DNA from: a bacterium
GTDB taxonomy: Bacteria > Sysuimicrobiota > Sysuimicrobiia > Sysuimicrobiales > Segetimicrobiaceae
Direction of reading: 5' to 3'
DNA: 64,000 bases
Assembly (NCBI GenBank): GCA_035307765.1
Contig: DATGHU010000023.1
Coordinates: forward strand, 62,001 to 126,000
Position 1 is the first letter of the stretch. Every line of letters begins with the position of its first letter. Made by a program: the position numbers and the translations under genes. This document shows positions 1 to 64,000 of this stretch, piece after piece. The notes under the pieces were generated by a model. It did no database searches. It worked only from the letters and a program-made list of their open reading frames with translations, and was not told where the DNA came from.

Positions 1-809
1 ACTACACGCGTCTTCGGGCGTTGACCGAGCAGGCGCAGCGGTTCGCGGTCATCGGCAGCGGGTTCATCGGCTCCGAGATCGCCGCCGCCCTGGCCATGAA
101 CAAGAAGGACGTGGTGATGTTATTCCCGGGCGAAGGGATCGGCGGCCGCATGTTCCCGCGGGACCTCTCCGCCTTCCTCAACGACTACTATCGGCAGAAG
201 GGGGTGGAACTGGGCGCCGGCGAGCGGGTGATGTCCCTGACCCCTTCGGGCGCCGGATACCGACTCGCGGCGCAGACCGGCCACGAATGGGTCGTGGAGG
301 GTGTCGTGGCGGGGGTCGGAATCGCGCCGAACACCGACCTGGCCCGGGACTCGGGGCTGGAGGTCGACGACGGCATCGTGGTGGACGAGTGCCTCCGCAC
401 CACCCACCCCGACGTTTACGCCGCGGGGGACGTGGCCTCGTTTTTTAGTCCCGTGCTCGGGAAGCGTCTGCGCGTCGAGCACGAAGACAATGCCAACGTG
501 ATGGGGAAGGCCGCGGGTCTCCTGATGGGGGGGCAGGGCGCGCCGTACCGCCACCTCCCATATTTCTACTCCGACCTCTTCGATCTGGGGTACGAAGCGG
601 TGGGGAACCTCGATCCCCGGCTGGAGACGGTCGCGGATTGGAAGGATCCCTACCGGGAGGGTGTGGTGTACTACCTCCAACACGGGCGGGTCCGCGGGGT
701 GCTGCTCTGGAACGTTTGGGATCAGGTCGAGGCGGCCCGAGCGCTCATCGCCGGCCCTGGCCCGATCCGCCCCGAGGACCTCAAAGGGCGACTGCCCCTC
801 TCGCGCTGA
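1..809 (+). CDS. FAD/NAD(P)-dependent oxidoreductase, 5' truncated
   Basis: The reading frame is open to the left window edge, so the N-terminal FAD-binding part is missing. The visible part begins just before a second Rossmann fold with the dinucleotide motif VIGSGFIGSEIA, then a stretch ending in DVYAAGDVA, the conserved FAD-contact motif of pyridine nucleotide-disulfide oxidoreductases. A C-terminal region with YFYSDLFDLGYEAVG resembles the dimerisation domain of AIF- and ferredoxin-reductase-like enzymes. No redox-active CxxC is visible in this part. It probably moves electrons between NAD(P)H and a small redox partner; the partner is unknown. A TTG at 21 could be read as a start, but coding similarity continues upstream of it. 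Confidence 0.85.
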   Translation, partial: YTRLRALTEQAQRFAVIGSGFIGSEIAAALAMNKKDVVMLFPGEGIGGRMFPRDLSAFLNDYYRQKGVELGAGERVMSLTPSGAGYRLAAQTGHEWVVEGVVAGVGIAPNTDLARDSGLEVDDGIVVDECLRTTHPDVYAAGDVASFFSPVLGKRLRVEHEDNANVMGKAAGLLMGGQGAPYRHLPYFYSDLFDLGYEAVGNLDPRLETVADWKDPYREGVVYYLQHGRVRGVLLWNVWDQVEAARALIAGPGPIRPEDLKGRLPLSR

Positions 810-823
810 GGGGGATCGCGACG

Positions 824-2509
824 ATGGGTGCGGGGGCGATGCATTCCAAGACCGGGGCCCTGGTCGCGGCGATTCTCGGTTCCGGGATTGTGTCGCTCGA
901 TTCGTCGGTGGTGACCGTGGCCTTGCCCCGGATCGGACAGGAACTGCCGACGAAACTCTTCGGGGTCCTGGAAGGGCAGTCGTACATTTACAATGGCTAC
1001 TCGCTGGCGCTGACGGCGCTCTTGATCCTGGCGGGGGCCCTCAACGACTTCTACGGCCGCCGCCGGGTGTTCGCCCTGGGCGTCGCGGGGTTCGGGGTGA
1101 CCTCGGTGCTCTCCGGTCTGGCGCCGAACATGGAGTCCCTCGTGGCCTTCCGCGTCCTTCAGGGTGCCGCGGGGGCGTTCTTGATTCCGGGGTCGCTCGC
1201 CCTCATCACCGCGACGTTCTCCGGGGAGGAGCAGGGCCGGGCGTTTGGGATCTGGGCGGCGGCTTCCGCCTCGATCAGCACGCTGGGTCCCTTCGTCGGC
1301 GGGCTGCTGGTCGACACGACCTCGTGGCGGATGGTGTTCCTGATCAACGTCCCGTTGGTCGTCCTGACGCTTTGGGTTCTGCGGCGGTACGTCCAGGAAA
1401 GCCGCGACAACGAGGCCGCCGGGGCGTTTGACGTGCCGGGGGCGCTCGTGGGGGCGCTGGCCACGGGGGGCCTCGCGGTCGGCGCGATCTACGGCCAGCA
1501 GCGGGAATGGCGTGATCCCCTGGCGTTTGCGATGCTGGCGGTGGGCGGCGCCGCGATGCTGCTCTTTCCGTTCATGATGCGGCGCGCTCGCCACCCGCTT
1601 GTGCCGCTTCAGCTCTTCCGATCGCGCAACTTCACCGTGACCAACCTGTCGACGTTCGTGATCTACGGAGCGCTGTCCGTGACCTTCTATTACCTGACGC
1701 TGTTCCTGCAGGGGACACTGGGGTACACCGCCTCAGCGGTCGGGCTGGCGTATATCCCGGAAGTCTGTTTCCTCGTGTTCTTCTCGTCGCGCTTCGGGGC
1801 TCTGGCGTCCCGATACGGTCCACGGTGGTTCATGGTCGTCGGGCCGGCCGTCATGGCGGGCGGCGTGCTGCTGCTCTCACGCGTCTCGGCCCAGAGTCAA
1901 CCCTGGTTGTTTCGGCCCGACACCCCGGCGACATTCCTCCCCCCCAGCGCCTACCTCACCGATTTCCTCCCCGGGCTCGTCGTCTTCGGGGTGGGCCTCA
2001 TGGTCATGGTGGCGCCGTTGACGACGGCCCTGATGACCTCCGTACCCGCACGCAACTCGGGGGTCGCTTCCGCGATCAACAACGCGATCTCAGAGGTCGG
2101 GCCGCAGCTGGCCGGGGCGCTCATCTTCGTCGCGATCACCGCGGGGTTCTATACGCAGATGGCCGCGCGGGTCCCGGGATTGGATACCTCGTCGCCCGCC
2201 GTGCGCCGGCAGATCTCTCCCCTCAACCCCGCGCCGAAGGGTGCCGCCGCCGAGGAGGTGGCCGCGGTTCGCGATGCATCGGTCGCCGCGTTTCACCTGG
2301 CGATGCTGGTCGGCGCCGCGCTGCTCATCGGCGGCGCCGCGATCAATGCGGTCGGCATCCGCCCCCAGGCGCCGTCCCAGCCGACCGCGATCATCTCCGC
2401 TCCCCCGCATTGGCGAAGGTTCTGCATCGCCTGCCGCCGGGAAGACCGGATCCGGCGCGCGAGGAGCGGGGGCGACCCCGCCGACGCGCGTCCCACACGA
2501 CAGCCGTAA
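824..2509 (+). CDS. MFS drug exporter, DHA2 (EmrB/QacA) type
   Basis: A protein of about 561 residues with many hydrophobic helices, consistent with the 14-helix DHA2 drug:H+ antiporter family of the inner membrane. The early DSSVVTVALPRIGQEL stretch and the loop motif GALNDFYGRRRVF match family signatures (motif A in the first cytoplasmic loop). The ATG at 824 is chosen because GAGGGGG lies 9 bases upstream and the frame before it is low-complexity. The 3' end after about residue 520 is Arg/Pro-rich. It follows the oxidoreductase gene by 14 bases and may be co-transcribed. The substrate cannot be read from the sequence. Confidence 0.85.
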   Translation: MGAGAMHSKTGALVAAILGSGIVSLDSSVVTVALPRIGQELPTKLFGVLEGQSYIYNGYSLALTALLILAGALNDFYGRRRVFALGVAGFGVTSVLSGLAPNMESLVAFRVLQGAAGAFLIPGSLALITATFSGEEQGRAFGIWAAASASISTLGPFVGGLLVDTTSWRMVFLINVPLVVLTLWVLRRYVQESRDNEAAGAFDVPGALVGALATGGLAVGAIYGQQREWRDPLAFAMLAVGGAAMLLFPFMMRRARHPLVPLQLFRSRNFTVTNLSTFVIYGALSVTFYYLTLFLQGTLGYTASAVGLAYIPEVCFLVFFSSRFGALASRYGPRWFMVVGPAVMAGGVLLLSRVSAQSQPWLFRPDTPATFLPPSAYLTDFLPGLVVFGVGLMVMVAPLTTALMTSVPARNSGVASAINNAISEVGPQLAGALIFVAITAGFYTQMAARVPGLDTSSPAVRRQISPLNPAPKGAAAEEVAAVRDASVAAFHLAMLVGAALLIGGAAINAVGIRPQAPSQPTAIISAPPHWRRFCIACRREDRIRRARSGGDPADARPTRQP

Positions 2510-2789
2510 CCGCGGCCGCCTCGCTACGCCGAAGACAAGGCAGACCTTCACGATCCGCTCGCGCCGGTGTTGCCGGCGCAACAGCGCCCCCGCACCACTC
2601 GTGCTACGCTCCCCCTAACAAAAAGTCTCGCAGGCGGCTCTGCAGCCTATGAGCGGGTGTGCCGGTACCCGGGCACGACGTTCGCTGTAGGGCCTCGGGC
2701 GGATGGAAAGGGGCGCGCCCGAGATCCCCGTTTGGGGGGATGGAGAGCGCGAACGGTGTCCGTGACGTCACGGCCGGGGGTGAATCGTG
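2510..2789. other. Intergenic region, no gene seen
   Basis: This 280-base gap separates the MFS exporter from the diheme cytochrome. It contains a short inverted repeat (ATCCCC at 2724-2729 with GGGGAT at 2736-2741) too weak to call a terminator, and a GGGGGTGA ribosome-binding site at its 3' end. I see no convincing promoter or small gene. Confidence 0.4.
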
Positions 2790-4142
2790 ATGAACCGTAA
2801 GTTCCTGCTCCGGGGTGCGCTCATCGTGGTCTGCCTCGGCTTCGCGCTGACGTTGATCTCCGGCCGGATCCCCAGCGGTCCCGTCGCCACGGCACAAGCG
2901 CCCACGCCGACGGAGTTCGACCGCGTGATCAGCCAGAATGCACAGCGGATGATCGAGGAGGGCAGGAGGACTTTTCGTTACGACACCTTCGGCGATGAAG
3001 CCTGGTTTGGGGATACGCTCAAACTCCATCAGGCCATCGAGGGAGCGAAGCACGGCGGCGTGGGACCCGGGGTGAGCCCGAAGACCGCCCTGGCCGTGGG
3101 GTTGAAGGTCGATATGGACGCGCTGCCGCCGGCGCTGGTGGCGCAGGTCAAGGCCGGGAAGGTTGACCTCGACGATCCCGCGACAACCCTCGCCCTCCTC
3201 AAGCTCAATGCGGTCGTGGGCGTGACCGGATTTTTTCAGGCGGGCGGGAGTCTGCGGTCGGTGGGAGTCCAGTGCGCCTTTTGTCACTCCACCGTCGACG
3301 ACGCGTTTGCCGCCGGGATCGGCCACCGCCTGGACGGCTGGGCGAACCGCGATCTGAACGTGGGGGCGATCGTGGCGCTGGCTCCGAACGTGAAGGTCAT
3401 CGCCGACGTGCTAGGGGTCGATACCGCCACGGTGCTGAAGGTGCTCAACAGTTGGGGCCCGGGGAAATATGACGCGGAGCTCATCCAGGACGGCAAGGGC
3501 CTGCGCCCCGACGGCAAGTCCGCGGCCACCCTCCTCCCGGCGGCGTTTGGGTTGGCCGGGGTGAATCTCGCCACGTACACGGGATGGGGGTCGGTGACGT
3601 ACTGGAACGCGTATGTGGCCAACACGCAGATGCACGGGATGGGAACCTTCTTCGATCCCCGGTTGAACAATGCGAAGCAATTCCCAGTCGCGGCGAAAAC
3701 CCACTACGGCAATATTCGAAACGCTCCCGACGAGATCACCTCGAAGCTGGCCGCGCTGCACTTCTATCAACTGGCGATTCCGGCCCCCACGCCCCCCGAG
3801 GGGTCATACCAGAAGGAGGGGGCGGCGAGGGGAAAGATTCTGTTCGAGGGCAAAGCGCAGTGTGCCATCTGCCACGTGCCGCCGCTGTATACGGAGCCGG
3901 GGTACAATATGCATACCGCGGCGGAGATGGGCATTGACAATTTCCAATCGAACCGGTCCCCCGATAAGCGGTACCGGACCACGCCGCTCCGCGGCCTGTG
4001 GACCCACCAGAAAGGCGGGTTCTTCCATGACGGCCGGTTTCCGACCTTACAATCGGTTGTCGCGCACTACAATACGACGCGCAATTTGCATTTGACGGAT
4101 CAGGAGATCCTCGACCTCGTCGAGTTCCTGAAGTCGCTGTGA
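2790..4142 (+). CDS. Exported diheme c-type cytochrome, cytochrome c peroxidase/MauG-like
   Basis: About 450 residues with an N-terminal signal peptide (basic MNRK, hydrophobic core, Ala-rich end). Two heme c attachment motifs are visible: CAFCH near residue 165 and CAICH near residue 355. The C-terminal segment TTPLRGLWTHQKGGFFHDG followed by FPTLQSVVAHYN resembles the end of diheme cytochrome c peroxidases and MauG, where conserved residues surround the second heme. It should act outside the cytoplasmic membrane, and its hemes would be attached by the Ccm proteins encoded just downstream. The ATG at 2790 has GGGGGTGA 7 bases upstream; a GTG at 2787 is an alternative. Peroxidase activity is not established. 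Confidence 0.8.
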   Translation: MNRKFLLRGALIVVCLGFALTLISGRIPSGPVATAQAPTPTEFDRVISQNAQRMIEEGRRTFRYDTFGDEAWFGDTLKLHQAIEGAKHGGVGPGVSPKTALAVGLKVDMDALPPALVAQVKAGKVDLDDPATTLALLKLNAVVGVTGFFQAGGSLRSVGVQCAFCHSTVDDAFAAGIGHRLDGWANRDLNVGAIVALAPNVKVIADVLGVDTATVLKVLNSWGPGKYDAELIQDGKGLRPDGKSAATLLPAAFGLAGVNLATYTGWGSVTYWNAYVANTQMHGMGTFFDPRLNNAKQFPVAAKTHYGNIRNAPDEITSKLAALHFYQLAIPAPTPPEGSYQKEGAARGKILFEGKAQCAICHVPPLYTEPGYNMHTAAEMGIDNFQSNRSPDKRYRTTPLRGLWTHQKGGFFHDGRFPTLQSVVAHYNTTRNLHLTDQEILDLVEFLKSL

Positions 4143-4404
4143 TCGATCGCGGAGAGCGGCGCCCAGCGCCCAAGGAGGGAATGGGGGGAAGGGCAGGGCG
4201 GACACACGGTCACCCCATCGCCCCGCTGCCGGTGCGGGTGCGACGGCCGAACGGTTCTGCGACGGAGGCATGAGACCATCGGGTTCCCGGCCCTCCACCG
4301 GGCGGCGGCGAACGTCAGGGGACCCGTGTGGACGAACCGCGGATCCTCATCACGCCGCCGATGAATGACCGGAGGCCCCGTGCGGATCGGACTCCTCTCA
4401 TTCG
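4143..4404. other. Intergenic region before ccm operon
   Basis: About 260 bases without a supported coding region between the diheme cytochrome and the ccm promoter. Open frames here lack ribosome-binding sites and resemble non-coding translation of GC-rich DNA. No clear terminator hairpin with a T-run is seen. Confidence 0.4.
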
Positions 4405-4433
4405 TTGAAACTGCCCCCGCCGGTTGTTATCAT
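4405..4433 (+). promoter_or_regulatory. Sigma-70 type promoter of ccm operon
   Basis: TTGAAA at 4405-4410, a 17-base spacer, and TATCAT at 4428-4433 make a near-consensus housekeeping promoter. Transcription would begin near 4440, about 30 bases before the ccmC start at 4470, which has GAGGAG 4 bases upstream. Confidence 0.7.
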
Positions 4434-4469
4434 CGTGATGATGCATGCTCCGACGACACCGAGGAGTAG

Positions 4470-5141
4470 ATGACCCGATCCCTCGACGGGCTCTTGGCGT
4501 GGGGAACCTTTGTCACCATGCTCTGCGCCTTGTTCGGAGCGTTCGTGTTCGCCCAAACCGAGCAGGTGATGGGAGACATCCAGCGCATCTTTTACGTGCA
4601 CCTCCCGCTTGCCTGGATCAGCTTCCTGGCCTTTGGGCATGCCTGCTGGGCGGGGGTGCAGTATCTGCGGACCGGCCGCGGCGAATGGGACGCGGTCGGC
4701 GCGTCGGCGGCGGAGATCGGGGTGCTGTTCAGCACGTTGGTGATTGTGACCGGTTCGCTGTGGGCGCGCCCGGTGTGGGGGGCGTGGTGGACCTGGGATC
4801 CGCAACTGATGACCTACCTGATCCTCTGGCTGATTTACGTCGGGTACCTGATGCTGCGCAGCGCCGCGGGGGACGATCTCCGGCGGGCCCGCTTCGCCGC
4901 GGTCTTCGCGATCGTCGGGTTCGTCGACGTGCCGCTGGTGTGGTTCTCCGCGCGGTACCTGCGCGCGCTCTCCCCGGTGATCTTTTCCACGCACAGCATC
5001 GGCCTCGCGCCGTCGATGGCCTGGGCGTTGCTCGCGGGACTGGTGGCGTGGAGCCTCTTCTATGCGTTGCTGTTCCGGTCCCGGCTCCGCCTCGGGTTGC
5101 TGGAAGCGCAGGTGGCGAACCTCGTCGATGAGGGCGCCTGA
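4470..5141 (+). CDS. ccmC: Heme export/handling protein CcmC
   Basis: A 223-residue inner-membrane protein with about six transmembrane helices. The tryptophan-rich heme-binding segment WGAWWTWDPQL near residue 110 is the WWD signature of the CcmC/CcmF heme-handling family, flanked by conserved His positions (YVHLPLAW before, STHSIG after). In System I cytochrome c maturation, CcmC loads heme onto CcmE on the outer face of the membrane. It starts 37 bases after a strong promoter and is followed after one base by a CcmD-like gene, then ccmE and ccmF. Genes for the ABC subunits CcmA and CcmB are not in this operon. Confidence 0.93.
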   Translation: MTRSLDGLLAWGTFVTMLCALFGAFVFAQTEQVMGDIQRIFYVHLPLAWISFLAFGHACWAGVQYLRTGRGEWDAVGASAAEIGVLFSTLVIVTGSLWARPVWGAWWTWDPQLMTYLILWLIYVGYLMLRSAAGDDLRRARFAAVFAIVGFVDVPLVWFSARYLRALSPVIFSTHSIGLAPSMAWALLAGLVAWSLFYALLFRSRLRLGLLEAQVANLVDEGA

Positions 5142-5142
5142 G

Positions 5143-5313
5143 ATGGCCTACCTCTTCTGGGCGTTTGCCGTCGTCTGGATCGGGATCTTCCTCTACCTCT
5201 ACGGGCTGGTCCGGCGCAGCCGCGCGCTGGAGCGCGAGGTGGCGGAGTTGCGCGCGAGGACGCGGGCGGGCGGCCCGGCACGGCCGGCGCGCCCGGGCGG
5301 GGGCGGATCGTGA
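5143..5313 (+). CDS. Small CcmD-like membrane protein
   Basis: A 56-residue protein with one N-terminal transmembrane helix (AYLFWAFAVVWIGIFLYLY) followed by a basic and acidic amphipathic stretch and a Pro/Gly/Arg-rich tail. CcmD proteins are small single-helix proteins that hold CcmC and CcmE together, and the position between ccmC and ccmE fits this exactly. The sequence is too short for firm family assignment. The ATG lies one base after the ccmC stop, and the stop codon overlaps the ccmE start. Confidence 0.75.
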   Translation: MAYLFWAFAVVWIGIFLYLYGLVRRSRALEREVAELRARTRAGGPARPARPGGGGS

Positions 5314-5729
5314 TGGGACGGACGCGCCCGGTTGTGTTCGTGGGCGGGGTGGTCGTCATCGTCCTGGCGTTGGCGTACCTCGTCTACGGCGGAATCCAGC
5401 AAGGCGCCACCTACTGGGTGACCGTCGGCGAGCTGCTGTCGAAAGATCCATCCGTCCCGCAGGACCGGGTCCGCCTGGGGGGAACGGTCGTCCCGGGATC
5501 GGTGACCTGGGACGGTTCCCACCAGCACCTGCGGTTCGCTGTGACCGACGGGGCGAAATCGATCCCGGTCCGCTACAGCGGGATCGTTCCCGACATCTTC
5601 CGCGAAGGCCGCCAGGTGGTCGTGGAGGGTCGCCTCACGTCGGATGGGGCGTTTGCCGCGACGACGCTGCTCGCGAAGTGCCCGACCAAGTACAACCCGG
5701 CCGATCCGCAGGGGCAGGTCCCGCGGTGA
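5313..5729 (+). CDS. ccmE: Heme chaperone CcmE, Cys-type (CxxxY)
   Basis: A 138-residue protein with one N-terminal membrane anchor (about residues 7-25) and a beta-barrel OB-like domain. CcmE binds heme covalently before passing it to CcmF. In the usual type the ligand is the His of HxxxY; here the matching position reads CPTKY (Cys123, Tyr127). The Cys variant is known from archaea and some deltaproteobacteria, where it goes with a maturation system lacking CcmH. Start and stop overlap the neighbouring genes, which supports translational coupling. ATG at 5313 is preferred to the in-frame GTG at 5310. Confidence 0.9.
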   Translation: MGRTRPVVFVGGVVVIVLALAYLVYGGIQQGATYWVTVGELLSKDPSVPQDRVRLGGTVVPGSVTWDGSHQHLRFAVTDGAKSIPVRYSGIVPDIFREGRQVVVEGRLTSDGAFAATTLLAKCPTKYNPADPQGQVPR

Positions 5730-5744
5730 GAGGACACCTCGTCC

Positions 5745-7733
5745 GTGGCTGACCTCGGACGGTTCAGCCTTCTCGCCGCGTTCGTCCTGGCGTTGTACGC
5801 ACTGCTGGCGGCGGCCCTGGGCGGTCGCGCGCGGCGGCCAGAGATCATCCAAAGCGCCGCGCGGGCGCTGTGGGCGGTTGCCGCGCTTGAGGTCGTCGCC
5901 GCCGCGGTGCTTGCTTTGGTTCTCGCCCGCCGCGACTACACGTTCACCTACGTGGTCTCCCACGTCAGCAACGCCCAGGCGCTCGTGTACGACCTCACCT
6001 CCTTCTGGGGGGGGATGGAAGGATCGTTGCTCCTGTGGGCGCTGATCCTGTCCGCCTACACGGTGTTGGTCGTCCGCGCCGTCGGACGCGATCATCCGCG
6101 GCTCCTCCCCGGGGTGATCGGCGTGTGCGCCGGCGTGGCCGCGTTTTTCCTGTTCATGCTCACACGCGTGACCTCGCCGTTTGTGACCACCCCGTTCCCG
6201 CCCGCGGACGGGCGGGGCATGAACCCCTTGCTCCTCAATCCGTGGATGGCGATTCACCCGCCCACCTTGTACCTGGGGTTTGTCGGCCTCACCGTCCCCT
6301 TTGCTATTGTCATCGCCAGCCTGCTCGAGGGCGCGGTCGACGAGGGCGGCGTGCTCCTCGCGCGCCGCTGGATGATGTGGGCGTGGTACTGCCTGAGCAT
6401 GGGGTTGATGTTCGGGGCGAAGTGGTCGTACGTGGTCTTGGGATGGGGCGGGTACTGGGCGTGGGACCCGGTCGAGAACGCGGCGTTGATGCCGTGGCTG
6501 GTGGCGACGGCGTTTCTGCACTCCGTCATGATTCAGGAACGGCGGGGGATGCTCAAGCAGTGGACGGTGCTGCTCGTGGTGTTGGCCTTTGGGCTCTCGA
6601 TCTTCGGCACCTTCCTCACCCGGAGCGGGGTGCTGAGCAGCATCCACTCCTTTACGCAGTCGCCCCTGGGCACGTATTTCCTGGTGTTCCTCGCCGCCGT
6701 CATGTTGGCCGCCTTCGGGCTGGTCGCCTGGCGGTGGGAAGCGCTCCGCAGCGAGAACACACTGGACTCCGCGCTGTCTCGGGAGAGCGTGTTCCTGTTG
6801 AACAACGCGGTGTTCTTGGCCACGGCCTTCACCGTGTTCCTCGGCACGGTGTTCCCGGTGGTGTCCGAGGTGCTCACCGGCCGAAAGATCAACGTCGGCC
6901 CCCCGTTCTTCGCGCATGTCGTGACGCCGCTCGCGCTGGTCCTCCTGCTCCTGATGGGGGTGGGCCCGCTCATCGCGTGGCGGCGCGCCTCGCCGGCTAA
7001 CCTTCGCCAGAGCTTCCTGACGCCGGGAGCCGTCGGGGTGGCGCTGGGGCTCGGCCTGCTGGCCGCCGGAATGCGCGTGCCCGGCGCGGTGCTCACGTTC
7101 ACGCTGTGCGGCTTCGTTGCCGGCACGATCGGCCTTGAGTTCGCCCGGGGGATCCGCGTCCGCCGCGCGCATCAAGGGGAGGGGCTGGTCCGGGCGTTCC
7201 TCGGCCTCGTCCTGCAAAACCGGCGTCGGTACGGGGGGTACACCGTGCACCTCGGGATCCTGCTGTTGTTCGCCGGCCTCACCGGATCTTCGGTCTTCAG
7301 CACCCAGCGCCTGGTGACGCTCCACCCGGGCGAGACGGTTCGGATCGGCGAGTACCGGGTGCGGTTTGACGGCCTCCGGCAGTCGACCAATGGCGGCGCG
7401 CTCGTCATCACGGCGGGACTGCGCGCGTTTTCTGGCGAGCGGGATCTCGGCGCCCTCGAGGCCCGCCGCAACCTCTTCTTGGCCGGCGAGGATTCGACCA
7501 CCGATGTGGCGCTGCGGAGTACCCTGCGTGATGATTTGTACGTGACCCTGACGGGCTGGACCGACAAGGGGGACGCCACGCTTCGCCTTTTGGTCAACCC
7601 CCTGGTCGCGTGGCTGTGGATCGGGGGTCTGGTGATCTCCGCCGGGGCGGCGATCGCCATGCTCCCCGAGCGGCGGGCGGTCAGGGTCGTGCAACCCGTT
7701 CTGGGCGGGGCGTGGAGCCCCGGAGACATGTGA
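5745..7733 (+). CDS. ccmF: Cytochrome c-type biogenesis protein CcmF (heme lyase)
   Basis: A 662-residue polytopic membrane protein of the CcmF/NrfE size class. The WWD-like heme site WGGYWAWDPVENA lies near residue 240, followed by a histidine-bearing helix and many further transmembrane segments. A periplasmic domain is seen toward the C-terminus (about residues 520-620) before a last helix. CcmF takes heme from CcmE and ligates it to CxxCH motifs. Start is GTG at 5745, with GAGAGGA upstream. The stop overlaps the next gene (TGATG). Client proteins in the window include two diheme cytochromes. Confidence 0.93.
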   Translation: MADLGRFSLLAAFVLALYALLAAALGGRARRPEIIQSAARALWAVAALEVVAAAVLALVLARRDYTFTYVVSHVSNAQALVYDLTSFWGGMEGSLLLWALILSAYTVLVVRAVGRDHPRLLPGVIGVCAGVAAFFLFMLTRVTSPFVTTPFPPADGRGMNPLLLNPWMAIHPPTLYLGFVGLTVPFAIVIASLLEGAVDEGGVLLARRWMMWAWYCLSMGLMFGAKWSYVVLGWGGYWAWDPVENAALMPWLVATAFLHSVMIQERRGMLKQWTVLLVVLAFGLSIFGTFLTRSGVLSSIHSFTQSPLGTYFLVFLAAVMLAAFGLVAWRWEALRSENTLDSALSRESVFLLNNAVFLATAFTVFLGTVFPVVSEVLTGRKINVGPPFFAHVVTPLALVLLLLMGVGPLIAWRRASPANLRQSFLTPGAVGVALGLGLLAAGMRVPGAVLTFTLCGFVAGTIGLEFARGIRVRRAHQGEGLVRAFLGLVLQNRRRYGGYTVHLGILLLFAGLTGSSVFSTQRLVTLHPGETVRIGEYRVRFDGLRQSTNGGALVITAGLRAFSGERDLGALEARRNLFLAGEDSTTDVALRSTLRDDLYVTLTGWTDKGDATLRLLVNPLVAWLWIGGLVISAGAAIAMLPERRAVRVVQPVLGGAWSPGDM

Positions 7734-7996
7734 TGGGGGTGGCGCTGGTGCTCCTGGCGGCGGCGGCCGCCGCCTGGGTACTCGCTCCGCTCCTTCGTCC
7801 CGCTCCCATCGCCGGGGCGGAGGTGCTCTCGGTAAGCGAGGGATTGCGGCGTCCGTCCGCGGCGGAGCAAGCCCTGCGCGATCTCGAGTTCGACCACGCC
7901 ATGGGGAAGGTGGGGGTCGAGGACTACGCCACCCTTCGCGCCGGATACGAGGCGGCGATCGCCGCGGACGGACGCCCGGCCGGGGGGGCGCGATGA
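7733..7996 (+). CDS. Small membrane protein of ccm operon (CcmI-like N-terminal segment?)
   Basis: An 87-residue protein with a single N-terminal helix followed by a soluble segment containing RPSAAEQALRDLEFDHAMGK and GVEDYATLRAGYEAA. The pattern of a membrane anchor plus 'ALRDLEFDxxxGKLxxxDYxxLR' is common to the N-terminal part of CcmI-like and other ccm-linked small proteins, which may help present apocytochromes. It overlaps the ccmF stop by one base. No Cys pair is present, so it does not replace CcmH. Assignment rests on context and on this motif. Confidence 0.65.
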   Translation: MGVALVLLAAAAAAWVLAPLLRPAPIAGAEVLSVSEGLRRPSAAEQALRDLEFDHAMGKVGVEDYATLRAGYEAAIAADGRPAGGAR

Positions 7997-8093
7997 TGGC
8001 GGCCGCCGGCGGGTTCGCGCCGGTCCACGGCGGCCGGCGCAGGGGAGGGCTGCTCGTCTGAACTTCCGCACCCGGCTTGGGACTTTCTTCGCG

Positions 8094-9029
8094 GTGTGGA
8101 GCCTCTGCGGTGCCGTTCCGCTTGGGATGCCGCTCCCGTCGGGTGCCGCGGTCGAAGGCGAGATTCGTGGGCAGGTGATGGTGCGGACCGCGCCGGTCCA
8201 CCCGATCGGGCATCAGGCCGTCGGGCTCGCCATCGTGGAGCGTGCGGTGTCATCCGAGCGTCGAGCGGTGACCGACGCCGCGGGGGCATTCCGCTTCGCC
8301 GGCCTCCCGGTCGGTGGCATTCGCGTCTTCGTGCTGCAGACAGATTATGCGGGGGTGCGCTACACCAGCGACCGGATCGTGCTCTCGCCGAGCGCCCCGG
8401 CCCGCACCGTGGATCTGGCCGTGTACGCATCCTCGCCGGACCGCTCGATGCTGCGCGCACCGCTCGCGCTGGCCGTGGTCGACGTGGCGCGCGGGGCACT
8501 CCGGGTGAGCGTCGTTCAGCGGCTGGAGAATCCGACGGATCGGACGCTCGTCGGTACGCCGCAGGACCCGCTCAATTTCCCGTTGCCCCCGCACGCGCAG
8601 TCGGTGAGCTTTCTCGCCGGATGGAGGGACCCGCAGATCGCCAACGGCCGGATCACCGATGCGGTTCCGCTGCTGCCTGGACACCGCGAGGTCGCCTACG
8701 CATACGGGCTCGAACCGCACAGCGCTCAGATTGAGGTGCCGTGGACCTTCCCGTACGGCGCCCAGGACGTGGAGGTCCTGGTGACCGATGCCGGGGTCCG
8801 CGCGGCCGCAGACGGGCTCACCGCTCGCGGCTCCGTCCAGGGGCCGCACGGGCGCTTCCTGCGATTGAGCGGCGGCTCGATCGCCCAGGGACGGCAGATC
8901 GTGCTCCGGCTGCAACGTGTGCCGCTCGACCGCGATCCATGGCCGGGGGCCGCGGCCGTCGGCCTTGCCGCGATCCTGGCCGGTGGGTTGGCGCTGTCGT
9001 GGCGCCGTCCGGCTGGGGCGTCCGCCTGA
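8094..9029 (+). CDS. Exported, membrane-anchored protein with carboxypeptidase-regulatory-like domain
   Basis: About 311 residues. The N-terminal part carries a beta-sandwich stretch (EIRGQVMVRT to VTDAAGAFRFAGLPVG) typical of carboxypeptidase-regulatory-like domains. The rest is beta-rich, and there is a C-terminal transmembrane helix (AAAVGLAAILAGGLALSW) with a basic end, so it is probably displayed outside the membrane. The start is uncertain: GTG at 8094 has no ribosome-binding site. An in-frame CTG at 8058 has AGGGGAGGG 8 bases upstream and would give a better signal peptide (NFRTRLGTFFAVW). It follows the ccm genes by about 100 bases and may be part of the operon. Function unknown. Confidence 0.7.
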   Translation: MWSLCGAVPLGMPLPSGAAVEGEIRGQVMVRTAPVHPIGHQAVGLAIVERAVSSERRAVTDAAGAFRFAGLPVGGIRVFVLQTDYAGVRYTSDRIVLSPSAPARTVDLAVYASSPDRSMLRAPLALAVVDVARGALRVSVVQRLENPTDRTLVGTPQDPLNFPLPPHAQSVSFLAGWRDPQIANGRITDAVPLLPGHREVAYAYGLEPHSAQIEVPWTFPYGAQDVEVLVTDAGVRAAADGLTARGSVQGPHGRFLRLSGGSIAQGRQIVLRLQRVPLDRDPWPGAAAVGLAAILAGGLALSWRRPAGASA

Positions 9030-9323
9030 GGCATTTCGTGCGCGCCTCCGCACGCGCTCGTCCCGCCGCCCGGGATTCGAGGAAGGAGACGGGGGGGCGT
9101 TCATGGAAGAAAAACATCCCGCGCGCTACGGGACGCTTGCGATTGCGCCCTTCTGCGTCCGGATGGAAACCGGAACGCGGATCGTGCGGCGTCGCTTGCC
9201 GGTGTTTCCCGTGACGTCGGTGCCCGGCGTCACGGTCGGAGGGGGCTGCGCCGATCGAGCGAGCGCCGGAGGATCGGCCCACCGCCCGGATGGGGCGGAT
9301 GGGCGATGGAGGACAGCATCGGC
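9030..9323. other. Intergenic region before the bc-like operon
   Basis: Roughly 290 bases without a supported gene. A frame starting at ATG 9103 runs into the next gene in another frame and has no family features. I could not identify a consensus promoter, though transcription of the following operon may well start here. Confidence 0.35.
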
Positions 9324-10199
9324 ATGCGGTTGCGGAATTTCGAGGCCGGGCCTGGAGCGCTGCTGGTACTGATCGCCTCGGTCGCCCTCGCCGGATGTCA
9401 GCCCTCGGTGAATGTCTCGGATGCCAAGGTCGACCGGCGGCTGCCGCCCCCGCAGTCGGTCGAGATCCCGTTGGTCACCGACGAGAACGAACAGCCGATT
9501 GTCCCGGACGCGGTCAAGGGGAAGCAGGTCTTCGAAGCGAACTGTGCGGTCTGCCACGGGATGAGCGGAACGGGAAACGGCCCGATGTCAAAGTCGCTCG
9601 TCGCCCCGGACATCGACGTCCTCACCGCGTTCCTGGGCTTGTTTGGGATCACCCTGCACCGCACGCCCCTCCCCAGTCACCCCGCCGACTTCACCAATCG
9701 AGATCTGGAGAACGTCATCTCGCCGGCGATCCTGTTTGAGACCGTCACCGAGGGGCGGCCGCATACGGCGATGCCGGCGTTTGGCCCGGAGGCGTCCTTT
9801 GGGGCGAACAAGGCGCAGACCCTCAAGAACGAAGAGCGGTGGGATGCCAACGCGTACGAGATGACGTTCCGCACCAACCCGGCGGAACTGAGCGCGGCGA
9901 AGGCGTTATACGATCAGCAGTGCGCGGTGTGCCACGGGGAGAACGGCGACGGCAAAGCCCCGCGCGGCTCAGAGATGGCGGCCGAGCTGTGGTCGTGGTC
10001 CCGCGGGGAAGGACCGGGGATCTTCACCGACCTCAACTACATTGTGCAGCGGAACCCGAGCGAGCTCACCAACGCCATCCTGGACGGGCAGGGGTTTGGG
10101 CTGATGCCCGGCTATCGGGGGAAGCTCACGACGGGGCAAATCAACGGGCTGGTGGACTACATCTACTCGTTCTTCTACAAGCACCCGCCGATCAAGTAG
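9324..10199 (+). CDS. Diheme c-type cytochrome lipoprotein of bc-like complex
   Basis: About 291 residues with a lipoprotein signal: MRLRN, a hydrophobic stretch and lipobox VALAGC (Cys25). Two class I cytochrome c domains follow, each with CAVCH (near residues 74 and 202); the spacing and the MSGTGNG and ENGDGKAP loops are typical. Likely distal Met ligands lie in TAMPAFGP and GLMPGYRG. It should accept electrons from the Rieske protein encoded next and pass them to a terminal oxidase or soluble carrier. ATG at 9324 is preferred because GGAGG precedes it; an in-frame ATG at 9306 would add six residues. Confidence 0.9.
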   Translation: MRLRNFEAGPGALLVLIASVALAGCQPSVNVSDAKVDRRLPPPQSVEIPLVTDENEQPIVPDAVKGKQVFEANCAVCHGMSGTGNGPMSKSLVAPDIDVLTAFLGLFGITLHRTPLPSHPADFTNRDLENVISPAILFETVTEGRPHTAMPAFGPEASFGANKAQTLKNEERWDANAYEMTFRTNPAELSAAKALYDQQCAVCHGENGDGKAPRGSEMAAELWSWSRGEGPGIFTDLNYIVQRNPSELTNAILDGQGFGLMPGYRGKLTTGQINGLVDYIYSFFYKHPPIK

Positions 10200-10242
10200 T
10201 ACAATTGGGCGGGCAGGGCGATGCGAGGAGGCGTTGGGGACG

Positions 10243-10878
10243 ATGAAGGCTGATCGACGGGGCTTGCTGAAAGCGCTCACCGCGCTTCCGGTGCTCGGTG
10301 GGCTGATCGCGATCCTGTCCCCGTTCTTTCGCTATCTGAAGCCCAACGACCAACCGTGGGGGATCTTCACGGTGGCCCCCGACACCCCGAAGGGCGGAGC
10401 CCAGATCGTGGGGAAGACGACCGCGCTGCAGAAGCCGTGGGACTCGTTCTACTTCACGTACGTCCAGAAGTACGTCCAGTACGACCCGACAGGGTTCAAG
10501 GCCGCCAACATCCCGGGGGTGGCGATCCGGCTGCCCCAGAAGGTGAAGTTCACGAACGTCCAAGGGTTCGTCGGGTACGACGGGGAGACCGACATCGTGC
10601 TCTTCCAGCGGATCTGCCCCCACCTGGGCTGCATCTTCGACTACGTCCCCGTCTGGCAAAACGTCACCTCGGGGTACGGCGGGTTCACCCCTCCCGCGAA
10701 TGAGCAGCATTCGCTGATGGCGTGTCCCTGCCACTTCAGCATCTACAATCCCGCGTATCCGGGCGATCCGGGAAACGTCATCTCGGGCCCGGCGCCGCGC
10801 GGGGCGCGCTACTTCCATTTCACGATCGATGGCGAGAACATCGTCGTGGACGGCGCGGAACTCGGCGGGATCGCGTGA
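10243..10878 (+). CDS. Rieske [2Fe-2S] protein of bc-like complex
   Basis: 211 residues. The N-terminus has a twin-arginine-like motif (DRRGLLKAL) followed by one hydrophobic helix, as in Rieske proteins exported folded by Tat and left anchored in the membrane. Cluster ligands are visible: Cys125 and His127 in CPHLGC, and Cys161 and His164 in CPCHF. Cys130 and Cys163 form the usual disulfide. Between the two halves lies a longer insert than in the shortest family members (about residues 131-158). The protein takes an electron from quinol and passes it to cytochrome c. The ATG at 10243 has GAGGAGG upstream. The tatA gene is also in this window (15754). Confidence 0.93.
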   Translation: MKADRRGLLKALTALPVLGGLIAILSPFFRYLKPNDQPWGIFTVAPDTPKGGAQIVGKTTALQKPWDSFYFTYVQKYVQYDPTGFKAANIPGVAIRLPQKVKFTNVQGFVGYDGETDIVLFQRICPHLGCIFDYVPVWQNVTSGYGGFTPPANEQHSLMACPCHFSIYNPAYPGDPGNVISGPAPRGARYFHFTIDGENIVVDGAELGGIA

Positions 10879-10933
10879 TGCCGCCCCGAGCGCAGGCGCG
10901 TCGGGAAGACCTCAGGGCGTAGGGAGGGGACCC

Positions 10934-12079
10934 GTGCAGGCGGTGCTGGCAGATCTCAAAGAGTGGTTCCAGGATCGCAAGGCGCACCTGGACCTCTTTG
11001 ATGAGACGAAGACCGCGCAGCTCGACAACCCGCTGTACAGCCTCGGCGGGCTGGTCTGGCTGTCGTGGATGGCCGTGATCGTCTCGGGGGTCATCCTGAT
11101 GCTGTGGTACATCCCGACGACGACCGGCGCCTACCGCTCGATTGAGCACATCACCTACGACATCCCGTTCGGTTGGCTGGTGCGCGGGGTTCACAAGTAT
11201 GCGGCGGACATGCTGATCACCTGCATCACGCTGCGCATCTATCGGATGTACTTTGCGGGAGAGTACAAGAAGCCGGGCGAGCTCTCGTGGATGATTCTCT
11301 TCGCCTCGCTCGTGCTCGGGATGATCTCCGGGATCAGCGGCTACCTGCTGATCTGGAACCAGCGGGCGTTCTGGGCGGCGAAGGTCGTGCTGACGGTGCC
11401 GACCTATTACGATGACATTCCCATCCTCGGCAACCTGGGGCTCGGCCGGGCGATCGCGTTCATCTTCCTCGGCGGCCCGGCCGTCAGCCAGGCGGCGATC
11501 ACCCGGTTCTACGCGATTCACTTCGGCATCTCCGTCGTGTTCGCGATCCTGGCGGAGGTCTTCTTCTACCGCACGCGGCGGCGTCGCCTGAACCTCTCCC
11601 CGTTTGTCATCGTGCTGGTGATCGCGTTCCTGGCGTGGGTGAGCTTCGAGCGCATCACGGACATGGGGCGGTGGGCCAACCCCAACCGAACGCCGCTCCC
11701 GATCCTGTCCGACTGGTACTTCCTGGCCCTCTACCAGCTCGTGAAGTACATGCCCCCGCTGTGGGCCGGCATCGCCCCGGCGCTGCTGATCGGGTACGGC
11801 ATGCTGGTCCCGTTCCTGGACCGGACGAAGGAGACCGGGCCGCTGGAGCGTCCCTTCTTCTTCGTCGTGGGCCTCTTGTCGCTGTTCTACTTCATCGCGT
11901 TCACGGCGCTGATCATGCTCAACATCGCCGTGATCAGCCGCGATCCACCGATCATCCTGGTCGTGACCGTGGTCGTCTTGGTGCTGGCCTTCGCCTGGGA
12001 GATTGCCTACCGTCGACGTAAGGCCCGACGGGCGACGGCGCCCCCTGCGCCGGCGCGGGCGGCCGCGGCGGGGGACTGA
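10934..12079 (+). CDS. Cytochrome b of bc-like complex lacking the bH heme ligands
   Basis: 381 residues with about eight transmembrane helices. The first four correspond to the cytochrome b/b6 core, and the rest resemble subunit IV. His87 (VRGVHKYAAD) and His196 (FYAIHFGI) sit where the two ligands of the outer heme bL normally occur. The positions 14 residues later, which should hold the two ligands of heme bH, are Arg101 (TLRIYRMY) and Phe210 (AEVFFYR). The quinol-site PEWY motif is replaced by SDWYFLALYQ. Thus only one b heme is expected. The start GTG at 10934 follows AGGGAGGGGA. It is the first of two cytochromes b in the operon. Confidence 0.88.
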   Translation: MQAVLADLKEWFQDRKAHLDLFDETKTAQLDNPLYSLGGLVWLSWMAVIVSGVILMLWYIPTTTGAYRSIEHITYDIPFGWLVRGVHKYAADMLITCITLRIYRMYFAGEYKKPGELSWMILFASLVLGMISGISGYLLIWNQRAFWAAKVVLTVPTYYDDIPILGNLGLGRAIAFIFLGGPAVSQAAITRFYAIHFGISVVFAILAEVFFYRTRRRRLNLSPFVIVLVIAFLAWVSFERITDMGRWANPNRTPLPILSDWYFLALYQLVKYMPPLWAGIAPALLIGYGMLVPFLDRTKETGPLERPFFFVVGLLSLFYFIAFTALIMLNIAVISRDPPIILVVTVVVLVLAFAWEIAYRRRKARRATAPPAPARAAAAGD

Positions 12080-12083
12080 CGCG

Positions 12084-12401
12084 ATGCGGCGGAAGGCGCG
12101 CTTTTACGCGCTGCTGGTCCTGGCGACCGTGGGGCTGAGCCGCCTGCTCGCTGCGTGGCGGGCCTGGCGTGCCGCGCCCACGCTGGAGGGCGGCCTGGTG
12201 GTGGCGGCCTTCGGCCTCGTGGTGGTCGGCGCGATCCTCTGGCTGGGGTTCGTGCTCTACGAGGTGGACAGGGCCGCCGGTCGGGTTCGCCACCGGGTCG
12301 GCGTGTACGAGTGGATCCTCGCCCGCCGGGTGGGGGCGCGGCGTCCGGATCTGGGCTGGCCGGAAGCGCCACGGACTCGGCCGGCCGGCGGCGGGAGGTG
12401 A
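12084..12401 (+). CDS. Small membrane protein in bc-like operon
   Basis: A 105-residue protein with two predicted transmembrane helices (about residues 7-25 and 37-60) and a basic Arg-rich C-terminal tail. No cofactor-binding residue pattern is visible. It starts 4 bases after the first cytochrome b, has GGGGA upstream, and overlaps the start region of the next small gene. By position it is probably an accessory subunit of the complex. No family recognised. Confidence 0.7.
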   Translation: MRRKARFYALLVLATVGLSRLLAAWRAWRAAPTLEGGLVVAAFGLVVVGAILWLGFVLYEVDRAAGRVRHRVGVYEWILARRVGARRPDLGWPEAPRTRPAGGGR

Positions 12402-12406
12402 GCGGC

Positions 12407-12601
12407 GTGGACGATCGGACGGCGGGGTACGGGACGTGGATCGCCGTTCTCGCTGTCGTCAGCCTGGTCTGCGTCGTCGGGATGGTGTGGGGTGAACTGA
12501 CCAGCCATCGTCTCGTCACCGGGGGGCTGATCGGCGTCGTGCTGCTCGCGTACTCCTTCATCCTGTTGTTCCTGCGCAAGGGAGGGTTTACGGGTGTATA
12601 A
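12407..12601 (+). CDS. Small two-helix membrane protein in bc-like operon
   Basis: 64 residues with two transmembrane helices separated by a short polar turn (WGELTSHRLVTGG). The GTG at 12407 is chosen because GGGAGGTG ends 6 bases upstream; a GTG at 12398 would be inside that site. Its stop overlaps the start of the cytochrome b-ferredoxin gene by 8 bases, which points to coupled translation and a subunit role. No family recognised. Confidence 0.65.
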   Translation: MDDRTAGYGTWIAVLAVVSLVCVVGMVWGELTSHRLVTGGLIGVVLLAYSFILLFLRKGGFTGV

Positions 12602-13769
12602 GCGGCTCCTGGCGCGCCTCCTGCGGTGGACGTTGAAACTCGACGTGGCCATCAACCGTGTCTACCCGGAGGATTTCAATCCCCTGTACTATACGGGAGG
12701 GCTGTCCAACCTCTTCCTCACGGTCCTGGTGCTCTCCGGGATCTTCCTGTTCTTCTACTACGTGCCGTCCTTCAACGACGCCTACACCTCGGTGCAGTAC
12801 ATCTCCGATCAGCTGCCGCCGCCCGCCCAGGTGCCGTACGGACAGATCATCCGCGGCATTCACCGCTACGCCGCCGATGGGTTCATCATCGTCATCCTGC
12901 TCCATTTCTTCCGGAACTGGTTCACGGAGCGATTCCGGTTCTCCCGCGATGAACCGTGGATCAGCGGCATGATGCTGCTCGTCTTCGCCGGCTTCATCGG
13001 CGTGACCGGGTACGTGTTGGTCTGGGACCAGCGCAGCGAGTTGATCGTGGCGATGACGGGGAACGCGTTGGGGTCGGTGCCGTGGGTGGGCGGATGGCTG
13101 CGCTCCGTCCTGTTCGGGGGGGAGGGGGTGACCAACCTGCTCCTGCCGCGGATGCTGTTCCTCCACGTTGGCCCGGCGACCGCGCTGTACGTCCTGCTGT
13201 GGTGGCACTACGTGCGCATCCGCCACCCCAAGGTCTGGCCGCCGGCGGTATGGACGCTGTTCTCGGTGGGGCTGATCCTGCTTCTTACCGGGTTGGTCCC
13301 CGCGGTCAGCCAGCCTTCGGCCTCGGCGGGGTCCACGCCTTCCCGCCTCGCGCTCGACTGGTTCTTCCTCCTCCCGTACGCGAGCCTTCAATACCTCCCG
13401 TCGCTCGGGCTGATCCTGCTCGCCGTCGTCATCGTCGCCTACGGGCTGTACATCCCGTACCAGCTGCCCGAGACCGAGCGGGAGCTGGGGATGCGGGACT
13501 CCGGGGTGGCGCAGGTCATCGACGCCAACTGCACGGGGTGCGAGCTCTGCTACTACGACTGCCCGTACGACGCGATCGTCATGGTCCCCACCCCGCATCC
13601 CGGCGTGACGAAGGCGGCCCAGGCCCGGAAGCTCCTGGCCATCGTCCTGGAGTCGCGGTGCGTGGAGTGCGGGATCTGCATCGGTGCGTGTCCCTTTGAA
13701 GCGCTGGAACTGCCCCACTACCTGGAATCGGACGTCCACGAAAAGGTGCTGGCCGCATGCCGGAGCTAG
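12594..13769 (+). CDS. Cytochrome b fused to a 2[4Fe-4S] ferredoxin domain
   Basis: 391 residues. Residues 1-290 form a cytochrome b-like membrane domain with all four heme ligands present at the right spacing: His90/His104 and His191/His205. A short segment with ALDWFFLLPYA occupies the place of PEWY. Residues 305-391 are a bacterial-type ferredoxin domain on the cytoplasmic side, with Cys313/316/319/323 (CTGCELCYYDCP) and Cys356/359/362/366 (CVECGICIGACP), enough for two [4Fe-4S] clusters. The start is GTG at 12594. The gene overlaps the following MvhD-like gene by 13 bases. I infer that electrons leave the inner heme to the clusters rather than only to quinone. Confidence 0.9.
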   Translation: MYKRLLARLLRWTLKLDVAINRVYPEDFNPLYYTGGLSNLFLTVLVLSGIFLFFYYVPSFNDAYTSVQYISDQLPPPAQVPYGQIIRGIHRYAADGFIIVILLHFFRNWFTERFRFSRDEPWISGMMLLVFAGFIGVTGYVLVWDQRSELIVAMTGNALGSVPWVGGWLRSVLFGGEGVTNLLLPRMLFLHVGPATALYVLLWWHYVRIRHPKVWPPAVWTLFSVGLILLLTGLVPAVSQPSASAGSTPSRLALDWFFLLPYASLQYLPSLGLILLAVVIVAYGLYIPYQLPETERELGMRDSGVAQVIDANCTGCELCYYDCPYDAIVMVPTPHPGVTKAAQARKLLAIVLESRCVECGICIGACPFEALELPHYLESDVHEKVLAACRS

Positions 13770-14305
13770 GGTCGACCCAGAAGCCCGCCCCCGGGGCGGG
13801 GACCCCGCCGGGGACGTCCTCCCACCGTCCCAAGATCGTCGGCTTCCTCTGCGACTGGGCGGTGAGCGCGGAGGGGTTAATCCGCGAGGACGGGACGATG
13901 CGCGATCTTCCCAACGTCACGTTGATCAGGGTGATGTGCTCGGGGTTCATCCGGCCGGCGTGGCTGGAGTTCGCGCTGCGGAACGGCGCGGAGGGAGCGT
14001 TCGTCTGCGGGTGTCCGCTCGGGGACTGCTTCAACCGGTTCGGGAACAACTTGATCGGCGACCGGGTTCTCCAGATGCGCCGGCGGCTCGAACGGCAAAA
14101 GATCCACCCGGACCGGGTGGCGACGATGTATTTCGGACTGCACGCCCAGGCCGAGTTCGTCACCGCCGTTCGGGAGTTCAGCGACCGCGTGGCCGGCCTG
14201 CCCGGCCCCGTCACGCCCCCCGCGCGCCCGGCGGCGCGCGCCGGCGCCCCCGGACAACCCCCCGCCGCGCGCCGCTCCGACGCGGGTGGGGAGGAGGGCG
14301 CGTGA
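13757..14305 (+). CDS. MvhD/FrhD-like hydrogenase-type iron-sulfur subunit
   Basis: 182 residues. The central region matches the MvhD family (small Fe-S protein linking [NiFe]-hydrogenase to heterodisulfide reductase in methanogens): GFLCDWAVSAEG, then IRVMCSGFIRPAW, then GAEGAFVCGCPLGDC. Cysteines 32, 61, 84, 86 and 91 are retained, but the second Cys of the usual CxWC pair is Ala35. The ends are Pro/Ala-rich and probably flexible. No hydrogenase or HdrA gene is nearby, so it likely serves the cytochrome b-ferredoxin fusion, whose gene it overlaps, as an Fe-S relay to a soluble partner. Confidence 0.85.
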   Translation: MPELGSTQKPAPGAGTPPGTSSHRPKIVGFLCDWAVSAEGLIREDGTMRDLPNVTLIRVMCSGFIRPAWLEFALRNGAEGAFVCGCPLGDCFNRFGNNLIGDRVLQMRRRLERQKIHPDRVATMYFGLHAQAEFVTAVREFSDRVAGLPGPVTPPARPAARAGAPGQPPAARRSDAGGEEGA

Positions 14306-14439
14306 TGGCGGAGCGCACGCCGTCCGGTCAGGCCAGGAGGCGATCGGCCGCGGTCCAATGGAAGTACCTCATCTTTTGGCTACTCCTCTTCGGCACGCTG
14401 TTCTTCATCTCGCTCTACGGCATCGTGGCGGAGGCGTAA
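14305..14439 (+). CDS. Single-helix small membrane protein at end of bc-like operon
   Basis: 44 residues: a basic N-terminal part followed by one transmembrane helix (YLIFWLLLFGTLFFISLYGI). Its ATG overlaps the stop of the MvhD-like gene (TGATG), and a strong hairpin follows 5 bases after the stop. Small single-helix subunits are common in bc1 and b6f complexes, so this is probably another accessory subunit. No homology can be claimed. Confidence 0.65.
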   Translation: MAERTPSGQARRRSAAVQWKYLIFWLLLFGTLFFISLYGIVAEA

Positions 14440-14443
14440 CATC

Positions 14444-14485
14444 GCCGCCCCGCCCCGGTGGGGCGGGGCGGCGACCGTCTTTCTC
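14444..14485 (+). terminator. Hairpin terminator after bc-like operon
   Basis: GCCGCCCCGCCCC (14444-14456) and its perfect complement at 14460-14472 form a 13-bp stem with a GGT loop, followed by a pyrimidine-rich, T-containing stretch (GTCTTTCTCTCCCC). It closes the respiratory operon. Confidence 0.8.
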
Positions 14486-14545
14486 TCCCCGGCGCGGCGT
14501 CGCCACTCCAGGAGAACCCCCGGGCTGACGAGAAACACACCGCTC

Positions 14546-15580
14546 ATGGATCTCACCTCGATCTATGCTCCCGTGCGCGATGACCTGGACTCGCTGGGGC
14601 GGCTCCTCAGAGACGAGCTGTCGGCCGATGATCCCTTTGTCGGCGAGCTGGTGGCCCACGTCCTCAAGACCCGCGGCAAGTTCCTCCGGCCCGCTCTGGT
14701 GTGCCTCAGCGCGCTCTCCTGCCGCGCCATTCCTCCGAATATCGGGGTGGGGGGAACGGACGGAGTCCCCGCCCGTGCGGACGACGCCGGTGCCCGGCTG
14801 GAGGTTGCCGCCGCCACCGAACTGATCCACGTCGCCTCCCTGATTCACGACGATGTGATCGACGCCGCCGACCTCCGGCGGGGGCAGGCTTCCGTGAACG
14901 CGATTTGGGGCAACCAGGTCGCCGTGCTCTTGGGGGACTATCTGTTCAGCAAGGCGTTCCACTTGCTGTCGCGGCTGCAGGACGCCTCCCTCGCCGCCGC
15001 GATGGCGGCGGCCACGGTGAAGATGAGCCAGTCGGAGATCAAGCAGATCAAGTACGGGAATACGCCTCACACCGATGAGGCGATCTACTTCGACATCATC
15101 GCCGGGAAGACGGCGCACCTCTTCAGCGCCGCCTGCCGGTGCGGTGCGCTGACCGCCGGGGCCACCGAAGCGGAGACGACGGCGCTGACGACGTTTGGCT
15201 TGGAGTGGGGGATGGCGTTCCAGATCACCGACGACGCGTTGGACTTGACCGCCACCGCGGAGCAGGTCGGGAAACCGATCGGCAGCGACATCCAGACGGG
15301 CAAGGTGACGCTGCCGATCATCCACGCGCTCACCGTCGCCCCCCAGAACGACCGGCGCCGCCTTGAGGAGATTCTGGGGAGCGGCGACGGCGATCGGGCA
15401 CCCGAGGCGATGGGGGAGGTGGCGGCGATCCTGGCCCGGTGCGGCGCGATCGACCACGCCTTCGAGGTCGCCCGCCGCCGTGCCGAGCACGCCGCGGTGA
15501 GCCTGACCCGGCTCAGGGCCTCGGCCGCCCGGGAGAGCCTGGAGGCACTGGTCGAGTTCGTCACGGTGCGGAGCCATTAG
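14546..15580 (+). CDS. Polyprenyl diphosphate synthase (quinone side chain)
   Basis: 344 residues of the trans-isoprenyl diphosphate synthase family. The first aspartate-rich motif is DDVID (residues 102-106, in LIHDDVIDAADLRRG) and the second is DDALD near residue 228 (ITDDALDLT). These bind magnesium and the allylic diphosphate. Long-chain members make the prenyl tail of menaquinone or ubiquinone, which would fit the preceding quinol-oxidising operon. There is a small insertion near residues 65-85 compared with typical members. Chain length cannot be set reliably from sequence. The ribosome-binding site of the ATG is weak. Confidence 0.88.
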   Translation: MDLTSIYAPVRDDLDSLGRLLRDELSADDPFVGELVAHVLKTRGKFLRPALVCLSALSCRAIPPNIGVGGTDGVPARADDAGARLEVAAATELIHVASLIHDDVIDAADLRRGQASVNAIWGNQVAVLLGDYLFSKAFHLLSRLQDASLAAAMAAATVKMSQSEIKQIKYGNTPHTDEAIYFDIIAGKTAHLFSAACRCGALTAGATEAETTALTTFGLEWGMAFQITDDALDLTATAEQVGKPIGSDIQTGKVTLPIIHALTVAPQNDRRRLEEILGSGDGDRAPEAMGEVAAILARCGAIDHAFEVARRRAEHAAVSLTRLRASAARESLEALVEFVTVRSH

Positions 15581-15730
15581 CCCGTCGGGAGCTGATGCCC
15601 CCGGGGAGACGGTCGCCCCGCAGGCTCCCCGGCGGGCCCGGGTTCTGCCCGTGGGCGCTGATCGGGCTGGATGCCGCCCCGGAACCCGCGCCGGGGGGGG
15701 AACTCCGTAGCGCCCTCGGGCGCTTGCGTG

Positions 15731-15736
15731 TATAAT
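15731..15736 (+). promoter_or_regulatory. Consensus -10 box upstream of tatA
   Basis: A perfect TATAAT lies 17 bases before the tatA start. No good -35 box is found at the usual distance, and the implied start site would leave only about 11 untranslated bases overlapping the GGAGGTG ribosome-binding site, so this is tentative. Confidence 0.4.
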
Positions 15737-15753
15737 GAGCCCGGAGGTGCCGT

Positions 15754-15936
15754 ATGACGGGGAAGTTTTGGGAACTGATCATCATTCTGGCGATCATCAT
15801 CCTGGTCTTCGGCCCCAGCCGCCTCGCCGGTCTGGGCGGGGCGGTGGGGAAGGCGATGCGGGAGTTCCGCGAGGCCACCAAGCCCGAGGAACCAAAGCCG
15901 GTCACTCCGGATAAGGGCAGCGGAGAGAAAGGCTGA
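15754..15936 (+). CDS. tatA: Twin-arginine translocase pore protein TatA
   Basis: 60 residues: a short N-terminus, one hydrophobic helix (LIIILAIIILVFGPSRL) with the conserved FGP hinge, an amphipathic helix (GGAVGKAMREFREATK) and a charged tail. This is the complete TatA/E architecture. TatA oligomers form the passage for folded proteins; the Rieske protein at 10243 carries a Tat-like signal and is a likely client. GGAGGTG precedes the ATG, and a strong terminator follows, so it appears to be a single-gene unit. No tatC is in the window. Confidence 0.93.
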   Translation: MTGKFWELIIILAIIILVFGPSRLAGLGGAVGKAMREFREATKPEEPKPVTPDKGSGEKG

Positions 15937-15987
15937 TCCTCCGGCGGCGCCCCGGCGCACGGGGCGCGCCAGAGGCGCGGGAGAGGG

Positions 15988-16013
15988 GAGCGGCCGGCGG
16001 CCGCTCTTTTTTT
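15988..16013 (+). terminator. Rho-independent terminator of tatA
   Basis: GAGCGGCC (15988-15995) pairs with GGCCGCTC (15999-16006) around a three-base loop, followed directly by seven T residues (16007-16013). This is a textbook intrinsic terminator. Confidence 0.92.
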
Positions 16014-16067
16014 GCGTCGGGCTCGCCGAGGTCGGGTCGGCCCGAGGCGGGCTGGCGGAGGTGAGGG

Positions 16068-16337
16068 GTGGCCAAGACGCCCAAGCGCGGGAGGAATCCG
16101 TGGTGGATCTTGGTGGTGATCATCATCGCGGGCGCGATGCTCGGCAGCGTGCTGGCCAACGCGGTCGGGCAGTTCACCTACCTCTCGTGGCTGGCCCGAT
16201 CGATCAGCATCGGAGTCACCCCGCCGGTCGTCGTTGACCTGCACGTTTTCACCCTCACGATCGGATTCGTGGTTCGGTTGAACCTCGCGATCGTCCTTGG
16301 TATACTGGTAGCCGCGTACGTGTTTCGGATGCTTTGA
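16068..16337 (+). CDS. DUF4321 family small membrane protein
   Basis: 89 residues with two transmembrane helices (about residues 12-30 and 62-85) separated by a short extracytoplasmic region. The sequence and its location beside radC-mreB resemble DUF4321 proteins, small membrane proteins found near cell-shape genes in Clostridia and relatives. Function unknown. The GTG at 16068 has GGAGGTGAGG just upstream. Its 3' end contains a strong promoter for the following operon. Confidence 0.75.
   Translation: MAKTPKRGRNPWWILVVIIIAGAMLGSVLANAVGQFTYLSWLARSISIGVTPPVVVDLHVFTLTIGFVVRLNLAIVLGILVAAYVFRML
16278..16306 (+). promoter_or_regulatory. Promoter of radC-mreB cell-shape operon
   Basis: TTGAAC at 16278-16283, a 17-base spacer and TATACT at 16301-16306 lie inside the end of the DUF4321 gene. 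Transcription would begin near 16313, giving a leader of about 320 bases before radC. Confidence 0.65.
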
Positions 16338-16636
16338 CCGCGACGGTCAACAAGGGCGAGACGTGGGAGCGGCGCACGGCGCCGTGCGCGCGGTTGGTGT
16401 CTCCGCCACGTCCTTGGCCGACTCCGAGGGGACGGCCCGTCGCTGGGGGAACCTCCTGGTGTCCACCGGTCCCGAGATGCTCCGGAAATCGGGTGCGCGT
16501 GTCGTCGCACGGACCGGCGTCCTTCCCCCTCCGCCGGCCGCTTCTCGGTTTGCGTCCGTCGACACCCCGGAACGGTGGGATGCCCGTACCCTCTGACCCT
16601 CTCGCCGGAAATTCTCCGCCGCGGAGGGTCCCGCGA
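16338..16636 (+). other. Long untranslated leader before radC
   Basis: About 300 bases follow the promoter at 16278-16306 without a supported gene. The radC frame is open through this stretch, but the implied peptide is Arg/Pro/Ser-rich and unlike RadC. I found no recognisable riboswitch consensus; several GC-rich inverted repeats (for example around 16375-16395) could fold. Confidence 0.4.
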
Positions 16637-17335
16637 ATGAAAGATCTCCCCGTCGAACTGCGACCGCGGGAGCGGCTGCTCACCGACGGGAGTGCGGCGC
16701 TCAGTTCCGCGGAGTTGATCGCGGTGCTGCTGCGCACGGGGTCGTCCGGACGCAGCGCCCTCGACGTGGCCACGGAGCTGCTGTGCCGGTACGAGACCCT
16801 GGATCGGCTCGCCTCGGCCACCCCGGGGGAGTTGTGCACGACGCCGGGCGTGGGACCGGTCAAGGCGCTGCACCTGCTGGCGGCGTTCGAGGTCGGGCGG
16901 CGCCTCGGCAACCTCCCTCCCCACGTCCGCCAGGCCATCCGCACCGCAGCCGATGTCGCTCAGCTCGTGATGCCGGCGTTGAGGTTCCAGGAGACCGAGC
17001 GGTTCTGGGTGCTGCTCCTGAACACGAAAAACGAAGTCCTCGGCCGCGCGGAGGTGTCGGCGGGGGGATTGGCGAGCACCCCGGTCGACCCGCGGGAGGT
17101 ATTCAAGGCGGCCGTGAAGCGCGGGGCCGCCGGGCTGGTCCTCATCCACAATCATCCCTCCGGGGATCCCACTCCCAGCCGGGCGGATGTCGCGCTCACA
17201 GCGCGCCTCCGCCGCGCGGGGCGGCTAATGGGCATACCTATCATTGATCATCTGGTGATCGGAGATGGTCGGTACGTCAGCCTCCGGGAGCGGGGCATGT
17301 TCGAGGAGGAACCCGAGAGGAGCGTGGAGGGATGA
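16637..17335 (+). CDS. radC: RadC family JAB/MPN-domain protein
   Basis: 232 residues. The N-terminal part ([14 protein letters not shown] to about residue 90) contains a helix-hairpin-helix region ([10 protein letters not shown]). The C-terminal JAB domain has the metal-binding motif [14 protein letters not shown] with His171, His173 and Asp184. RadC was once linked to DNA repair, but its role remains unclear. The ATG at 16637 is chosen since it has GGAGG 9 bases upstream and begins the conserved domain. It overlaps the start of mreB (ATGA). Confidence 0.92.
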
Positions 17336-18369
17336 TCTTCAACGGGCTGCTGAACCGGTTCAGCCGGGACATGGGCGTGGACCTCGGCACCGCCAATACT
17401 CTCGTGTACGTGCGGCACGAGGGCATCGTGCTGCGCGAGCCCTCGGTCGTGGCGAAGCGCGTGGACGGGGGCGAGATCCTGGCGGTGGGGGACGAGGCGA
17501 AGAAGATGATCGGCCGCACCCCGGGCGACATCGTGGCCACCCGCCCGCTGCGCGACGGCGTGATCGCGGACTTCGACACCACCGCCGCCATGCTGACCTA
17601 CTTCATCCGCCATGGGCTGCGGGGCCGCAGCTTCTTGCGGCCGCGGGTCGTCGTGGGCATCCCCAGCGGCGTCACGGAGGTGGAGAAGCGAGCCGTGATC
17701 GACGCGACGCTTCAGGCCGGCGCCCGCGAAGCCTATCTGATCGAACAGCCGATGGCCGCGGCGATCGGGGCGGGGCTGCCGGTGTCGGATCCCATCGGCA
17801 GCATGGTGGTGGACATCGGTGGCGGCACGACGGAGGTCGCCGTGATCGCCCTCGGTGGGATCGTGACCGCGCGCAGCCTCCGCATCGCGGGAGACGAAAT
17901 GGACGAGGCGATCATCCAGTACTCGCGCAAGGCCTATAATTTGCTGATCGGGGAGCGCACCTCCGAGGACATCAAGATCGCCGTGGGGTCGGCGTTCCCT
18001 CAGCGCGAGGAACAAACGATCGAGGTGCGCGGCCGTGACCTGGTGTCGGGCCTGCCCCGAACGGTGCGGATGACCAGCACGGAGATTCGGGAGGCGATGG
18101 CGGAGCCGATCGCGGGGATCGTCGAGGCCGTGAAGATGACGCTCGAGCGGACGCCCCCCGAGCTCGCCGCCGACATCGTCGATCGGGGGATCGTGATGGC
18201 CGGCGGCGGGTCGCTGCTCCGCGGCCTCGATCGGCTGCTCGCCGAGGAGACCGGGATGCCGGTGACGCTGACGGAGGATCCGCTGAGCAGCGTCGTGCTC
18301 GGCACCGGCAAGGCGCTCGAGGAGATCGAGACGCTGAAGAAGGTGTTCATCTCCAGCAAGCGGTTCTAG
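17332..18369 (+). CDS. mreB: Rod shape-determining actin homologue MreB
   Basis: 345 residues of the MreB/Mbl actin-like ATPase family. Motifs visible are [14 protein letters not shown] (phosphate 1), [14 protein letters not shown] (phosphate 2) and [14 protein letters not shown] (adenosine). MreB filaments under the membrane guide cell-wall synthesis together with MreC, MreD, PBP2 and RodA, all encoded directly downstream. The start overlaps the radC stop by four bases. Presence implies a rod-shaped cell. Confidence 0.97.
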
Positions 18370-18377
18370 GAGTCGTT

Positions 18378-19217
18378 GTGCTGTCTGAGGGGTTCGGCCG
18401 CCGTCGGCGATTCGTCCTGTTCGTTGTGCTGTGCATCCTGGCCCTCGGGGTGCTCACCGAACAGGTTCGCACCCCCGACAAGCGGCGGGCCGGGTGGTTG
18501 GGCCGGGGGGTCGAGGCGGTGCTGGCACCGGTCACCGCCGGCCTCTCCCGAGTGAGCGACGCGGTCGGCGGGAGCTGGGTCCTGCTGACGGAGATCGGCA
18601 CGCTGCGCAGTGAGAACGCGCGGCTGCGCGCGGAGGTGGCGCAACTCCGCTCGGAGAGCGCCCAGCTCCACGAGGCCGCCCAAGAGGCCGTGCGGCTGCG
18701 CAAGCTTCTGGCGTTCAAGGAGCAGCCGTACCGCACGGTCGCCGTGCGGGTGATCGGGCGCGATCCCAGCCAGTGGTTCAACACCGTGCTGGTCGACCGA
18801 GGGCCCGCCGCCGGCATTCGCCGAAACGATCCGGTCGTCACCAGCGAAGGGCTGGTGGGTCGGGTGATCGAAACGGGAGGCTCGTGGGCCAGGGTGCTCC
18901 TGATCCTCGACCCCCGCAGCGCGGTCGGGGTGTTTGTCGGGTCTTCCCGCGATGCCGGGGTGGCGGAAGGTCAGGCGGGACCGATCCTCCGGGTCAAATA
19001 CCTGTCTCGGGACGCCGAGATCAGGCCGGGCGACCCAATCGTGACGGCGGGGTTGGGAGAAATTTACCCGCGAGGCCTGCCGGTCGGGACGATCGTGGGC
19101 GTGACGCGCACGGAGGGGGACCTGTTCCAAGAAGCCCTCGTCCGGCCGGACGCCGACCTCAATCACCTTGAAGAGATGCTCATCCTGGTCACGAGCGCCT
19201 CACCGGGGTCTCCGTGA
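18378..19217 (+). CDS. mreC: Rod shape-determining protein MreC
   Basis: 279 residues: a short basic cytoplasmic end, one transmembrane helix (about residues 11-27), a coiled coil (residues about 65-110, LRSENARLRAEVAQLRSESA) and a beta-rich extracytoplasmic domain. This is the standard MreC layout; it connects MreB filaments with PBP2 and RodA. Starts at GTG 18378 after AGGAG and overlaps mreD by four bases (GTGA). Confidence 0.94.
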   Translation: MLSEGFGRRRRFVLFVVLCILALGVLTEQVRTPDKRRAGWLGRGVEAVLAPVTAGLSRVSDAVGGSWVLLTEIGTLRSENARLRAEVAQLRSESAQLHEAAQEAVRLRKLLAFKEQPYRTVAVRVIGRDPSQWFNTVLVDRGPAAGIRRNDPVVTSEGLVGRVIETGGSWARVLLILDPRSAVGVFVGSSRDAGVAEGQAGPILRVKYLSRDAEIRPGDPIVTAGLGEIYPRGLPVGTIVGVTRTEGDLFQEALVRPDADLNHLEEMLILVTSASPGSP

Positions 19218-19720
19218 TCAGGTACGGTGCCTACGCGGTGCTCGTCGCCGCGGGGCTCGCCTTGCAGACGACGTGGCTGACCCGCGTCAACATCGCCGGG
19301 GCCGCGCCGGACCCGGTGCTCGTGGTCGTGATGGTCGTGGGGCTCTTCCACGGGTCCGAAGAAGGCGCGATCTTCGGTGCGGGGGTGGGGCTGCTTCAGG
19401 ACGTCGCCACCGGGGTGCCGCTAGGGCTCGGAATGCTGGCCGGTCTCTGCGTGGGGTTCGCCGCGGGGCTGGGGGAGCGCGTCATCTATATGGAATACAT
19501 CTGGCTGCCGGCTCTCGCCGCGGTGGTGCTGAGCGCGATCCGGATGGTGGTGTGGGCCGGCGCGGCGCATCTGGTGGGACTCCTGCAGGCCCCGATTCTC
19601 GACGTGATCCGGGTGGGGGTCGCCGCCGCGTGCTATAATGGCGTTATTGCCGTGCCAATTTTCTACGGACTCCACCACCTCGATGGGATTCTGGGCCAGC
19701 GCCACGAGGAGTCCCGGTAG
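19214..19720 (+). CDS. mreD: Rod shape-determining protein MreD
   Basis: 168-residue polytopic membrane protein with about five helices. The conserved EEGAIFGAGVGLLQDVATG pattern in the second part is typical of MreD. It is part of the elongasome with MreC. Starts at GTG 19214, overlapping mreC. An extended -10 element lies near its 3' end (19631-19639). Confidence 0.88.
   Translation: MIRYGAYAVLVAAGLALQTTWLTRVNIAGAAPDPVLVVVMVVGLFHGSEEGAIFGAGVGLLQDVATGVPLGLGMLAGLCVGFAAGLGERVIYMEYIWLPALAAVVLSAIRMVVWAGAAHLVGLLQAPILDVIRVGVAAACYNGVIAVPIFYGLHHLDGILGQRHEESR
19631..19639 (+). promoter_or_regulatory. Extended -10 element inside mreD
   Basis: TGCTATAAT is a perfect extended -10 (TGnTATAAT) about 95 bases before mrdA. 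The -35 position is not conserved. It may give extra transcription of mrdA-rodA-rng, but a chance match within coding DNA is possible. Confidence 0.35.
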
Positions 19721-19734
19721 GGGTCGTCCCGAGG

Positions 19735-21501
19735 ATGGACCGAGACCTTTTTGAGCACCGCCTCGCCGTGCTGTTCGCGGTGATCAGCGGGTTGTTGGTC
19801 GTGCTGGCCCTTCGCCTTTGGCAGATCCAGATCGTCCAGGGCGAGTATTTTCTCCGACTGTCGGAAGAAAACCGGATCCGGGTCAGCCCGGTCGAGGCGC
19901 CGCGCGGCCAAATTCTCGACCGTCAGGGGCGGCCGCTGACGCTCAACCGGCCCGCCTTCACCGTGTCCCTCCTTCCCATGGAGCTTCGCCATCCCGAGCA
20001 GGTCATCCCGGAGATCGGCCGCCGGCTGGGAATGACCCCCGCCGAGGTCGCCGCCAAGCTGGCCGAGGCGCGCGGGCGGCCCTTCGAGCCGGTGCGCCTG
20101 AAGCGCGACGTGCCGAAAGAAGTCATCGCCGCGCTCGAGGAAGATCGGATGGACCTGCCCGGGGTGCTGGTCCAGGTTGAGCCGGTTCGAGACTATCCCT
20201 ACGGGGTGCTGGCCGCTCACCTGCTCGGGTACCTTGGGGAGATCAACGACCGCGAGCTTGAGTCGCTGCGACCGCGCGGGTACGAGGTCGGAGAGTTGAT
20301 CGGCAAGGACGGCGTGGAGCGGATCTACGACCGTTACCTGAAGGGTCGAAACGGCCAGATCCAGGCCGAGGTGGACGCGCAGGGCCATCCGCTCCGGGTG
20401 CTGGCGACGATTCCGTCCCAACCGGGCGACAACCTCAAGCTGGGCATCGATCTCGACGTTCAGAAAGCCGCGGAGGATGCCCTGGGATCCCGCGTGGGCG
20501 CGGTCGTGGCGATGGACCCCCGCGACGGCACGATCGTCGCGCTGGCCAGCCATCCGGCGTTCGACCCCAACCTCTTCGCCACCGGGATCACCACGACCAA
20601 CTGGAACCGATTGTTGCACGATCCGCTCCAACCGCTGCTCGACCGGTCGACCCAGGGGGGCTACCCCATGGGTTCGGTGTTCAAGATCGTGACCGCGACG
20701 GCCGCGCTGGAGCTGGGGTTGGTGCAGGCGGACAGTCGATTTTACTGCCCCGGATTCTACAACCTCGGCGGCCACATCTTTCACGACCATGAGGCCCACG
20801 GCAACATCAACTTTCTCGAGGGCATCGCCCAATCGTGCAACGTGGTGTTCTGGACCGTCGCCCGCCCCGTGGGGCCCGAGCACCTCGCCCAGTACGCCCG
20901 GATGTACGCGCTGGGCCAGGCGACCGGGATCGACCTGGTCCAGGAAAGCGCCGGCGTCGTGCCCGACCCGGACTGGAAGCGACGGGTGTGGAAGCAGATG
21001 TGGTTCGCCGGCGATACCCTGAACACCGCGGTCGGGCAGGGGTACGTACTCGCCACCCCGATCCAGGTGGCGCGCCTGCTCGCGGCGGTCGCGAACGGCG
21101 GCACCCTCGTCACCCCGCACCTGGCCACCGAGGTCGTGGCGCCCAAGGGCCGGGTCGTGGCGCGGATCGCGCCCCCGGCGGGAGGGGAAATCCGCCTGCG
21201 CCCTGAGACGTGGGCCGTGCTTCGCGCCGGCCTCGCGGCCGTGGTCAGCCGCGGCACCGCGGCGTCGATCCAGATCCCGGGGCTGGCGATCGCCGGGAAG
21301 ACCGGGACCGCGGAGAACCCGCACGGCAAACCCCACGCCTGGTTCGCCGGGTACGCTCCCGCCGACCACCCGCAGCTCGTGGTCGTGGCCATCGTCGAGA
21401 ATGTCGGGTTCGGCGCGGAGTTCGCCGCGCCGATCGTGAAGCGCGTATTCGAGGCGGCGTTCGGGATCCCGGAACCGACCCCCGGAGCCCCCAAGCCGTG
21501 A
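19735..21501 (+). CDS. mrdA: Penicillin-binding protein 2 (elongasome transpeptidase)
   Basis: 588 residues: one N-terminal membrane anchor, a dimerisation/pedestal domain beginning with the conserved APRGQILDRQGRPL, and a transpeptidase domain. The three catalytic motifs are present: Ser314 in SVFK, Ser367 in SCN, and Lys522 in KTGT. PBP2 cross-links peptidoglycan along the cell side wall and works with RodA, encoded next. The start ATG at 19735 lies 14 bases after mreD; the stop overlaps the rodA start (GTGA). Confidence 0.95.
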   Translation: MDRDLFEHRLAVLFAVISGLLVVLALRLWQIQIVQGEYFLRLSEENRIRVSPVEAPRGQILDRQGRPLTLNRPAFTVSLLPMELRHPEQVIPEIGRRLGMTPAEVAAKLAEARGRPFEPVRLKRDVPKEVIAALEEDRMDLPGVLVQVEPVRDYPYGVLAAHLLGYLGEINDRELESLRPRGYEVGELIGKDGVERIYDRYLKGRNGQIQAEVDAQGHPLRVLATIPSQPGDNLKLGIDLDVQKAAEDALGSRVGAVVAMDPRDGTIVALASHPAFDPNLFATGITTTNWNRLLHDPLQPLLDRSTQGGYPMGSVFKIVTATAALELGLVQADSRFYCPGFYNLGGHIFHDHEAHGNINFLEGIAQSCNVVFWTVARPVGPEHLAQYARMYALGQATGIDLVQESAGVVPDPDWKRRVWKQMWFAGDTLNTAVGQGYVLATPIQVARLLAAVANGGTLVTPHLATEVVAPKGRVVARIAPPAGGEIRLRPETWAVLRAGLAAVVSRGTAASIQIPGLAIAGKTGTAENPHGKPHAWFAGYAPADHPQLVVVAIVENVGFGAEFAAPIVKRVFEAAFGIPEPTPGAPKP

Positions 21502-22709
21502 GCACCGCGCTGGCCGGCGCCCCCCTCCCGGCCCCGGCGGGGCCCCGCCGGTTCCTCCGCCACCTCGACGTGCTGCTCCTCGGTGCCGTGGTCGCTTTGG
21601 TGGGGTTCGGGCTGGTGATGGTCTACAGCAGTACCCACGTCTCGTCCCTGCCGTTCCTGTACGTGCGCAGCCAGGGGCTTCACCTCGCGGTCGGCGTGGC
21701 GATCGGCCTTCTCTTGCTTGTGGTCGACTACCGGGTGTTCGCGTCGGGCGCCCGCGCGCTCTACGTGCTCAACCTGCTCCTGCTCGCCGCCGTGCTGGTC
21801 GCCGGGCGCACCAGCCTCGGCGCGCAACGCTGGATCCCCCTCGGCCCGCTCGGGCAATTTCAGCCGTCGGAGATGGCCAAGATTGTCATCGTCCTCACGC
21901 TCGCCAAGCACATGGCCGACCGCCCGGGGCCCTACCGCTCCGTGTGGAGCCTTCTCCCGTTCCTCGGGCACGTGGCCGTGCCGATGGTGCTGATCTTCAA
22001 ACAGCCCGACCTGGGGACGGCGCTGGTCTACGGCGCCATCTTCGTCGGCATGCTCTACGCGGCGGGGGCGCGGCGGCGGGACCTCGCCACCCTGGGCGGG
22101 GCGGCGTTGGTGGTCGCTCCGATCTTCTGGCACCTGCTCAAGGAATATCAGCGCCGCCGGCTGCTCGCCTTCGTCCACCCCAGCCTCGACCCGCTGGGCT
22201 CGGGGTACGGGATCATCCAATCGAAGATCGCGGTGGGCAGTGGCCTGGTGTGGGGGAAGGGATTGTTCGAGGGCACCCAGGGCGTGCTGCGGTTCGTCCC
22301 CGAGCACCACACCGACTTCATCTTCTCGGTGATCGGCGAGGAAGTCGGGTTCGTCGGGTCGATGCTGCTGCTGGGGCTGTTCTTGCTCTTCGTCTGGCGC
22401 GGGCTGCACATCGCCGCCGTGGCCCGCGATCGGTTCGGCGGCCTGGTCGCGGTGGGGATCGTCTCCATGGTCGCGTTCCACGTGTTCGTGAACGTGGGCA
22501 TGACCGTGGGGATCATGCCGATCACCGGCATCCCACTGCCGTTCATCAGTTACGGCGGCAGCGCGCTGATGGCCATGGTCTGGGCGACGGCGATCCTGCT
22601 GAACGTCGGGATGCGCCACCAAAAAACCGGCATCGGATTTGACGCATCGCCGGCGAGCCCCGTGCGGGTCATCCGCCTCGTGGGCCGGCCGGAGCGTCCG
22701 GAGGAGTGA
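21498..22709 (+). CDS. rodA: Peptidoglycan glycosyltransferase RodA (SEDS family)
   Basis: 403-residue polytopic protein with about ten helices. Family motifs include LGAQRWIPLGPLGQFQPSE in the first half, an extracytoplasmic loop, and the C-terminal signature GIPLPFISYGGSALM. RodA polymerises glycan strands during elongation in partnership with PBP2. The start is GTG at 21498, overlapping mrdA. It is followed after 7 bases by rng. Confidence 0.94.
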   Translation: MSTALAGAPLPAPAGPRRFLRHLDVLLLGAVVALVGFGLVMVYSSTHVSSLPFLYVRSQGLHLAVGVAIGLLLLVVDYRVFASGARALYVLNLLLLAAVLVAGRTSLGAQRWIPLGPLGQFQPSEMAKIVIVLTLAKHMADRPGPYRSVWSLLPFLGHVAVPMVLIFKQPDLGTALVYGAIFVGMLYAAGARRRDLATLGGAALVVAPIFWHLLKEYQRRRLLAFVHPSLDPLGSGYGIIQSKIAVGSGLVWGKGLFEGTQGVLRFVPEHHTDFIFSVIGEEVGFVGSMLLLGLFLLFVWRGLHIAAVARDRFGGLVAVGIVSMVAFHVFVNVGMTVGIMPITGIPLPFISYGGSALMAMVWATAILLNVGMRHQKTGIGFDASPASPVRVIRLVGRPERPEE

Positions 22710-22716
22710 GTCGAGG

Positions 22717-24468
22717 ATGGGGAAGGAGATCCTAGCGAGTGTGGATCCGCTCGAGGTGCGTGTGGCCGTCGTGGAGGACGGCGTCCTCACCGGATTCCTG
22801 GTCGAGCGGGGGGCGCCGCTTGCCGGGAACATCTACAAGGGCCGGGTCGCCAGCGTGCTCCCGGGAATGGAAGCCGCATTCGTCGATATCGGCCTGGAGC
22901 GCAACGCCTTCCTGCCCCTGGCCGATATTCGCTCCCAGCGCATCGCTCCCACCGACGGGCAGGGGGGCGAAGAGTTGGAGGATCAGATCGGCCGCGGTCC
23001 CATCGCCGAGCGCCTGCGGGTCGGCCAGGAGATCCTCCTGCAGGTGACCAAGGAGCCCCGCGGGAGCAAGGGCGCGCGGGCCACAACGTACGTCGCGCTC
23101 CCCGGGCACTACGTCGTGCTCATGCCCACCGTCTCGGGGATCGGCGTCAGCCGGCGCATCGAGCACGAGCCGGAGCGGCGGCGCCTCCGCGGGCTGGCCG
23201 AGCGGCTCCGCCCCGTCAGGGCCGGGACGGGCGACCGGATGGGCCTAATCGTGCGGACGGCAGCGGAGGGGATGGCCGAGCGGGAACTGGCCGACGACCT
23301 GCGGTTTCTCGTCCAGCTCTGGCAGGGTGTGACCGACCGCGCCCGGACGGCGCGGGCCCCGGTCCTCCTCTACCAGGACCTGGGGCTGACCGGTCGGGTC
23401 GTCCGCGATCTCTTCACCGGCGAGGTGGAGCGGTTTGTGGTGGATTCCGCGGCCGAGCTGAACCGGATCCGGGACCTCCTCGCTGTGTTTCCCGCGAGCC
23501 TGCTGGAGCGCGTCCAGCTTCACCGCGGTCCCGAACCGATCTTCGAGGCCAACGGGGTGGACCGGGAGATCGAGCGCGCGCTGCACCGGAAGGTCTGGTT
23601 GCGCAGCGGCGGCTACCTCGTCTTCGACCGGACCGAGGCGGCGACGATGATCGATGTCAACACCGGGAAGTATGTCGGGAAGACCGACCAACCGAGCACG
23701 ATCCTGCGGACCAACCTCGAGGCGGCCGTTGAGGCGGCGCGCCAGATCCGCCTGCGCGACATCGGCGGCATTATCCTCATCGACTTTATCGACATGGAAT
23801 CCGAGAAGCACCGGCGCCGGGTGCTCGCGGCGCTCCAGGAGGCGGTGAAGCGGGACCGGACCAAGATCCACATCATCGACCTGACCGGGCTGGGGCTGGT
23901 CGAGATCACTCGGAAGCGCGTCTACCAGAACCTTGAGGAGATCATGCGCATGCCCTGCCCGTACTGCGAAGGGCGGGGTCGGGTACTCTCCGCGCAGAGC
24001 GTCGCCGTGCGGGTTCGCCGTGAACTGGTGCGCCTGGCGCAGGGATCCCGCGCGGCCGTCCTGCTGGCGCAGGTGCACCCCGAGGTCGCGACCTGCCTCG
24101 ACGAAGACGCGCGGTGGCGGGAGGCGCTGGAGCGGGAATCCGGGAAGGTCGTGCTGGTCCGCGCGCAGCCCGGCGTGCACCTGGAGCGGGTGAACGTCGT
24201 GAGTGCCGTCTCCGCCGAGGCGGCCGAACGCGAGGCCGCTTCCTCGCTGAACGGGAGGGGCGGGCCGGTGTGGATGGAGCCGAGCCGGGGCGAGGTGCTG
24301 GATCTGCCCGACGAGAACGGCACCGCCTCACGCGGCGCGGCTCCCCGACGCGGGCTCCTGGCAAGGCTGCGCACGTGGTGGGGCGGGGTGCTGCCCCCGC
24401 GCCGCGCCGCCCCCCGGCTGTGGCGCGACGAGCGGACGCACGCGGAGGAGCGTGTCGTGGATCAATGA
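22717..24468 (+). CDS. rng: Ribonuclease E/G family endoribonuclease, stop codon replaced by an IS
   Basis: 583 residues of the catalytic RNase E/G type: an S1 RNA-binding domain (residues about 35-125, IYKGRVASVLPGMEAAFVDIG), RNase H-like and 5' sensor regions, and the DNase I-like catalytic part with Asp313 (MIDVNTGK) and Asp356 (LIDFIDME). The Zn-link cysteines are Cys414 and Cys417 (CPYC). The spacing of the Asp pair (43) equals that of E. coli RNase E. The native protein should have ended right after THAEER; an insertion sequence placed there supplies four new residues (VVDQ) and a new TGA. Function should be intact. Confidence 0.94.
   Translation: MGKEILASVDPLEVRVAVVEDGVLTGFLVERGAPLAGNIYKGRVASVLPGMEAAFVDIGLERNAFLPLADIRSQRIAPTDGQGGEELEDQIGRGPIAERLRVGQEILLQVTKEPRGSKGARATTYVALPGHYVVLMPTVSGIGVSRRIEHEPERRRLRGLAERLRPVRAGTGDRMGLIVRTAAEGMAERELADDLRFLVQLWQGVTDRARTARAPVLLYQDLGLTGRVVRDLFTGEVERFVVDSAAELNRIRDLLAVFPASLLERVQLHRGPEPIFEANGVDREIERALHRKVWLRSGGYLVFDRTEAATMIDVNTGKYVGKTDQPSTILRTNLEAAVEAARQIRLRDIGGIILIDFIDMESEKHRRRVLAALQEAVKRDRTKIHIIDLTGLGLVEITRKRVYQNLEEIMRMPCPYCEGRGRVLSAQSVAVRVRRELVRLAQGSRAAVLLAQVHPEVATCLDEDARWREALERESGKVVLVRAQPGVHLERVNVVSAVSAEAAEREAASSLNGRGGPVWMEPSRGEVLDLPDENGTASRGAAPRRGLLARLRTWWGGVLPPRRAAPRLWRDERTHAEERVVDQ
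24436..24453 (+). repeat. Left copy of 18-bp target-site duplication
   Basis: ACGCACGCGGAGGAGCGT, identical to 25906-25923 on the other side of the insertion sequence. It encodes the last six native residues of Rng (THAEER). Confidence 0.9.
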
Positions 24469-25905
24469 TCCTGTCCCCTTAACGGATAAATGAAAATGTC
24501 ACCCTCTTGGGATCTGGAGCTGCTGTCGCCGAGCCGCGGCCAGCAGCGGCCGTCGCCACGGGTGATCGGGTGCCGGGATGCGTGGGGGACGACCTGGCTG
24601 CGCGTCCCCGTTCGGCGGGAGGGTATTCGGGGACGGTCCGGATTCCGCGCATCGATCTTGGGTCATCCTGAAGGGCCGGTGTCCAAGCGGGAGCCGCTTG
24701 GCGCTGAGCCGCTGGCCCTGATGGTAGATGGCGAGCGTGCCGTCGAGGAAGGCGTGGACATCGACCCGCGCGCCGGTGTAGCTGCGCCCGCCTGGGCCGG
24801 GAAGGACCTGAAGGAGGCCGCCGTTGAGCTGCACGGTGTTGTCGTGGGCGACGGTGCGTCGATACTTGAAGCAGCAGATGCGCGTGAGGTCGGCGGGCGC
24901 CGGCCGCCACGCGGGCTCCGGCTGGGCGGGCAGACGGGCGAAGCGCGCGTTGTAGCGGGGGCGGAAGCGGTCAAAGACGCGCTGGGCCTGGGGGAGGGTC
25001 CGCGCCTGCGCGAGGCGGAGTTCGACGACCAGCCGATCCTGAAAGGTGCCAAAGAGCCGCTCCACGCGGCCCGTACCTTGCGGCGAGGCGGCAGGGATCC
25101 AGCGGATGCCGAGTTCCTGGAGCGCGCGTCCGACCTGGGTCGAGGCGACCTCGCCCTCGAGCTGCTCCGCCAGGCCGTGCGGCGTGCGCGGATCGCGATG
25201 AAAGATGCCATGCCGATCCGTGTAGGCCGCGGCGGGCAGGCCATAGCGGCGGATGAGCTGGCGCAGCAGCAGGAAATAGCCGTGGGTATCCTCCGTGGGG
25301 CGAAAGACGCCCGCCAGCACCTCGCCGGTGGCATCGTCGATGGCGGCGAGGAGGACGAGGCGCGGGCCGCGATCCTCGAGCCAGGGATGGTCGCTACCGT
25401 CCATCTGGACGAGCAGACCGGCTTGCGGCATCCGCTCGCGGCGGCGGCGATGTTTGGGCGCTCGCCGGGTGCGGGGGCTCCCGATGCCCGCCTGGCGCAG
25501 CAGGCGCTGCACGGTGGGCCGGGACAGGCTGAGGCCCTCGTGCTCCCGGAGGAGCTCGGTGAGGTGGTGATCGTTCGCGCCAGCGTAGTGCGTGCGGGCC
25601 AGCGTGAGGACCTGCGTCCGAATGGCCTCGGCGAGGCGGCGGGGGGAGGCCCGTCCGCGGTTGCCATGGGCGAGCGCCGCCGGGCCGGCCAGGCGGACCT
25701 TCGCCAGCAGGCGCCGGAGGTGACGGAACGAGAGGCCCAGGAGGCGGGCCGCGTCAGGCACCGGGAGGTGCCCCTCGACGACCTGGACCAGGATATGGGC
25801 TCGTTGCTGCTCTCTCTTGCTCAAGGTGACTCTCCCCCTGTTCATGCTCCCAGGGTGACAGAATCATTGATCTGTAAGGGGGTGACAGAATCATTGAGCT
25901 ATTAC
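24454..25905 (-). mobile_element. Complete insertion sequence, IS1202/ISNCY-like, 1452 bp
   Basis: Bounded on both sides by an exact 18-bp direct repeat. The two ends form an imperfect inverted repeat: 17 of the outermost 22 bases match, including TCAATGAT and CTGTC. The right end also carries two 17-bp copies of GGTGACAGAATCATTGA 27 bases apart (25854-25870 and 25881-25897), likely transposase-binding sites. One transposase gene fills the element on the minus strand. Long target duplications are known for the IS1202 group. The exact duplication and intact transposase suggest recent insertion. Confidence 0.9.
24499..25845 (-). CDS. DDE transposase, IS1202/ISNCY-like
   Basis: 448 residues. 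The N-terminal third has helix-turn-helix character (VPDAARLLGLSFRHLRRLL). The integrase-like core has Asp149 in LLVQMDGSDHPWLEDRG, Asp210 in YTDRHGIF and Glu262 in GTGRVERLFGT, a plausible DDE triad. The 'DGSxHxWLExRG' pattern is characteristic of the ISNCY/IS1202 group. The C-terminal 60 residues are Pro/Arg-rich. The ATG at 25845 has GGGAG too close to it; a TTG at 25824 with AGGGGGAGA upstream is a credible alternative start giving 441 residues. No frameshift or stop is present. Confidence 0.88.
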   Translation of the reverse strand: MNRGRVTLSKREQQRAHILVQVVEGHLPVPDAARLLGLSFRHLRRLLAKVRLAGPAALAHGNRGRASPRRLAEAIRTQVLTLARTHYAGANDHHLTELLREHEGLSLSRPTVQRLLRQAGIGSPRTRRAPKHRRRRERMPQAGLLVQMDGSDHPWLEDRGPRLVLLAAIDDATGEVLAGVFRPTEDTHGYFLLLRQLIRRYGLPAAAYTDRHGIFHRDPRTPHGLAEQLEGEVASTQVGRALQELGIRWIPAASPQGTGRVERLFGTFQDRLVVELRLAQARTLPQAQRVFDRFRPRYNARFARLPAQPEPAWRPAPADLTRICCFKYRRTVAHDNTVQLNGGLLQVLPGPGGRSYTGARVDVHAFLDGTLAIYHQGQRLSAKRLPLGHRPFRMTQDRCAESGPSPNTLPPNGDAQPGRPPRIPAPDHPWRRPLLAAARRQQLQIPRG

Positions 25906-25923
25906 ACGCACGCGGAGGAGCGT
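25906..25923 (+). repeat. Right copy of 18-bp target-site duplication
   Basis: Exact copy of 24436-24453. In the uninterrupted chromosome it would be followed directly by the original rng stop codon TGA at 25924-25926. Its last base is also the first base of the rplU -35 box. Confidence 0.9.
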
Positions 25924-25951
25924 TGACACCCCCCGGGTCCCGTGCTACGAT
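25923..25951 (+). promoter_or_regulatory. Promoter of rplU-rpmA
   Basis: Perfect TTGACA at 25923-25928, a 17-base spacer and TACGAT at 25946-25951 preceded by TG at 25943-25944 (extended -10). The -35 box overlaps the original rng stop codon. The transcript would begin near 25958, about 20 bases before rplU. Confidence 0.85.
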
Positions 25952-25977
25952 TTCGTGGGTTTGGCGAGGGGTGAGCG

Positions 25978-26310
25978 ATGTACGCAGTCATCGAGAGCGG
26001 CGGCAAGCAGCTCCGGGTGGAGCCGGGACAGGTGGTTGAGGTCGATCGCCTGTCGGACGAGCGCGGCGCCGAGATCACCCTGGGGCGGGTGCTGATGCTG
26101 GTGGACGGGGAGCAGGTCACGGTCGGGGTGCCGACCGTCCCCGGAGCCCGCGTGACCGCGACCGTTCTCGGGCACGCGCGGACCCGCAAGCTCCTCGTCG
26201 GGAAGTTTCGCCCGAAGAAGCACTACCGGCGCAAGGTCGGGCACCGGCAGCCGTTCAGCCGGGTGCGCGTCGAGCGGATCGACTCGGAGGGGGCGTCCCG
26301 TGGCGCATAA
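25978..26310 (+). CDS. rplU: Ribosomal protein bL21
   Basis: 110 residues. Begins [17 protein letters not shown] and contains the conserved [18 protein letters not shown] segment of bL21, which binds 23S rRNA in the large subunit. Preceded by its own strong promoter. The 3' end overlaps the rpmA start by 11 bases, consistent with the conserved rplU-rpmA pair. Confidence 0.96.
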
Positions 26311-26560
26311 GAAGGGCGGCAGCAGTTCGCGCAACGGGCGGGACAGCAACGCCCAGCGGTTGGGCATCAAGCGGTTTGCCGGCCAGGAGGTCACCGCCGG
26401 CAGCGTCTTGGTCCGGCAGCGCGGCACCCACTACCTGCCCGGGGTCAATGTGGGGCGGGGGCGAGACGACACGCTGTTTGCCCTCGCCAGCGGCGTCGTC
26501 CGGTTCGAGCGGCGCGGGCGCGACCGGCGGCAGATCTCGGTGCAGCCCGCTGGGTCGTAG
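26300..26560 (+). CDS. rpmA: Ribosomal protein bL27
   Basis: 86 residues starting [20 protein letters not shown], the standard bL27 N-terminus that reaches toward the peptidyl transferase centre. There is no N-terminal extension requiring Prp-type cleavage as in Firmicutes (the GG-containing extension is absent). GTG start at 26300 inside the end of rplU; a terminator follows 19 bases after the stop. Confidence 0.96.
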
Positions 26561-28343
<1,783 letters not shown>

Positions 28344-28442
28344 TGGTCCCTTACCCCGCAGGGTTCAAGATGACCGGGGCCGCGGCCCGTTCCGCACGGT
28401 GAGAGGGGTGCGCATGCGGCGCGAATCCGCGGTGGGGCGTTA

Positions 28443-28781
28443 GTGGAGTCGAGGAGAAAGGCGTTGCTGGCGGCCAGCGCCGCCGAATCCAAGTTCGCGG
28501 AGCACGTCGTGGTCCTGGATGTCCAGGAGCACACGCCGGTGACCGACTTCTTCGTGATCGCCAGCGGCACCAACCGGATCCAGATCAAGGCCATCACCGA
28601 GGCGGTGGAGGAGACCCTGCGCGCGGTCGGCGAGCGGCCGAGTCGAGGCGAGGGGCGGGAGGACGGCCGGTGGGTCCTCCTTGATTTCGGCGATGTCGTG
28701 GTGCACATCTTCGCGCCCGTGGACCGTCAGTACTATGACCTCGAGCGGCTGTGGGGTGATGCCCCGATCGTGGAACGTTAG
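28443..28781 (+). CDS. rsfS: Ribosomal silencing factor RsfS
   Basis: 112 residues of the Iojap/YbeB family, with HTPVTDFFVIASGTNRIQIK, DGRWVLLDFGDVVVHIF and YYDLERLWGDAP. RsfS binds uL14 and blocks subunit joining when nutrients are low. A GTG at 28443 is used; the preceding 100 bases after nadD contain no gene. Confidence 0.92.
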   Translation: MESRRKALLAASAAESKFAEHVVVLDVQEHTPVTDFFVIASGTNRIQIKAITEAVEETLRAVGERPSRGEGREDGRWVLLDFGDVVVHIFAPVDRQYYDLERLWGDAPIVER

Positions 28782-28859
28782 CGAGCCCGAGCTCGCCGTC
28801 GGCGTTCGCGGCGAATGTCGCCCCAGCTGAGGGCCTCATCCGATCGCCCGGCGATCTCG

Positions 28860-28888
28860 TTGTCGTCGGGTCTGCGATCCGGTATAAT
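28860..28888 (+). promoter_or_regulatory. Promoter of tRNA-Ala
   Basis: TTGTCG at 28860-28865, a 17-base spacer and a perfect TATAAT at 28883-28888. The transcript would start near 28895, about 20 bases before the tRNA. Confidence 0.8.
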
Positions 28889-28913
28889 ACGGAACGTCGC
28901 TGGAGTTCGTCGT

Positions 28914-28988
28914 GGGGCTGTAGCTCAGCGGGAGAGCGCCTCTTTGGCGTAGAGGAGGCCGTGGGTTCAATTCCCACCAGCTCCACCA
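28914..28988 (+). tRNA. tRNA-Ala (anticodon GGC), CCA encoded
   Basis: A complete cloverleaf: acceptor GGGGCTG with CAGCTCC, D stem GCTC/GAGC, anticodon stem CCTCT/AGAGG with loop TTGGCGT (anticodon GGC), T stem GTGGG/CCCAC with loop TTCAATT, discriminator A and an encoded CCA. The third acceptor pair is G-T (G3:U70), the main identity element of alanine tRNAs, which agrees with the anticodon. Confidence 0.96.
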
Positions 28989-29140
28989 ACCCCACACCTT
29001 CGCGCCCACGCTTCCGAGGACGGACCGCACAGGGCTGCGACCACCGTGCAGCCGTGCAGAGGCGGTGCCGTGTTCCCGGACCGTCGGCGCGACGGGCGTT
29101 CTTGTGGCGACATGCGGAGACGAGGGGGGGTGAGCGGAGC

Positions 29141-29380
29141 ATGTGTTTCAACTGCGGATGCAAGATGCCGGACAATCCGATGGGAGTCGGGCACGCTGGG
29201 GCCGAGCCGACGGGGAAGTCGATTACGCGCAAGACGTTCGCAGAGGCGGGGAAAGCGATGGAAGAAAGCGCGGACGAGTCCCAGCGGAATGCCCTGGACC
29301 TTTTGAAGAAGGTGCTCGGCGAAAAACCCGCGAAGATCGTGAAAGACCCTTCCGGATACGATCGCTACGACGATCCGTAG
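29141..29380 (+). CDS. Small Cys-containing protein of unknown function
   Basis: 79 residues starting MCFNCGCKMPDNPMG, with three cysteines in CxxCxC arrangement, then a helical charged part (FAEAGKAMEESADESQRNALDLLKKVLGEK) ending in SGYDRYDDP. The Cys cluster could bind zinc or iron, but a single group of three is not a full site. Coding character is supported by GAGCGGAGC before the ATG and by the clear break in composition at its ends. I do not know a function. Confidence 0.7.
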   Translation: MCFNCGCKMPDNPMGVGHAGAEPTGKSITRKTFAEAGKAMEESADESQRNALDLLKKVLGEKPAKIVKDPSGYDRYDDP

Positions 29381-29418
29381 GGGGATCCTGCTCGTCGGGG
29401 GCCTAGGGCTCAACGGGC

Positions 29419-29946
29419 GTGAGGGTGGAGACCCCCCGGTCGACGACCCGCCTATCGGTGGTCGGTGTGTCGGGGGCGGGGAAATCCACCATCGCCCGCG
29501 CGGCCGCTAAGCATCTCCGAGCTCCCTATATCGAGCTGGACGCCATATATCACGGCCCCAACTGGACCCCGATCCCGCTGTCCGAGTTTCGCCGCACGGT
29601 CGCCGAACTGGTTGCGGGGGACGGCTGGGTGATCGACGGGAACTACCGGGATGTTCGCGATCTGGTTTGGGCCCGGGCCACGACGGTGGTGTGGGTCGAT
29701 CCTCCCAGGCCGGTAGTGATGGCGCAGGTGATCTGGAGGTCAATGCTGCGCGCCGCCACCGGGGAAGAGCTCTGGCACGGCAATCGTGAAGACATCCGCG
29801 CGTGGCTCGATCCCGAGCACCCCATTCGCTGGGCTTGGCGCACCTATCGCCAGCGGCGTTCGGAGCATGAATCCCTGATGGCGCCGCACTGGGTCCGGCT
29901 GCGGTCGCGGGGGGACGCCCGTCGGTGGCTCGATTCGCTGCGGTGA
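29419..29946 (+). CDS. P-loop kinase-like protein (adenylate kinase/FlaR-like)
   Basis: 175 residues with the Walker A motif GVSGAGKST near residue 17, followed by YIELDAIYHGPNWTP and DGNYRDVRDLVW. This pattern of a small nucleoside-kinase fold with 'ELDxxxHxPxW' belongs to the group annotated as adenylate kinase-like or 'topology modulation' proteins. The phosphate acceptor is unknown. A GTG at 29419 or 29425 may start it; no strong ribosome-binding site separates them. Confidence 0.78.
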   Translation: MRVETPRSTTRLSVVGVSGAGKSTIARAAAKHLRAPYIELDAIYHGPNWTPIPLSEFRRTVAELVAGDGWVIDGNYRDVRDLVWARATTVVWVDPPRPVVMAQVIWRSMLRAATGEELWHGNREDIRAWLDPEHPIRWAWRTYRQRRSEHESLMAPHWVRLRSRGDARRWLDSLR

Positions 29947-30213
29947 GGCCCGACTCCCCGAAACGCACTTCCCGTCAGGATGCGGCCAGCCGTCCCGAGC
30001 GGCCTGTTTTCCCTCACCCTCACCCGCCGCCCCGAGTCGCGAACGCCTCGCGCACTTGGGCGCGGTCCCGAGTCGCGGCGAACCGTTCCGTATCCCGGGC
30101 ATCGCCCACACGGCTCCCGCCGCCCGGCCGGATGTCCTCGTCGGAGTCCCCGCACGGCGTGTCTAAGGCCACGCGCTCGCGGGCACGATAGGTGACGAGG
30201 CCTGTGACGCTTC
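29947..30213. other. Intergenic region
   Basis: About 270 bases with no supported gene. Frames on either strand lack ribosome-binding sites and family motifs. I see no clear promoter for the diguanylate cyclase that follows. Confidence 0.35.
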
Positions 30214-31308
30214 ATGCGGAAGACGACGAACGACACGCGCAGCACAACGCCCGCCCGGAGGTCGCACCCGAGACGGCCGGATAAGGCGCTCGCATTCCTG
30301 GCGAGCCTCGCCAGCGAATTCACGGCAGTGCTCAACCTCAACCAACTTGTCGATCGAGTCCTGGAGTCCCTGCGGGCACAGGTGGGGTTCGATTCGTGCA
30401 CGATCGGGCTCCTCGACGAGCGCGCCGGGGATTGCATCACGGTCGTGGGCGCCGCCGGCCTGCGGGTTGACTTCCGGGGGTTGGTCATTCCTCGGGGGCA
30501 CGGCCTCCACTGGGCGGTCATGGACGCCGCCGGGCCCCTCTACGTTCCCGATATGCAGGCCGACCTTCGAGTGTTCCGGCGTGACGTTCGGGTGCGATCG
30601 GGGATTTACGCACCCCTGATTGTCCACGGCCGGCCGATTGGAGTGTTGAGCGCTCACCGCAGCGCGGTCGCGGCGTTCACCCAGGGCGAGCTTGACCTGC
30701 TCACGGTCGTGGCTCGGTATCTGACCGGAGCCTTTGAAGTGGCGCGCCTGCACGAGCAATTCCGCGTGCTCGCCGCGACGGACACGCTGACGGGCCTCTC
30801 CAATCGGCGTGCGTTCATCACCCGCCTGGAATCGGAATTGGACCGCAGTCGCCGCGCCGGCCGCTCGTTCAGCCTGGCCTTGGTTGATGTGGACGGGTTC
30901 AAAGAGATCAATGATACCTACGGGCATGCCGTCGGGGATGCGGCGCTCATCAAGATCGCCGGCACGTTCAAGCGGAGCATTCGCGCGTACGATCTGGCGG
31001 CGCGGTTTGGCGGCGATGAGTTCGTGTTCTTGTTCCCGGATACTGCCGCCACCCTGGGCGAAACCGTTCTCCGTCGGTTGATGCGGCAGGAAATTTCTGT
31101 TGGGGAGACAGGAGGCAGCGTCCTGCTCACCCTGTCGTGGGGCATCGCCGCCTGGCCGGATGACAGCGATGACCCGCTGGGACTGATCCGCGCGGCCGAC
31201 GCCCGGCTGTATGCGAAAAAACGCGAGCAGCCCCATGCTCAACCCGCCAAGGGGCATGGGCCCCAAAAAGGATCTCTGCGGCGTACCCGCCTGCGCCACA
31301 CGCGGTGA
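30214..31308 (+). CDS. GAF-GGDEF diguanylate cyclase
   Basis: 364 residues. A GAF sensory domain spans about residues 25-180, followed by a GGDEF domain. The catalytic motif GGDEF is intact at 266-270, and the inhibitory I-site RAYD at 257-260 has the right five-residue spacing, so an active, product-inhibited enzyme is expected. It has no membrane helix and should be cytoplasmic. The product, cyclic di-GMP, is the expected ligand of the two riboswitches at 49120 and 60067 that precede pilus genes. The Arg/Lys-rich C-terminal tail is unusual. Confidence 0.93.
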   Translation: MRKTTNDTRSTTPARRSHPRRPDKALAFLASLASEFTAVLNLNQLVDRVLESLRAQVGFDSCTIGLLDERAGDCITVVGAAGLRVDFRGLVIPRGHGLHWAVMDAAGPLYVPDMQADLRVFRRDVRVRSGIYAPLIVHGRPIGVLSAHRSAVAAFTQGELDLLTVVARYLTGAFEVARLHEQFRVLAATDTLTGLSNRRAFITRLESELDRSRRAGRSFSLALVDVDGFKEINDTYGHAVGDAALIKIAGTFKRSIRAYDLAARFGGDEFVFLFPDTAATLGETVLRRLMRQEISVGETGGSVLLTLSWGIAAWPDDSDDPLGLIRAADARLYAKKREQPHAQPAKGHGPQKGSLRRTRLRHTR

Positions 31309-31464
31309 TGCAATCCTCAGCCTGATTGGGACGGGACCGTTAGCCAGCCGGAGTGCAGGTCAACGGGCCGCGCCCGCGGAGGCCGCGCCCACCCGTCGCT
31401 CCACGGCCGCCGATGATTCCCTGGCGTCTCAGCGCCGTGGGATTCGGGCACACACATTGGTGTG

Positions 31465-31581
31465 ATGGCGATGACAAAACGACGCGGCTATATCGCTCTA
31501 CTGCTCCTCGGAAGCCTCTTGGTCGGAGGAGTCATCATCGAACTCGTTCGGGGGTCGGCGTTCGGGAAACCTCGGATCTAA
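31465..31581 (+). CDS. Possible small membrane protein (38 residues)
   Basis: A short frame encoding a basic start (MAMTKRRG), one hydrophobic helix (YIALLLLGSLLVGGVIIELV) and a short tail. Two ATGs six bases apart could start it, but neither has a convincing ribosome-binding site. It may be a real single-helix protein or the surviving 5' end of a decayed gene, since the next 440 bases look non-coding. Confidence 0.3.
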   Translation: MAMTKRRGYIALLLLGSLLVGGVIIELVRGSAFGKPRI

Positions 31582-32019
31582 CCTCACTTTAGACACCCCA
31601 ATCCGCAGGCCTGCCTCAGCCCGAGCCCCGCGCCCACCTGTTCGCCGAGGTAGCAGGTGACGTCGGTGACGCCCTCCGCACGGCCCAAGGGCAACGCTCG
31701 CTGAGCGCCGAAGACTCGAAGGACCAAACGGCGGATTCACCGGCTGGCGAACCGCGAGCATCACGAGCGGCGCGAAGACTTGGAGCTCTGTCGGGGAGTT
31801 GTCAAGTAATTGGGGATGAACACTCGCGTACTGCCCGTGCAACGCCTGCCAATACGTGAAGACACGACCGCACTCCGAGATCATCGTACGGCGGCCCTCC
31901 GGAGATGCCATGGGGGCCAGGGCCGTCTCGTGTGCCCTGTTCTCTGTCGACGTTCTCCGCTCTCCCGGAGAGCCCCCGCGCCAGCCGGCGTCCTTTCGTG
32001 AGTGGTGCCCCGGGGGGGG
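31582..32019. other. Gene-poor stretch, possibly decayed genes
   Basis: About 440 bases without a supported gene and lower in GC than its neighbours. A minus-strand frame (within 31498-32208) contains a protein-like stretch (VFTYWQALHGQYASV) and a TTGACA on the minus strand near 31799-31804, but has no start, ribosome-binding site or family motif. It may hold remnants of one or more genes. Confidence 0.35.
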
Positions 32020-32352
32020 ATGAAGTCCTTGGGCTCCCGCGTCCGAGCAGGGCCGACGTTCTTCCTGCGCGTCTACGCGTTGGTGAGGCGGATCCCACGG
32101 GGTCGGGTCACCAGTTACGGGGCGATCGCGCGGGCGCTCGGGGCGCCCCGCGGAGCCCGGACGGTCGGCTGGGCCCTGCGCACGTCCGGGCCGGGGGTGC
32201 CGTGGCATCGTGTGGTCAACGCCGGCGGTAAGATCAGCTGGCGTCCGACCGGAGGACCTCGCCGGCAGCGGATGCTCTTGGAGCGCGAGGGCGTGCGGTT
32301 CGACCGCGAGGGGCGGATCGATCTGGACGCGTTTGGATGGCGAACCTTGTGA
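32020..32352 (+). CDS. Alkyltransferase-like protein (ATL), active-site Cys replaced by Trp
   Basis: 110 residues with the DNA-binding domain of O6-alkylguanine-DNA alkyltransferases (RIPRGRVTSYGAIARALG). The catalytic PCHRV motif reads PWHRV here, with Trp62 in place of the Cys. Such proteins bind alkylated guanine without removing the alkyl group and hand the site to nucleotide excision repair. The ATG at 32020 is preceded directly by a G-run; a GTG at 32002 in the same frame is less likely. Confidence 0.92.
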   Translation: MKSLGSRVRAGPTFFLRVYALVRRIPRGRVTSYGAIARALGAPRGARTVGWALRTSGPGVPWHRVVNAGGKISWRPTGGPRRQRMLLEREGVRFDREGRIDLDAFGWRTL

Positions 32353-32413
32353 GGCCCGATTCTCAAACTACGCGCCGCGCCGGTAGCGGCCACGTGGGGG
32401 AGGTGAATGAACA

Positions 32414-32821
32414 GTGTCGCGGCAGCGCATCTCGTCGGGGGCTCCGTGGGAGCCTATCGTAGGCTACTCGCGGGCCGTCCGAGTCGGATCGGTCGTGCAC
32501 GTCTCGGGGACCACCGCGGTCGACACGCAAGGGAAGATCGTCGGGCGGGGCGATCCCTACGCGCAGGCGATCCAAACGCTTCAGAACATCGAGATGGCCC
32601 TTCGGCAGGCGGGCGCGGAGATGACGGACGTCGTTCGCACGCGGATGTACGTGACGGACATCGATCACTGGGAGCAGATCGGCCGAGCCCACGCCGAGTT
32701 CTTCCGGGAGGTCCGCCCTGCGGCGACATTGGTTGGGGTGACCCGCCTGGTCGATCCGGAGATGTTGGTTGAAATCGAAGTCGAGGCGATTGTCGGCGAA
32801 CCATCGCTCGTTCCCCCTTAG
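32414..32821 (+). CDS. ridA: RidA family protein (enamine/imine deaminase)
   Basis: 135 residues of the YjgF/YER057c/UK114 family. Recognisable stretches are [43 protein letters not shown] and a C-terminal VEIEVEAIV. RidA proteins hydrolyse reactive enamines released by PLP enzymes. The GTG at 32414 is preceded by GGGGGAGGTG at good spacing. The conserved Arg of active members is present in VVRTRMYV. Subgroup not assigned. Confidence 0.9.
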
Positions 32822-33078
32822 GTGCCCCCGGACCGGAGGGGTCGCGGCGGCGAGGCCTGATCGGCTCCACCCCCTTTCGCAGCGCGGTCCATCCTCGGGC
32901 TCCAAGGTCTAGGATCGTCGACAGGTGGGCATTTTCCTGGAAGAAGGTGATAAGATTGGCGATCGGTGCGCCGGTCTAGACCGGCCCGTGCCGACCCTGT
33001 CCATCGCCGAGTCCCGCCGCTCCCACCGCATGGTACGACCGCTCGATGGCGGCTCGAAGGAGAGGAACCCAGACACCG

Positions 33079-36000
33079 ATGCGGATTACCATGCTGCAGT
33101 GGGCGGTGGGGCTGTTTTGCGCGCTGATCGGGGCGCTGATGATCACGGTTCCTGAGCAGTTCGACACCCCCGCCTATGCGGCATTCGTTCCACACCTGAC
33201 CGGGTGGGGGTTGGCGTTCCTCGTGGCCGGGAACGGCCTGCTCGCCGTCGCCATCTTCAGTCCCCGGCGGACGCTGACGATCGTCGGCCACCTGCTGGCC
33301 GCCGGTGTCGTGCTCGCTCTCGCCCGGGGTTTCACCGTCCCCGGGATCTGGACCGCGACGTGTCAGTATGCGGTCCTCGGACTGGGAACGGCGATCGCAC
33401 CGTTCATCCGCGGACCCGGCGGGCCGGAGGAGTGGCGCGGGGGGCGCCATCTGTTCGGCCTGCTGATGGGCCTAGGCGCGATGGCGTCGGGGCTCATGTT
33501 CTGGGGGTTCCCACGCCAATTTCTCGCGCCGTTCTACGACGTGGTTCGCCCTCATCTTGCGCTGTATGGGTTGATCTTCGTGGGCGGCGGGGGAGCGCTC
33601 GTCTTCGCCCAACTACCCCAGCTCCCTCGGTGGGCCACCAGGGTGCTCTATCCGGTCGGCGGTGGGGCGTTACTCGTTTCTCTCGCAACGACAGCTCTGC
33701 CGGCCCGGTACTGGACCGGGATCGTCTATGGCGGCGCATTTGGCCTGCTCCTCGTCCTCCAGCCGTGGATGGGACCGTTACTCTATGCGATCAGGCCGAG
33801 TTCGCTTCGCGCGCGGATCGCCTTGGCGCTGGCGGTTGCTGCGGCGGTCCCGCTGATCTTTGCGGTGGGCTTCGTCACCGGAGAGGAAGAGCGGTCGGCA
33901 ACGCAGCAGGCACTCGTGCTTCAGCAGACGCTCGCGAAGTCGCTGGCCGATCAGATTTCCGACTTCGTCGTCCAACATCGGGCCGCCGCGGTCACCCTGG
34001 CCGATTCGCTCAGCCTCTCGGGACTGGATCATGGGGGGGAGGAGGCCCTGCTGCGCGCGGTCGCCGGCGAGTCTCCCGACATCGTGGCGTTCTCCAGCTA
34101 CGACGCCGCCGGGCAACCACGCGCGCGCAGTGACGGGCGCCCTCTGCACGCCGCCAACGGCCTGCATGTGTTTGAGGCGGCGAGGGAGACCAACGGGCTA
34201 TCGGTCGATTTCTATGTCTCACCGACGATTCACCAGCTGGTCATGGGGTTTGCGGCCCCGACGCGCTCCTCGGACGGACAATTTTCGGGGGCAGTGCTCG
34301 GTACGGTGGAAGCATCCAGCATCGACGACATCCTAAGGAGGGTCAGCACCGACATCGCTGGTGCGAGTTACCTAGTTGACGAGGCGGGCCGCGTGATTGC
34401 GTCCGGAGACGCCACCCGGTACCCGCTCCACACGGACCTGTCCGGTGCGCCGCCAGTAACCGAGATGCTCCTGGGCAGTCACCTTCCGGGGTCGCTCATC
34501 TACCGCGGCGCGGAAGGCGTGCGTGTGGTTGGGTACGCGCGCCTGGACGATGTCACCTGGGGCGTGGTCGTGGAGCGCCCTCGGGCGGCCGCGCTGGCGG
34601 GGGCGGACAGAGTTCGTGAGCGCGCCTTCCAGGTCCACCTGCTCCTGATCGGGCTGGCCGCCCTGGCTGGGATCGTCCTGGCCAGCGCCATCGCCAAGCC
34701 CTTGGAGGGGCTCGCCCGGGAGGTCACCCGATTCGACGAAGGGACCAGTCACGATCCGGTTCCCCACAGCGCCGTCGCCGAGGTGCGAGAGCTTTCCACC
34801 GCATTCGAGGAGATGCGCACCCGCCTGGCGGCCCGCACGGCGGAGCGCGCACGGGCGGAAGGGGAGCGGGTCGAGGCGCTCGGGCGAGAGCGGCGCCTCT
34901 CCAACCACGTCCGCCTGCTGCTCGAATCTGTCACGGAGGGAGTCTACGGCATTGATATGCAGGGGTGCTGCACGTTTATCAACCAGACCGCAGCGAACGT
35001 GCTCGGGTATGCTCCCGATGAACTGATCGGCCGGGACATGCACGCCGTGCTGCACCACAGCTTGGCCGATGGCTCACCGTATCCGGTCGAGGCCTGCCCG
35101 ATCCTTCGGGCGCTCCGGACCGGCCATGCGTGCCGAATCGACAGCGAGGTCTTCTGGCGCCGGGACGGCACGTCGTTTCCCGTCGAGTTCTCATCGGGAC
35201 CGATCGTGGGGGAGCACGGGCTGGAGGGGGCGGTGGTGGCGTTTGAGGACATCACGGCGCGCCGTCGCAACGAAGCGGCGCTGCAGGCGAGCGAAGAGCG
35301 GATCCGCCTGATCATCGAGACGGCCCAGGACGCGTTCGTGGCCACAGATCCCGACGGGTTGATCACCGCTTGGAATGCCCAGGCGGAGGCGACGTTTGGC
35401 TGGCCGCGGTCGGAGGCGGTCGGCCGCCGATTGTCCGACACGATCATTCCCCCCCAAGCTCGGGACACACACGAGGGGAGGTTGAAGCAGGTCCTCGCCG
35501 CGGGCGGCGTTGCGGTCTTCGACAGGCGGTTTGAGACGACGGCCCTCCACCGCGATGGCCACGAATTCCCCGTCGAGTTTTCGGTCTCCCCCGTGCGGGC
35601 GGGCGATGCGTTCAGCTTCAACATCTTTGTCCACGACATCTCCGAGCGCAAGCAGACCGAGCTGGCGTTGCGGGAGCGGGAAGCCCGCATTAGCGCGATC
35701 ATGGACTCGACGTCCGACGGGATCCTCTTTGTCGGCCTGAACGGTCGGATCCAGACGGCCAACCGCCGGGCGGGAGTGCTCCTGGCACAGCCGCTGGGGT
35801 CGACGGCGAAGGGTGATCTGCGGGATCTCCTCGCCTCGGTGGGGGTTGAGCTCGCCGAGTGCGAGACCGTGCTCGACACGATCAAGGCGCTGCGGGAAGG
35901 AAGATCGGTCAGCGGGGAGGGTGACCTCGAGTTGTCGGTGACCAAGCGCGTGCTGCACTGGGAGATGCAGCCCACCTGGGGAGCGGGGGGAACGATTGCC

Positions 36001-36732
36001 GGGTACACCTTGACCCTCCACGACATGACCGAGGAGCGAGAGGTCAGCCGGATGAAGTCCGACTTTGTTTCCTTCGTCACCCACCAGCTGCGTACTCCGC
36101 TGTCGGGGATCAAGTGGATGCTGGAACTGGCGGCGGAGACGGAGGCGGCGGAGGACCTCCGCCAATACATCGACGATGCGCGTGCGGCCAATCAGCGGTT
36201 GATCCACCTCGTCAACGATCTGTTGGACGTCTCTCGGCTTGAGAGCGGACGCCTCACGCTTACCTCCCAGGAACTGGACCTGACGGAGCTCACCAAGAGC
36301 GTCTTGGCCGAACTGGCCCCGATCATCCACGAGAAAGGCCATCGCCTCACGGTCGCCCCGGCCGAGACGCCCCCCCCCGTGCAGGCGGACCCGCAGCTGA
36401 TGCGGCAGGTGGTGATGAACCTCCTGTCCAACGCCATTAAGTACACACCGGGGCCGGGAGACATCATCCTGCGCGTCGGCCAGGAGAATGGGGGGGTGAC
36501 CTGGGCGGTCCAGGACAGCGGCATCGGAATCCCCCAGGCCTCGATGTCGAAGTTGTTTGAGAAGTTCTATCGGGCGGACAACGTGGCCATCCTGGAAACC
36601 GAAGGCACGGGCCTCGGCCTCTATCTCGTCCGGCTGATCGTGGAGCGGCACGGGGGGCGGATCTGGTGCGAATCGGAAGAGGGTAAGGGGTCGACGTTTC
36701 ACTTCATGCTGCCGTTTCCGAGGGGGCACTGA
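33079..36732 (+). CDS. Membrane sensor histidine kinase with multiple PAS domains
   Basis: About 1217 residues. Residues 1-250 hold seven or so transmembrane helices; about 265-510 is a Cache-like extracytoplasmic domain (SLADQISDFVVQHRAAAV onward); a helix and HAMP-like region follow. Then come three PAS domains (about 610-725, 730-855, 865-985), and HisKA with His1002 in VTHQLRTPLSG. The ATPase domain has N box NLLSNAIKYTP, G1 DSGIGIP, F box FEKFYR and G2 GTGLGLYLV. No receiver is attached; two stand-alone receivers are encoded next. ATG at 33079 follows AAGGAGAGG; ATG 33046 is possible. Confidence 0.92.
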   Translation: MRITMLQWAVGLFCALIGALMITVPEQFDTPAYAAFVPHLTGWGLAFLVAGNGLLAVAIFSPRRTLTIVGHLLAAGVVLALARGFTVPGIWTATCQYAVLGLGTAIAPFIRGPGGPEEWRGGRHLFGLLMGLGAMASGLMFWGFPRQFLAPFYDVVRPHLALYGLIFVGGGGALVFAQLPQLPRWATRVLYPVGGGALLVSLATTALPARYWTGIVYGGAFGLLLVLQPWMGPLLYAIRPSSLRARIALALAVAAAVPLIFAVGFVTGEEERSATQQALVLQQTLAKSLADQISDFVVQHRAAAVTLADSLSLSGLDHGGEEALLRAVAGESPDIVAFSSYDAAGQPRARSDGRPLHAANGLHVFEAARETNGLSVDFYVSPTIHQLVMGFAAPTRSSDGQFSGAVLGTVEASSIDDILRRVSTDIAGASYLVDEAGRVIASGDATRYPLHTDLSGAPPVTEMLLGSHLPGSLIYRGAEGVRVVGYARLDDVTWGVVVERPRAAALAGADRVRERAFQVHLLLIGLAALAGIVLASAIAKPLEGLAREVTRFDEGTSHDPVPHSAVAEVRELSTAFEEMRTRLAARTAERARAEGERVEALGRERRLSNHVRLLLESVTEGVYGIDMQGCCTFINQTAANVLGYAPDELIGRDMHAVLHHSLADGSPYPVEACPILRALRTGHACRIDSEVFWRRDGTSFPVEFSSGPIVGEHGLEGAVVAFEDITARRRNEAALQASEERIRLIIETAQDAFVATDPDGLITAWNAQAEATFGWPRSEAVGRRLSDTIIPPQARDTHEGRLKQVLAAGGVAVFDRRFETTALHRDGHEFPVEFSVSPVRAGDAFSFNIFVHDISERKQTELALREREARISAIMDSTSDGILFVGLNGRIQTANRRAGVLLAQPLGSTAKGDLRDLLASVGVELAECETVLDTIKALREGRSVSGEGDLELSVTKRVLHWEMQPTWGAGGTIAGYTLTLHDMTEEREVSRMKSDFVSFVTHQLRTPLSGIKWMLELAAETEAAEDLRQYIDDARAANQRLIHLVNDLLDVSRLESGRLTLTSQELDLTELTKSVLAELAPIIHEKGHRLTVAPAETPPPVQADPQLMRQVVMNLLSNAIKYTPGPGDIILRVGQENGGVTWAVQDSGIGIPQASMSKLFEKFYRADNVAILETEGTGLGLYLVRLIVERHGGRIWCESEEGKGSTFHFMLPFPRGH

Positions 36733-37124
36733 TGGGAGCTCGACACCGTATCTTGATCGTCGAGGACGATCGGTTCCTCCGGCGGGCCTGCCAAGCCGGC
36801 CTCGAACAGCGAGGCTACACCGTGACCACGGCGCAGGATGGGGCGGAGGGCCTTCGGCTCGCGCAGGCGGAACTCCCCGACCTCATCCTGCTCGATCTGC
36901 TCATGCCGAAGCTCCCCGGGATCGAGGTGTTGCGGGCCCTCAAGGCCGGGGAGGAGACCCGCGCCATTCCGGTCCTCATCTTGTCCAATTCGTCGCGCGA
37001 CCTTGATATTAACCTGGTGCAGGAGTTGGGCGCCGTCGGGTCTTTGGTCAAGGCGAACCTGTCGCTGCAGGATCTGGGCGAACGGGTGAAGCGGATCCTG
37101 GAGGCCCCCGGGGACGATGCCTGA
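36732..37124 (+). CDS. Stand-alone response regulator receiver (CheY-like) 1
   Basis: 130 residues consisting only of a receiver domain: acidic pocket Glu11-Asp12-Asp13, phosphoacceptor Asp55 (LILLDLLMPK), a Ser in LILSNSS, and Lys in SLVKANLS (the usual KP pair is KA). With no output domain it should act by protein contact. It overlaps the kinase stop by one base, so phosphorylation by that kinase is likely. Its target may be the ATPase encoded two genes downstream. Confidence 0.9.
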   Translation: MGARHRILIVEDDRFLRRACQAGLEQRGYTVTTAQDGAEGLRLAQAELPDLILLDLLMPKLPGIEVLRALKAGEETRAIPVLILSNSSRDLDINLVQELGAVGSLVKANLSLQDLGERVKRILEAPGDDA

Positions 37125-37506
37125 GGGGACACGGCGCATCCTCATCGTCGAAGACGACCGCTTTCTCCGCAAAGCGGCAGAGGCCGCCCTCCGCCGGCAC
37201 GGGTTCGCGGTGCTGACGGCCGCGGATGGCGAGGAGGGATTGCGGGTCGCCCGGGCCGAGGTTCCCGACCTCGTCCTCCTTGACCTGATCATGCCCGGCC
37301 TCCAGGGCTTCGAAGTGCTGCGGCAGCTGAAAGCGAATGACGCCACTTCCAAAATCCCGGTCATCGTGATGAGCAATCTCAGTCAGGACAACGACATGGA
37401 GCAGGCCCTCATCGGCGGCGCGGAAGCCTACCTGATCAAGGCCAACCTGTCCCTCGACGACCTCGTCAAGCGGATCAAAGACCTGTTTGCGGCGAGGGCG
37501 GGCTGA
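37117..37506 (+). CDS. Stand-alone response regulator receiver (CheY-like) 2
   Basis: 129 residues, single receiver domain, similar to the preceding gene (shared ILIVEDDRFLR start, KANLS near the end), which suggests a tandem duplication. Phosphoacceptor Asp56 (LVLLDLIMPG), Ser in IVMSNLS, Lys in LIKANLS. It overlaps the first receiver gene by 8 bases and its stop overlaps the start of the ATPase gene (TGATGG). Two receivers for one kinase hint at a branched or phosphate-sink circuit. Confidence 0.9.
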   Translation: MPEGTRRILIVEDDRFLRKAAEAALRRHGFAVLTAADGEEGLRVARAEVPDLVLLDLIMPGLQGFEVLRQLKANDATSKIPVIVMSNLSQDNDMEQALIGGAEAYLIKANLSLDDLVKRIKDLFAARAG

Positions 37507-39242
37507 TGGCGGGCGTGCGGGCGAGCGAACAAGAGCTCAAGGACCTGCTGGTGACGCAGCTGGAGGTCCTCGACGAGGCCGAGTTCGGCAAGGTCCGCGA
37601 GCTGGCGGACCGCTTTAAGATCCCCTTCGAGCAGGCCCTGGTCGAGCGGGGCGGCGTGCCGATGCACTTCCTGTTGGAGAGCCTGGGGAAAGCCTGGGGC
37701 GTCGGGTTCAAGGAACTGCGGGCATCGGACGTCCGCCCGGACGCCCTCCGGCTGGTGCCGGAGGAGTTTGCGCGGTCCCGCACCCTGCTGCCCTTCGCCG
37801 TTCGCGACGGACAGCTCCACGTTGCGATGTGGGATCCGCGCGATCAGCCCGCCATCGACGAGCTGCAGCGCATGGCCTGGATGCGGGTCGTGCCGCACCT
37901 GGCGACGGAGACCGCGATTCAGCGCGCGCTCCTCCTCTACAAGGGAGACCTGCACGCCATTCTCGAACGCGCCGTCACCGAGCGGGCGGCGGTCGTGTCT
38001 GGCGACGGGGACGACCAAGGGCGCTCGGCGATCACCCTTCTGGACAGCATCCTCGAGTACGCGGTCGTCTCCGAGGCGTCGGACGTCCACATCGAGCCCT
38101 ACGAACTCGAGGCCTATGTCCGGTACCGGATCGACGGCGCCCTGCACGATGTGCTCAGCCTTCCCAGCAGCGTCATGCCGTCGCTCCTGGCCCGCATCAA
38201 GATCCTCAGCGAGATGCGCATCGACGAGAAGCGGGTACCGCAGGACGGCCGGTTCGACGCGACCTTCGGCGGGCTGAAGCTGGATTTCCGGGTCGCGACC
38301 ATGCCGACGCATTGGGGCGAAAAAGCGGTGATCCGGCTCTTGACCAAGGAGCGGGCGCTGCTGGATCTCGAGGATCTGGGATTCTTGCCCGCCGACCGGG
38401 AGATCGTCACGCGGGGCATCAGCCGCCCCTTCGGGTTGATCCTGATCACCGGCCCGACGGGGTCGGGGAAGACGACGACGCTGTACGCGACGCTGACCCG
38501 CCTCTTTATCGAACGGCACAACGTCGTGAATATCTCCACGGTGGAAGACCCGGTCGAGTACACGATCCCCCGTGTGAACCAGATCTCGATCAACCCGGTG
38601 GCCGGCATGACCTTCGCCTCGGGCCTGCGGGCGCTGCTGCGGCAGGACCCCGACATCATCATGGTGGGCGAGATCCGAGATCGGGAAACGGTTGAGATGG
38701 CAATCCGCGCGGCGCTGGTGGGCCGGCTGGTTTTGTCGACCCTGCACACGAACGACGCCACGAGCGCGGTTCCCCGCCTGCTGGACCTGGGGATCGAGCC
38801 GTTTCTGATCAATTCCACGCTCGCGCTCGTGATGGCCCAGCGGTTGGTCCGGAAGATCTGCCTCCACTGCCGTCAGAGCGTGCCGCTCGAGCGCGACACC
38901 CTCGAGCGGCTGCGGGCCCGGGCCGACTACGAGGAGACGATCCGCATCCTTCAAGCGGAGGGTGTCCTGGGCCATTCGGCCGACCCCCTCTCCGGCCTCC
39001 ACGTCTTCAAGGGCAAGGGGTGCCCGCAGTGTCTCGGCAGCGGGTACCGGGGGCGGATGGGGGTGTTTGAGCTGTTCGAGGTGACCGACACCATCCGCAC
39101 GATGATTCTGGAAAGGCGCGACGCCTCGGCGATCCGTAAGGTCGCCATCGCGGGCGGAATGCGGACGATGTTCTGGGACGGCCTGGCCAAGTCGATCATG
39201 GGCGAGACGACGATCGAAGAGGTGTTCCGGGTCGCCCTGTAG
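37506..39242 (+). CDS. Type IV pilus/type II secretion assembly ATPase (PilB/GspE-like)
   Basis: 578 residues: an N-terminal GspE domain (about 1-150) and the T2SE motor domain. Walker A is GPTGSGKT at 316-323; Asp and His boxes follow (VEDPVEY, LRQDPDIIMVGEIRD, LSTLHTNDA). A tetracysteine zinc motif is formed by CLHC near residue 452 and CPQC near 505, typical of extension ATPases rather than PilT. It is co-transcribed with a kinase and two receivers, pointing to phosphorelay control of pilus extension. A second such ATPase is at 62231. Confidence 0.93.
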   Translation: MAGVRASEQELKDLLVTQLEVLDEAEFGKVRELADRFKIPFEQALVERGGVPMHFLLESLGKAWGVGFKELRASDVRPDALRLVPEEFARSRTLLPFAVRDGQLHVAMWDPRDQPAIDELQRMAWMRVVPHLATETAIQRALLLYKGDLHAILERAVTERAAVVSGDGDDQGRSAITLLDSILEYAVVSEASDVHIEPYELEAYVRYRIDGALHDVLSLPSSVMPSLLARIKILSEMRIDEKRVPQDGRFDATFGGLKLDFRVATMPTHWGEKAVIRLLTKERALLDLEDLGFLPADREIVTRGISRPFGLILITGPTGSGKTTTLYATLTRLFIERHNVVNISTVEDPVEYTIPRVNQISINPVAGMTFASGLRALLRQDPDIIMVGEIRDRETVEMAIRAALVGRLVLSTLHTNDATSAVPRLLDLGIEPFLINSTLALVMAQRLVRKICLHCRQSVPLERDTLERLRARADYEETIRILQAEGVLGHSADPLSGLHVFKGKGCPQCLGSGYRGRMGVFELFEVTDTIRTMILERRDASAIRKVAIAGGMRTMFWDGLAKSIMGETTIEEVFRVAL

Positions 39243-39261
39243 ACGTGCGGCGGTGTTCCGC

Positions 39262-39296
39262 GCGCGCGCGGTCCCCGTCCAGGGGGCCGCGCGCGC
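39262..39296 (+). terminator. GC-rich hairpin after the pilus ATPase gene
   Basis: GCGCGCGCGG (39262-39271) can pair with CCGCGCGCGC (39287-39296), with an inner CCCC/GGGG extension. No T-run follows (TCTCGG), so termination strength is uncertain. Confidence 0.45.
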
Positions 39297-39397
39297 TCTC
39301 GGACGGAGGACAACGGCTTCCCGCTGTAATATGCGTAGGGGGTGCCGGCCGCTGGCGGCGGCGCCCACCGACGTGTCGGCTGAGCGAGGAGGGAACC

Positions 39398-40369
39398 GTG
39401 AAAGCGATCCGTGTGCATGCCACTGGAGGGCCTGAGGTGTTGCGCCTCGAGGACCTGCCGACGCCCGAGCCGGGCCGCGGGCAGGCGCTCGTCAAGATCC
39501 AGGCGATCGGCGTCAACTACACCGACATCTATTCCCGGGTGGGCTGGTCCAAGGCGTCGCTGCCGTTCACGATTGGCGTCGAAGCCGCGGGGACGGTAGA
39601 GGGGGTGGGGCCGGAGGTGTCGGGGATCACCCGAGGCGACCGCGTTGCCTCCACCGGGGCGATGGGCGCGTACGCGGAATATGCCGTGATCCCGGCGTGG
39701 CGCCTGGTCAAGCTGCCGGGGGGAACCGAGTTCACCACGGCGGCGGCGGCGATGCTGCAGGGCATGACCGCGCACTACCTCTGCCACAGCACCTACCGGC
39801 TCGCCGCCGGTGAGACCGCCCTGGTCCACGCCGCGGCCGGCGGGGTGGGGTTGCTGCTCGTGCAGATGGCGAAGATGCTCGGCGCGCGCGTGATCGGGAC
39901 CGTGTCCACGCAGGCGAAGGCTCTCCTCGCGCGGGAGGCCGGGGCCGACGACGTCGTTCTGTACACGACGGTCGATTTTGAATCCGAGGTCAAGCGGCTG
40001 ACGGAGGGAAAGGGCGTCCAGGTCGTCTACGACTCCGTCGGCAAGACGACCTTCGATCAGAGCTTGAACTGCCTGGCGCCCCGGGGTCTGATGGTCCTTT
40101 TCGGCCAGGCGAGTGGCCCGGTCCCGCCGGTCGACCCCCAGCGGTTGAACGCGGGGGGATCGCTCTTCCTGACGCGCCCCACGCTCGGGAATTACACTTC
40201 CACCGCCGAGGAGCTCAACGACCGCGCCGGCGACGTCTTGAGCTGGGTGGCCTCCGGCCGGCTGAAGCTCCGGATCGACCGCACCTTCCCGCTCGCCCAG
40301 GCCGCGGAGGCCCACCGGGCGCTGGCGAGTCGAGGCACTTCCGGAAAACTCTTGCTGCTGCCGGCGTAG
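39398..40369 (+). CDS. Quinone oxidoreductase-like zinc-independent MDR enzyme
   Basis: 323 residues of the medium-chain dehydrogenase/reductase superfamily, quinone oxidoreductase type. The N-terminal GroES-like domain has VGVNYTDIYSR-like residues (IGVNYTDIYSRVG); the nucleotide-binding motif is HAAAGGVGLLLVQMAKMLGA. The zinc-ligand cysteines of alcohol dehydrogenases are missing. It probably reduces quinones or enones with NADPH. GTG at 39398 follows GAGGAGGG; the family N-terminus (MKAIRVHATGGPEVL) begins here. Confidence 0.92.
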   Translation: MKAIRVHATGGPEVLRLEDLPTPEPGRGQALVKIQAIGVNYTDIYSRVGWSKASLPFTIGVEAAGTVEGVGPEVSGITRGDRVASTGAMGAYAEYAVIPAWRLVKLPGGTEFTTAAAAMLQGMTAHYLCHSTYRLAAGETALVHAAAGGVGLLLVQMAKMLGARVIGTVSTQAKALLAREAGADDVVLYTTVDFESEVKRLTEGKGVQVVYDSVGKTTFDQSLNCLAPRGLMVLFGQASGPVPPVDPQRLNAGGSLFLTRPTLGNYTSTAEELNDRAGDVLSWVASGRLKLRIDRTFPLAQAAEAHRALASRGTSGKLLLLPA

Positions 40370-40398
40370 CGCGCTCATCGCGGGGCGGCGCCCCGCCG

Positions 40399-40427
40399 TT
40401 GACCCCTATTCCGGCGCTTGCTACAGT
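40399..40427 (+). promoter_or_regulatory. Promoter of leuS
   Basis: TTGACC at 40399-40404, a 17-base spacer and TACAGT at 40422-40427, preceded by TGC (extended -10). It lies just after a short GC-rich palindrome (CGGGGCGGCGCCCCG, 40381-40395) that may end the upstream gene. The leader of about 70 bases is too short for a T-box. Confidence 0.75.
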
Positions 40428-40504
40428 AGGGATACTCTACCAGCGCGGGCACCGTTCATCTCATCGCCGCTCCGGCACGTCGGTGGGAGCGGGGCAGGAG
40501 ACGT

Positions 40505-42943
<2,439 letters not shown>

Positions 42944-42962
42944 GGCGACGTCCGAGGGGAGA

Positions 42963-42990
42963 GGAACTTTTCGCCAGTCCGCTGCGTCTT
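42963..42990 (+). promoter_or_regulatory. ECF-type promoter before the sigma factor gene
   Basis: GGAACTT at 42963-42969 and CGTCTT at 42985-42990 (17 bases between GGAAC and CGTC) match the bipartite GGAAC/CGTC pattern of ECF sigma promoters. It sits just ahead of the ECF sigma gene, as expected for autoregulation. Confidence 0.65.
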
Positions 42991-43017
42991 TCTTGGGTGA
43001 TGGAGAGGCTGGCCGTG

Positions 43018-43623
43018 ATGGTCCCGATGGCGCGACCTGATGCGGTCCGCGCGGATCGTTATACGCGGGAAGAGCTGGCGCGGTACGATGCGATCATCCA
43101 GCGATACGCCCGCCATGTGTACAACATTGCCTACCGCATGGCGGGCAACGAGGCCGACGCGCGGGACCTCTCCCAGGAAGCCTTCCTGCGGGTCTTCCGA
43201 GCGCTGCGGCGGGTCGAGCCCGACGCGCCGCTGGAGAGCTGGCTGCATCGGATCGTCAGCAACCTCTACATCGACCTGCTCCGCAAGCGGCCGCGGGCGA
43301 GGGTCGAATCGCTCGATGCTCCGATGGAAACCCCGCGCGGCGAGATGGTGCGGGAGTTTCCCGACATCGAGTCGAGCCCCGAGGCCATCATCGAGCGTGA
43401 ACAGCTGGACGGGGCGATCCAGCGCGCGTTGGGGACCTTGAGCGCGGACCTCCGACTGGTGGTCGTGCTGAGCGATATCGAGGGGCTGGCCTACGAAGAG
43501 ATCGCCACAATCCTGCACGTGCCCTTGGGGACGGTGAAATCCCGGCTCCATCGCGCGCGGCAGATGCTCCAGCAGCGGCTGCGCCCCTATATGGAAGCGC
43601 GCCGGCGGGGATGGGACGGATGA
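43018..43623 (+). CDS. ECF RNA polymerase sigma factor
   Basis: About 201 residues with sigma region 2 (YAVNIAYRMAGNEADARDLSQEAFLRVF-like, here VYNIAYRMAGNEADARDL) and region 4 (YEEIATILHVPLGTVKSRLH), separated by a linker. No region 3, as in extracytoplasmic-function factors related to RpoE/SigW. It is followed with overlap by a zinc-type anti-sigma factor and an RseB-like protein, so it probably answers envelope stress. ATG at 43018 has GGAGAGG 9 bases upstream; ATG 43000 would add six residues. An ECF-type promoter lies upstream. Confidence 0.92.
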   Translation: MVPMARPDAVRADRYTREELARYDAIIQRYARHVYNIAYRMAGNEADARDLSQEAFLRVFRALRRVEPDAPLESWLHRIVSNLYIDLLRKRPRARVESLDAPMETPRGEMVREFPDIESSPEAIIEREQLDGAIQRALGTLSADLRLVVVLSDIEGLAYEEIATILHVPLGTVKSRLHRARQMLQQRLRPYMEARRRGWDG

Positions 43624-44129
43624 AGATGAACCACCATCGTGTCGGACAACTGCTGTCCGCGTACCTGGACGGCGAGCTCCTCCCCCGCGAGGGGGCGGCG
43701 GTGCAGGAACACCTGCTGGAATGTCGGCGCTGCCGCGAGGAGTACGAGCGCCTCCGGACCACCAAGGGCCTGCTCGGCGAACTCCCGCTGGCCGAGCCCC
43801 CCGCGGAGTTTTGGCGGGTGGTGCGCGCGCCCGAGGCCGCCGCGGCGCCGCCGCGGCGGATTTCGTGGCGGGTGCCGTTGCTGCTGCGGCCGGCGTGGGC
43901 GGTCGCGGCCGTGATCGTGATCCTCGCGCTGGCCCTGATCCCGCTCGTCAAGGGGACGGTCGATCGGCTGCACGCGGCAGAGATTGGGGTCGACCTCTAC
44001 GTGCGCGAGCACGCGCTGCAGATGAGCACGGAGCCGCTGCCGGATCGCGCCTACCTCGGGGTGGTGACGGGGGACGCGGATCTCGTGCTCGTCGGGGGGT
44101 CGACCCATCGCGACGAGGGAGCGCCGTGA
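43620..44129 (+). CDS. Anti-sigma factor with zinc-finger (ZAS-like) domain
   Basis: About 169 residues. The N-terminal cytoplasmic part has the zinc anti-sigma pattern: HHRVGQLLSAYLDGEL, then HLLECRRCREEYERL with His-x3-Cys-x2-Cys. One transmembrane helix follows (AVAAVIVILALALIPLV, about residues 98-116), then a short outer domain. It should hold the ECF sigma factor inactive until an envelope signal triggers release. ATG at 43620 overlaps the sigma stop codon (ATGA). The stop overlaps the next gene. Confidence 0.9.
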   Translation: MKMNHHRVGQLLSAYLDGELLPREGAAVQEHLLECRRCREEYERLRTTKGLLGELPLAEPPAEFWRVVRAPEAAAAPPRRISWRVPLLLRPAWAVAAVIVILALALIPLVKGTVDRLHAAEIGVDLYVREHALQMSTEPLPDRAYLGVVTGDADLVLVGGSTHRDEGAP

Positions 44130-45451
44130 ACGCCTCGCTGCCTCTGTTCGCCAGGGCCGTGGCTGGCGCGATCCTGCTCGTCCTGGTCGGCGGCGGCCTG
44201 AACTTCGCTGCCCAGGCACCGGTGGTGCCGCCCGCCCGGATTCTCCAGATGGCACTGGAGGCCCCTCGGCTCGTGGACTACGAGGGGACCGAGGTGATCA
44301 CCGCGCTCCGGGCCGGACGCATGGAGACGATCACGGTGGCCGAGTCACACAAGCGCCCCGACCTGTTGCGGATGGAGTACGTGTCCCCCGGGGACCTGGC
44401 GGGCCGGCTGATCGTCGACAACGGCACCACCGCCTGGCACTATGAGCCGAGCCTGAATATGGCGTTCGAGGGGCCCACCCTGCAGGGGCAGCTCCTGAGC
44501 CGGGACCTCACGCTGCTCCTGCGAAACTACCGTCTCTCCGCCCTCGGCGTCGAGGACGTCATCGGCCGGCAAGCCTACGTGATCGCGCTCGATCCGGTCC
44601 ACCTGGGGGTGCGGCGCCAGTTGTGGGTGGATCGCTCCACGGGGACGGTCCTCCGCAGCGAAGAGCGAGATCCGTATCGGGGGATCATCCTCAGTTCCTA
44701 TTTCTCTCGCATCAGCTTCAGCCTGAACCTCCCCGAGGCCTACTTCAAGTTCCGGGTGCCCGCCGGGGCGCACGTGTTCAATTGGATCACGACCGAGGCG
44801 GGCTCGATGAGCCCGGCCGCCCTCGAGACGCGGAGTCATTTCCCGGTGCTGATTCCTCCGGTGCTGCCCGAGGGGTACACATTTCGCGGCGGGGCGCTGA
44901 GCCGTTTCGGCAGCCTCACCTCGGTGTACCTGCGCTACAGTGACGGCGGCAACCTCATCTCATTCTTCGAGGCGCCGGCCGGATCGATCGGATGGCCCTC
45001 CGCGGGCACGCCGATCCAGGTCGCGGGCCGGCCCGCGCGGCTCGTCGATCAAGGGTACTTCCGCGTGCTGATCTGGGAACAGCGCGGTCTCCGGGTGACC
45101 GCGGTCGGCACGGTGCCGACCGAGACGCTGGTGACCGTGGCCGGGCAGATCGCCGCGGGAAGAGAACAGGCCCTGGTGCAGGATGTTTCCCGCCGCATCG
45201 AGAGCGATCCCGCGACCGTCCGCCGGCTTCGCGGGGAAGGGCTGACCTTCCCGGAGGTGGCCAGGACCGTTCTCCTCTCGCAGCGGCTGGGGGCCGATCT
45301 CCCCACGACCGTACGCTACGTTCGCGGAAGCCTGACCACGGACGAACTGGCCAGAAGGCTGGGGATCCCCCCGGCGGCGGTTCAGCGGATCGTCCGACAG
45401 GCGGTCGGGGAACTACCGGTCGTCCCCGTGCTTCCGGCCACCCCGCGCTAG
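44126..45451 (+). CDS. Exported RseB/MucB-like protein
   Basis: 441 residues with a signal peptide (AVAGAILLVLVGGGLNFAAQA). The first half (about 35-230) resembles the lipid-sensing fold of RseB/MucB and LolA-like outer-membrane sigma regulators (DYEGTEVI, VSPGDLAGRLIVDNGTTAWHYEP). The middle part may bind the anti-sigma factor. The C-terminal 90 residues are predicted helical and include LTTDELARRLGIPPAAVQRI, an HTH-like pattern that is odd for an exported protein. GTG at 44126 overlaps the anti-sigma stop. Probably tunes release of the sigma factor. Confidence 0.78.
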   Translation: MNASLPLFARAVAGAILLVLVGGGLNFAAQAPVVPPARILQMALEAPRLVDYEGTEVITALRAGRMETITVAESHKRPDLLRMEYVSPGDLAGRLIVDNGTTAWHYEPSLNMAFEGPTLQGQLLSRDLTLLLRNYRLSALGVEDVIGRQAYVIALDPVHLGVRRQLWVDRSTGTVLRSEERDPYRGIILSSYFSRISFSLNLPEAYFKFRVPAGAHVFNWITTEAGSMSPAALETRSHFPVLIPPVLPEGYTFRGGALSRFGSLTSVYLRYSDGGNLISFFEAPAGSIGWPSAGTPIQVAGRPARLVDQGYFRVLIWEQRGLRVTAVGTVPTETLVTVAGQIAAGREQALVQDVSRRIESDPATVRRLRGEGLTFPEVARTVLLSQRLGADLPTTVRYVRGSLTTDELARRLGIPPAAVQRIVRQAVGELPVVPVLPATPR

Positions 45452-45473
45452 CCCCCCCCGCGGGGCGGGCGGC

Positions 45474-45500
45474 GGAACATTTCCCTCTCCCCGCCACGTT
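45474..45500 (+). promoter_or_regulatory. Possible second ECF-type promoter
   Basis: GGAAC at 45474-45478 and CGTT at 45497-45500 (18-base gap) resemble the site at 42963 but are less good. It lies 13 bases before the exported protein gene, so an untranslated leader would be very short. Possibly a regulon member of the same sigma factor. Confidence 0.3.
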
Positions 45501-45512
45501 ACTGTAACTGAT

Positions 45513-46418
45513 ATGCGCAGAATTCCCAGGACAGGGTTTGCTTTGGCCGCCTGCCTCATCGCCGCTGTTGTGGGGACGGGGTCGACCGTCGCCGCCCCCG
45601 TGGTGGCGCCCGCCCCGCTGGCCAGGGGGTGGGGGTGGCTCCTCCTATCCGGGACCGCCGCCGCCGTCAACGGGTCGACGCGGACCATCACAGTGGCCGT
45701 ATCGGGCGAGGGGCGCGCGGAGATCTTTGAGGGGGGAACGGCCTGGCGCCACGAGGCCGTCACGGGCACGCAGGTCGTGCACCTGCTTTCCGAGACCGTC
45801 CTGGTTGACGCCGATCGTGGGCCCGTGCCGATCGCCACGATCCGGCCCGGCACCCCGCTCCTCACCTGGGGAGTGGTGCGGCCGGATGCATCGACCTTCG
45901 GGCTCACGGTGGTGATGCCGCGGCTGCACGCTCGGGCGTCCGGCGCGAGCCCGGAGCCCACCGGCGTCTCGGGGGTGGTGATTCGCTCCTCGGGACGGAT
46001 GCTGGAACTGCTCAACCAGGGGGGGGTGCAGAAGAGCGTGATCGTCACCGGAACGACCGCGGTTCACGCCGCCGCCGGCGGAGCAGCGCCGGGGATCTCC
46101 CCCGATGATCTGGTGAACGTCGAGGGGACGATCAATTCGGACGGGAGCGTTTCCGCCACCCGCATCGACGTGACCTTGGCGGTCGCCACCGCTGCCCAGG
46201 TTTCCGGAGGGGTCGCGCAGCGCTTGGATGACGTGGAAGGGCTGGTCGTGACGGGGGTGCCCGTGGCGGTCTCGGGGGAGACGTTCTTTGTCCGAGGGAC
46301 CGGCCCGGCAACGTTCAAGCAGTGTGCGCCCGGCCAGGCGGTGACCGTCTACGGCACGCCGATCACCATCGGGAGCCAATCGGTCGGCCTCCGCGCCGCC
46401 CTGGTCGTGTTGCGCTAA
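45513..46418 (+). CDS. Exported beta-rich protein of unknown function (DUF5666-like repeats)
   Basis: 301 residues with a signal peptide (MRRIPRTG, hydrophobic core, Ala-rich cleavage region). The mature part is built of beta-strand repeats of the type 'GVSGVVIRSSGRMLELLNQ' and 'DDLVNVEGTINSDGSVSATRID', which resemble DUF5666 domains that occur in exported proteins. A lone Cys is near the C-terminus. No enzymatic motif is visible. The position after the sigma operon and a possible ECF site suggest an envelope role. Confidence 0.65.
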   Translation: MRRIPRTGFALAACLIAAVVGTGSTVAAPVVAPAPLARGWGWLLLSGTAAAVNGSTRTITVAVSGEGRAEIFEGGTAWRHEAVTGTQVVHLLSETVLVDADRGPVPIATIRPGTPLLTWGVVRPDASTFGLTVVMPRLHARASGASPEPTGVSGVVIRSSGRMLELLNQGGVQKSVIVTGTTAVHAAAGGAAPGISPDDLVNVEGTINSDGSVSATRIDVTLAVATAAQVSGGVAQRLDDVEGLVVTGVPVAVSGETFFVRGTGPATFKQCAPGQAVTVYGTPITIGSQSVGLRAALVVLR

Positions 46419-46472
46419 GGGCCAGGACCCTGCTCCCCGCCCGCCGAACCTGCCGGTGGAGGGATGCGGCGG

Positions 46473-46772
46473 ATGGACGTGGCGGCGCTGCAGGCGCAGA
46501 TCTCGGCGACATTTGGGGCGAGGGACCGGGCGCGCGGTCCCGACGGGACGTTCCGGCGTCTGGTCGAGGAAGTGGGCGAAGTGGCGAAGGCGATGCGCGC
46601 CCGCGACCGGGCCGCGCTGGCGCTGGAGCTCTCCGATGTCGTCGCCTGGACCGTGAGCGTTGCCGTGCTCTGTGGCGTCGATCTCAACGCGGCGCTCGGC
46701 CGGTACGAAGCAGGGTGCCCCAGGTGCGGGGCATCCCCCTGCCGCTGTCCCCTCGACCCCGCGGCGCGGTAA
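46473..46772 (+). CDS. MazG-like nucleotide pyrophosphohydrolase domain protein
   Basis: 99 residues. The helical core RRLVEEVGEVAKAMRARD and LALELSDVVAWTVSVA has the EExxE...ExxD metal-binding pattern of the MazG/all-alpha NTP pyrophosphatase superfamily. It ends with a small Cys cluster, CPRCGASPCRCPLD (four cysteines), likely to bind zinc. ATG at 46473 is preferred since GGAGGG is 9 bases upstream; ATG 46464 is possible. It converges with speB with only three bases between stops. Substrate unknown (perhaps non-canonical NTPs). Confidence 0.75.
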   Translation: MDVAALQAQISATFGARDRARGPDGTFRRLVEEVGEVAKAMRARDRAALALELSDVVAWTVSVAVLCGVDLNAALGRYEAGCPRCGASPCRCPLDPAAR

Positions 46773-46775
46773 CGA

Positions 46776-47627
46776 TCAGCGCGCTCCCGTCGGGGTGCGC
46801 TCCCCGGCGGGCGTCCCGAACAGCAGCAGCATGTCGCGCACCAGCGAGGCGGCGATGATCGCCGTGCCCCCGCCGGGATCCCACGGTGGGGCGACCTCCA
46901 CGAGATCCATGCCCACGATGCGGTGCCCCTCGAGCGCGGTCAGGGCCGTCAGGAGCTCCGAGTAGGTGGCCCCATCCGGCTCGGGGTTGCCCGTCCCCGG
47001 CGCCACGGACGGGTCGAGCACATCGATGTCGACGGTGAGGTAGAGCGGTTTCTCCCGCAGCGAATCCAGTAGAGGCTGGGGGAGCCGGACCCCCCGAGCG
47101 AGATGCAGGCTTCGGCGCCGGGCGAGCGCGAATTCCTCCCGGGTGCCCGCCCGGATCCCCAGTTGCACGAGCGGGACCCCGCCGTCCAGCAGGCGACGCA
47201 TCACCGTCGCGTGGTGCACCTCCGCCCCCTGGTATTCGCTGCGGAGATCGGTGTGCGCGTCCCACTGGACGACCACCACGTCATGGTGGCGGGCGGTCAC
47301 CGCCTGGACCCCGCCGAGCGTGATCGTGTGCTCGCCGCCGAGGAGGAACGGGAGCCCGGGCCCGATCGAGCGTCGCACCGCCCGCACCATCGCCGCCGGG
47401 TCCAGCGCCTCGACGGCAAGATCGCCGGCGTCGACGAACGCGACCCCTTCCAGGTCGCGATCGAGGAGGGGGTTGTAGGTTTCGATGCTGTCCGAGGCCC
47501 CGCGGATCGCGCCGGGTCCCCACCGGCTGCCCCGCCGAAACGACGACCCGACATCGTACGGGACGCCGGTGAGCGTGGGCCCCGCGGATCCGCCAGCGCC
47601 GGGGGCGCGCGCGGCGAGGAAGGTCAC
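46776..47627 (-). CDS. speB: Agmatinase / ureohydrolase family
   Basis: 283 residues of the arginase/agmatinase superfamily. Binuclear manganese ligands are in GGEHTITLG, WDAHTDLRSEY and DIDVLDPSVAPGTG. GTG start at 47627 overlaps the stop of speE. It would turn agmatine, made by the arginine decarboxylase of this cluster, into putrescine and urea. The three minus-strand genes overlap one another, so they are co-transcribed. Confidence 0.92.
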   Translation of the reverse strand: MTFLAARAPGAGGSAGPTLTGVPYDVGSSFRRGSRWGPGAIRGASDSIETYNPLLDRDLEGVAFVDAGDLAVEALDPAAMVRAVRRSIGPGLPFLLGGEHTITLGGVQAVTARHHDVVVVQWDAHTDLRSEYQGAEVHHATVMRRLLDGGVPLVQLGIRAGTREEFALARRRSLHLARGVRLPQPLLDSLREKPLYLTVDIDVLDPSVAPGTGNPEPDGATYSELLTALTALEGHRIVGMDLVEVAPPWDPGGGTAIIAASLVRDMLLLFGTPAGERTPTGAR

Positions 47628-48475
47628 TCCATCTCGACCTGTTCCCGGAGGTAGGGCGGGAGATCAAAGGCCGCCCGGTGCCCCGACGGCGTATAGTAGC
47701 GCAGCCCGGCAATCGCCGCCACCCGTCGGGCGATCTCCTCGGGCGCGATCGCGTGCGGATCCCGGCCCTTCGTGCCGACGGTAAACGACCACAGCACCCC
47801 CGGGTAGGTCGTCACGGTCGCGACGTACGTTCGCACCGTCGGGAACGACGGTCGCAGGTGTCGCCGGACCATCCGGATCAACTCCTGCTGGTAAACCGCC
47901 GAGCCGGATTGCACCGCCAGCACGCCCTGCGGCGTGAGCCGGTTTGCCACCTGGGCGTAGAACTCCGGGGCGAAGAGGCCGGTGGCGGCCCCCTCGGGGT
48001 CGGTCGAATCGATCAGCACGACGTCGAACCGATCGGGGGTTTCCCGGACGTAGGCGATGCCGTCGCCGATGACCAGGGTGGCCCGCGGATCCTCGAAGGC
48101 CGCGCCACAGATCGTGCTCAGGTACTGCCGGCTGGCGCGGACGACCGCCGCGTCGATCTCCACCATCGTCGCTCGCTCGATGGGGTGCTTGAGGACTTCC
48201 TCCAGCAGCCCTCCGTCGCCGCCGCCGATGATCAGGACGGTCCGGGGCCGGGGGTGCGCGCACAGCGCCGGGTGGGCGAGCATCTCGTGGTAGACGAACT
48301 CATCACCTTCAGTGGTTTGCACGGCGCCGTCGAGCACGAGCATTCGCCCGAACCGCGGGCTGTCGTAGATCTCGAGGTGCTGGTAGGGGGTGCGCTCGTC
48401 GTGGAGGCACCGGGTGATCTTGAAGGCGGAGGTGATGTCGCTCACCCCCTGATCCACGATCCAGGCGCCGCGCAT
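47624..48475 (-). CDS. speE: Spermidine synthase (polyamine aminopropyltransferase)
   Basis: 283 residues. It has the SAM-like fold with IIGGGDGGLLEEVLKH, VEIDAAVV and the catalytic-region DVVLIDSTDPEGAA. The N-terminal YQHLEIYDSPRFGRMLVLDG part is typical of SpeE. It adds aminopropyl groups from decarboxylated SAM to putrescine or agmatine. ATG at 48475 overlaps the stop of the arginine decarboxylase gene (TGATG). A gene for SAM decarboxylase (speD) is not in the window. Confidence 0.94.
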   Translation of the reverse strand: MRGAWIVDQGVSDITSAFKITRCLHDERTPYQHLEIYDSPRFGRMLVLDGAVQTTEGDEFVYHEMLAHPALCAHPRPRTVLIIGGGDGGLLEEVLKHPIERATMVEIDAAVVRASRQYLSTICGAAFEDPRATLVIGDGIAYVRETPDRFDVVLIDSTDPEGAATGLFAPEFYAQVANRLTPQGVLAVQSGSAVYQQELIRMVRRHLRPSFPTVRTYVATVTTYPGVLWSFTVGTKGRDPHAIAPEEIARRVAAIAGLRYYTPSGHRAAFDLPPYLREQVEME

Positions 48476-48951
48476 CAGAGGAGGCCGTTTCGGCCCGGCC
48501 AGAACAGGGCGACCGCCACCGCGCATCCGGCCCGTTCCACCGTGTGCTCGGCGCCGGTGACGATCACCTCGTCGAGCGTGATCCCGCGGATGCGAAACCC
48601 CTCCTCGACCATGCTGCGCACCGTGGCCTCCGCCGCGGCCAGGGACGAGTGGGCGGTGTGCTCCATGATCACCCCGTATGCCTCCCGCGAGATCCCCACG
48701 CCGATCGTTGCGCTGATCAGATCCCCGGGCCTCGTGCTCGCGATGCGCGAGTACACGGCGGGGACGAGCAGGCCCGGCGGGTAGGGTGGGAGCTCGATCA
48801 CGCGCGCCCCCGGGGGCATGATGCTGGTCACCCGGAGGAAATTGATGTTCGCGACCCCGGCGTCCTGCAGCGCCCGGTCGAACGCGTTGAGCTCGGACGG
48901 GCCTTCGCCGTGTCCGGAGACCAGTGAGACGGCTTTGGGTGGCTGCCACAT
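48475..48951 (-). CDS. Pyruvoyl-dependent arginine decarboxylase
   Basis: 158 residues of the PvlArgDC family. The self-cleavage site is the Ser in NINFLRVTSIMPPGARVI, where cleavage makes the pyruvoyl group on the beta-chain end. The later part ISATIGVGISREAYGVIMEH is also typical. It makes agmatine from arginine, starting the pathway continued by SpeE and SpeB. ATG at 48951 is used, but a GTG at 48975 has a better-placed AGGAAG and would add eight residues. Confidence 0.92.
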   Translation of the reverse strand: MWQPPKAVSLVSGHGEGPSELNAFDRALQDAGVANINFLRVTSIMPPGARVIELPPYPPGLLVPAVYSRIASTRPGDLISATIGVGISREAYGVIMEHTAHSSLAAAEATVRSMVEEGFRIRGITLDEVIVTGAEHTVERAGCAVAVALFWPGRNGLL

Positions 48952-49066
48952 GCCGCTAGATATTCCACCAGGCACGTAGGCTTCCTTTTGCTGTCGCTTC
49001 GATGGAATATGGCGGGAGGATTTGCCGAAAACTCCGGGACGCTCGACCGACAAACACGCGGGGGGA

Positions 49067-49095
49067 TTGACATGGTCCGGCCCGCTCCGCATAAT
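49067..49095 (+). promoter_or_regulatory. Promoter of riboswitch-pilin operon
   Basis: Perfect TTGACA at 49067-49072, a 17-base spacer and CATAAT at 49090-49095. Transcription would begin near 49102, shortly before the riboswitch aptamer. Confidence 0.82.
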
Positions 49096-49119
49096 GGGCA
49101 CAATTGAATATAGAGACAC

Positions 49120-49203
49120 GTCCTTCCGAACAGGCAAACCCGAAGCAATTCGGGGACGCAACGCCACGGGACCCTCGCGGTCAGCCGGGCTGCCGAAGAG
49201 GAC
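49120..49203 (+). promoter_or_regulatory. Cyclic-di-GMP-I (GEMM-I) riboswitch aptamer, pilin operon
   Basis: The RNA carries the GEMM-I core: GGCAAACC (49133-49140), a CCCGAA/TTCGGG stem capped by the GNRA tetraloop GCAA (49145-49148), the GGACGCAACGCCACGGG segment (49154-49170) and GTCAGCCGGGCTGCC (49180-49194). The closing stem pairs GTCC (49120-49123) with GGAC (49200-49203). A terminator hairpin follows at 49221, then a pseudopilin operon. The class senses cyclic di-GMP (a related variant senses cGAMP). Very similar to the element at 60067. Confidence 0.9.
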
Positions 49204-49220
49204 TCTGATGTCGCGACAAG

Positions 49221-49255
49221 CGCGGGGTCCTTCAGGAGGACCTCGCGTTTGCCTT
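49221..49255 (+). terminator. Expression-platform terminator of pilin riboswitch
   Basis: CGCGGGGTCCT (49221-49231) pairs with AGGACCTCGCG (49237-49247), 11 bp with one G-T pair and a five-base loop, followed by TTTGCCTT. It lies between aptamer and first gene, so ligand binding probably decides read-through. Confidence 0.75.
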
Positions 49256-49323
49256 AGGGGCGCTGGCGGCGTGCCCCGAGGATCGCCGGAAGGGCCAGAG
49301 ATGCAAGGGGGGGAACGCGTCCC

Positions 49324-49794
49324 ATGGCCATGCTGCGCGTCCTACGGCGTCGGCCGCCGAGCCGGTTGGGCCTCGATCTGAGGGTTCGAGGCGACAGCGG
49401 GTTCACGTTCATCGAGCTCATCGTCGCGCTGACCTTGTTCGCCGGGGTCTCCGTGTTTCTGCTACAAGCCTTCATGGACGGGATGACCTACGCGAACCGA
49501 TCCGATGAGAAGGCCGCGGCGACCAGCATCGCGATGCAGGTGATGGAGCAGATCAAGGCCAGCCCCAATCCCTACACGCTCGTGGGATTCACGGATATCG
49601 GACGGACGCCGCTGCCGCTCCCCGCCCCCTATACGGGGATCAACAATCCGACGCCGCACACGTTCCAGGCATCGGTCTCCGTCACCCCCGACAACAACCT
49701 GTTCCTGAGCACGGTCACGGTCAACGTGTACCGGCCGCAGGATGCGGACGTCTCCCCGTTGGTGACGCTGTCCACGGTGCTCGATGCGCAGTAG
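49324..49794 (+). CDS. Type IV pseudopilin, PilV-like
   Basis: 156 residues. The prepilin signal is basic and long, ending in Gly before FTFIELIVALTLFAG; peptidase cleavage would leave an N-terminal Phe, and Glu at +5 is present. A beta-rich head follows (from about residue 90), with no Cys pair. First gene of an operon of four pilin-like genes behind a cyclic-di-GMP riboswitch. ATG at 49324; the end overlaps nothing. Minor pilins of this type prime pilus assembly. Confidence 0.88.
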   Translation: MAMLRVLRRRPPSRLGLDLRVRGDSGFTFIELIVALTLFAGVSVFLLQAFMDGMTYANRSDEKAAATSIAMQVMEQIKASPNPYTLVGFTDIGRTPLPLPAPYTGINNPTPHTFQASVSVTPDNNLFLSTVTVNVYRPQDADVSPLVTLSTVLDAQ

Positions 49795-49822
49795 CCTACC
49801 ACCGAGCGCCGGGGGAGACGCG

Positions 49823-50368
49823 ATGCGACGGGAACGGGGCGTGACCCTCATCGAGTTCGTCGTGATGCTGGCGATTTTGGGGCTGGTCATCGGGGGGATC
49901 TACCAGTTCGTGGTCAACGGGACCGTGGCGGCGGGAAAGACGAATAACTTCCTGCAGTCGCAGGCCCAGGTCCGCGCCGCACTGGACAACATCGTCGACG
50001 AGTCGCGGTGGGCGTCGGGCGTGACGGCCGGCACCGCCACGGCGGTCACGCTCTCGATCCCGCAGAATACCCCCTTCTCGGCGTCGAGTCCGTACACCGT
50101 GACGTTCACCTACGATCCGGTGAACCGGGTCGTGACCCGCCAGCAGAACGCCGGTCCGGCCGTGGCGATGGCCTACCTCGTCGTGGGGCAGGGGGCGTCC
50201 ACGGGGTTGACGTTCATCTACTTCGACGGCGGCAACAACTCGCTCGGATCGTCGCCCACCGCCGGGCAGCTGAGCAGCATCGCTCGCCTCCGAGCGATCG
50301 TGGCCACCACCAGCGGTACGGTCACCCGGAATCTGGCGGGCGATGCGGCGCTCCGCGCCCACCCGTAG
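49823..50368 (+). CDS. Type IV pseudopilin, PilW-like
   Basis: 181 residues. A very short prepilin leader (MRRERG) precedes VTLIEFVVMLAILGLVIGG, with Glu5 of the mature protein present. The head domain is Thr/Ala/Ser-rich and beta-type. ATG at 49823 is chosen because GGGGGAGA lies 5 bases upstream and the leader is then of normal length. Second of four pseudopilin-like genes. Confidence 0.88.
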   Translation: MRRERGVTLIEFVVMLAILGLVIGGIYQFVVNGTVAAGKTNNFLQSQAQVRAALDNIVDESRWASGVTAGTATAVTLSIPQNTPFSASSPYTVTFTYDPVNRVVTRQQNAGPAVAMAYLVVGQGASTGLTFIYFDGGNNSLGSSPTAGQLSSIARLRAIVATTSGTVTRNLAGDAALRAHP

Positions 50369-50387
50369 CGTGGAGGATCCCTCACCC

Positions 50388-52409
50388 ATGTGCATCCATC
50401 GTATGCGGACGGTCCGGCGAGGAGAGCGCGGCCTTGCCATGATGTCCCTCTTGTCCATGATCTTCGTCCTCACGGTCCTCGCGACGCTCGTGCTCTATTT
50501 GAGCGGGAAGGAAACGGCGTTGAGCGCCGTCCGCCTCAACGGCGCCGAGAGCCTGTACGTCGCCGAAGGGGGGGCCTTCTCGGGGCGCGCCGCCCTGATG
50601 GCCTACATGGGCGCCTACCCGGCGGCCGTGACGTCCGTCGACCCCTCGCTCTCCACGACGACGGCGCTGGGATGGTACGCCGGCGGCACCAAAACCGCCC
50701 AGAATCCGTTTGGGGTCCTGGACTATCTCCTGACCGACGGCCAGCGGTTCTCGCTGGGCGCCTCCGCCTCGACGGCGTCGGAGACCTTCCAGGTGAACTG
50801 GGGGTTGGGCAACCCGCACCTGAAGCTCCAGACCGGCGCGGCACCGGCCAACCCGGTGGGGGCCGGGGCGTACGCCGCCTCGGTGCAGCTCCAACCGGAC
50901 CCGCAGCCCGACGCGTCGTGCGCACCATTCAACACCGGGGCCTCCTGCTCGGTGCACCAGCTCGGCACCAACGACTACGAGCTCTTCTATACCTACACGG
51001 TGACCAGCGACGGCCAGCTGTCGCCGCGGTTCAAGCGTCGGGTCGTGCTCTCGGGGAACTTCAGCGTCCATCTGTTCGTCCAGACCTTTGCGCTCTACGC
51101 CCTCTTCACCGACGTGCAGAACACCCCCACCAACAATCCGATCTGGTTCACCAACAACACGAGCTTCAACGGGCCGGTGCACACCAACGGAGAGTTCCGC
51201 TTTGCCTTCTTCCCGACGTTCACGGGGAAGGTGGAGAGCGTGAACGCGAAGGCCTGGTACAACAACGGCGGCAACCCGCTCGAGCTCTCCAACAACGAGA
51301 ACGTGAACGGCGGCACCCGGGTCGACGCGCCGCTCGTCCCGCCGGATCCGAACCCGCAGGCCGCCACCCCCGCCGCGTTCACCCGCGGGGTGCCGATCAT
51401 TCCGCTGCCCACCAGTCCGTTCAACCAGCAGGGGGTCGCGGTCGGCCGCAACCCCGCGGACTCCTCCGCGGTGACGACGTCGCAGATCACCTCAGCGATC
51501 CCCGAGTTGACGGGATCGGGGTCCGTGCCGAACGGGGTGTACGTTCCGGTCGTCGACGCGAACGGGAACTGCCGGTCCGACGCCGGGGAGCAGATGGCGG
51601 GCGGGGTCTACATTCAAGGGAACGTGGATAACATGACGCTGGGCGTGAGCGGCAACACCGCCGTGTACACCCTGACGCAAGGGTCGCACACCACGACGGT
51701 CACGGTCGATCGGACGAACAACCAAACGACCGTGAACAGCAACAACTGGATGGCCCCGCCCTCGGGGGGTTCGTGTCCGGGCGCCGCGCCCGGCCCGGCC
51801 AGCCGGACCTTTACGGGGGTGCCCAAGGGGTGGCAGGGGCCGGGCAATCCGAACGCCTCCATGATCTTCGTGAACGGCACGGTCAACGGGCTCAGCGGAA
51901 CGCTTCAGCAGAACGAGCAGACGACGATCGCCGCGGCTGGGACGATCACGATCACGGGGAACATCCAGTACCAGATCCCCCCCAACCCGGCGGACCCGAC
52001 GTCCAACCCGACGAACGTCCTGGGGATCTACTCGGCGGGCGGCGACATCGTGGTCGGCCCCTCGGCTCCCAACGACCTGATCATCCAGGCGGTGCTGATG
52101 GCCGGGAACTCCGGCAACTCCTACAACAGCTCGGTCAACGTCGCGAACTACAGCTCGGGCAGCCCGCGCGGCAGCGTCAACTTGCTCGGCGGGTTGATCG
52201 AGAAGTACTACGGTCCCTTCGGCACCTTCAATGCATCCACCGGGACCCAGCAGACCGGGTACGGTCGTGCCTTCACCTACGACACGCGGATGGGTCGCGG
52301 GTTCACCCCGCCGTACTTCCCGACGACCGGCCTCTTCGTGATCACCGACGGGACGACGCTGCCGCTGGCAGGGGCCAAGCCGACCTGGCGCGAGGCGACC
52401 CCTCCGTAG
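50388..52409 (+). CDS. Large PilX-like/DUF4900-type pilus-associated protein
   Basis: 673 residues. One N-terminal helix (AMMSLLSMIFVLTVLATLVLY) follows a basic leader (RTVRRGERG), as in PilX-like proteins, without the classical FTxxE. The long extracytoplasmic part contains NTSFNGPVHTNGEFRFA, a pattern of DUF4900 proteins, and Asn/Gly/Thr-rich beta repeats (TVNGLSGTLQQNEQTTIA). It may form the tip or an adhesin, being much larger than the pilins around it. ATG 50388 has GGAGG 11 bases upstream; ATG 50403 is an alternative. Confidence 0.78.
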   Translation: MCIHRMRTVRRGERGLAMMSLLSMIFVLTVLATLVLYLSGKETALSAVRLNGAESLYVAEGGAFSGRAALMAYMGAYPAAVTSVDPSLSTTTALGWYAGGTKTAQNPFGVLDYLLTDGQRFSLGASASTASETFQVNWGLGNPHLKLQTGAAPANPVGAGAYAASVQLQPDPQPDASCAPFNTGASCSVHQLGTNDYELFYTYTVTSDGQLSPRFKRRVVLSGNFSVHLFVQTFALYALFTDVQNTPTNNPIWFTNNTSFNGPVHTNGEFRFAFFPTFTGKVESVNAKAWYNNGGNPLELSNNENVNGGTRVDAPLVPPDPNPQAATPAAFTRGVPIIPLPTSPFNQQGVAVGRNPADSSAVTTSQITSAIPELTGSGSVPNGVYVPVVDANGNCRSDAGEQMAGGVYIQGNVDNMTLGVSGNTAVYTLTQGSHTTTVTVDRTNNQTTVNSNNWMAPPSGGSCPGAAPGPASRTFTGVPKGWQGPGNPNASMIFVNGTVNGLSGTLQQNEQTTIAAAGTITITGNIQYQIPPNPADPTSNPTNVLGIYSAGGDIVVGPSAPNDLIIQAVLMAGNSGNSYNSSVNVANYSSGSPRGSVNLLGGLIEKYYGPFGTFNASTGTQQTGYGRAFTYDTRMGRGFTPPYFPTTGLFVITDGTTLPLAGAKPTWREATPP

Positions 52410-52434
52410 GGCCCGAACGGTCCTGGAGGATCCC

Positions 52435-52866
52435 ATGAGGCGCTGGCACTCGGAACGCGGGTTTACGATGCTCGAAATGACGGTCGTGATCGTGATCGCG
52501 ACCATCCTCATCGCCTTGAGTTACACCTCCTGGCAGGGATACACCGCGCAGCAGCGCCTCCGGTTTGGCGCCATGCAGGTGGCCACCGACCTGCGGGAAG
52601 CGGAGGAGCGGGCGAAGGCCGAGCGCGCCCAGTACACCATCATGTTTACCGGATCGTCCTCAGGGTACCGCATCCAGCGGACCAGCGGGGGGTTCACCGA
52701 GAACGCCTCGCTGCCGACGGGGGTCAGCCCGCAGGCCTCGGACACCGTGACGTTCACTCCCTTCGGACAGCCCGATGCGGCCCACACCGTTACGTTACAG
52801 AACGCGGCCGGTACCCGCACGGCATCGATCGATACCGTGGGAGGCATCACTTACCAGGGACCCTGA
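52435..52866 (+). CDS. Type IV pseudopilin, GspH/FimT-like
   Basis: 143 residues with the prepilin site MRRWHSERG before FTMLEMTVVIVIATILIAL; mature Glu5 is present. The head (TDLREAEERAKAERAQYTIMF, then beta strands) fits GspH/FimT minor pilins. GGAGGATCCC lies upstream of the ATG. Last gene of the riboswitch-controlled operon; a hairpin follows at 52892. Confidence 0.9.
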   Translation: MRRWHSERGFTMLEMTVVIVIATILIALSYTSWQGYTAQQRLRFGAMQVATDLREAEERAKAERAQYTIMFTGSSSGYRIQRTSGGFTENASLPTGVSPQASDTVTFTPFGQPDAAHTVTLQNAAGTRTASIDTVGGITYQGP

Positions 52867-52891
52867 TCAGCCGTTTCGCCTTCCGGCGTCG

Positions 52892-52928
52892 CGAGGGGCG
52901 CCCCCGTTGCTGATCGGGGCGCCCCTCG
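52892..52928 (+). terminator. Perfect 13-bp hairpin between pilin operon and rpsU
   Basis: CGAGGGGCGCCCC (52892-52904) and GGGGCGCCCCTCG (52916-52928) pair perfectly around an 11-base loop. No T-run follows. Its loop contains the -35 box of the rpsU promoter, so it could end the pilin transcript or affect the promoter. Confidence 0.6.
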
Positions 52929-52936
52929 TGTATAAT
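52907..52936 (+). promoter_or_regulatory. Promoter of rpsU
   Basis: TTGCTG at 52907-52912, an 18-base spacer and perfect TATAAT at 52931-52936. Transcription would start near 52943, about 35 bases before the rpsU start codon. Confidence 0.72.
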
Positions 52937-52977
52937 GGCTTCATTGTAATGTAGCCGCGTATGCTGGAGGTGGATTC

Positions 52978-53145
52978 TTGACCGAGGTGCGGGTCGGCAA
53001 GGATGAGACGCTGGACAGCGCCCTGCGACGGTTCAAGCGTCAGGTCAAGAGGTCCGGAATCCTCACAGACGCGAAGCGGCACGAACACTACGAGAAGCCT
53101 AGCGCAAAGCGGCGCCGCCGCGCGGCTCGACGCAAGCGATTCTAG
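52978..53145 (+). CDS. rpsU: Ribosomal protein bS21
   Basis: 55 residues beginning MTEVRVGKDETLDSALRRF, with the bS21 signature of a short acidic-start domain, then KRSGILTDAKRHEHYEKP and a strongly basic tail (KRRRRAARRKRF). It binds near the anti-Shine-Dalgarno end of 16S rRNA and helps initiation. The start is TTG at 52978 with GGAGG 7 bases upstream. It has its own promoter just upstream. Confidence 0.93.
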   Translation: MTEVRVGKDETLDSALRRFKRQVKRSGILTDAKRHEHYEKPSAKRRRRAARRKRF

Positions 53146-53280
53146 GCCTCAGGCCTCCCTCCATCTGCTCCCGGCGAAGGATCGTTCCGCTCCCGGTGGG
53201 GGCGTCGGCGCGGGCACCGGTCGAGCATGCCCGCCGGGTCCTTGCCGTTTGAGCGCGGCGGAAAGGAAAGGAGTGTAGCC

Positions 53281-53790
53281 GTGCGGCAGCCGGCCCGGAA
53301 AGTCAAACGGGCGCACAGCGCCGGCGGGGTGGTGTTCCGCCGGTCGCCGCCGGACGCCGCGGCTGAGGTGCGGATCCTGCTCCTTCAGCACGAGGCCGGC
53401 AAGTGGATGCTCCCCAAGGGCACGATTGAAACCGGCGAGACCCCCGAGGCCGTCGCCCTGCGCGAGGTGGCCGAGGAAACGGGGCTGCACAACGTCCGGA
53501 TCGTCCGCGATCTCGGCGAGGAGCGCTACCTCTTTTTTTGGAAGACCGAGGACACCTATTACGACAAGACCGTGCACTATTACCTAATGGAGTTTCTCGG
53601 CGGGGAAGAGACCTGCCCTCAGCGCGAGGAAGGGTTCGTCCGCTGCGACTGGGTATCGGTCGCGGAGGCGCTGGAGCGGATCAAGTACAAAGAGACCCGT
53701 GAGGTGGTCCGGAGGGCGGAGGTGGTCCTCTCGGCCGCGGATGTCCCGGCGGCCCCCCCGGGGGTCTATCATGGTCCCGCCTCGTCCTAA
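53281..53790 (+). CDS. Nudix hydrolase
   Basis: 169 residues. The Nudix box is complete from Gly47 to Leu69 (GTIETGE, then REVAEETGL), giving the GX5EX7REUXEEXGU pattern that binds magnesium. The N-terminal HSAGGVVFRR and LPKGTIE resemble the MutT/Ap4A hydrolase group. Substrate uncertain: diadenosine polyphosphates or oxidised nucleotides. GTG at 53281 follows AAAGGAG. Overlaps the start of the aminotransferase gene. Confidence 0.9.
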   Translation: MRQPARKVKRAHSAGGVVFRRSPPDAAAEVRILLLQHEAGKWMLPKGTIETGETPEAVALREVAEETGLHNVRIVRDLGEERYLFFWKTEDTYYDKTVHYYLMEFLGGEETCPQREEGFVRCDWVSVAEALERIKYKETREVVRRAEVVLSAADVPAAPPGVYHGPASS

Positions 53791-55105
53791 GCCCGAGTCC
53801 CCACCCGCCTTCATCTTTCCGGAGGGGGCGGCACGCGCGCAGGTGATCGCGCAGACGCTGGAAGGGTACCGTCGCTACCTCAACCCCGGACTGGCCCGGC
53901 TCTTTCAGTTTGGCGGCGTGGACACGGTCGAATGGGCGGCCGAAGGCTCTCTGGTGTGGGACATCCACGGCCGCGAGTACATCGACTGCGCATGCGGCCC
54001 GGCCATCTTCAACATCGGGCACCGCCATCCGCGGGTGCTGGCGGCGGTGCGTGATCAGCTCGATCGGATTCCGATGTCCGTCCGCACGATGCCGAGCGCC
54101 CCCCAGGCGGATCTGGCCCGTCGATTGGCGCAGCTCACCCCCGGCGACCTGCAGTACAGCTTCTTCTGCAACAGCGGGGCGGAGGCCAACGAAGGGGCGA
54201 TCAAGCTGGCCCGATTGGCGACCGGCCGGACCGGGATCGTGGCGATGGAGGAAGCATTTCACGGCAAGACCCTGGGGGCGCTGTCGGCCACCGGACGGGC
54301 CTACTACCGGGACCCCTTCCAGCCGCTCGTGCCGGGGTTCACCCATGTGCCCTTTGGGGATGCGGAGGCGGTGGAGCGGGCGGTCGGCCCGACGACCGCG
54401 GCGGTGATGCTCGAGCCGATCCAGGGGGAGGCCGGGGTGATCGTGCCTCCGTCGGGCTACCTCCGCGCGGTGCGGGAGATCTGCGACCGGCGTGGGGTGC
54501 TCTTGATCGTCGATGAGATCCAGACCGGCCTGGGCCGAACCGGCCGGTTGTTCTGCGTCGAGCACGAGGGCGTCGTCCCGGACCTCCTGACGCTGGCGAA
54601 GGCCCTCGGCGGGGGAGTGATGCCGATCGGCGCATTCATCGGCCGCCCCGCCGTCTGGGAGCGCTTGCGGCGGGATCCGTACATCCATTCCTCGACCTTC
54701 GGCGGGAACCCGCTGGCGTGCCGGGCGGCGGTCGCCACCCTCGAGGTGCTGACCGAGGAACGCCTCGCCGATCGCGCCGAGCCGCTGGGCGCGCAGTTCC
54801 TCCGCCGGCTGCGCGAGATTCAGGATCGGCACCCCCGGATTGTGAAAGAGGTCCGCGGCCGCGGCCTGATGCTCGGGGTGGAGTTCGCCCACCGCGACTA
54901 CGCCCTGATGACCTCCGCCGAGGCGGGGCACCGTGGGGTCATCACCTTCTACACGCTCAATAACCCGAACGTGATCCGCATCGCGCCCCCGCTTGTGATC
55001 ACGCCCGAATTGATCGACCGGGCCGCCGAGGGGATTGACGGAGCGGTCGCGGAGGCCGAACGCCTGCTGGGCTCGGTCGCGGCGGCCGCCGACAGCGGAT
55101 CGTGA
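53771..55105 (+). CDS. Class III PLP aminotransferase (putrescine/ornithine-type)
   Basis: 444 residues of class III aminotransferases. Motifs: NSGAEANEGAIKLAR, EPIQGEAGV, VDEIQTGLGRTG and the PLP lysine in TLAKALGGGVMPIG. The overall pattern, including FGGVDTVEWAAEG near the N-terminus, resembles putrescine and ornithine aminotransferases. A polyamine pathway is encoded at 46776-48951, so putrescine is a reasonable substrate guess. ATG at 53771 lies inside the end of the Nudix gene. The stop overlaps the alaS start. Confidence 0.88.
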   Translation: MVPPRPKPESPPAFIFPEGAARAQVIAQTLEGYRRYLNPGLARLFQFGGVDTVEWAAEGSLVWDIHGREYIDCACGPAIFNIGHRHPRVLAAVRDQLDRIPMSVRTMPSAPQADLARRLAQLTPGDLQYSFFCNSGAEANEGAIKLARLATGRTGIVAMEEAFHGKTLGALSATGRAYYRDPFQPLVPGFTHVPFGDAEAVERAVGPTTAAVMLEPIQGEAGVIVPPSGYLRAVREICDRRGVLLIVDEIQTGLGRTGRLFCVEHEGVVPDLLTLAKALGGGVMPIGAFIGRPAVWERLRRDPYIHSSTFGGNPLACRAAVATLEVLTEERLADRAEPLGAQFLRRLREIQDRHPRIVKEVRGRGLMLGVEFAHRDYALMTSAEAGHRGVITFYTLNNPNVIRIAPPLVITPELIDRAAEGIDGAVAEAERLLGSVAAAADSGS

Positions 55106-57765
55106 TGCGCGCCGACGAGGTCCGGGAGGCCTTCCTCCGCTACTTTGAGGGCCAAGGACACACCCGGGTCCCCAGCGCCTCGCTCATCCCGGCGGGGGAT
55201 CCGACGTTGCTCTTCACCAACGCCGGGATGGTCCAGTTCAAGGACGCGTTCTTGGGTTTGGAGCGTCGATCCTACCGGCGCGCCACCACCGTCCAGAAGT
55301 GTATGCGGGTCAGCGGGAAGCACAACGACCTGGAGAACGTGGGCCCGTCCCCCCGGCACCACACCTTCTTCGAGATGCTCGGCAACTTCAGCTTCGGCGA
55401 CTACTTCAAGCACGACGCCGCGCGGTTCGCCTGGGAACTGACGACCGGCGACCTGCGGATCCCCGCCGACCGCCTGGTGCCGACGGTGCTGGAAGGGGAC
55501 GACGAGGCGGCGGCGGCGTGGGCCGCGCTCGGCGTCCCGCGGGAACGGATCGTGGCGATGGGGGAGGCGACGAACTTTTGGATGATGGGCGACGTGGGAC
55601 CCTGCGGCCCCACGAGCGAGCTGCACTACGACTGGGGTCCCGCGGCGTGCACCTGCGGCCGGCCCGACTGCGGCGTCGCCCTCGACAACGGGTGCGGTCG
55701 ATGGTTGGAGTTCTGGAACCTGGTGTTCATGCAGTTCGACCAGGCGGCCGACGGGACGCGGACGCCGCTGCCGCAGCCGGGGGTCGACACGGGGATGGGG
55801 CTGGAGCGGATCGTGTCGATCATCCAGGGGGTCCGGAGCAACTACGACACCGATCTGTTCCTGCCGCTCCTGGACGGCATTCAGCGGTTGCTCGCCCACA
55901 CGGACGCGGAACGCGCCGCCCAGGCCGTGGCGTACCGGGTCCTCGCCGACCACGGCCGCGCGATGACGTTCCTCGTCGCCGACGGCGTCGTCCCCGACAA
56001 CGAAGGCCGGGGCTACGTCCTGCGCATGATCATGCGCCGCGCCATCCGGTTCGCCAGGCGGGCCGGAGCCTCCGGCTCGTTCCTGGGGGGGCTGGCCGAT
56101 CTCGTCATCGCGACGATGCGCGGGGCCTATCCGGAACTCGTGGGCCACGCCCCCTTTATCCGCGAGGCGCTGACCGCCGAGGAGGATCGGTTCCAGCAGA
56201 CCTTGGACGCGGGTCTGGGCCGGCTCGATGACCTGATCGCGGACACCCGGCGCCGGGGCGCGGCCGTCCTCCCGGGAGCGGAGGTCTTTCGGCTGTACGA
56301 TACCTACGGCTTCCCGCCCGATCTCACCCGCGATGTTGCGCGCGAGCAGGGGATCGAGATCGACGAGGCCGGATTCACCGCCGAACGGGCCCGGCAGCAG
56401 GAACGCTCGCGCGCCTCGCCGGCGTTCCAGTCCGATGGGACCGAGCGCGCCGCCTACGCGGCGTTGCGGGACGGGGGCGCCGCAAGTGAGTTTCTCGGGT
56501 ACGACGCGCTCGGTGCGGCAGGGCGGGTGCTGGCCCTCCTCCGCGCCGGCGCCCGCGTTCCCGCCGCCGGGGCAGGGGAGGCCGTGGAGGTGGTCTGCGA
56601 TCGGACCCCCTTCTACCCCGAGTCCGGCGGGCAGGTGGGCGACGCCGGCGAGATCCGCACGCCGCGCGGCGTGGTGGAGGTGACGGACACGCAGCGTCCG
56701 GTTCCGGGGCTCGTGGTCCACCACGGCCGGGTGGTTCGCGGGGAGGTGAAGGAGGGGGAGACCGCAGAGCTCCGTGTGGACGCCCGCCGCCGTCACGACA
56801 TCATGCGCAACCATACCGCCACCCACCTCCTGCACCGCGCCCTGCGAGAGATCCTGGGCGAGCATGCCCGCCAGGCCGGATCGCTGGTCGCCCCCGACCG
56901 CCTGCGGTTCGACTTCCTCCACCTCCGGCCGGTGTCCCCCGCGGAGCGCGAGCGGGTCGAGGCGCGGGTCAACGAGCAGGTGCTCGCGGCCCTCCCGGTC
57001 CGGACGGACGTGATGGCCTACCGGGAGGCGGTGGCGACCGGGGCGATGGCCCTCTTCAATGAAAAGTACGGGGATCGGGTGCGGGTGGTGAGCATCGACG
57101 GCTACAGCCGGGAGTTGTGCGGGGGCACGCACGTCGGCACCACCGCGGAGATCGGCCTGTTCTTGATCGCGTCGGAGTCATCGGTGGGCAGCGGGGTCCG
57201 CCGCATCGAGGCCCTGACGGGCCGCGCGGCGGCGGCGCGGGCACACGGGGATCAGGAGATGCTCCGGGCCGCGGCCGAGGCGTTGCGGGTGGCGGTGCCG
57301 GAAGTCCCGGAGCGGGTCCGGCACCTCATCGACCGCGTCCGCACCCTGGAGCACGAGGCCCAATCGACTCACGCCCGAGCGACGGTGCCGGACCTCGAGA
57401 CGCTGGTGCGGGACGCCCCACAGGTCCAGGGCGTCGCCGTAGTGGGGCTCGCCAGCCGGGGAGCGGATCAGGCGGCGCTGCGCTCGCTCGGCGATCGCGT
57501 CAAGGCACGGCTGCGTGCCGGGGTGGTCGTGGCGGCGTCCGCCGGGGCCGACCGGGTCGATGTCGTGGTGATGGCGACCCCCGACGCGGTGGCGCGCGGC
57601 GCTCAGGCCGGCAGGGTGATGGCGGTGCTCAACCGGCGGCTGGGGACCCGTGGCGGCGGACGTCCCGAACTGGCCCAGGGAGGCGGAGGGGATCCTGCCG
57701 CCCTCGACGCGGTGATGGCGGACCTGCCGGCCGTCGTGCGCGAGGCGCTGGTGGCCGGGGGGTAG
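55105..57765 (+). CDS. alaS: Alanyl-tRNA synthetase
   Basis: 886 residues, complete bacterial AlaRS: class II catalytic core at the N-terminus (FTNAGMVQFKDAFLG, MRVSGKHNDLENVG, GMGLERIVSIIQG), editing domain with HTATHLLH and the CGGTHV zinc site, and a C-Ala domain with a Gly-rich end. It charges tRNA-Ala; a tRNA-Ala gene is at 28914. ATG at 55105 overlaps the aminotransferase stop; GTG 55102 is an alternative. Followed by ruvX after 7 bases, a common arrangement. Confidence 0.97.
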   Translation: MRADEVREAFLRYFEGQGHTRVPSASLIPAGDPTLLFTNAGMVQFKDAFLGLERRSYRRATTVQKCMRVSGKHNDLENVGPSPRHHTFFEMLGNFSFGDYFKHDAARFAWELTTGDLRIPADRLVPTVLEGDDEAAAAWAALGVPRERIVAMGEATNFWMMGDVGPCGPTSELHYDWGPAACTCGRPDCGVALDNGCGRWLEFWNLVFMQFDQAADGTRTPLPQPGVDTGMGLERIVSIIQGVRSNYDTDLFLPLLDGIQRLLAHTDAERAAQAVAYRVLADHGRAMTFLVADGVVPDNEGRGYVLRMIMRRAIRFARRAGASGSFLGGLADLVIATMRGAYPELVGHAPFIREALTAEEDRFQQTLDAGLGRLDDLIADTRRRGAAVLPGAEVFRLYDTYGFPPDLTRDVAREQGIEIDEAGFTAERARQQERSRASPAFQSDGTERAAYAALRDGGAASEFLGYDALGAAGRVLALLRAGARVPAAGAGEAVEVVCDRTPFYPESGGQVGDAGEIRTPRGVVEVTDTQRPVPGLVVHHGRVVRGEVKEGETAELRVDARRRHDIMRNHTATHLLHRALREILGEHARQAGSLVAPDRLRFDFLHLRPVSPAERERVEARVNEQVLAALPVRTDVMAYREAVATGAMALFNEKYGDRVRVVSIDGYSRELCGGTHVGTTAEIGLFLIASESSVGSGVRRIEALTGRAAAARAHGDQEMLRAAAEALRVAVPEVPERVRHLIDRVRTLEHEAQSTHARATVPDLETLVRDAPQVQGVAVVGLASRGADQAALRSLGDRVKARLRAGVVVAASAGADRVDVVVMATPDAVARGAQAGRVMAVLNRRLGTRGGGRPELAQGGGGDPAALDAVMADLPAVVREALVAGG

Positions 57766-57772
57766 ACCGCCG

Positions 57773-58279
57773 ATGAGCCGGGTGCTGGGGCTGGATTTGG
57801 GAACGCGCCGGATCGGGGTGGCGCTCAGCGACCCCACCGGAACCGTGGCGGCCCCGCTGCAGACGATCGCGCACGCGGCGCTGCACAAGGACCTGGCGGA
57901 GGCCGCGGCCCTGGCCAGGGCCTACGCCGTGGACCGCATCGTCATCGGATGGCCGCGCAACATGGACGGCAGCGTCGGCCCCGCGGCGCGCCGGGCGGAG
58001 GCGTTTGCTCGGGCGCTCCGCCGGCTGGTCGGAGTCCCCGTCGATCTCTGGGATGAGCGTCTGTCGACGGCCGCCGCGGAACGGGCGCTGATCGAGTCGA
58101 ACGCCCGGCGCGACCACCGGCGCGCGGTACGAGACCGGGTTGCGGCGGCGTTGATCGTCCAGGCCTACCTCGAGGCCCGGCCGTGGGAGAAGGAGAAGGC
58201 GACGGCTCTTCCCACCCCCGAACGCTCGGAAGGGCGGCGGGGGTCCGGGGTCGGTCCCGCCGACGAGCCCGCTAGCTGA
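57773..58279 (+). CDS. ruvX: Holliday junction resolvase-like RuvX/YqgF
   Basis: 168 residues. RNase H-like motifs GLDLGTRRIGVALSD, VIGWPRNMDGSVG and DERLSTAAAERAL are those of the YqgF family, which acts in 16S rRNA end processing. The C-terminal 30 residues (after YLEARPW) are an extra Arg/Glu/Pro-rich tail. The stop overlaps by 8 bases the end of the convergent coiled-coil gene. Confidence 0.92.
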   Translation: MSRVLGLDLGTRRIGVALSDPTGTVAAPLQTIAHAALHKDLAEAAALARAYAVDRIVIGWPRNMDGSVGPAARRAEAFARALRRLVGVPVDLWDERLSTAAAERALIESNARRDHRRAVRDRVAAALIVQAYLEARPWEKEKATALPTPERSEGRRGSGVGPADEPAS

Positions 58280-59774
58280 CGACCGGACGCGGGGTGCTGG
58301 TTCCGATCCGCAGGGTGAGGCGTTCCTCGGTCGACTCGACGACTTCGAGCGGAAACCCATCGATCATCCTGCCGTCGATGCTGCCGATGGCCAACCCCTC
58401 GGTGACGAGCTCGATGACCGCTTTTGATCCGGCGTACGAACGCAGTTTGACGCTGGCGACCCCTTTGATCTGGGAGAGCGCCGCCATAAACTTCGTCGCC
58501 TGCAGGAACGAATGGATCGGACTGACCACGATTTCCCCGTGGTGTTGTGGCAGCGGATCGCGGACGCCCCCCGCGTCCGTCTCGGGCGCCGGCGTCTCCT
58601 CGGCGCCGGCGGAAGGCTGGTCGACCTGGTCGGGCAATTCGGAGAGCGCCTCCAGCGGTTCGATCTCCGGCTCGGGCCCGACGTCGCCCCGGAGCCCTCG
58701 CATCAGGCGGTTGAGCACGGGGAGGGTCTCGCGTTGCAGTTCCAACCGAAGGCGCGTCAGCGCCTGCAGCGATTCCATCTGCTTCTTGACCAGCGTCTCC
58801 AGGCCCCGCGAGACTCCTTCGCGATCGACGATGAAGGTTTCGAGCTTGGCGGCGATGCCGGCCACGTACTGTTCGGCGCTCTTCTTCACCTCATCCACTT
58901 CATGATTGGTCTCTTCGACGAGGCGGTCGGACTCGACACGCAGCCGAGCCAGCTGTTCCGCCGCGGCGTGCTCGGCGGCCTGCAGCTGTTCCTGGGCCGA
59001 GGCACGCGCGCGGGCCAGGGCATCCTCGGCGGCGGCGCGGGCGGCCCGGGCGATCTCCTCCGCCTCCGCCTTCGCCGCGGCGGTCGTCCGCTCGGCGGCC
59101 TGCAATTGTTCCTGGGCCGAGGCGCGCGCGCGGGCCAGGGCGTCCTCGGCGGCGGCGCGGGCGGCCCGAGCGGTCTCCTCCGCCTCCGCCTTCGCCGCGG
59201 CGGTCGTCCGCTCGGCGGCCTGCAATTGTTCCTGGGCCGAGGCGCGGGCGCGGGCCAGGGCGTCCTCGGCGGCGGCGCGGGCGGCCTGAGCGATCTCCTC
59301 CGCCTCCGCCTTCGCCGCGGCGGTCACCCGCTCGGCGGCGTGTGCCTGCGCCTCCGCGGATTCACGCGCGTGCCGGAGCGTCTCCGCTGCGGCCGTGCGT
59401 GCCGACTGTGCGGTCTCTTCCGCGGCCGCCTTGGCTGCGGCCATGGTCTGCGCGGCGGCGGCCTTCGCCGCGACCGCCGTTTCCTCGGCCGCGGCTCTCG
59501 CGGACTGAATGATCTGCTCGGTCGCGCGCTCGGCGTCCGCGAGCGCGCGGGCGATCACCCCTTCCTGCTCTTGATACACGACGATCATCTGCTGCGCGTC
59601 GGCGGCCTGCTGTTGCAGCTGTTGCACTTTGGCGGTGGCTTCCTTGAGGGAGGTCTGGGCGGCCCCGGCCTGCCGCTGGAGTTCCTGGGCTTTGGCCGCC
59701 GCCTCACGGATCGACGTCTGAAGCACGTCGCGGCTGCGGGCGGCATTGCTCGGTCCGTTCTGCGGTGTTCCCAT
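58272..59774 (-). CDS. Long Ala/Glu coiled-coil protein with three 40-residue repeats
   Basis: 500 residues. About residues 20-320 form a nearly continuous Ala/Glu/Lys/Gln-rich coiled coil. Three tandem 40-residue units (of the type ERTTAAAKAEAEEIARAARA) occupy about residues 145-265. A hydrophilic linker (about 350-415) leads to a C-terminal alpha/beta domain of about 85 residues (GEIVVSPIHSFLQATKF, KGVASVKLRSYAG). The layout is reminiscent of DivIVA-like or polar scaffold proteins, but no firm family is recognised. GAGGAGG precedes the ATG. It is oriented against ruvX and away from the sigma-factor operon. Confidence 0.75.
   Translation of the reverse strand: MGTPQNGPSNAARSRDVLQTSIREAAAKAQELQRQAGAAQTSLKEATAKVQQLQQQAADAQQMIVVYQEQEGVIARALADAERATEQIIQSARAAAEETAVAAKAAAAQTMAAAKAAAEETAQSARTAAAETLRHARESAEAQAHAAERVTAAAKAEAEEIAQAARAAAEDALARARASAQEQLQAAERTTAAAKAEAEETARAARAAAEDALARARASAQEQLQAAERTTAAAKAEAEEIARAARAAAEDALARARASAQEQLQAAEHAAAEQLARLRVESDRLVEETNHEVDEVKKSAEQYVAGIAAKLETFIVDREGVSRGLETLVKKQMESLQALTRLRLELQRETLPVLNRLMRGLRGDVGPEPEIEPLEALSELPDQVDQPSAGAEETPAPETDAGGVRDPLPQHHGEIVVSPIHSFLQATKFMAALSQIKGVASVKLRSYAGSKAVIELVTEGLAIGSIDGRMIDGFPLEVVESTEERLTLRIGTSTPRPVVS
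58981..59340 (-). repeat. Three tandem 120-bp repeats in coiled-coil gene
   Basis: Units at 58981-59100, 59101-59220 and 59221-59340 have a period of exactly 120 bases. The first two differ at only a few positions; the third diverges near its end. Each encodes 40 residues, keeping the reading frame and heptad phase approximately. Confidence 0.9.
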
Positions 59775-59819
59775 CCCCGCAACCTCCTCAACCCGGTCCG
59801 GCTTCGGGCATCTTCCTAA

Positions 59820-59848
59820 ATAATTGCACGCGCCAAAGTAAGGCCCAA
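59820..59848 (-). promoter_or_regulatory. Probable promoter of coiled-coil gene
   Basis: On the minus strand TTGGGC (59848-59843), a 17-base spacer and AATTAT (59825-59820) precede the gene start by about 45 bases. Confidence 0.45.
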
Positions 59849-59990
59849 CCGGTGCGGCGCCTATAGTCTCCTATGCCCACAACATCCCCCGGATAGACGC
59901 AATTCCACGGCAGTCGGGGGAGAGGTTTGGGGAGATTTACGCGGGGTTGGAAACCTGCACGGATCATCCCTCCAGGCTTCGGGGAATTCC

Positions 59991-60018
59991 TTGACAACCA
60001 ACACGCCGTGTGTTTAAC
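59991..60018 (+). promoter_or_regulatory. Promoter of second riboswitch operon
   Basis: Perfect TTGACA at 59991-59996 with TTTAAC at 60013-60018 (16-base spacer). Transcription would begin about 40 bases before the riboswitch aptamer. Confidence 0.6.
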
Positions 60019-60066
60019 TCACAGTGCTGTCGCACTGATCGTAAAGAGTTTGACGAGCGGTTTATC

Positions 60067-60161
60067 GCTCCGTACAAGGGCAAACCCAGAGAGATCTGGG
60101 GGCGCAAAACCACGGGACAGGCCAGCGAAGAGCTGGCAAGTCAGCCGGGTTGCCGGAGAGC
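60067..60161 (+). promoter_or_regulatory. Cyclic-di-GMP-I (GEMM-I) riboswitch aptamer, sigma/LC7/PilB operon
   Basis: Core elements: GGCAAACC (60079-60086), stem CCCAGA/TCTGGG with GNRA tetraloop GAGA (60091-60094), GGCGCAAAACCACGGG (60101-60116) and GTCAGCCGGGTTGCC (60140-60154), with GCTCC (60067-60071) pairing to the GGAG-AGC segment near 60155-60161. The same modules and order as at 49120. It lies in the leader of a gene for an alternative sigma factor, followed by MerR, two LC7 proteins and a PilB-like ATPase. Confidence 0.9.
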
Positions 60162-60168
60162 AACTGGA

Positions 60169-60210
60169 GACCTCCCGTGGCACGTGTCTGGCGGGAGGTC
60201 GTTGTATTTC
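60169..60210 (+). terminator. Expression-platform hairpin of second riboswitch
   Basis: GACCTCCCG (60169-60177) pairs with CGGGAGGTC (60192-60200), nine bp with a 14-base loop, followed by GTTGTATTTC. Likely an intrinsic terminator switched by the aptamer, as at 49221. Confidence 0.7.
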
Positions 60211-60270
60211 ATCGCCCCCTCCCGCCCTTTTATCGGTGTGGATCTGGCATTCATCAGAGGGAGGGGGACG

Positions 60271-61128
60271 ATGGTCAGCACCAGAACGGCTCGCGTAGCC
60301 GCGGTCGTAAAGGACCCCCGCACGGATGCTCCCCACGATCCAGACCCCGATCAGCTACTGTTGCTCGAAAAGTTTCGACGGTACCGCCGCACCGAAGACA
60401 CGGCCCTCCAACAGGAGCTGGTGTGCCACTACCTCCCCCTGGCGAAACGGATCGCGCGGCGGTACGTGCGCGTCGGGGTCCCGCTCGATGATCTCACCCA
60501 GATCGGCACCATCGGGTTGATGAATGCCGTGAGCTCCTTTGACCCCGCGCGCGGGGTCAAGTTTGAGGCGTACGCGTATCATCACATCGCCGGCGAGATC
60601 CGCCATTATCTCCGGGACTCGGTGGAGCCGGTCCGCGCTCCGCGTTGGGTGCGTAAGCTGTACGGCGAGCTGACCCAAGCGGTCGCCGAGCTGCGGCAGT
60701 CGTTGGGCCGGACGCCGACGCTCGCGGAGATCGCCGCGCGCATGAACCTGACGGAGACGGGCGTGCTCGAGATCCTGCGCGCGCACAACCGGTCGCGGGT
60801 GCACTCGATCAGCGAGCTCGTGGACCGCCAGGAGACGCAGCGCGATATGATCGCCCACCAGCGCTACATCTCGTTCCAGCTGCCGGTGGAAGATCGGATC
60901 ATCCTCCTGAAGGCGGTGGAGCGCCTGGCCGATCTGCAGCGGAAAGTCGTCTACTACCTGTTCTACCAGGACCTCACGCAGAGCGAGGTGGCAAAACGGT
61001 TGGGGGTCTCTCAGCGGCACGTCTCGCGCGTTCTCGCCGCGGCGCTGAAGCGCTTGGCCACCCATCTCAAAACGAGTGAAGTCGACCACGCCATGGAACC
61101 GGCGCCCGAGGAGGTACGACAGCCGTGA
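60271..61128 (+). CDS. Alternative sigma factor (group 3, SigF/SigB/FliA-like)
   Basis: 285 residues with sigma regions 2 (LAKRIARRYVRVGVPLDDLTQIG), 3 (LGRTPTLAEIAARMNLTE) and 4 (LTQSEVAKRLGVSQRHVSRVL). Region 1.1 is absent. The N-terminal 40 residues are extra and unstructured. This resembles stress/sporulation or flagellar-type sigma factors of group 3. A cyclic-di-GMP riboswitch in its leader makes its level respond to that messenger, and the following genes (MerR, LC7, PilB) suggest a motility programme. ATG at 60271 follows GAGGGAGGGGG. Confidence 0.9.
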   Translation: MVSTRTARVAAVVKDPRTDAPHDPDPDQLLLLEKFRRYRRTEDTALQQELVCHYLPLAKRIARRYVRVGVPLDDLTQIGTIGLMNAVSSFDPARGVKFEAYAYHHIAGEIRHYLRDSVEPVRAPRWVRKLYGELTQAVAELRQSLGRTPTLAEIAARMNLTETGVLEILRAHNRSRVHSISELVDRQETQRDMIAHQRYISFQLPVEDRIILLKAVERLADLQRKVVYYLFYQDLTQSEVAKRLGVSQRHVSRVLAAALKRLATHLKTSEVDHAMEPAPEEVRQP

Positions 61129-61466
61129 AGACGTCCGACGATCTGCCGATCTATCCCATCCGCACCGTCGCCTCGCTCTCCGGAGTGGACGCGCGGCGCC
61201 TCCGGAGTTGGGAGGTGGAATACCAGCTCCTGCGCCCCGCCCGCACCAAAGGCGGGCACCGGCTGTACTCGACGCGAGATCTGCGGATGGTGCAGGCGAT
61301 TCGGCGGCTGGTCGAGGAGGAGGGGATGAGCCTCCAGGGCGTGCGCGCCTGGCTCGCGGCGCAGCCCGACCAAGGCGAAGCCGAGGGCGCCTCCTCGGCC
61401 CGATCCCGAACCCCCGAGCCGGCCGGGGCGGGCGGGGCGACCCCCGCCGGGAGGCGCGGTGAATGA
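61125..61466 (+). CDS. MerR family DNA-binding regulator
   Basis: 113 residues. An N-terminal winged-helix MerR domain (YPIRTVASLSGVDARRLRSWE, GGHRLYSTRDLRMVQAI) with a short Ala/Gly/Pro/Glu-rich tail and no sensing domain. GTG at 61125 overlaps the sigma stop, so it is in the same operon. Such short members often regulate development or cell-surface genes. Confidence 0.85.
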   Translation: MKTSDDLPIYPIRTVASLSGVDARRLRSWEVEYQLLRPARTKGGHRLYSTRDLRMVQAIRRLVEEEGMSLQGVRAWLAAQPDQGEAEGASSARSRTPEPAGAGGATPAGRRGE

Positions 61467-61837
61467 GAAAGGCCCGGGAGGTCCTCGGGGCGATGGTGGC
61501 GGGGACCGATGGGATCTTGGCGGCGGTGCTGATCGGCATGGATGGGGTGCCGATCGAGATGCTGAAATTGGAGACCGGATTCCCCGTGGAGAGCGCGGGT
61601 CAGGATGTCGTCACCGCGGCGAAGCTCTTCATGTACATGTGCCGCAAGGTCGAAGGGGGGACGTTTGACCACATGATGATGAGCTGTGAACGATTCACGG
61701 TGCTGGCCGCGATGCCCGGCCCGGACCACTGCGTGGCACTCTTTTTGAGCAGCAAGGGAAACGTGGGGAAGGCCCGGGTGCAGTTCCGCAGGTACCTGCC
61801 GGAACTCACGGGCGCGGCACAACTGGCCGCGGGGTAG
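61463..61837 (+). CDS. Roadblock/LC7 domain protein 1
   Basis: 124 residues forming a single Roadblock/LC7 (MglB-like) domain: MVAGTDGILAAVLIGMDGVPIEM, then beta strands FDHMMMSCERFTVLAAM and a C-terminal helix. MglB proteins are GTPase-activating partners for MglA in polar motility of Myxococcus and relatives; no MglA is seen here. The ATG overlaps the MerR stop. Confidence 0.82.
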   Translation: MRKAREVLGAMVAGTDGILAAVLIGMDGVPIEMLKLETGFPVESAGQDVVTAAKLFMYMCRKVEGGTFDHMMMSCERFTVLAAMPGPDHCVALFLSSKGNVGKARVQFRRYLPELTGAAQLAAG

Positions 61838-61871
61838 GGGAATGGATGCGCGTGAGGAGGGTGGTGACACG

Positions 61872-62240
61872 GTGACAACCGCAACCGCAAATCTCAAGGA
61901 AGTGTTGGCGGACCTCACCAAGAAGCCCGGCGTCATCGCCGCGCTGGTCGTGAGCCGCGATGGGTTTGTGATCGAGGGCCTGACGTCGGAGGAGGAGCTG
62001 GACATGGATGCCCTCGGGGCGCTGACGAGCAGCGCGCTCATCGGCTGGGAATCGATCGGCGCGGACATGTCCACGGGCGGCCCGCAGATGCTGCTCGTGG
62101 AGTTTGAATCCGGGCCGATCTCGGTCTCTCCGGTGGCCGGCGACGCCGTGCTCGTCGTGATGGGCAACCGGCTCTGCAACCTGGGCCGGATGCGGATCGA
62201 GGCGACCCGGGTCCGCGAGGCCGTCGCTGCGTGCCTGTAG
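61872..62240 (+). CDS. Roadblock/LC7 domain protein 2
   Basis: 122 residues, Roadblock/LC7 fold: LTKKPGVIAALVVSRDGFVIEGL then EELDMDALGALTSSALIGWESIG. It is distinct in sequence from the LC7 gene before it; two such proteins often form heterodimers. GTG at 61872 has GAGGAGG 11 bases upstream; an ATG at 61842 in frame has no good site. Overlaps the following ATPase gene by 10 bases. Confidence 0.82.
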   Translation: MTTATANLKEVLADLTKKPGVIAALVVSRDGFVIEGLTSEEELDMDALGALTSSALIGWESIGADMSTGGPQMLLVEFESGPISVSPVAGDAVLVVMGNRLCNLGRMRIEATRVREAVAACL

Positions 62241-64000
62241 GCACCCCCCGCAGCACCCGGGCGAGTGAGGACTCCGCCCTCCCCAGCGGGACCGCTGGAC
62301 AGCTGGCCGTCTATCGAGAGGCGCTGCGCCTGGCCGAGCGCGACGTCGCCCTCGACGTCGCGGTGTGGTTTCATGCCGGACAGTCGCACCGCGCCGCCGG
62401 AGAGGTCGACAGCGCGGTAGCGTGCTTCAAGAAGGTGATCGAGCTCGCCCCCGACGACGCGTTCGCCTACTGGGAACTGGTTGACCTCTACCTGAAGCAA
62501 GGCGCCCCGCCCGCGGCGGTGATGGTGCTCAGCACGCTGGGGGAGCGGTTGGCGGACTCCCAGCAGTGGGCGGGGGCGATCGCCGCCTGGACCCGTGCGA
62601 GCGAGCTGACCCCCGACGACGCCGACGTGTTGGCCGCCCTGCACGATGCCTACACCAAAGCGGGAAAGCCCCAGGAAGCCCGGAAGATCCAGTCGGTCCT
62701 CCAGACGCTCAAGCCGGCCGCCCCGCCCGCGAAGCCCGCGCCCCCGCCGGCTCCCGCCGCGCCGTCCGCGAAGGCTGCGGCCCCGCCGCCGCCCGCCGCC
62801 CCGGTTCCGCCCCCGCCGAGTTCCCCGGCCGCGGAGGCGCCGCGCACCGACGTCCCGGGTGGGGCGCCCGCGCGTCCCGCCTCGGGCGAGCCGCCGGTCG
62901 GCCCCCGCGCCGGACAGCCCGGCGCGGTAAAGTGGACCCGCGAGACGCGGCTCGGCGAGATCTGTCTGAGTCACGGGTGGCTGAGCGAGGAACAGGTGCG
63001 GCAGGCCGTCGACATTCAGCGCCAGAGCAACGCGCGGATCGGTCGGATCCTCGTCGACATGGGGGCGATCACCGAACAGCAGCTCTCGCAGGCGCTCGCC
63101 GAGCAGTGGCGGCTCCGGTACACCGATCTGGCCGACGTTGTGGTGGACGCGGAAGTCGCGCGGTTGATCCCCTCCTACCTGGCCCGCCGCCACGGGGTGG
63201 TCGCCATCGGGCGCGAGGGCAACCGCCTGGTGGCGGCGATGTCCGATCCGTCGAACGTGGTGGCGATCGACGACATTCGCCTCCTGACCGGGTTGGAGGT
63301 CGAGGTGGTGGTCTCGAGCGCCGTCGACATCGCGCGCACCCAAGGGTTGGTGTACGGCGGGGGCGGCGATATCGAGGAGGTGTTCCGCTCGGGGATCGAG
63401 ACCGAGATCGACGACGACTCGCGGAGCGAGGAGGCGAGCCTCGAACAACTCCGCACCGCCGTCGACGAAGCGCCGATCATCCGGGCGGTCAACCAGATCT
63501 TGAACTCGGCGATCCAGGCCGGGGCCAGCGACATCCACATCGAGCCCCACCGCAACGACGTCAAGGTCCGGCTGCGGATCGACGGCGTGCTCCAGGACAT
63601 CATGTCCCCCCCGAAGTCCGTGCAGGCGCCGCTGATCTCGCGGATCAAGATCCTCGCGGACATGGACATCGCGGAGCGCCGGCTCCCCCAGGACGGGCAC
63701 ATCCACCTGCGTGCGGAGGGCAAGGAGTACGATCTCCGGGTGAGCTCGCTGCCGACGGTGCTGGGCGAGAAGATCGTCCTCCGTCTGCTCGACCAGTCCA
63801 GCACGAAGGTGCAGCTCAACGATATCGGGTTCGACGGCCCGCTGCTGGAGCTCTGGGAGGGCCTGATCACGAAGCCGTACGGGATGATCCTGGTCACGGG
63901 CCCAACCGGGAGCGGCAAGACGACGACGCTGTACACGTCGCTGGCGCGGATCAACACTCCCGAGCGGAACATCGTCAGCGTTGAGAACCCGGTGGAGTAT
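62231..64000 (+). CDS. TPR-containing PilB/GspE-family ATPase, 3' truncated by window
   Basis: A frame open from GTG 62231 to the window edge (590 codons). About residues 15-155 form tetratricopeptide-like helices (LAVYREALRLAERDVALDVA, SAVACFKKVIELAPDDA). Residues about 158-235 are a Pro/Ala-rich linker. Then comes a GspE N-terminal domain (GEICLSHGWLSEEQVRQAVD) and the T2SE motor domain up to Walker A, TGPTGSGKTTTL. The Asp/His boxes and Cys4 site lie beyond the window. A PilB with a TPR front is not the usual form. Likely pilus extension motor. Confidence 0.88.
   Translation, partial: MPVGTPRSTRASEDSALPSGTAGQLAVYREALRLAERDVALDVAVWFHAGQSHRAAGEVDSAVACFKKVIELAPDDAFAYWELVDLYLKQGAPPAAVMVLSTLGERLADSQQWAGAIAAWTRASELTPDDADVLAALHDAYTKAGKPQEARKIQSVLQTLKPAAPPAKPAPPPAPAAPSAKAAAPPPPAAPVPPPPSSPAAEAPRTDVPGGAPARPASGEPPVGPRAGQPGAVKWTRETRLGEICLSHGWLSEEQVRQAVDIQRQSNARIGRILVDMGAITEQQLSQALAEQWRLRYTDLADVVVDAEVARLIPSYLARRHGVVAIGREGNRLVAAMSDPSNVVAIDDIRLLTGLEVEVVVSSAVDIARTQGLVYGGGGDIEEVFRSGIETEIDDDSRSEEASLEQLRTAVDEAPIIRAVNQILNSAIQAGASDIHIEPHRNDVKVRLRIDGVLQDIMSPPKSVQAPLISRIKILADMDIAERRLPQDGHIHLRAEGKEYDLRVSSLPTVLGEKIVLRLLDQSSTKVQLNDIGFDGPLLELWEGLITKPYGMILVTGPTGSGKTTTLYTSLARINTPERNIVSVENPVEY

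What the first reader, a model, noticed from the sequence alone, without database searches (positions are those of the whole stretch)
9324..14439. Bc-like complex combined with ferredoxin and MvhD-like modules
One operon encodes a diheme cytochrome c, a Rieske protein, two non-identical cytochromes b (one fused to a 2[4Fe-4S] domain), an MvhD-like Fe-S protein and three small membrane proteins. Known bc1/b6f complexes end at quinone on the inner side. Here the inner side has an Fe-S wire and a hydrogenase/heterodisulfide-reductase type adaptor, without a hydrogenase gene nearby. I infer quinol oxidation coupled to a low-potential Fe-S acceptor, either forward (bifurcation) or as confurcation. 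I do not know a described complex of this composition.
Basis: partly seen in the sequence, partly recalled or inferred. Interest (0 to 1): 0.93.

Follow-up and report, generated by a model that had tools for sequence, protein, structure and literature searches.

The report
Two-faced respiratory complex with cytoplasmic iron-sulfur port
A whole bacterial phylum (Sysuimicrobiota, formerly CSP1-3) appears to use a lopsided version of respiratory complex III in which the job of the two normally identical cytochrome b halves is split between two different proteins and an iron-sulfur "plug" for cytoplasmic electrons has been added.

Summary
The operon is real and complete: diheme cytochrome c lipoprotein, Rieske, cytochrome b-1, two small membrane proteins, cytochrome b-2 fused to a 2[4Fe-4S] domain, MvhD/FlpD, small membrane protein (9324-14439). 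Gene order is conserved across the phylum: 39 of 43 genomes carry it, two of them cut at contig ends. The four without it form one genus, which also lacks heme-copper oxidases. The simplest reading is a heterodimeric, asymmetric complex III with one Qo site, one transmembrane heme wire and a cytoplasmic Fe-S port. In 16 genomes it is the only cytochrome b complex. The port is the C-terminal Fd+MvhD cassette of HdrA2. Outward bifurcation to ferredoxin is energetically unlikely. I favour inward entry of low-potential electrons, perhaps ferredoxin from 2-oxoacid:ferredoxin oxidoreductases, which nearly all these genomes have while lacking 2-oxoglutarate dehydrogenase and Rnf. Stoichiometry, direction and partner remain unproven.

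The parts
9324..10199 (+). diheme c-type cytochrome, predicted lipoprotein (two CAVCH motifs, LAGC lipobox); cytochrome c subunit
   Evidence: PF13442/PF00034 two stretches; orthologs in every complete locus
10243..10878 (+). Rieske [2Fe-2S] protein, RR-type N-terminal signal/anchor, CPHLGC...CPCHFSIY; Ser and Tyr of high-potential Rieske proteins conserved (one ortholog has Phe for Tyr)
   Evidence: NCBIfam Rieske models; alignment of 24
10934..12079 (+). cytochrome b-1, 8 hydrophobic segments; heme bL ligands H87 and H196 kept, heme bH ligands lost (R101; F/Y/M/L at 210); Qo-type SDWY 259-262 (11708-11719) and FWAAK 146-150 invariant
   Evidence: alignment to cyt b6/bc1 structures; column counts 24/24
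12084..12401 (+). small membrane protein A (105 aa, 2 hydrophobic segments)
   Evidence: no family; homologs at the same place in most loci
12407..12601 (+). small membrane protein B (64 aa, 2 hydrophobic segments)
   Evidence: no family; homologs at the same place in most loci
12594..13769 (+). cytochrome b-2 fused to a C-terminal 2[4Fe-4S] domain; heme ligands H90, H104, H191, H205 invariant; PEWY position degenerate
   Evidence: PF00033 + Fer4; counts 25/25; AlphaFold2 model matches bc1 cytochrome b
13509..13715 (+). 2[4Fe-4S] domain (8 Cys, residues 313-366, all invariant), predicted on the cytoplasmic side after helix F
   Evidence: topology
13757..14305 (+). MvhD/FlpD-like protein; 4 conserved Cys (first at residue 32), lacks the second Cys of the canonical CNWC
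   Evidence: PF02662; PDB MvhD alignments; alignment of 24; only FlpD of the genome
14305..14439 (+). small membrane protein C (44 aa, 1 hydrophobic segment)
   Evidence: no family; seen mainly in the window's own family
4470..7996 (+). upstream cytochrome c maturation genes (CcmC-like, CcmE, CcmF, probable CcmH-like): context, not part of the complex
   Evidence: PF01578, PF03100, PF16327
14546..15580 (+). polyprenyl diphosphate synthase (quinone tail), downstream neighbour in most loci: context
   Evidence: PF00348; best NCBIfam match heptaprenyl synthase component II, below cut-off
15754..15936 (+). TatA-like protein (Rieske export route): context
   Evidence: PF02416

Best explanation
This is the phylum's own quinol:cytochrome c oxidoreductase (complex III), rebuilt as an asymmetric heterodimer. 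Cytochrome b-1 with the Rieske protein holds the single quinol-oxidation (Qo) site and only heme bL. Cytochrome b-2 holds the complete transmembrane heme pair and no recognisable Qo motif. Electrons split off at Qo must therefore cross from bL of b-1 to bL of b-2 before reaching bH and the quinone-reduction side. On the cytoplasmic side b-2 carries the electron-input cassette of HdrA2 (2[4Fe-4S] plus MvhD), through which a soluble low-potential donor, possibly ferredoxin reduced by 2-oxoacid:ferredoxin oxidoreductases, feeds electrons into heme bH and quinone. Each quinone reduced on the inner side could then take one electron from Qo and one from the port. Shown: gene content, conserved order, ligand and motif retention and loss, cassette homology, genome-wide co-occurrence. 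Inferred: 1:1 heterodimer, obligatory bL-bL transfer, inward direction, identity of the donor.
For: Order conserved in 39/43 genomes; two (G004, G019) are cut by contig ends. b-1: bL His 24/24, bH positions R 24/24 and F/Y/M/L, SDWY 24/24, WNQ and FWAAK 24/24. b-2: four His 25/25, PEWY position L/V/M/I-D-W/V/F/L-F/L, FWAAK equivalent lost; alignment to cyt b6 and bc1 structures. 16 genomes have exactly two cytochromes b, these two; 8 of them also lack any NrfD, so no alternative complex III, yet have COX1. The only genus without the operon (G008-G011) also lacks COX1. Fd+MvhD matches the C-terminus of HdrA2, where electrons enter from MvhD (PMC9012536). b-2 groups with cyt b-Fd-MvhD fusions of other phyla, support 0.999. 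2-oxoacid:Fd oxidoreductase in 42/43, OGDH E1 absent in 39/43, no clear RnfC, no FlpD-linked hydrogenase in own genome. Electron exit to Fd is energetically poor.
Against: No purified complex; stoichiometry not shown. Both AlphaFold2 models have low confidence in the Fd region, and the fusion model is poor overall (pLDDT 56), so the distance from the Fd clusters to heme bH is untested. No gene next to the operon names a soluble donor. Other ferredoxin sinks (Nfn, FNR, ferredoxin use by complex I) were not excluded. The own genome also has a second, conventional-looking Rieske/cyt b pair next to an oxidase, so here it is not the only complex III. The quinone type is inferred, not tested.
Confidence: 0.5

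Rival explanations
1. One reading: quinol oxidation at Qo sends one electron to the Rieske/c branch and drives the other through b-2 and the Fe-S port outwards to a low-potential cytoplasmic acceptor (quinone-based bifurcation), as proposed for anammox Rieske/cyt b complexes.
For: Same overall layout (Qo, b hemes, N-side Fe-S port); precedent proposal for NAD(P)H with Rieske potentials above +300 mV (PMC12954380); Rieske Ser/Tyr conserved, consistent with a high potential.
Against: With menaquinol, E_high +250 mV and 150 mV membrane potential the second electron reaches about -250 mV; ferredoxin would need E_high near +400 mV at low membrane potential. In HdrA the same cassette is an input arm. 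No NAD(P) or ferredoxin reductase gene in the operon.
Confidence: 0.17
2. The Fe-S port feeds electrons straight across the membrane (bH to bL of b-2) to periplasmic cytochrome c or an oxidase without a quinone step; the Rieske/b-1 half is a separate conventional function.
For: In Deltaproteobacteria MAGs and on a Defluviimonas plasmid the related cyt b-Fd-MvhD protein has no Rieske nearby and sits beside CoxI/CoxII/SCO genes. In families f3, f5 and f7 of this phylum a ligand-less COX1-like gene and two cytochromes c follow MvhD.
Against: In Sysuimicrobiota b-2 always lies with Rieske, diheme c and b-1, and b-1 alone cannot run a Q cycle because it lacks bH.
Confidence: 0.15
3. b-1 and b-2 form separate homodimers, or several sub-complexes, that are only co-expressed.
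For: No direct proof of a mixed dimer; a b-2-like protein occurs without Rieske in other phyla.
Against: A b-1 homodimer would have no heme bH and no path to the inner quinone site; a b-2 homodimer has no recognisable Qo motif. The losses are complementary and phylum-wide, with strict 1:1 linkage.
Confidence: 0.13
4. Ordinary complex III with a regulatory or vestigial Fe-S appendage that carries no electrons in turnover.
For: No partner enzyme identified; MvhD lacks one Cys of the canonical CNWC.
Against: All 8 ferredoxin Cys and 4 MvhD Cys are invariant across the phylum and in related fusions.
Confidence: 0.05

Closest known systems
Cytochrome bc1 / b6f complexes (Rieske/cytochrome b superfamily)
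   Same: Rieske protein, c-type cytochrome, cytochromes b of the same fold; b-2 model matches bc1 cytochrome b, b-1 aligns best with cyt b6
   Different: Two different cytochromes b with complementary heme and Qo losses; SDWY instead of PEWY/PDWY; cytoplasmic 2[4Fe-4S] plus MvhD; no b6-type Cys for heme ci in either subunit
Anammox Rieske/cyt b complexes of Kuenenia (Kuste4569-4574, Kustd1480-1485; PMC12954380)
   Same: Rieske/cyt b core with an added N-side redox module proposed to exchange electrons with a low-potential cytoplasmic carrier
   Different: There: NAD(P) oxidoreductase, split b6 plus subunit IV, multiheme c. Here: no NAD(P) module, two full cytochromes b, Fd+MvhD cassette, diheme c
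HdrA2 / HdrABC-MvhAGD electron-input arm
   Same: C-terminal 2[4Fe-4S] domain followed by MvhD, same order and homology
   Different: No FAD bifurcating domain, no HdrBC, no hydrogenase; the cassette is attached to a membrane cytochrome b
Cyt b-Fd-MvhD single-chain proteins next to CoxI/CoxII/SCO in Deltaproteobacteria MAGs and a Defluviimonas plasmid (found here)
   Same: Same three modules in one chain, four heme His, b-2 groups with them
   Different: No Rieske, no b-1; beside a heme-copper oxidase-type subunit with conserved ligand His
Engineered asymmetric cytochrome b fusions of Rhodobacter bc1 (PMC4330944)
   Same: Asymmetric dimer built to probe the bL-bL bridge between the two halves
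   Different: Man-made; here a natural, phylum-wide asymmetry

Membership tests
Canonical bc1/b6f complex (complex III) | Rieske protein with two Cys and two His cluster ligands and the disulfide Cys | tested here: met
   CPHLGC...CPCH conserved in the alignment of 24
Canonical bc1/b6f complex (complex III) | Cytochrome b with four His ligating bL and bH, in every cytochrome b of the complex | tested here: not met
   b-2 has four (25/25); b-1 has only the bL pair, bH positions R and F/Y/M/L (24/24)
Canonical bc1/b6f complex (complex III) | PEWY or PDWY Qo motif | tested here: inconclusive
   b-1 invariant SDWY, D-W-Y kept; b-2 degenerate
Canonical bc1/b6f complex (complex III) | Identical cytochromes b in a homodimer | not testable with these tools
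   Two non-identical genes in every locus (about 27% identity); oligomer not determined
Canonical bc1/b6f complex (complex III) | c-type cytochrome subunit | tested here: met
   Diheme c lipoprotein
b6f type with heme ci/cn | Cys (b6 Cys35) for covalent heme ci | tested here: not met
   S/I/T/L/A in b-1, Tyr in b-2
Anammox NAD(P)-linked Rieske/cyt b complex | NAD(P)/FAD oxidoreductase subunit in the operon | tested here: not met
   None among the operon genes
HdrA / flavin-based bifurcating Hdr complex | FAD-binding bifurcation domain with HdrBC | tested here: not met
   Only the HdrA2 C-terminal part (about 568-770 of 777) is matched, split over b-2 and MvhD
MvhD/FlpD family | PF02662 above cut-off with Cys ligands for [2Fe-2S] | tested here: met
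   85.5 bits against cut-off 22.3; 4 Cys invariant; which Cys ligate was not tested

The most novel reading that the evidence does not exclude
A naturally asymmetric complex III with one Qo site and one transmembrane heme wire, in which inter-monomer bL-bL transfer is obligatory, and which merges electrons from quinol (through Qo) with electrons from a cytoplasmic low-potential donor (through MvhD and ferredoxin) at a single inner quinone site, serving as the main complex III of a whole phylum.
Probability: 0.4. Interest if true: 0.92.

Novelty: new variant of a known kind. Interest (0 to 1): 0.8.

Why it matters
Whether electrons cross between the two halves of complex III in living cells has been argued over using engineered asymmetric mutants (PMC4330944). 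This looks like a natural enzyme in which that crossing is the only route, so the question becomes testable. It would also be a respiratory complex III with a built-in port for cytoplasmic low-potential electrons, offering aerobes that use ferredoxin-linked 2-oxoacid oxidation a way to respire ferredoxin without Rnf. It shows the HdrA2 input arm being reused on a membrane cytochrome b.

Tried and rejected
AlphaFold2 of the Deltaproteobacterial single-chain fusion, meant to show how cyt b, Fd and MvhD are arranged, gave pLDDT 56 and was not interpreted beyond the MvhD part. The b-2 model is good for the membrane part only. First IQ-TREE run produced no tree; FastTree used instead, with SH-like supports only. 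One scan of genome contigs was allowed and used two short patterns (NPLYYTGG, NCTGCELC), so relatives lacking both are missed; the Defluviimonas copy was found only by plasmid search. Hydrogenase as MvhD partner rejected for the own genome. Rnf as ferredoxin sink not supported: no match over cut-off in 41 of 43 genomes, and the two above it are partial. Paper searches for Rieske + MvhD/FlpD + cytochrome b found no description of this complex; subscription papers are not held. The COX1-like gene in families f3/f5/f7 was considered as an oxidase and rejected as catalytic because the heme-copper His positions compared are not conserved. L042 (b-1 missing at a contig end) and the duplicate L071 were excluded from counts.
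Full report
OBSERVATION. The operon is on the + strand as described. Families: two cytochrome c stretches in 9324-10199; cytochrome b N- and C-terminal domains in 10934-12079; cytochrome b plus 2[4Fe-4S] in 12594-13769; FlpD/MvhD in 13757-14305. The Rieske gene (10243-10878) is missed by Pfam but matched by NCBIfam Rieske models. The three small proteins match no family and carry 2, 2 and 1 hydrophobic segments. The genome has one FlpD and no NiFe hydrogenase above the family cut-off.

WHERE IT COMES FROM. The window lies in a 3.8 Mb genome of 51 contigs. Relatives in GenBank carry titles such as Terrabacteria group bacterium ANGP1, Armatimonadetes bacterium RBG_19FT_COMBO_69_19 and HR32. I infer that this is the phylum Sysuimicrobiota (CSP1-3), probably Segetimicrobiaceae; the name is my inference, since the genome handles bear none. 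The paper describing the phylum (PMC11604079) has no occurrence of complex III, cytochrome b or quinol.

CONSERVATION. Of 43 genomes in the phylum, 37 have the b-2-Fd gene at 54-86% identity, with cytochrome c, Rieske, b-1 before it and MvhD after it. Two more (G004, G019) have cytochrome c, Rieske and b-1 running into a contig end. The only genomes really without it are four of one genus (G008-G011), which also have no COX1; that is one evolutionary event, so the correlation is suggestive, not statistical.

COMPLEMENTARY DEGENERACY. In alignment with cyt b6 and bc1 structures, b-1 keeps the bL ligands H87 and H196. The bH ligands are R101 in 24 of 24 orthologs, and F/Y/M/L at position 210. 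These two bL ligands are the only conserved His of b-1. Its Qo region is invariant: SDWY in the place of PEWY, WNQ, FWAAK. b-2 keeps all four heme His (25/25), but the PEWY position reads L/V/M/I-D-W/V/F/L-F/L, and the FWAAK equivalent is gone. Neither subunit has the b6 cysteine for heme ci. b-1 has eight hydrophobic segments by my reading; the b-2 model has six transmembrane helices, putting the Fd domain on the cytoplasmic side (Foldseek matches bc1 cytochrome b). In a b-1 homodimer there would be no bH; in a b-2 homodimer no recognisable Qo motif. The economical reading is a b-1/b-2 heterodimer with electrons obliged to pass bL(b-1) to bL(b-2) to bH(b-2). This is inference.

IS IT A COMPLEX III. 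In 16 genomes the only two PF00033 cytochromes b are b-1 and b-2. Eight of these (G013, G020-G022, G034, G038, G039, G042) have no NrfD, hence no alternative complex III, but do have COX1. The own genome, in contrast, has a second Rieske/cyt b-c pair beside an oxidase. Flanking genes fit assembly of such a complex: Ccm genes 4470-7996, polyprenyl synthase 14546-15580, TatA 15754-15936.

THE PORT. Fd domain and MvhD together match the C-terminal part of HdrA2. In HdrABC-MvhAGD electrons enter from MvhD through this ferredoxin domain (PMC9012536); in Sporomusa, MvhD is the membrane-linked piece of the methylene-THF reductase complex (PMC9430772). Related single-chain cyt b-Fd-MvhD proteins occur in Deltaproteobacteria MAGs and on a Defluviimonas plasmid, without Rieske, beside CoxI/CoxII/SCO genes. 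b-2 groups with them at 0.999 support. MvhD of both kinds keeps four Cys and lacks the second Cys of CNWC.

DIRECTION. Simple bookkeeping: menaquinol (-74 mV) with a +250 mV acceptor and 150 mV membrane potential leaves about -250 mV for the second electron. That is too weak for ferredoxin and for NAD(P). A Rieske potential above +300 mV, as measured in Kuenenia (PMC12954380), would bring NAD(P) within reach. Inward flow from a low-potential donor is downhill in all cases. A plausible donor: 42 of 43 genomes have POR-family 2-oxoacid oxidoreductase; the own genome has three OAFO alpha/beta pairs; OGDH E1 is absent in 39 of 43; RnfC is not convincingly present; complex I has its NADH module. 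Reduced ferredoxin therefore needs a sink, and this port could be one. Nfn and FNR were not tested, and no partner gene is linked, so this is a hypothesis.

COMPARISON. Closest in idea: anammox Rieske/cyt b complexes with NAD(P) oxidoreductase; Nitrospina and Methanoperedens also have unusual Rieske/cyt b clusters, of other composition. Closest in architecture: engineered asymmetric bc1, used to show millisecond bL-bL transfer, whose physiological meaning is open. I found no description of a natural cytochrome b pair with split heme and Qo functions, within the limits of the open-access library.

VERDICT. Real, conserved and unusual; a new variant of Rieske/cytochrome b complexes. The asymmetry is the strongest and most testable part; the direction of the Fe-S port is open, inward favoured.

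Noticed in passing
L046, L049, L050, L054, L070, L073, L074, L076, L081 (families f3, f5, f7), directly after MvhD: A COX1-like membrane protein lacking the compared heme-copper His positions, followed by two monoheme cytochromes c, extends the operon: possibly a dead oxidase subunit used as scaffold or electron outlet.
   Followed up: partly
L082-L100; L038:7942-14060: Single-chain cyt b-2[4Fe-4S]-MvhD proteins next to CoxII, CoxI (GHSSQQ in place of GHPEVY) and SCO genes in Deltaproteobacteria MAGs and on a Defluviimonas plasmid: possibly an undescribed NO or O2 reductase with a cytoplasmic electron input.
   Followed up: partly
phylum Sysuimicrobiota, own genome loci L120-L122: 2-oxoacid:ferredoxin oxidoreductases nearly universal while 2-oxoglutarate dehydrogenase E1 is absent in 39 of 43 genomes, in organisms with heme-copper oxidases.
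   Followed up: partly
L117:2794-8536 (genome G008, genus g11): A Rieske-like protein and cytochrome b next to a tetrathionate-reductase-like molybdoenzyme, in the genus that lost both the asymmetric complex and COX1.
   Followed up: no
window 49123-49197 and 60069-60157: Two c-di-GMP-I riboswitches: one before pilin-like genes (49324 on), one before a sigma-70 family factor gene (60361).
   Followed up: no
window 24499-25845 (-): Transposase-like gene (HTH plus weak integrase match) interrupting an otherwise + strand run of housekeeping genes.
   Followed up: no

Follow-up and report, generated by a model that had tools for sequence, protein, structure and literature searches.

A cytochrome b-ferredoxin fusion encoded beside a Rieske-linked cytochrome b without inner-heme ligands: a putative asymmetric bc-type complex in Sysuimicrobiota

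Introduction

The crossing of electrons between the two halves of bc-type complexes has been tested with engineered asymmetric dimers. In Rhodobacter cytochrome bc1, the H212N substitution removes heme bH and the G158W substitution blocks the Qo site; cross-inactivated dimers, which combine a half without bH and a half without a working Qo site, turn over via bL-bL transfer, whereas a bH knockout does not (PMC4330944). A further variation on the bc theme has been described in anammox bacteria, where the low-potential branch of the Rieske/cytochrome b-NAD(P) oxidoreductases (Kuste4569-4574 and Kustd1480-1485) has been proposed to exit on the n-side via Fe-S clusters (PMC12954380). Among the heterodisulfide reductase-type complexes, the HdrCBA-MvhD complex of Sporomusa sits at the membrane (PMC9430772).

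Here, we analysed a window of 64,000 nucleotides from a genome of Candidatus Sysuimicrobiota, starting from an open reading frame (ORF) in which a cytochrome b with all four heme-ligand His had been predicted to continue into a ferredoxin with eight Cys. The bacteria of this phylum (Candidatus Sysuimicrobiota, CSP1-3) live in soils and hot springs and are uncultured. The fusion, designated b2-Fd, is encoded in one operon with a cytochrome c, a Rieske protein, a second cytochrome b (b1) and an FlpD protein.

This locus shares with the bc1 and b6f complexes the Rieske protein, the cytochrome c, the cytochrome b fold and the Qo motifs, the last of these on b1. Unlike those complexes, it encodes two different cytochromes b, one (b1) without n-side heme ligands and the other (b2) without Qo motifs but with a C-terminal 2[4Fe-4S] domain; FlpD is encoded alongside. 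Its likeness to the anammox complexes lies in the combination of Rieske protein and cytochrome b with a proposed n-side Fe-S exit for the low-potential branch. However, the anammox enzymes have a homodimer of b6 plus subunit IV and a separate NAD(P) reductase, whereas the present locus has a cytochrome b-ferredoxin fusion, FlpD and two dissimilar cytochromes b, and no NAD(P) oxidoreductase subunit was found among the operon genes. In the Hdr/Mvh complex of methanogens, the C-terminal module of HdrA2 and MvhD/FlpD show the same order of 2[4Fe-4S] domain and FlpD, but the window's genome is without the HdrA flavoprotein, and the module is joined to a cytochrome b instead. The cross-inactivated bc1 dimers resemble the arrangement proposed below in that Qo and bL alone are left in one half, while the other keeps both bL and bH but has a disabled Qo; in contrast to them, the present case is a natural gene pair with an extra Fe-S exit, known from its genes, and its heterodimer is a prediction. 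In our search of the open-licence literature, we found neither this gene cluster nor a natural Rieske-linked cytochrome b that lacks n-side heme ligands; a description elsewhere is possible. Within that literature, what would be new is an asymmetric Rieske complex whose cytochrome b halves complement each other and which has a ferredoxin on the n-side; the parts themselves are known.

Gene organisation of the operon

The operon lies on the forward strand, downstream of Ccm cytochrome c maturation genes that were named from their ORF sequences. Upstream of the ccm genes, positions 2787-4142 encode a protein weakly resembling MauG and di-heme cytochrome c peroxidases. A diheme c-type cytochrome (9306-10199) with an N-terminal lipobox (LAGC), two CxxCH motifs and matches to Pfam Cytochrome_CBB3/Cytochrom_C occupies a conserved position, and this lipoprotein probably accepts electrons from the Rieske protein. 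The Rieske [2Fe-2S] protein (10234-10878) carries the ligand motifs CPHLGC and CPCH and was matched by NCBIfam Cytb6fFeSPetC (9e-9) and Pfam Rieske (0.0016). Cytochrome b1 (10934-12079) combines b6 and subunit IV in one chain and contains the Qo motifs FWAAK and SDWYF; its start is likely the GTG at 10934, as the listed ORF start at 10829 would overlap the Rieske gene. Two small membrane proteins of 105 aa (12084-12401) and 64 aa (12407-12601) follow, both without a family match and both conserved in position, and the end of the second overlaps the start of the b2-Fd gene (12594-13769). The gene of the FlpD/MvhD-like [2Fe-2S] protein (13757-14305; PF02662, 3.9e-24) overlaps the fusion gene by 13 bases. 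Its stop codon is in turn overlapped by the start of a gene for a 44-aa single-TM protein (14305-14439), which is present in close relatives. A strong intrinsic-terminator-like hairpin of 15 bp (14442-14474) closes the operon.

The gene order of the operon is conserved across Sysuimicrobiota, including the linkage of the Rieske protein and cytochrome c with a cytochrome b (9306-12079). In every intact locus examined, b1 and b2-Fd were neighbours.

The cytochrome b2-ferredoxin fusion and FlpD

The b2-Fd gene is open over 391 codons, with a GTG start and a GGAGGG ribosome-binding site upstream. In Pfam searches, residues 23-210 were assigned to Cytochrome_B (6e-30), and Fer4/dicluster ferredoxin families matched residues 302-372, within a ferredoxin domain of residues ca. 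302-374; several 4Fe-4S dicluster families were matched, and Fer4_7 and Fer4_9 were above the cut-off. The four heme ligands H90, H104, H191 and H205 (codons starting at 12861, 12903, 13164 and 13206) were invariant in 34/34 sequences from the phylum and in 27/27 deltaproteobacterial relatives. The ferredoxin domain has the two CxxCxxCxxxC(P) groups of a 2[4Fe-4S] ferredoxin, C313/316/319/323 and C356/359/362/366, and these eight Cys were kept in the same 34 and 27 sequences, except for one Ser in one sequence. The Pfam matches and the conservation of the ligands thus bear out the original prediction of a complete four-His cytochrome b continuous with an eight-Cys ferredoxin. Both domains are found in the one ORF, and three further phyla have proteins with the same domain order.

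An AlphaFold2 model of b2-Fd was built on a 110-sequence alignment; an earlier model from 17 sequences had a pLDDT of 40. The model shows six TM helices (A, 30-55; B, 83-110; C, 120-143; D, 183-208; E, 218-234; F, 270-290), with pLDDT mostly >90 in the cytochrome b part and about 35-66 in the ferredoxin domain, and its closest structural match was mycobacterial QcrB (Z 26). Compared with b6 plus subunit IV, b2 is without the last helix of subunit IV, so that the chain exits helix F on the cytoplasmic side and the ferredoxin comes next. When the established topology of the family is applied to the six-helix model, the ferredoxin domain is predicted to be cytoplasmic (n-side), where it had been expected. 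The ExtP selenite/tellurite cytochrome b model NF040969 scored 135.6 bits against b2-Fd, under its equivalog cut-off of 290 bits.

FlpD matched MvhD of the Hdr-Mvh complex (5odc_D) at 2.2e-19. Its cluster quartet, Cys 32, 61, 86 and 91, was kept in all relatives in which the region was aligned, which is the conserved [2Fe-2S] Cys pattern of the HdrA/MvhD module. In NCBIfam alignments, the ferredoxin of the fusion aligned with residues 568-640 of HdrA2 and FlpD with residues 644-770. Since the two match HdrA2 568-770 in order, together they are equivalent to the HdrA2 C-terminal module, here carried by a cytochrome b. HdrA, the usual partner of FlpD, was not found in the window's genome (96% complete), where the best HdrA2 match was the ferredoxin and FlpD pair itself. 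An Hdr/Mvh hydrogenase cluster was rejected because of this absence and because the only FlpD of the genome is that of the operon. No FlpD-docking flavoprotein was found among the operon genes. A path from the inner heme to soluble Fe-S carriers, as first proposed, keeps its plausibility as a link to cytosolic Fe-S chemistry, but the chain would not stop at the ferredoxin and would run on into the FlpD/MvhD [2Fe-2S] protein.

Heme ligands and Qo motifs of b1 and b2

In b1, the p-side heme ligands are retained as an invariant pair of His (codons 11192-11194 and 11519-11521). The n-side ligands are replaced in the window by Arg (11234-11236) and Phe (11561-11563), and all 28 distinct b1 sequences have Arg at the position of b6 His100 and Phe, Tyr, Leu, Trp or Met at that of b6 His202, with an invariant Glu two residues ahead of the latter. 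Thus, none of the 28 b1 sequences has an n-side His, while the four ligands of two hemes are found in 34/34 b2 sequences. Of the four His in the b1 of the window, two lie outside the heme-binding helices. The window's genome encodes another Rieske-linked cytochrome b, in a canonical Rieske/cytochrome b-c cluster (L186, contig C10) that adjoins an aa3-type oxidase, and this protein, which served as an internal control for the His loss in b1, keeps all four His. An alignment slip as the cause of the loss was rejected on the basis of this control and because the helices concerned contain no other His.

The Qo motifs were distributed in the opposite manner. At the cd1 position of the Qo site, b1 and ordinary cytochromes b have W-[A/G], whereas b2 has a bulky Leu, Ile or Val; the Tyr of the PEWY-type motif was present in 23/23 b1 sequences and is Phe or Leu in b2. 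Both the PEWY-type motif and the cd1 [FY]W[AG] motif are therefore found on b1, and neither is found on b2-Fd. As judged from these residues, b1, with Qo and the ligands of the p-side heme only, is complementary to b2, with the ligands of both hemes and a degenerate Qo. In a phylogenetic tree, b2-Fd grouped with the fusions of other phyla (support 0.997) and b1 with ordinary cytochromes b; on these two groupings, an origin of b2 by recent duplication of b1 was rejected.

Quinone binding at the outer site of the fusion is doubtful given its degenerate motifs, and the original prediction had overlooked a putative quinol-oxidising partner, namely the second cytochrome b, which is encoded with Rieske and cytochrome c and appears to be without an inner heme.

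Occurrence in Sysuimicrobiota and other phyla

Fusions with 54-86% identity were present in 37/43 genomes of the phylum, with the same ORF, domain order and neighbours. The objection that a frameshift or a chance join had produced the fusion was rejected, as the fusion is conserved both within and outside the phylum. Two of the six genomes without b2-Fd are incomplete (89% and 85%), and the other four represent one genus (G008-G011), in which the complex and any COX1/heme-copper oxidase gene are absent, and MvhD-type FlpD copies and complex I are kept. Complex I was found in 43/43 genomes.

In eight Sysuimicrobiota loci (L037:5349-6737 on the minus strand, L033, L050, L051, L053, L054, L056 and L061), a CcoN/COX1-like membrane protein is encoded directly after FlpD, and a FixO-like monoheme cytochrome c comes next. 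The CcoN/COX1-like protein has no conserved His; a working cbb3-like oxidase was rejected on that ground, and the protein is a putative pseudo-oxidase subunit.

Outside the phylum, cytochrome b, ferredoxin and FlpD form a single chain of about 510-530 aa (cytb-Fd-FlpD) in 'Deltaproteobacteria' MAGs, in Pseudomonadota (33/398 sampled genomes) and on a Defluviimonas plasmid. A chain extended by a further domain was found in 11/400 sampled Chloroflexota genomes; four of these chains (L206-L208 and L210) end in a cytochrome c and keep the Cys at FlpD, and two (L209 and L211) have lost the FlpD cluster Cys. Among 22 cytb-Fd-FlpD chains checked, four His were present in 22/22 and eight ferredoxin Cys in 21/22, and degenerate Qo motifs were seen in these chains as well. 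The relatives are thus alike to b2-Fd in domain order, His, Cys and Qo, but FlpD is fused in them and eNOR-type subunits, usually with SCO1, replace Rieske, b1 and cytochrome c. Their operons contain COX2- and COX1-like genes. Wherever the motif was readable, the COX1-like protein had Gln in place of the cross-linked Tyr of oxygen reductases (GH[SP]xQQ), the published eNOR signature, whereas the oxidase of the window's genome reads GHPEVY there. Such eNOR-linked loci include L062:3402-9136, L137:4942-11060, L203, L204, L205 and L213-L215, and sometimes carry a heme O synthase gene too.

By gene neighbourhood, the module goes with an eNOR-type enzyme outside Sysuimicrobiota and with Rieske and b1 inside it. 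Possibly, cytb-Fd-FlpD is an unrecognised electron-transfer subunit of eNOR. Since the relatives lack Rieske and b1 and lie beside an eNOR-type enzyme, the ancestral job of the module was probably not quinol bifurcation. Two adjacent cytb-Fd-FlpD copies, both with all four His, occur in L063, L199, L200, L201 and L202, and these could form heterodimers too.

Discussion

The reading that we prefer, with a probability of roughly one half, is that b1 and b2-Fd pair in an asymmetric Rieske/cytochrome b complex, with b2-Fd as the half that is wired to the n-side and ferredoxin and FlpD acting as the wire. It is suggested by the loss of n-side ligands in 28/28 b1 sequences, the retention of all b2 ligands in 34/34 and 27/27 sequences and the adjacency of the two genes in every intact locus examined; the presence of b2-Fd in relatives without Rieske and b1 counts against it, as does the failure to find a gene for a FlpD-docking flavoprotein in the operon. 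Also in its favour are the contrasting Qo residues of b1 and b2, the HdrA2-like order of ferredoxin and FlpD, the conserved FlpD Cys quartet, the predicted cytoplasmic side of the ferredoxin, the position of b2-Fd in the tree as a family distinct from b1, and the bL-bL transfer seen in cross-inactivated bc1 dimers. In such a complex, b1 and b2 would each contribute one half of a bc-type dimer, and menaquinol would be oxidised on b1. One electron would pass from the quinol on b1 to the Rieske protein and the diheme cytochrome c, and the other would pass from the outer heme of b1 to the outer heme of b2 by bL-bL transfer and then to the inner heme of b2. From there, it may reduce quinone at the inner site, as in an ordinary Q-cycle, or pass through the two [4Fe-4S] clusters and the FlpD [2Fe-2S] cluster to a soluble flavoprotein. 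Reverse flow along the same wire would bring cytosolic electrons to quinone. The output direction would resemble the proposal for the anammox Rieske/cytochrome b complexes. More tentative, and somewhat more apt to fail than to hold, is the full form of this reading: a natural, obligately asymmetric heterodimer with three b hemes, which oxidises quinol on one half only and passes the low-potential electron across the outer hemes, part of the flow leaving via ferredoxin and FlpD, that is, a quinone-based bifurcation to Fe-S carriers.

The direction of flow is where the preferred reading meets its strongest competitor. Electrons may instead enter from a cytosolic flavoprotein through FlpD and the ferredoxin clusters to the inner heme of b2 and quinone, which would make the fusion a ferredoxin/NAD(P)H:quinone reductase mounted on a bc complex, similar to cyclic electron flow into b6f. 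By analogy, this direction suits the eNOR-linked relatives better than output does, as cytosolic input is the simplest role for a chain without Rieske, and b2 is without Qo motifs everywhere. We nevertheless regard input as possible but doubtful in Sysuimicrobiota, since it leaves unexplained the loss of the inner heme in b1, which forces the low-potential electrons of b1 into another chain. Complex I, moreover, already occurs throughout the phylum, which leaves no clear need for quinone input by the b2-Fd route and, in the output direction, none for NAD(P)H production by it; this counts against both readings.

It is also conceivable that b1 and b2-Fd share an operon but are parts of separate complexes, b1 and Rieske then working as a quinol:cytochrome c oxidoreductase that has one heme and no Q-cycle. 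We infer the pairing of b1 with b2 from sequence, and b2-Fd-FlpD occurs without b1 in other phyla, both of which leave room for such a separation. However, a half with the outer heme only would have no exit for the second electron of quinol, and bc1 with bH knocked out does not sustain normal turnover (PMC4330944). Strict adjacency together with complementary losses in 28/28 sequences is hard to call a coincidence, and we consider two separate complexes unlikely. A sensory or regulatory role, in which the fusion would signal the redox state of the cytosol to the bc complex rather than serve as a main electron path, is very improbable, as the conservation across phyla of all heme ligands, the eight ferredoxin Cys and the FlpD Cys quartet fits an electron path.

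If the asymmetric complex holds, a whole phylum appears to carry such a pair naturally, and the question of electron crossing between halves could therefore be tested on a natural enzyme. A ferredoxin-FlpD wire that draws on the inner heme would add a path from quinol-level electrons to low-potential carriers in the cytosol, whereas one that feeds electrons in would supply the quinone pool in a new way. At least four phyla have proteins of the cytb-Fd-FlpD type, which are unnamed in databases; the sole annotated record examined is called just 'cytochrome b N-terminal domain-containing protein'.
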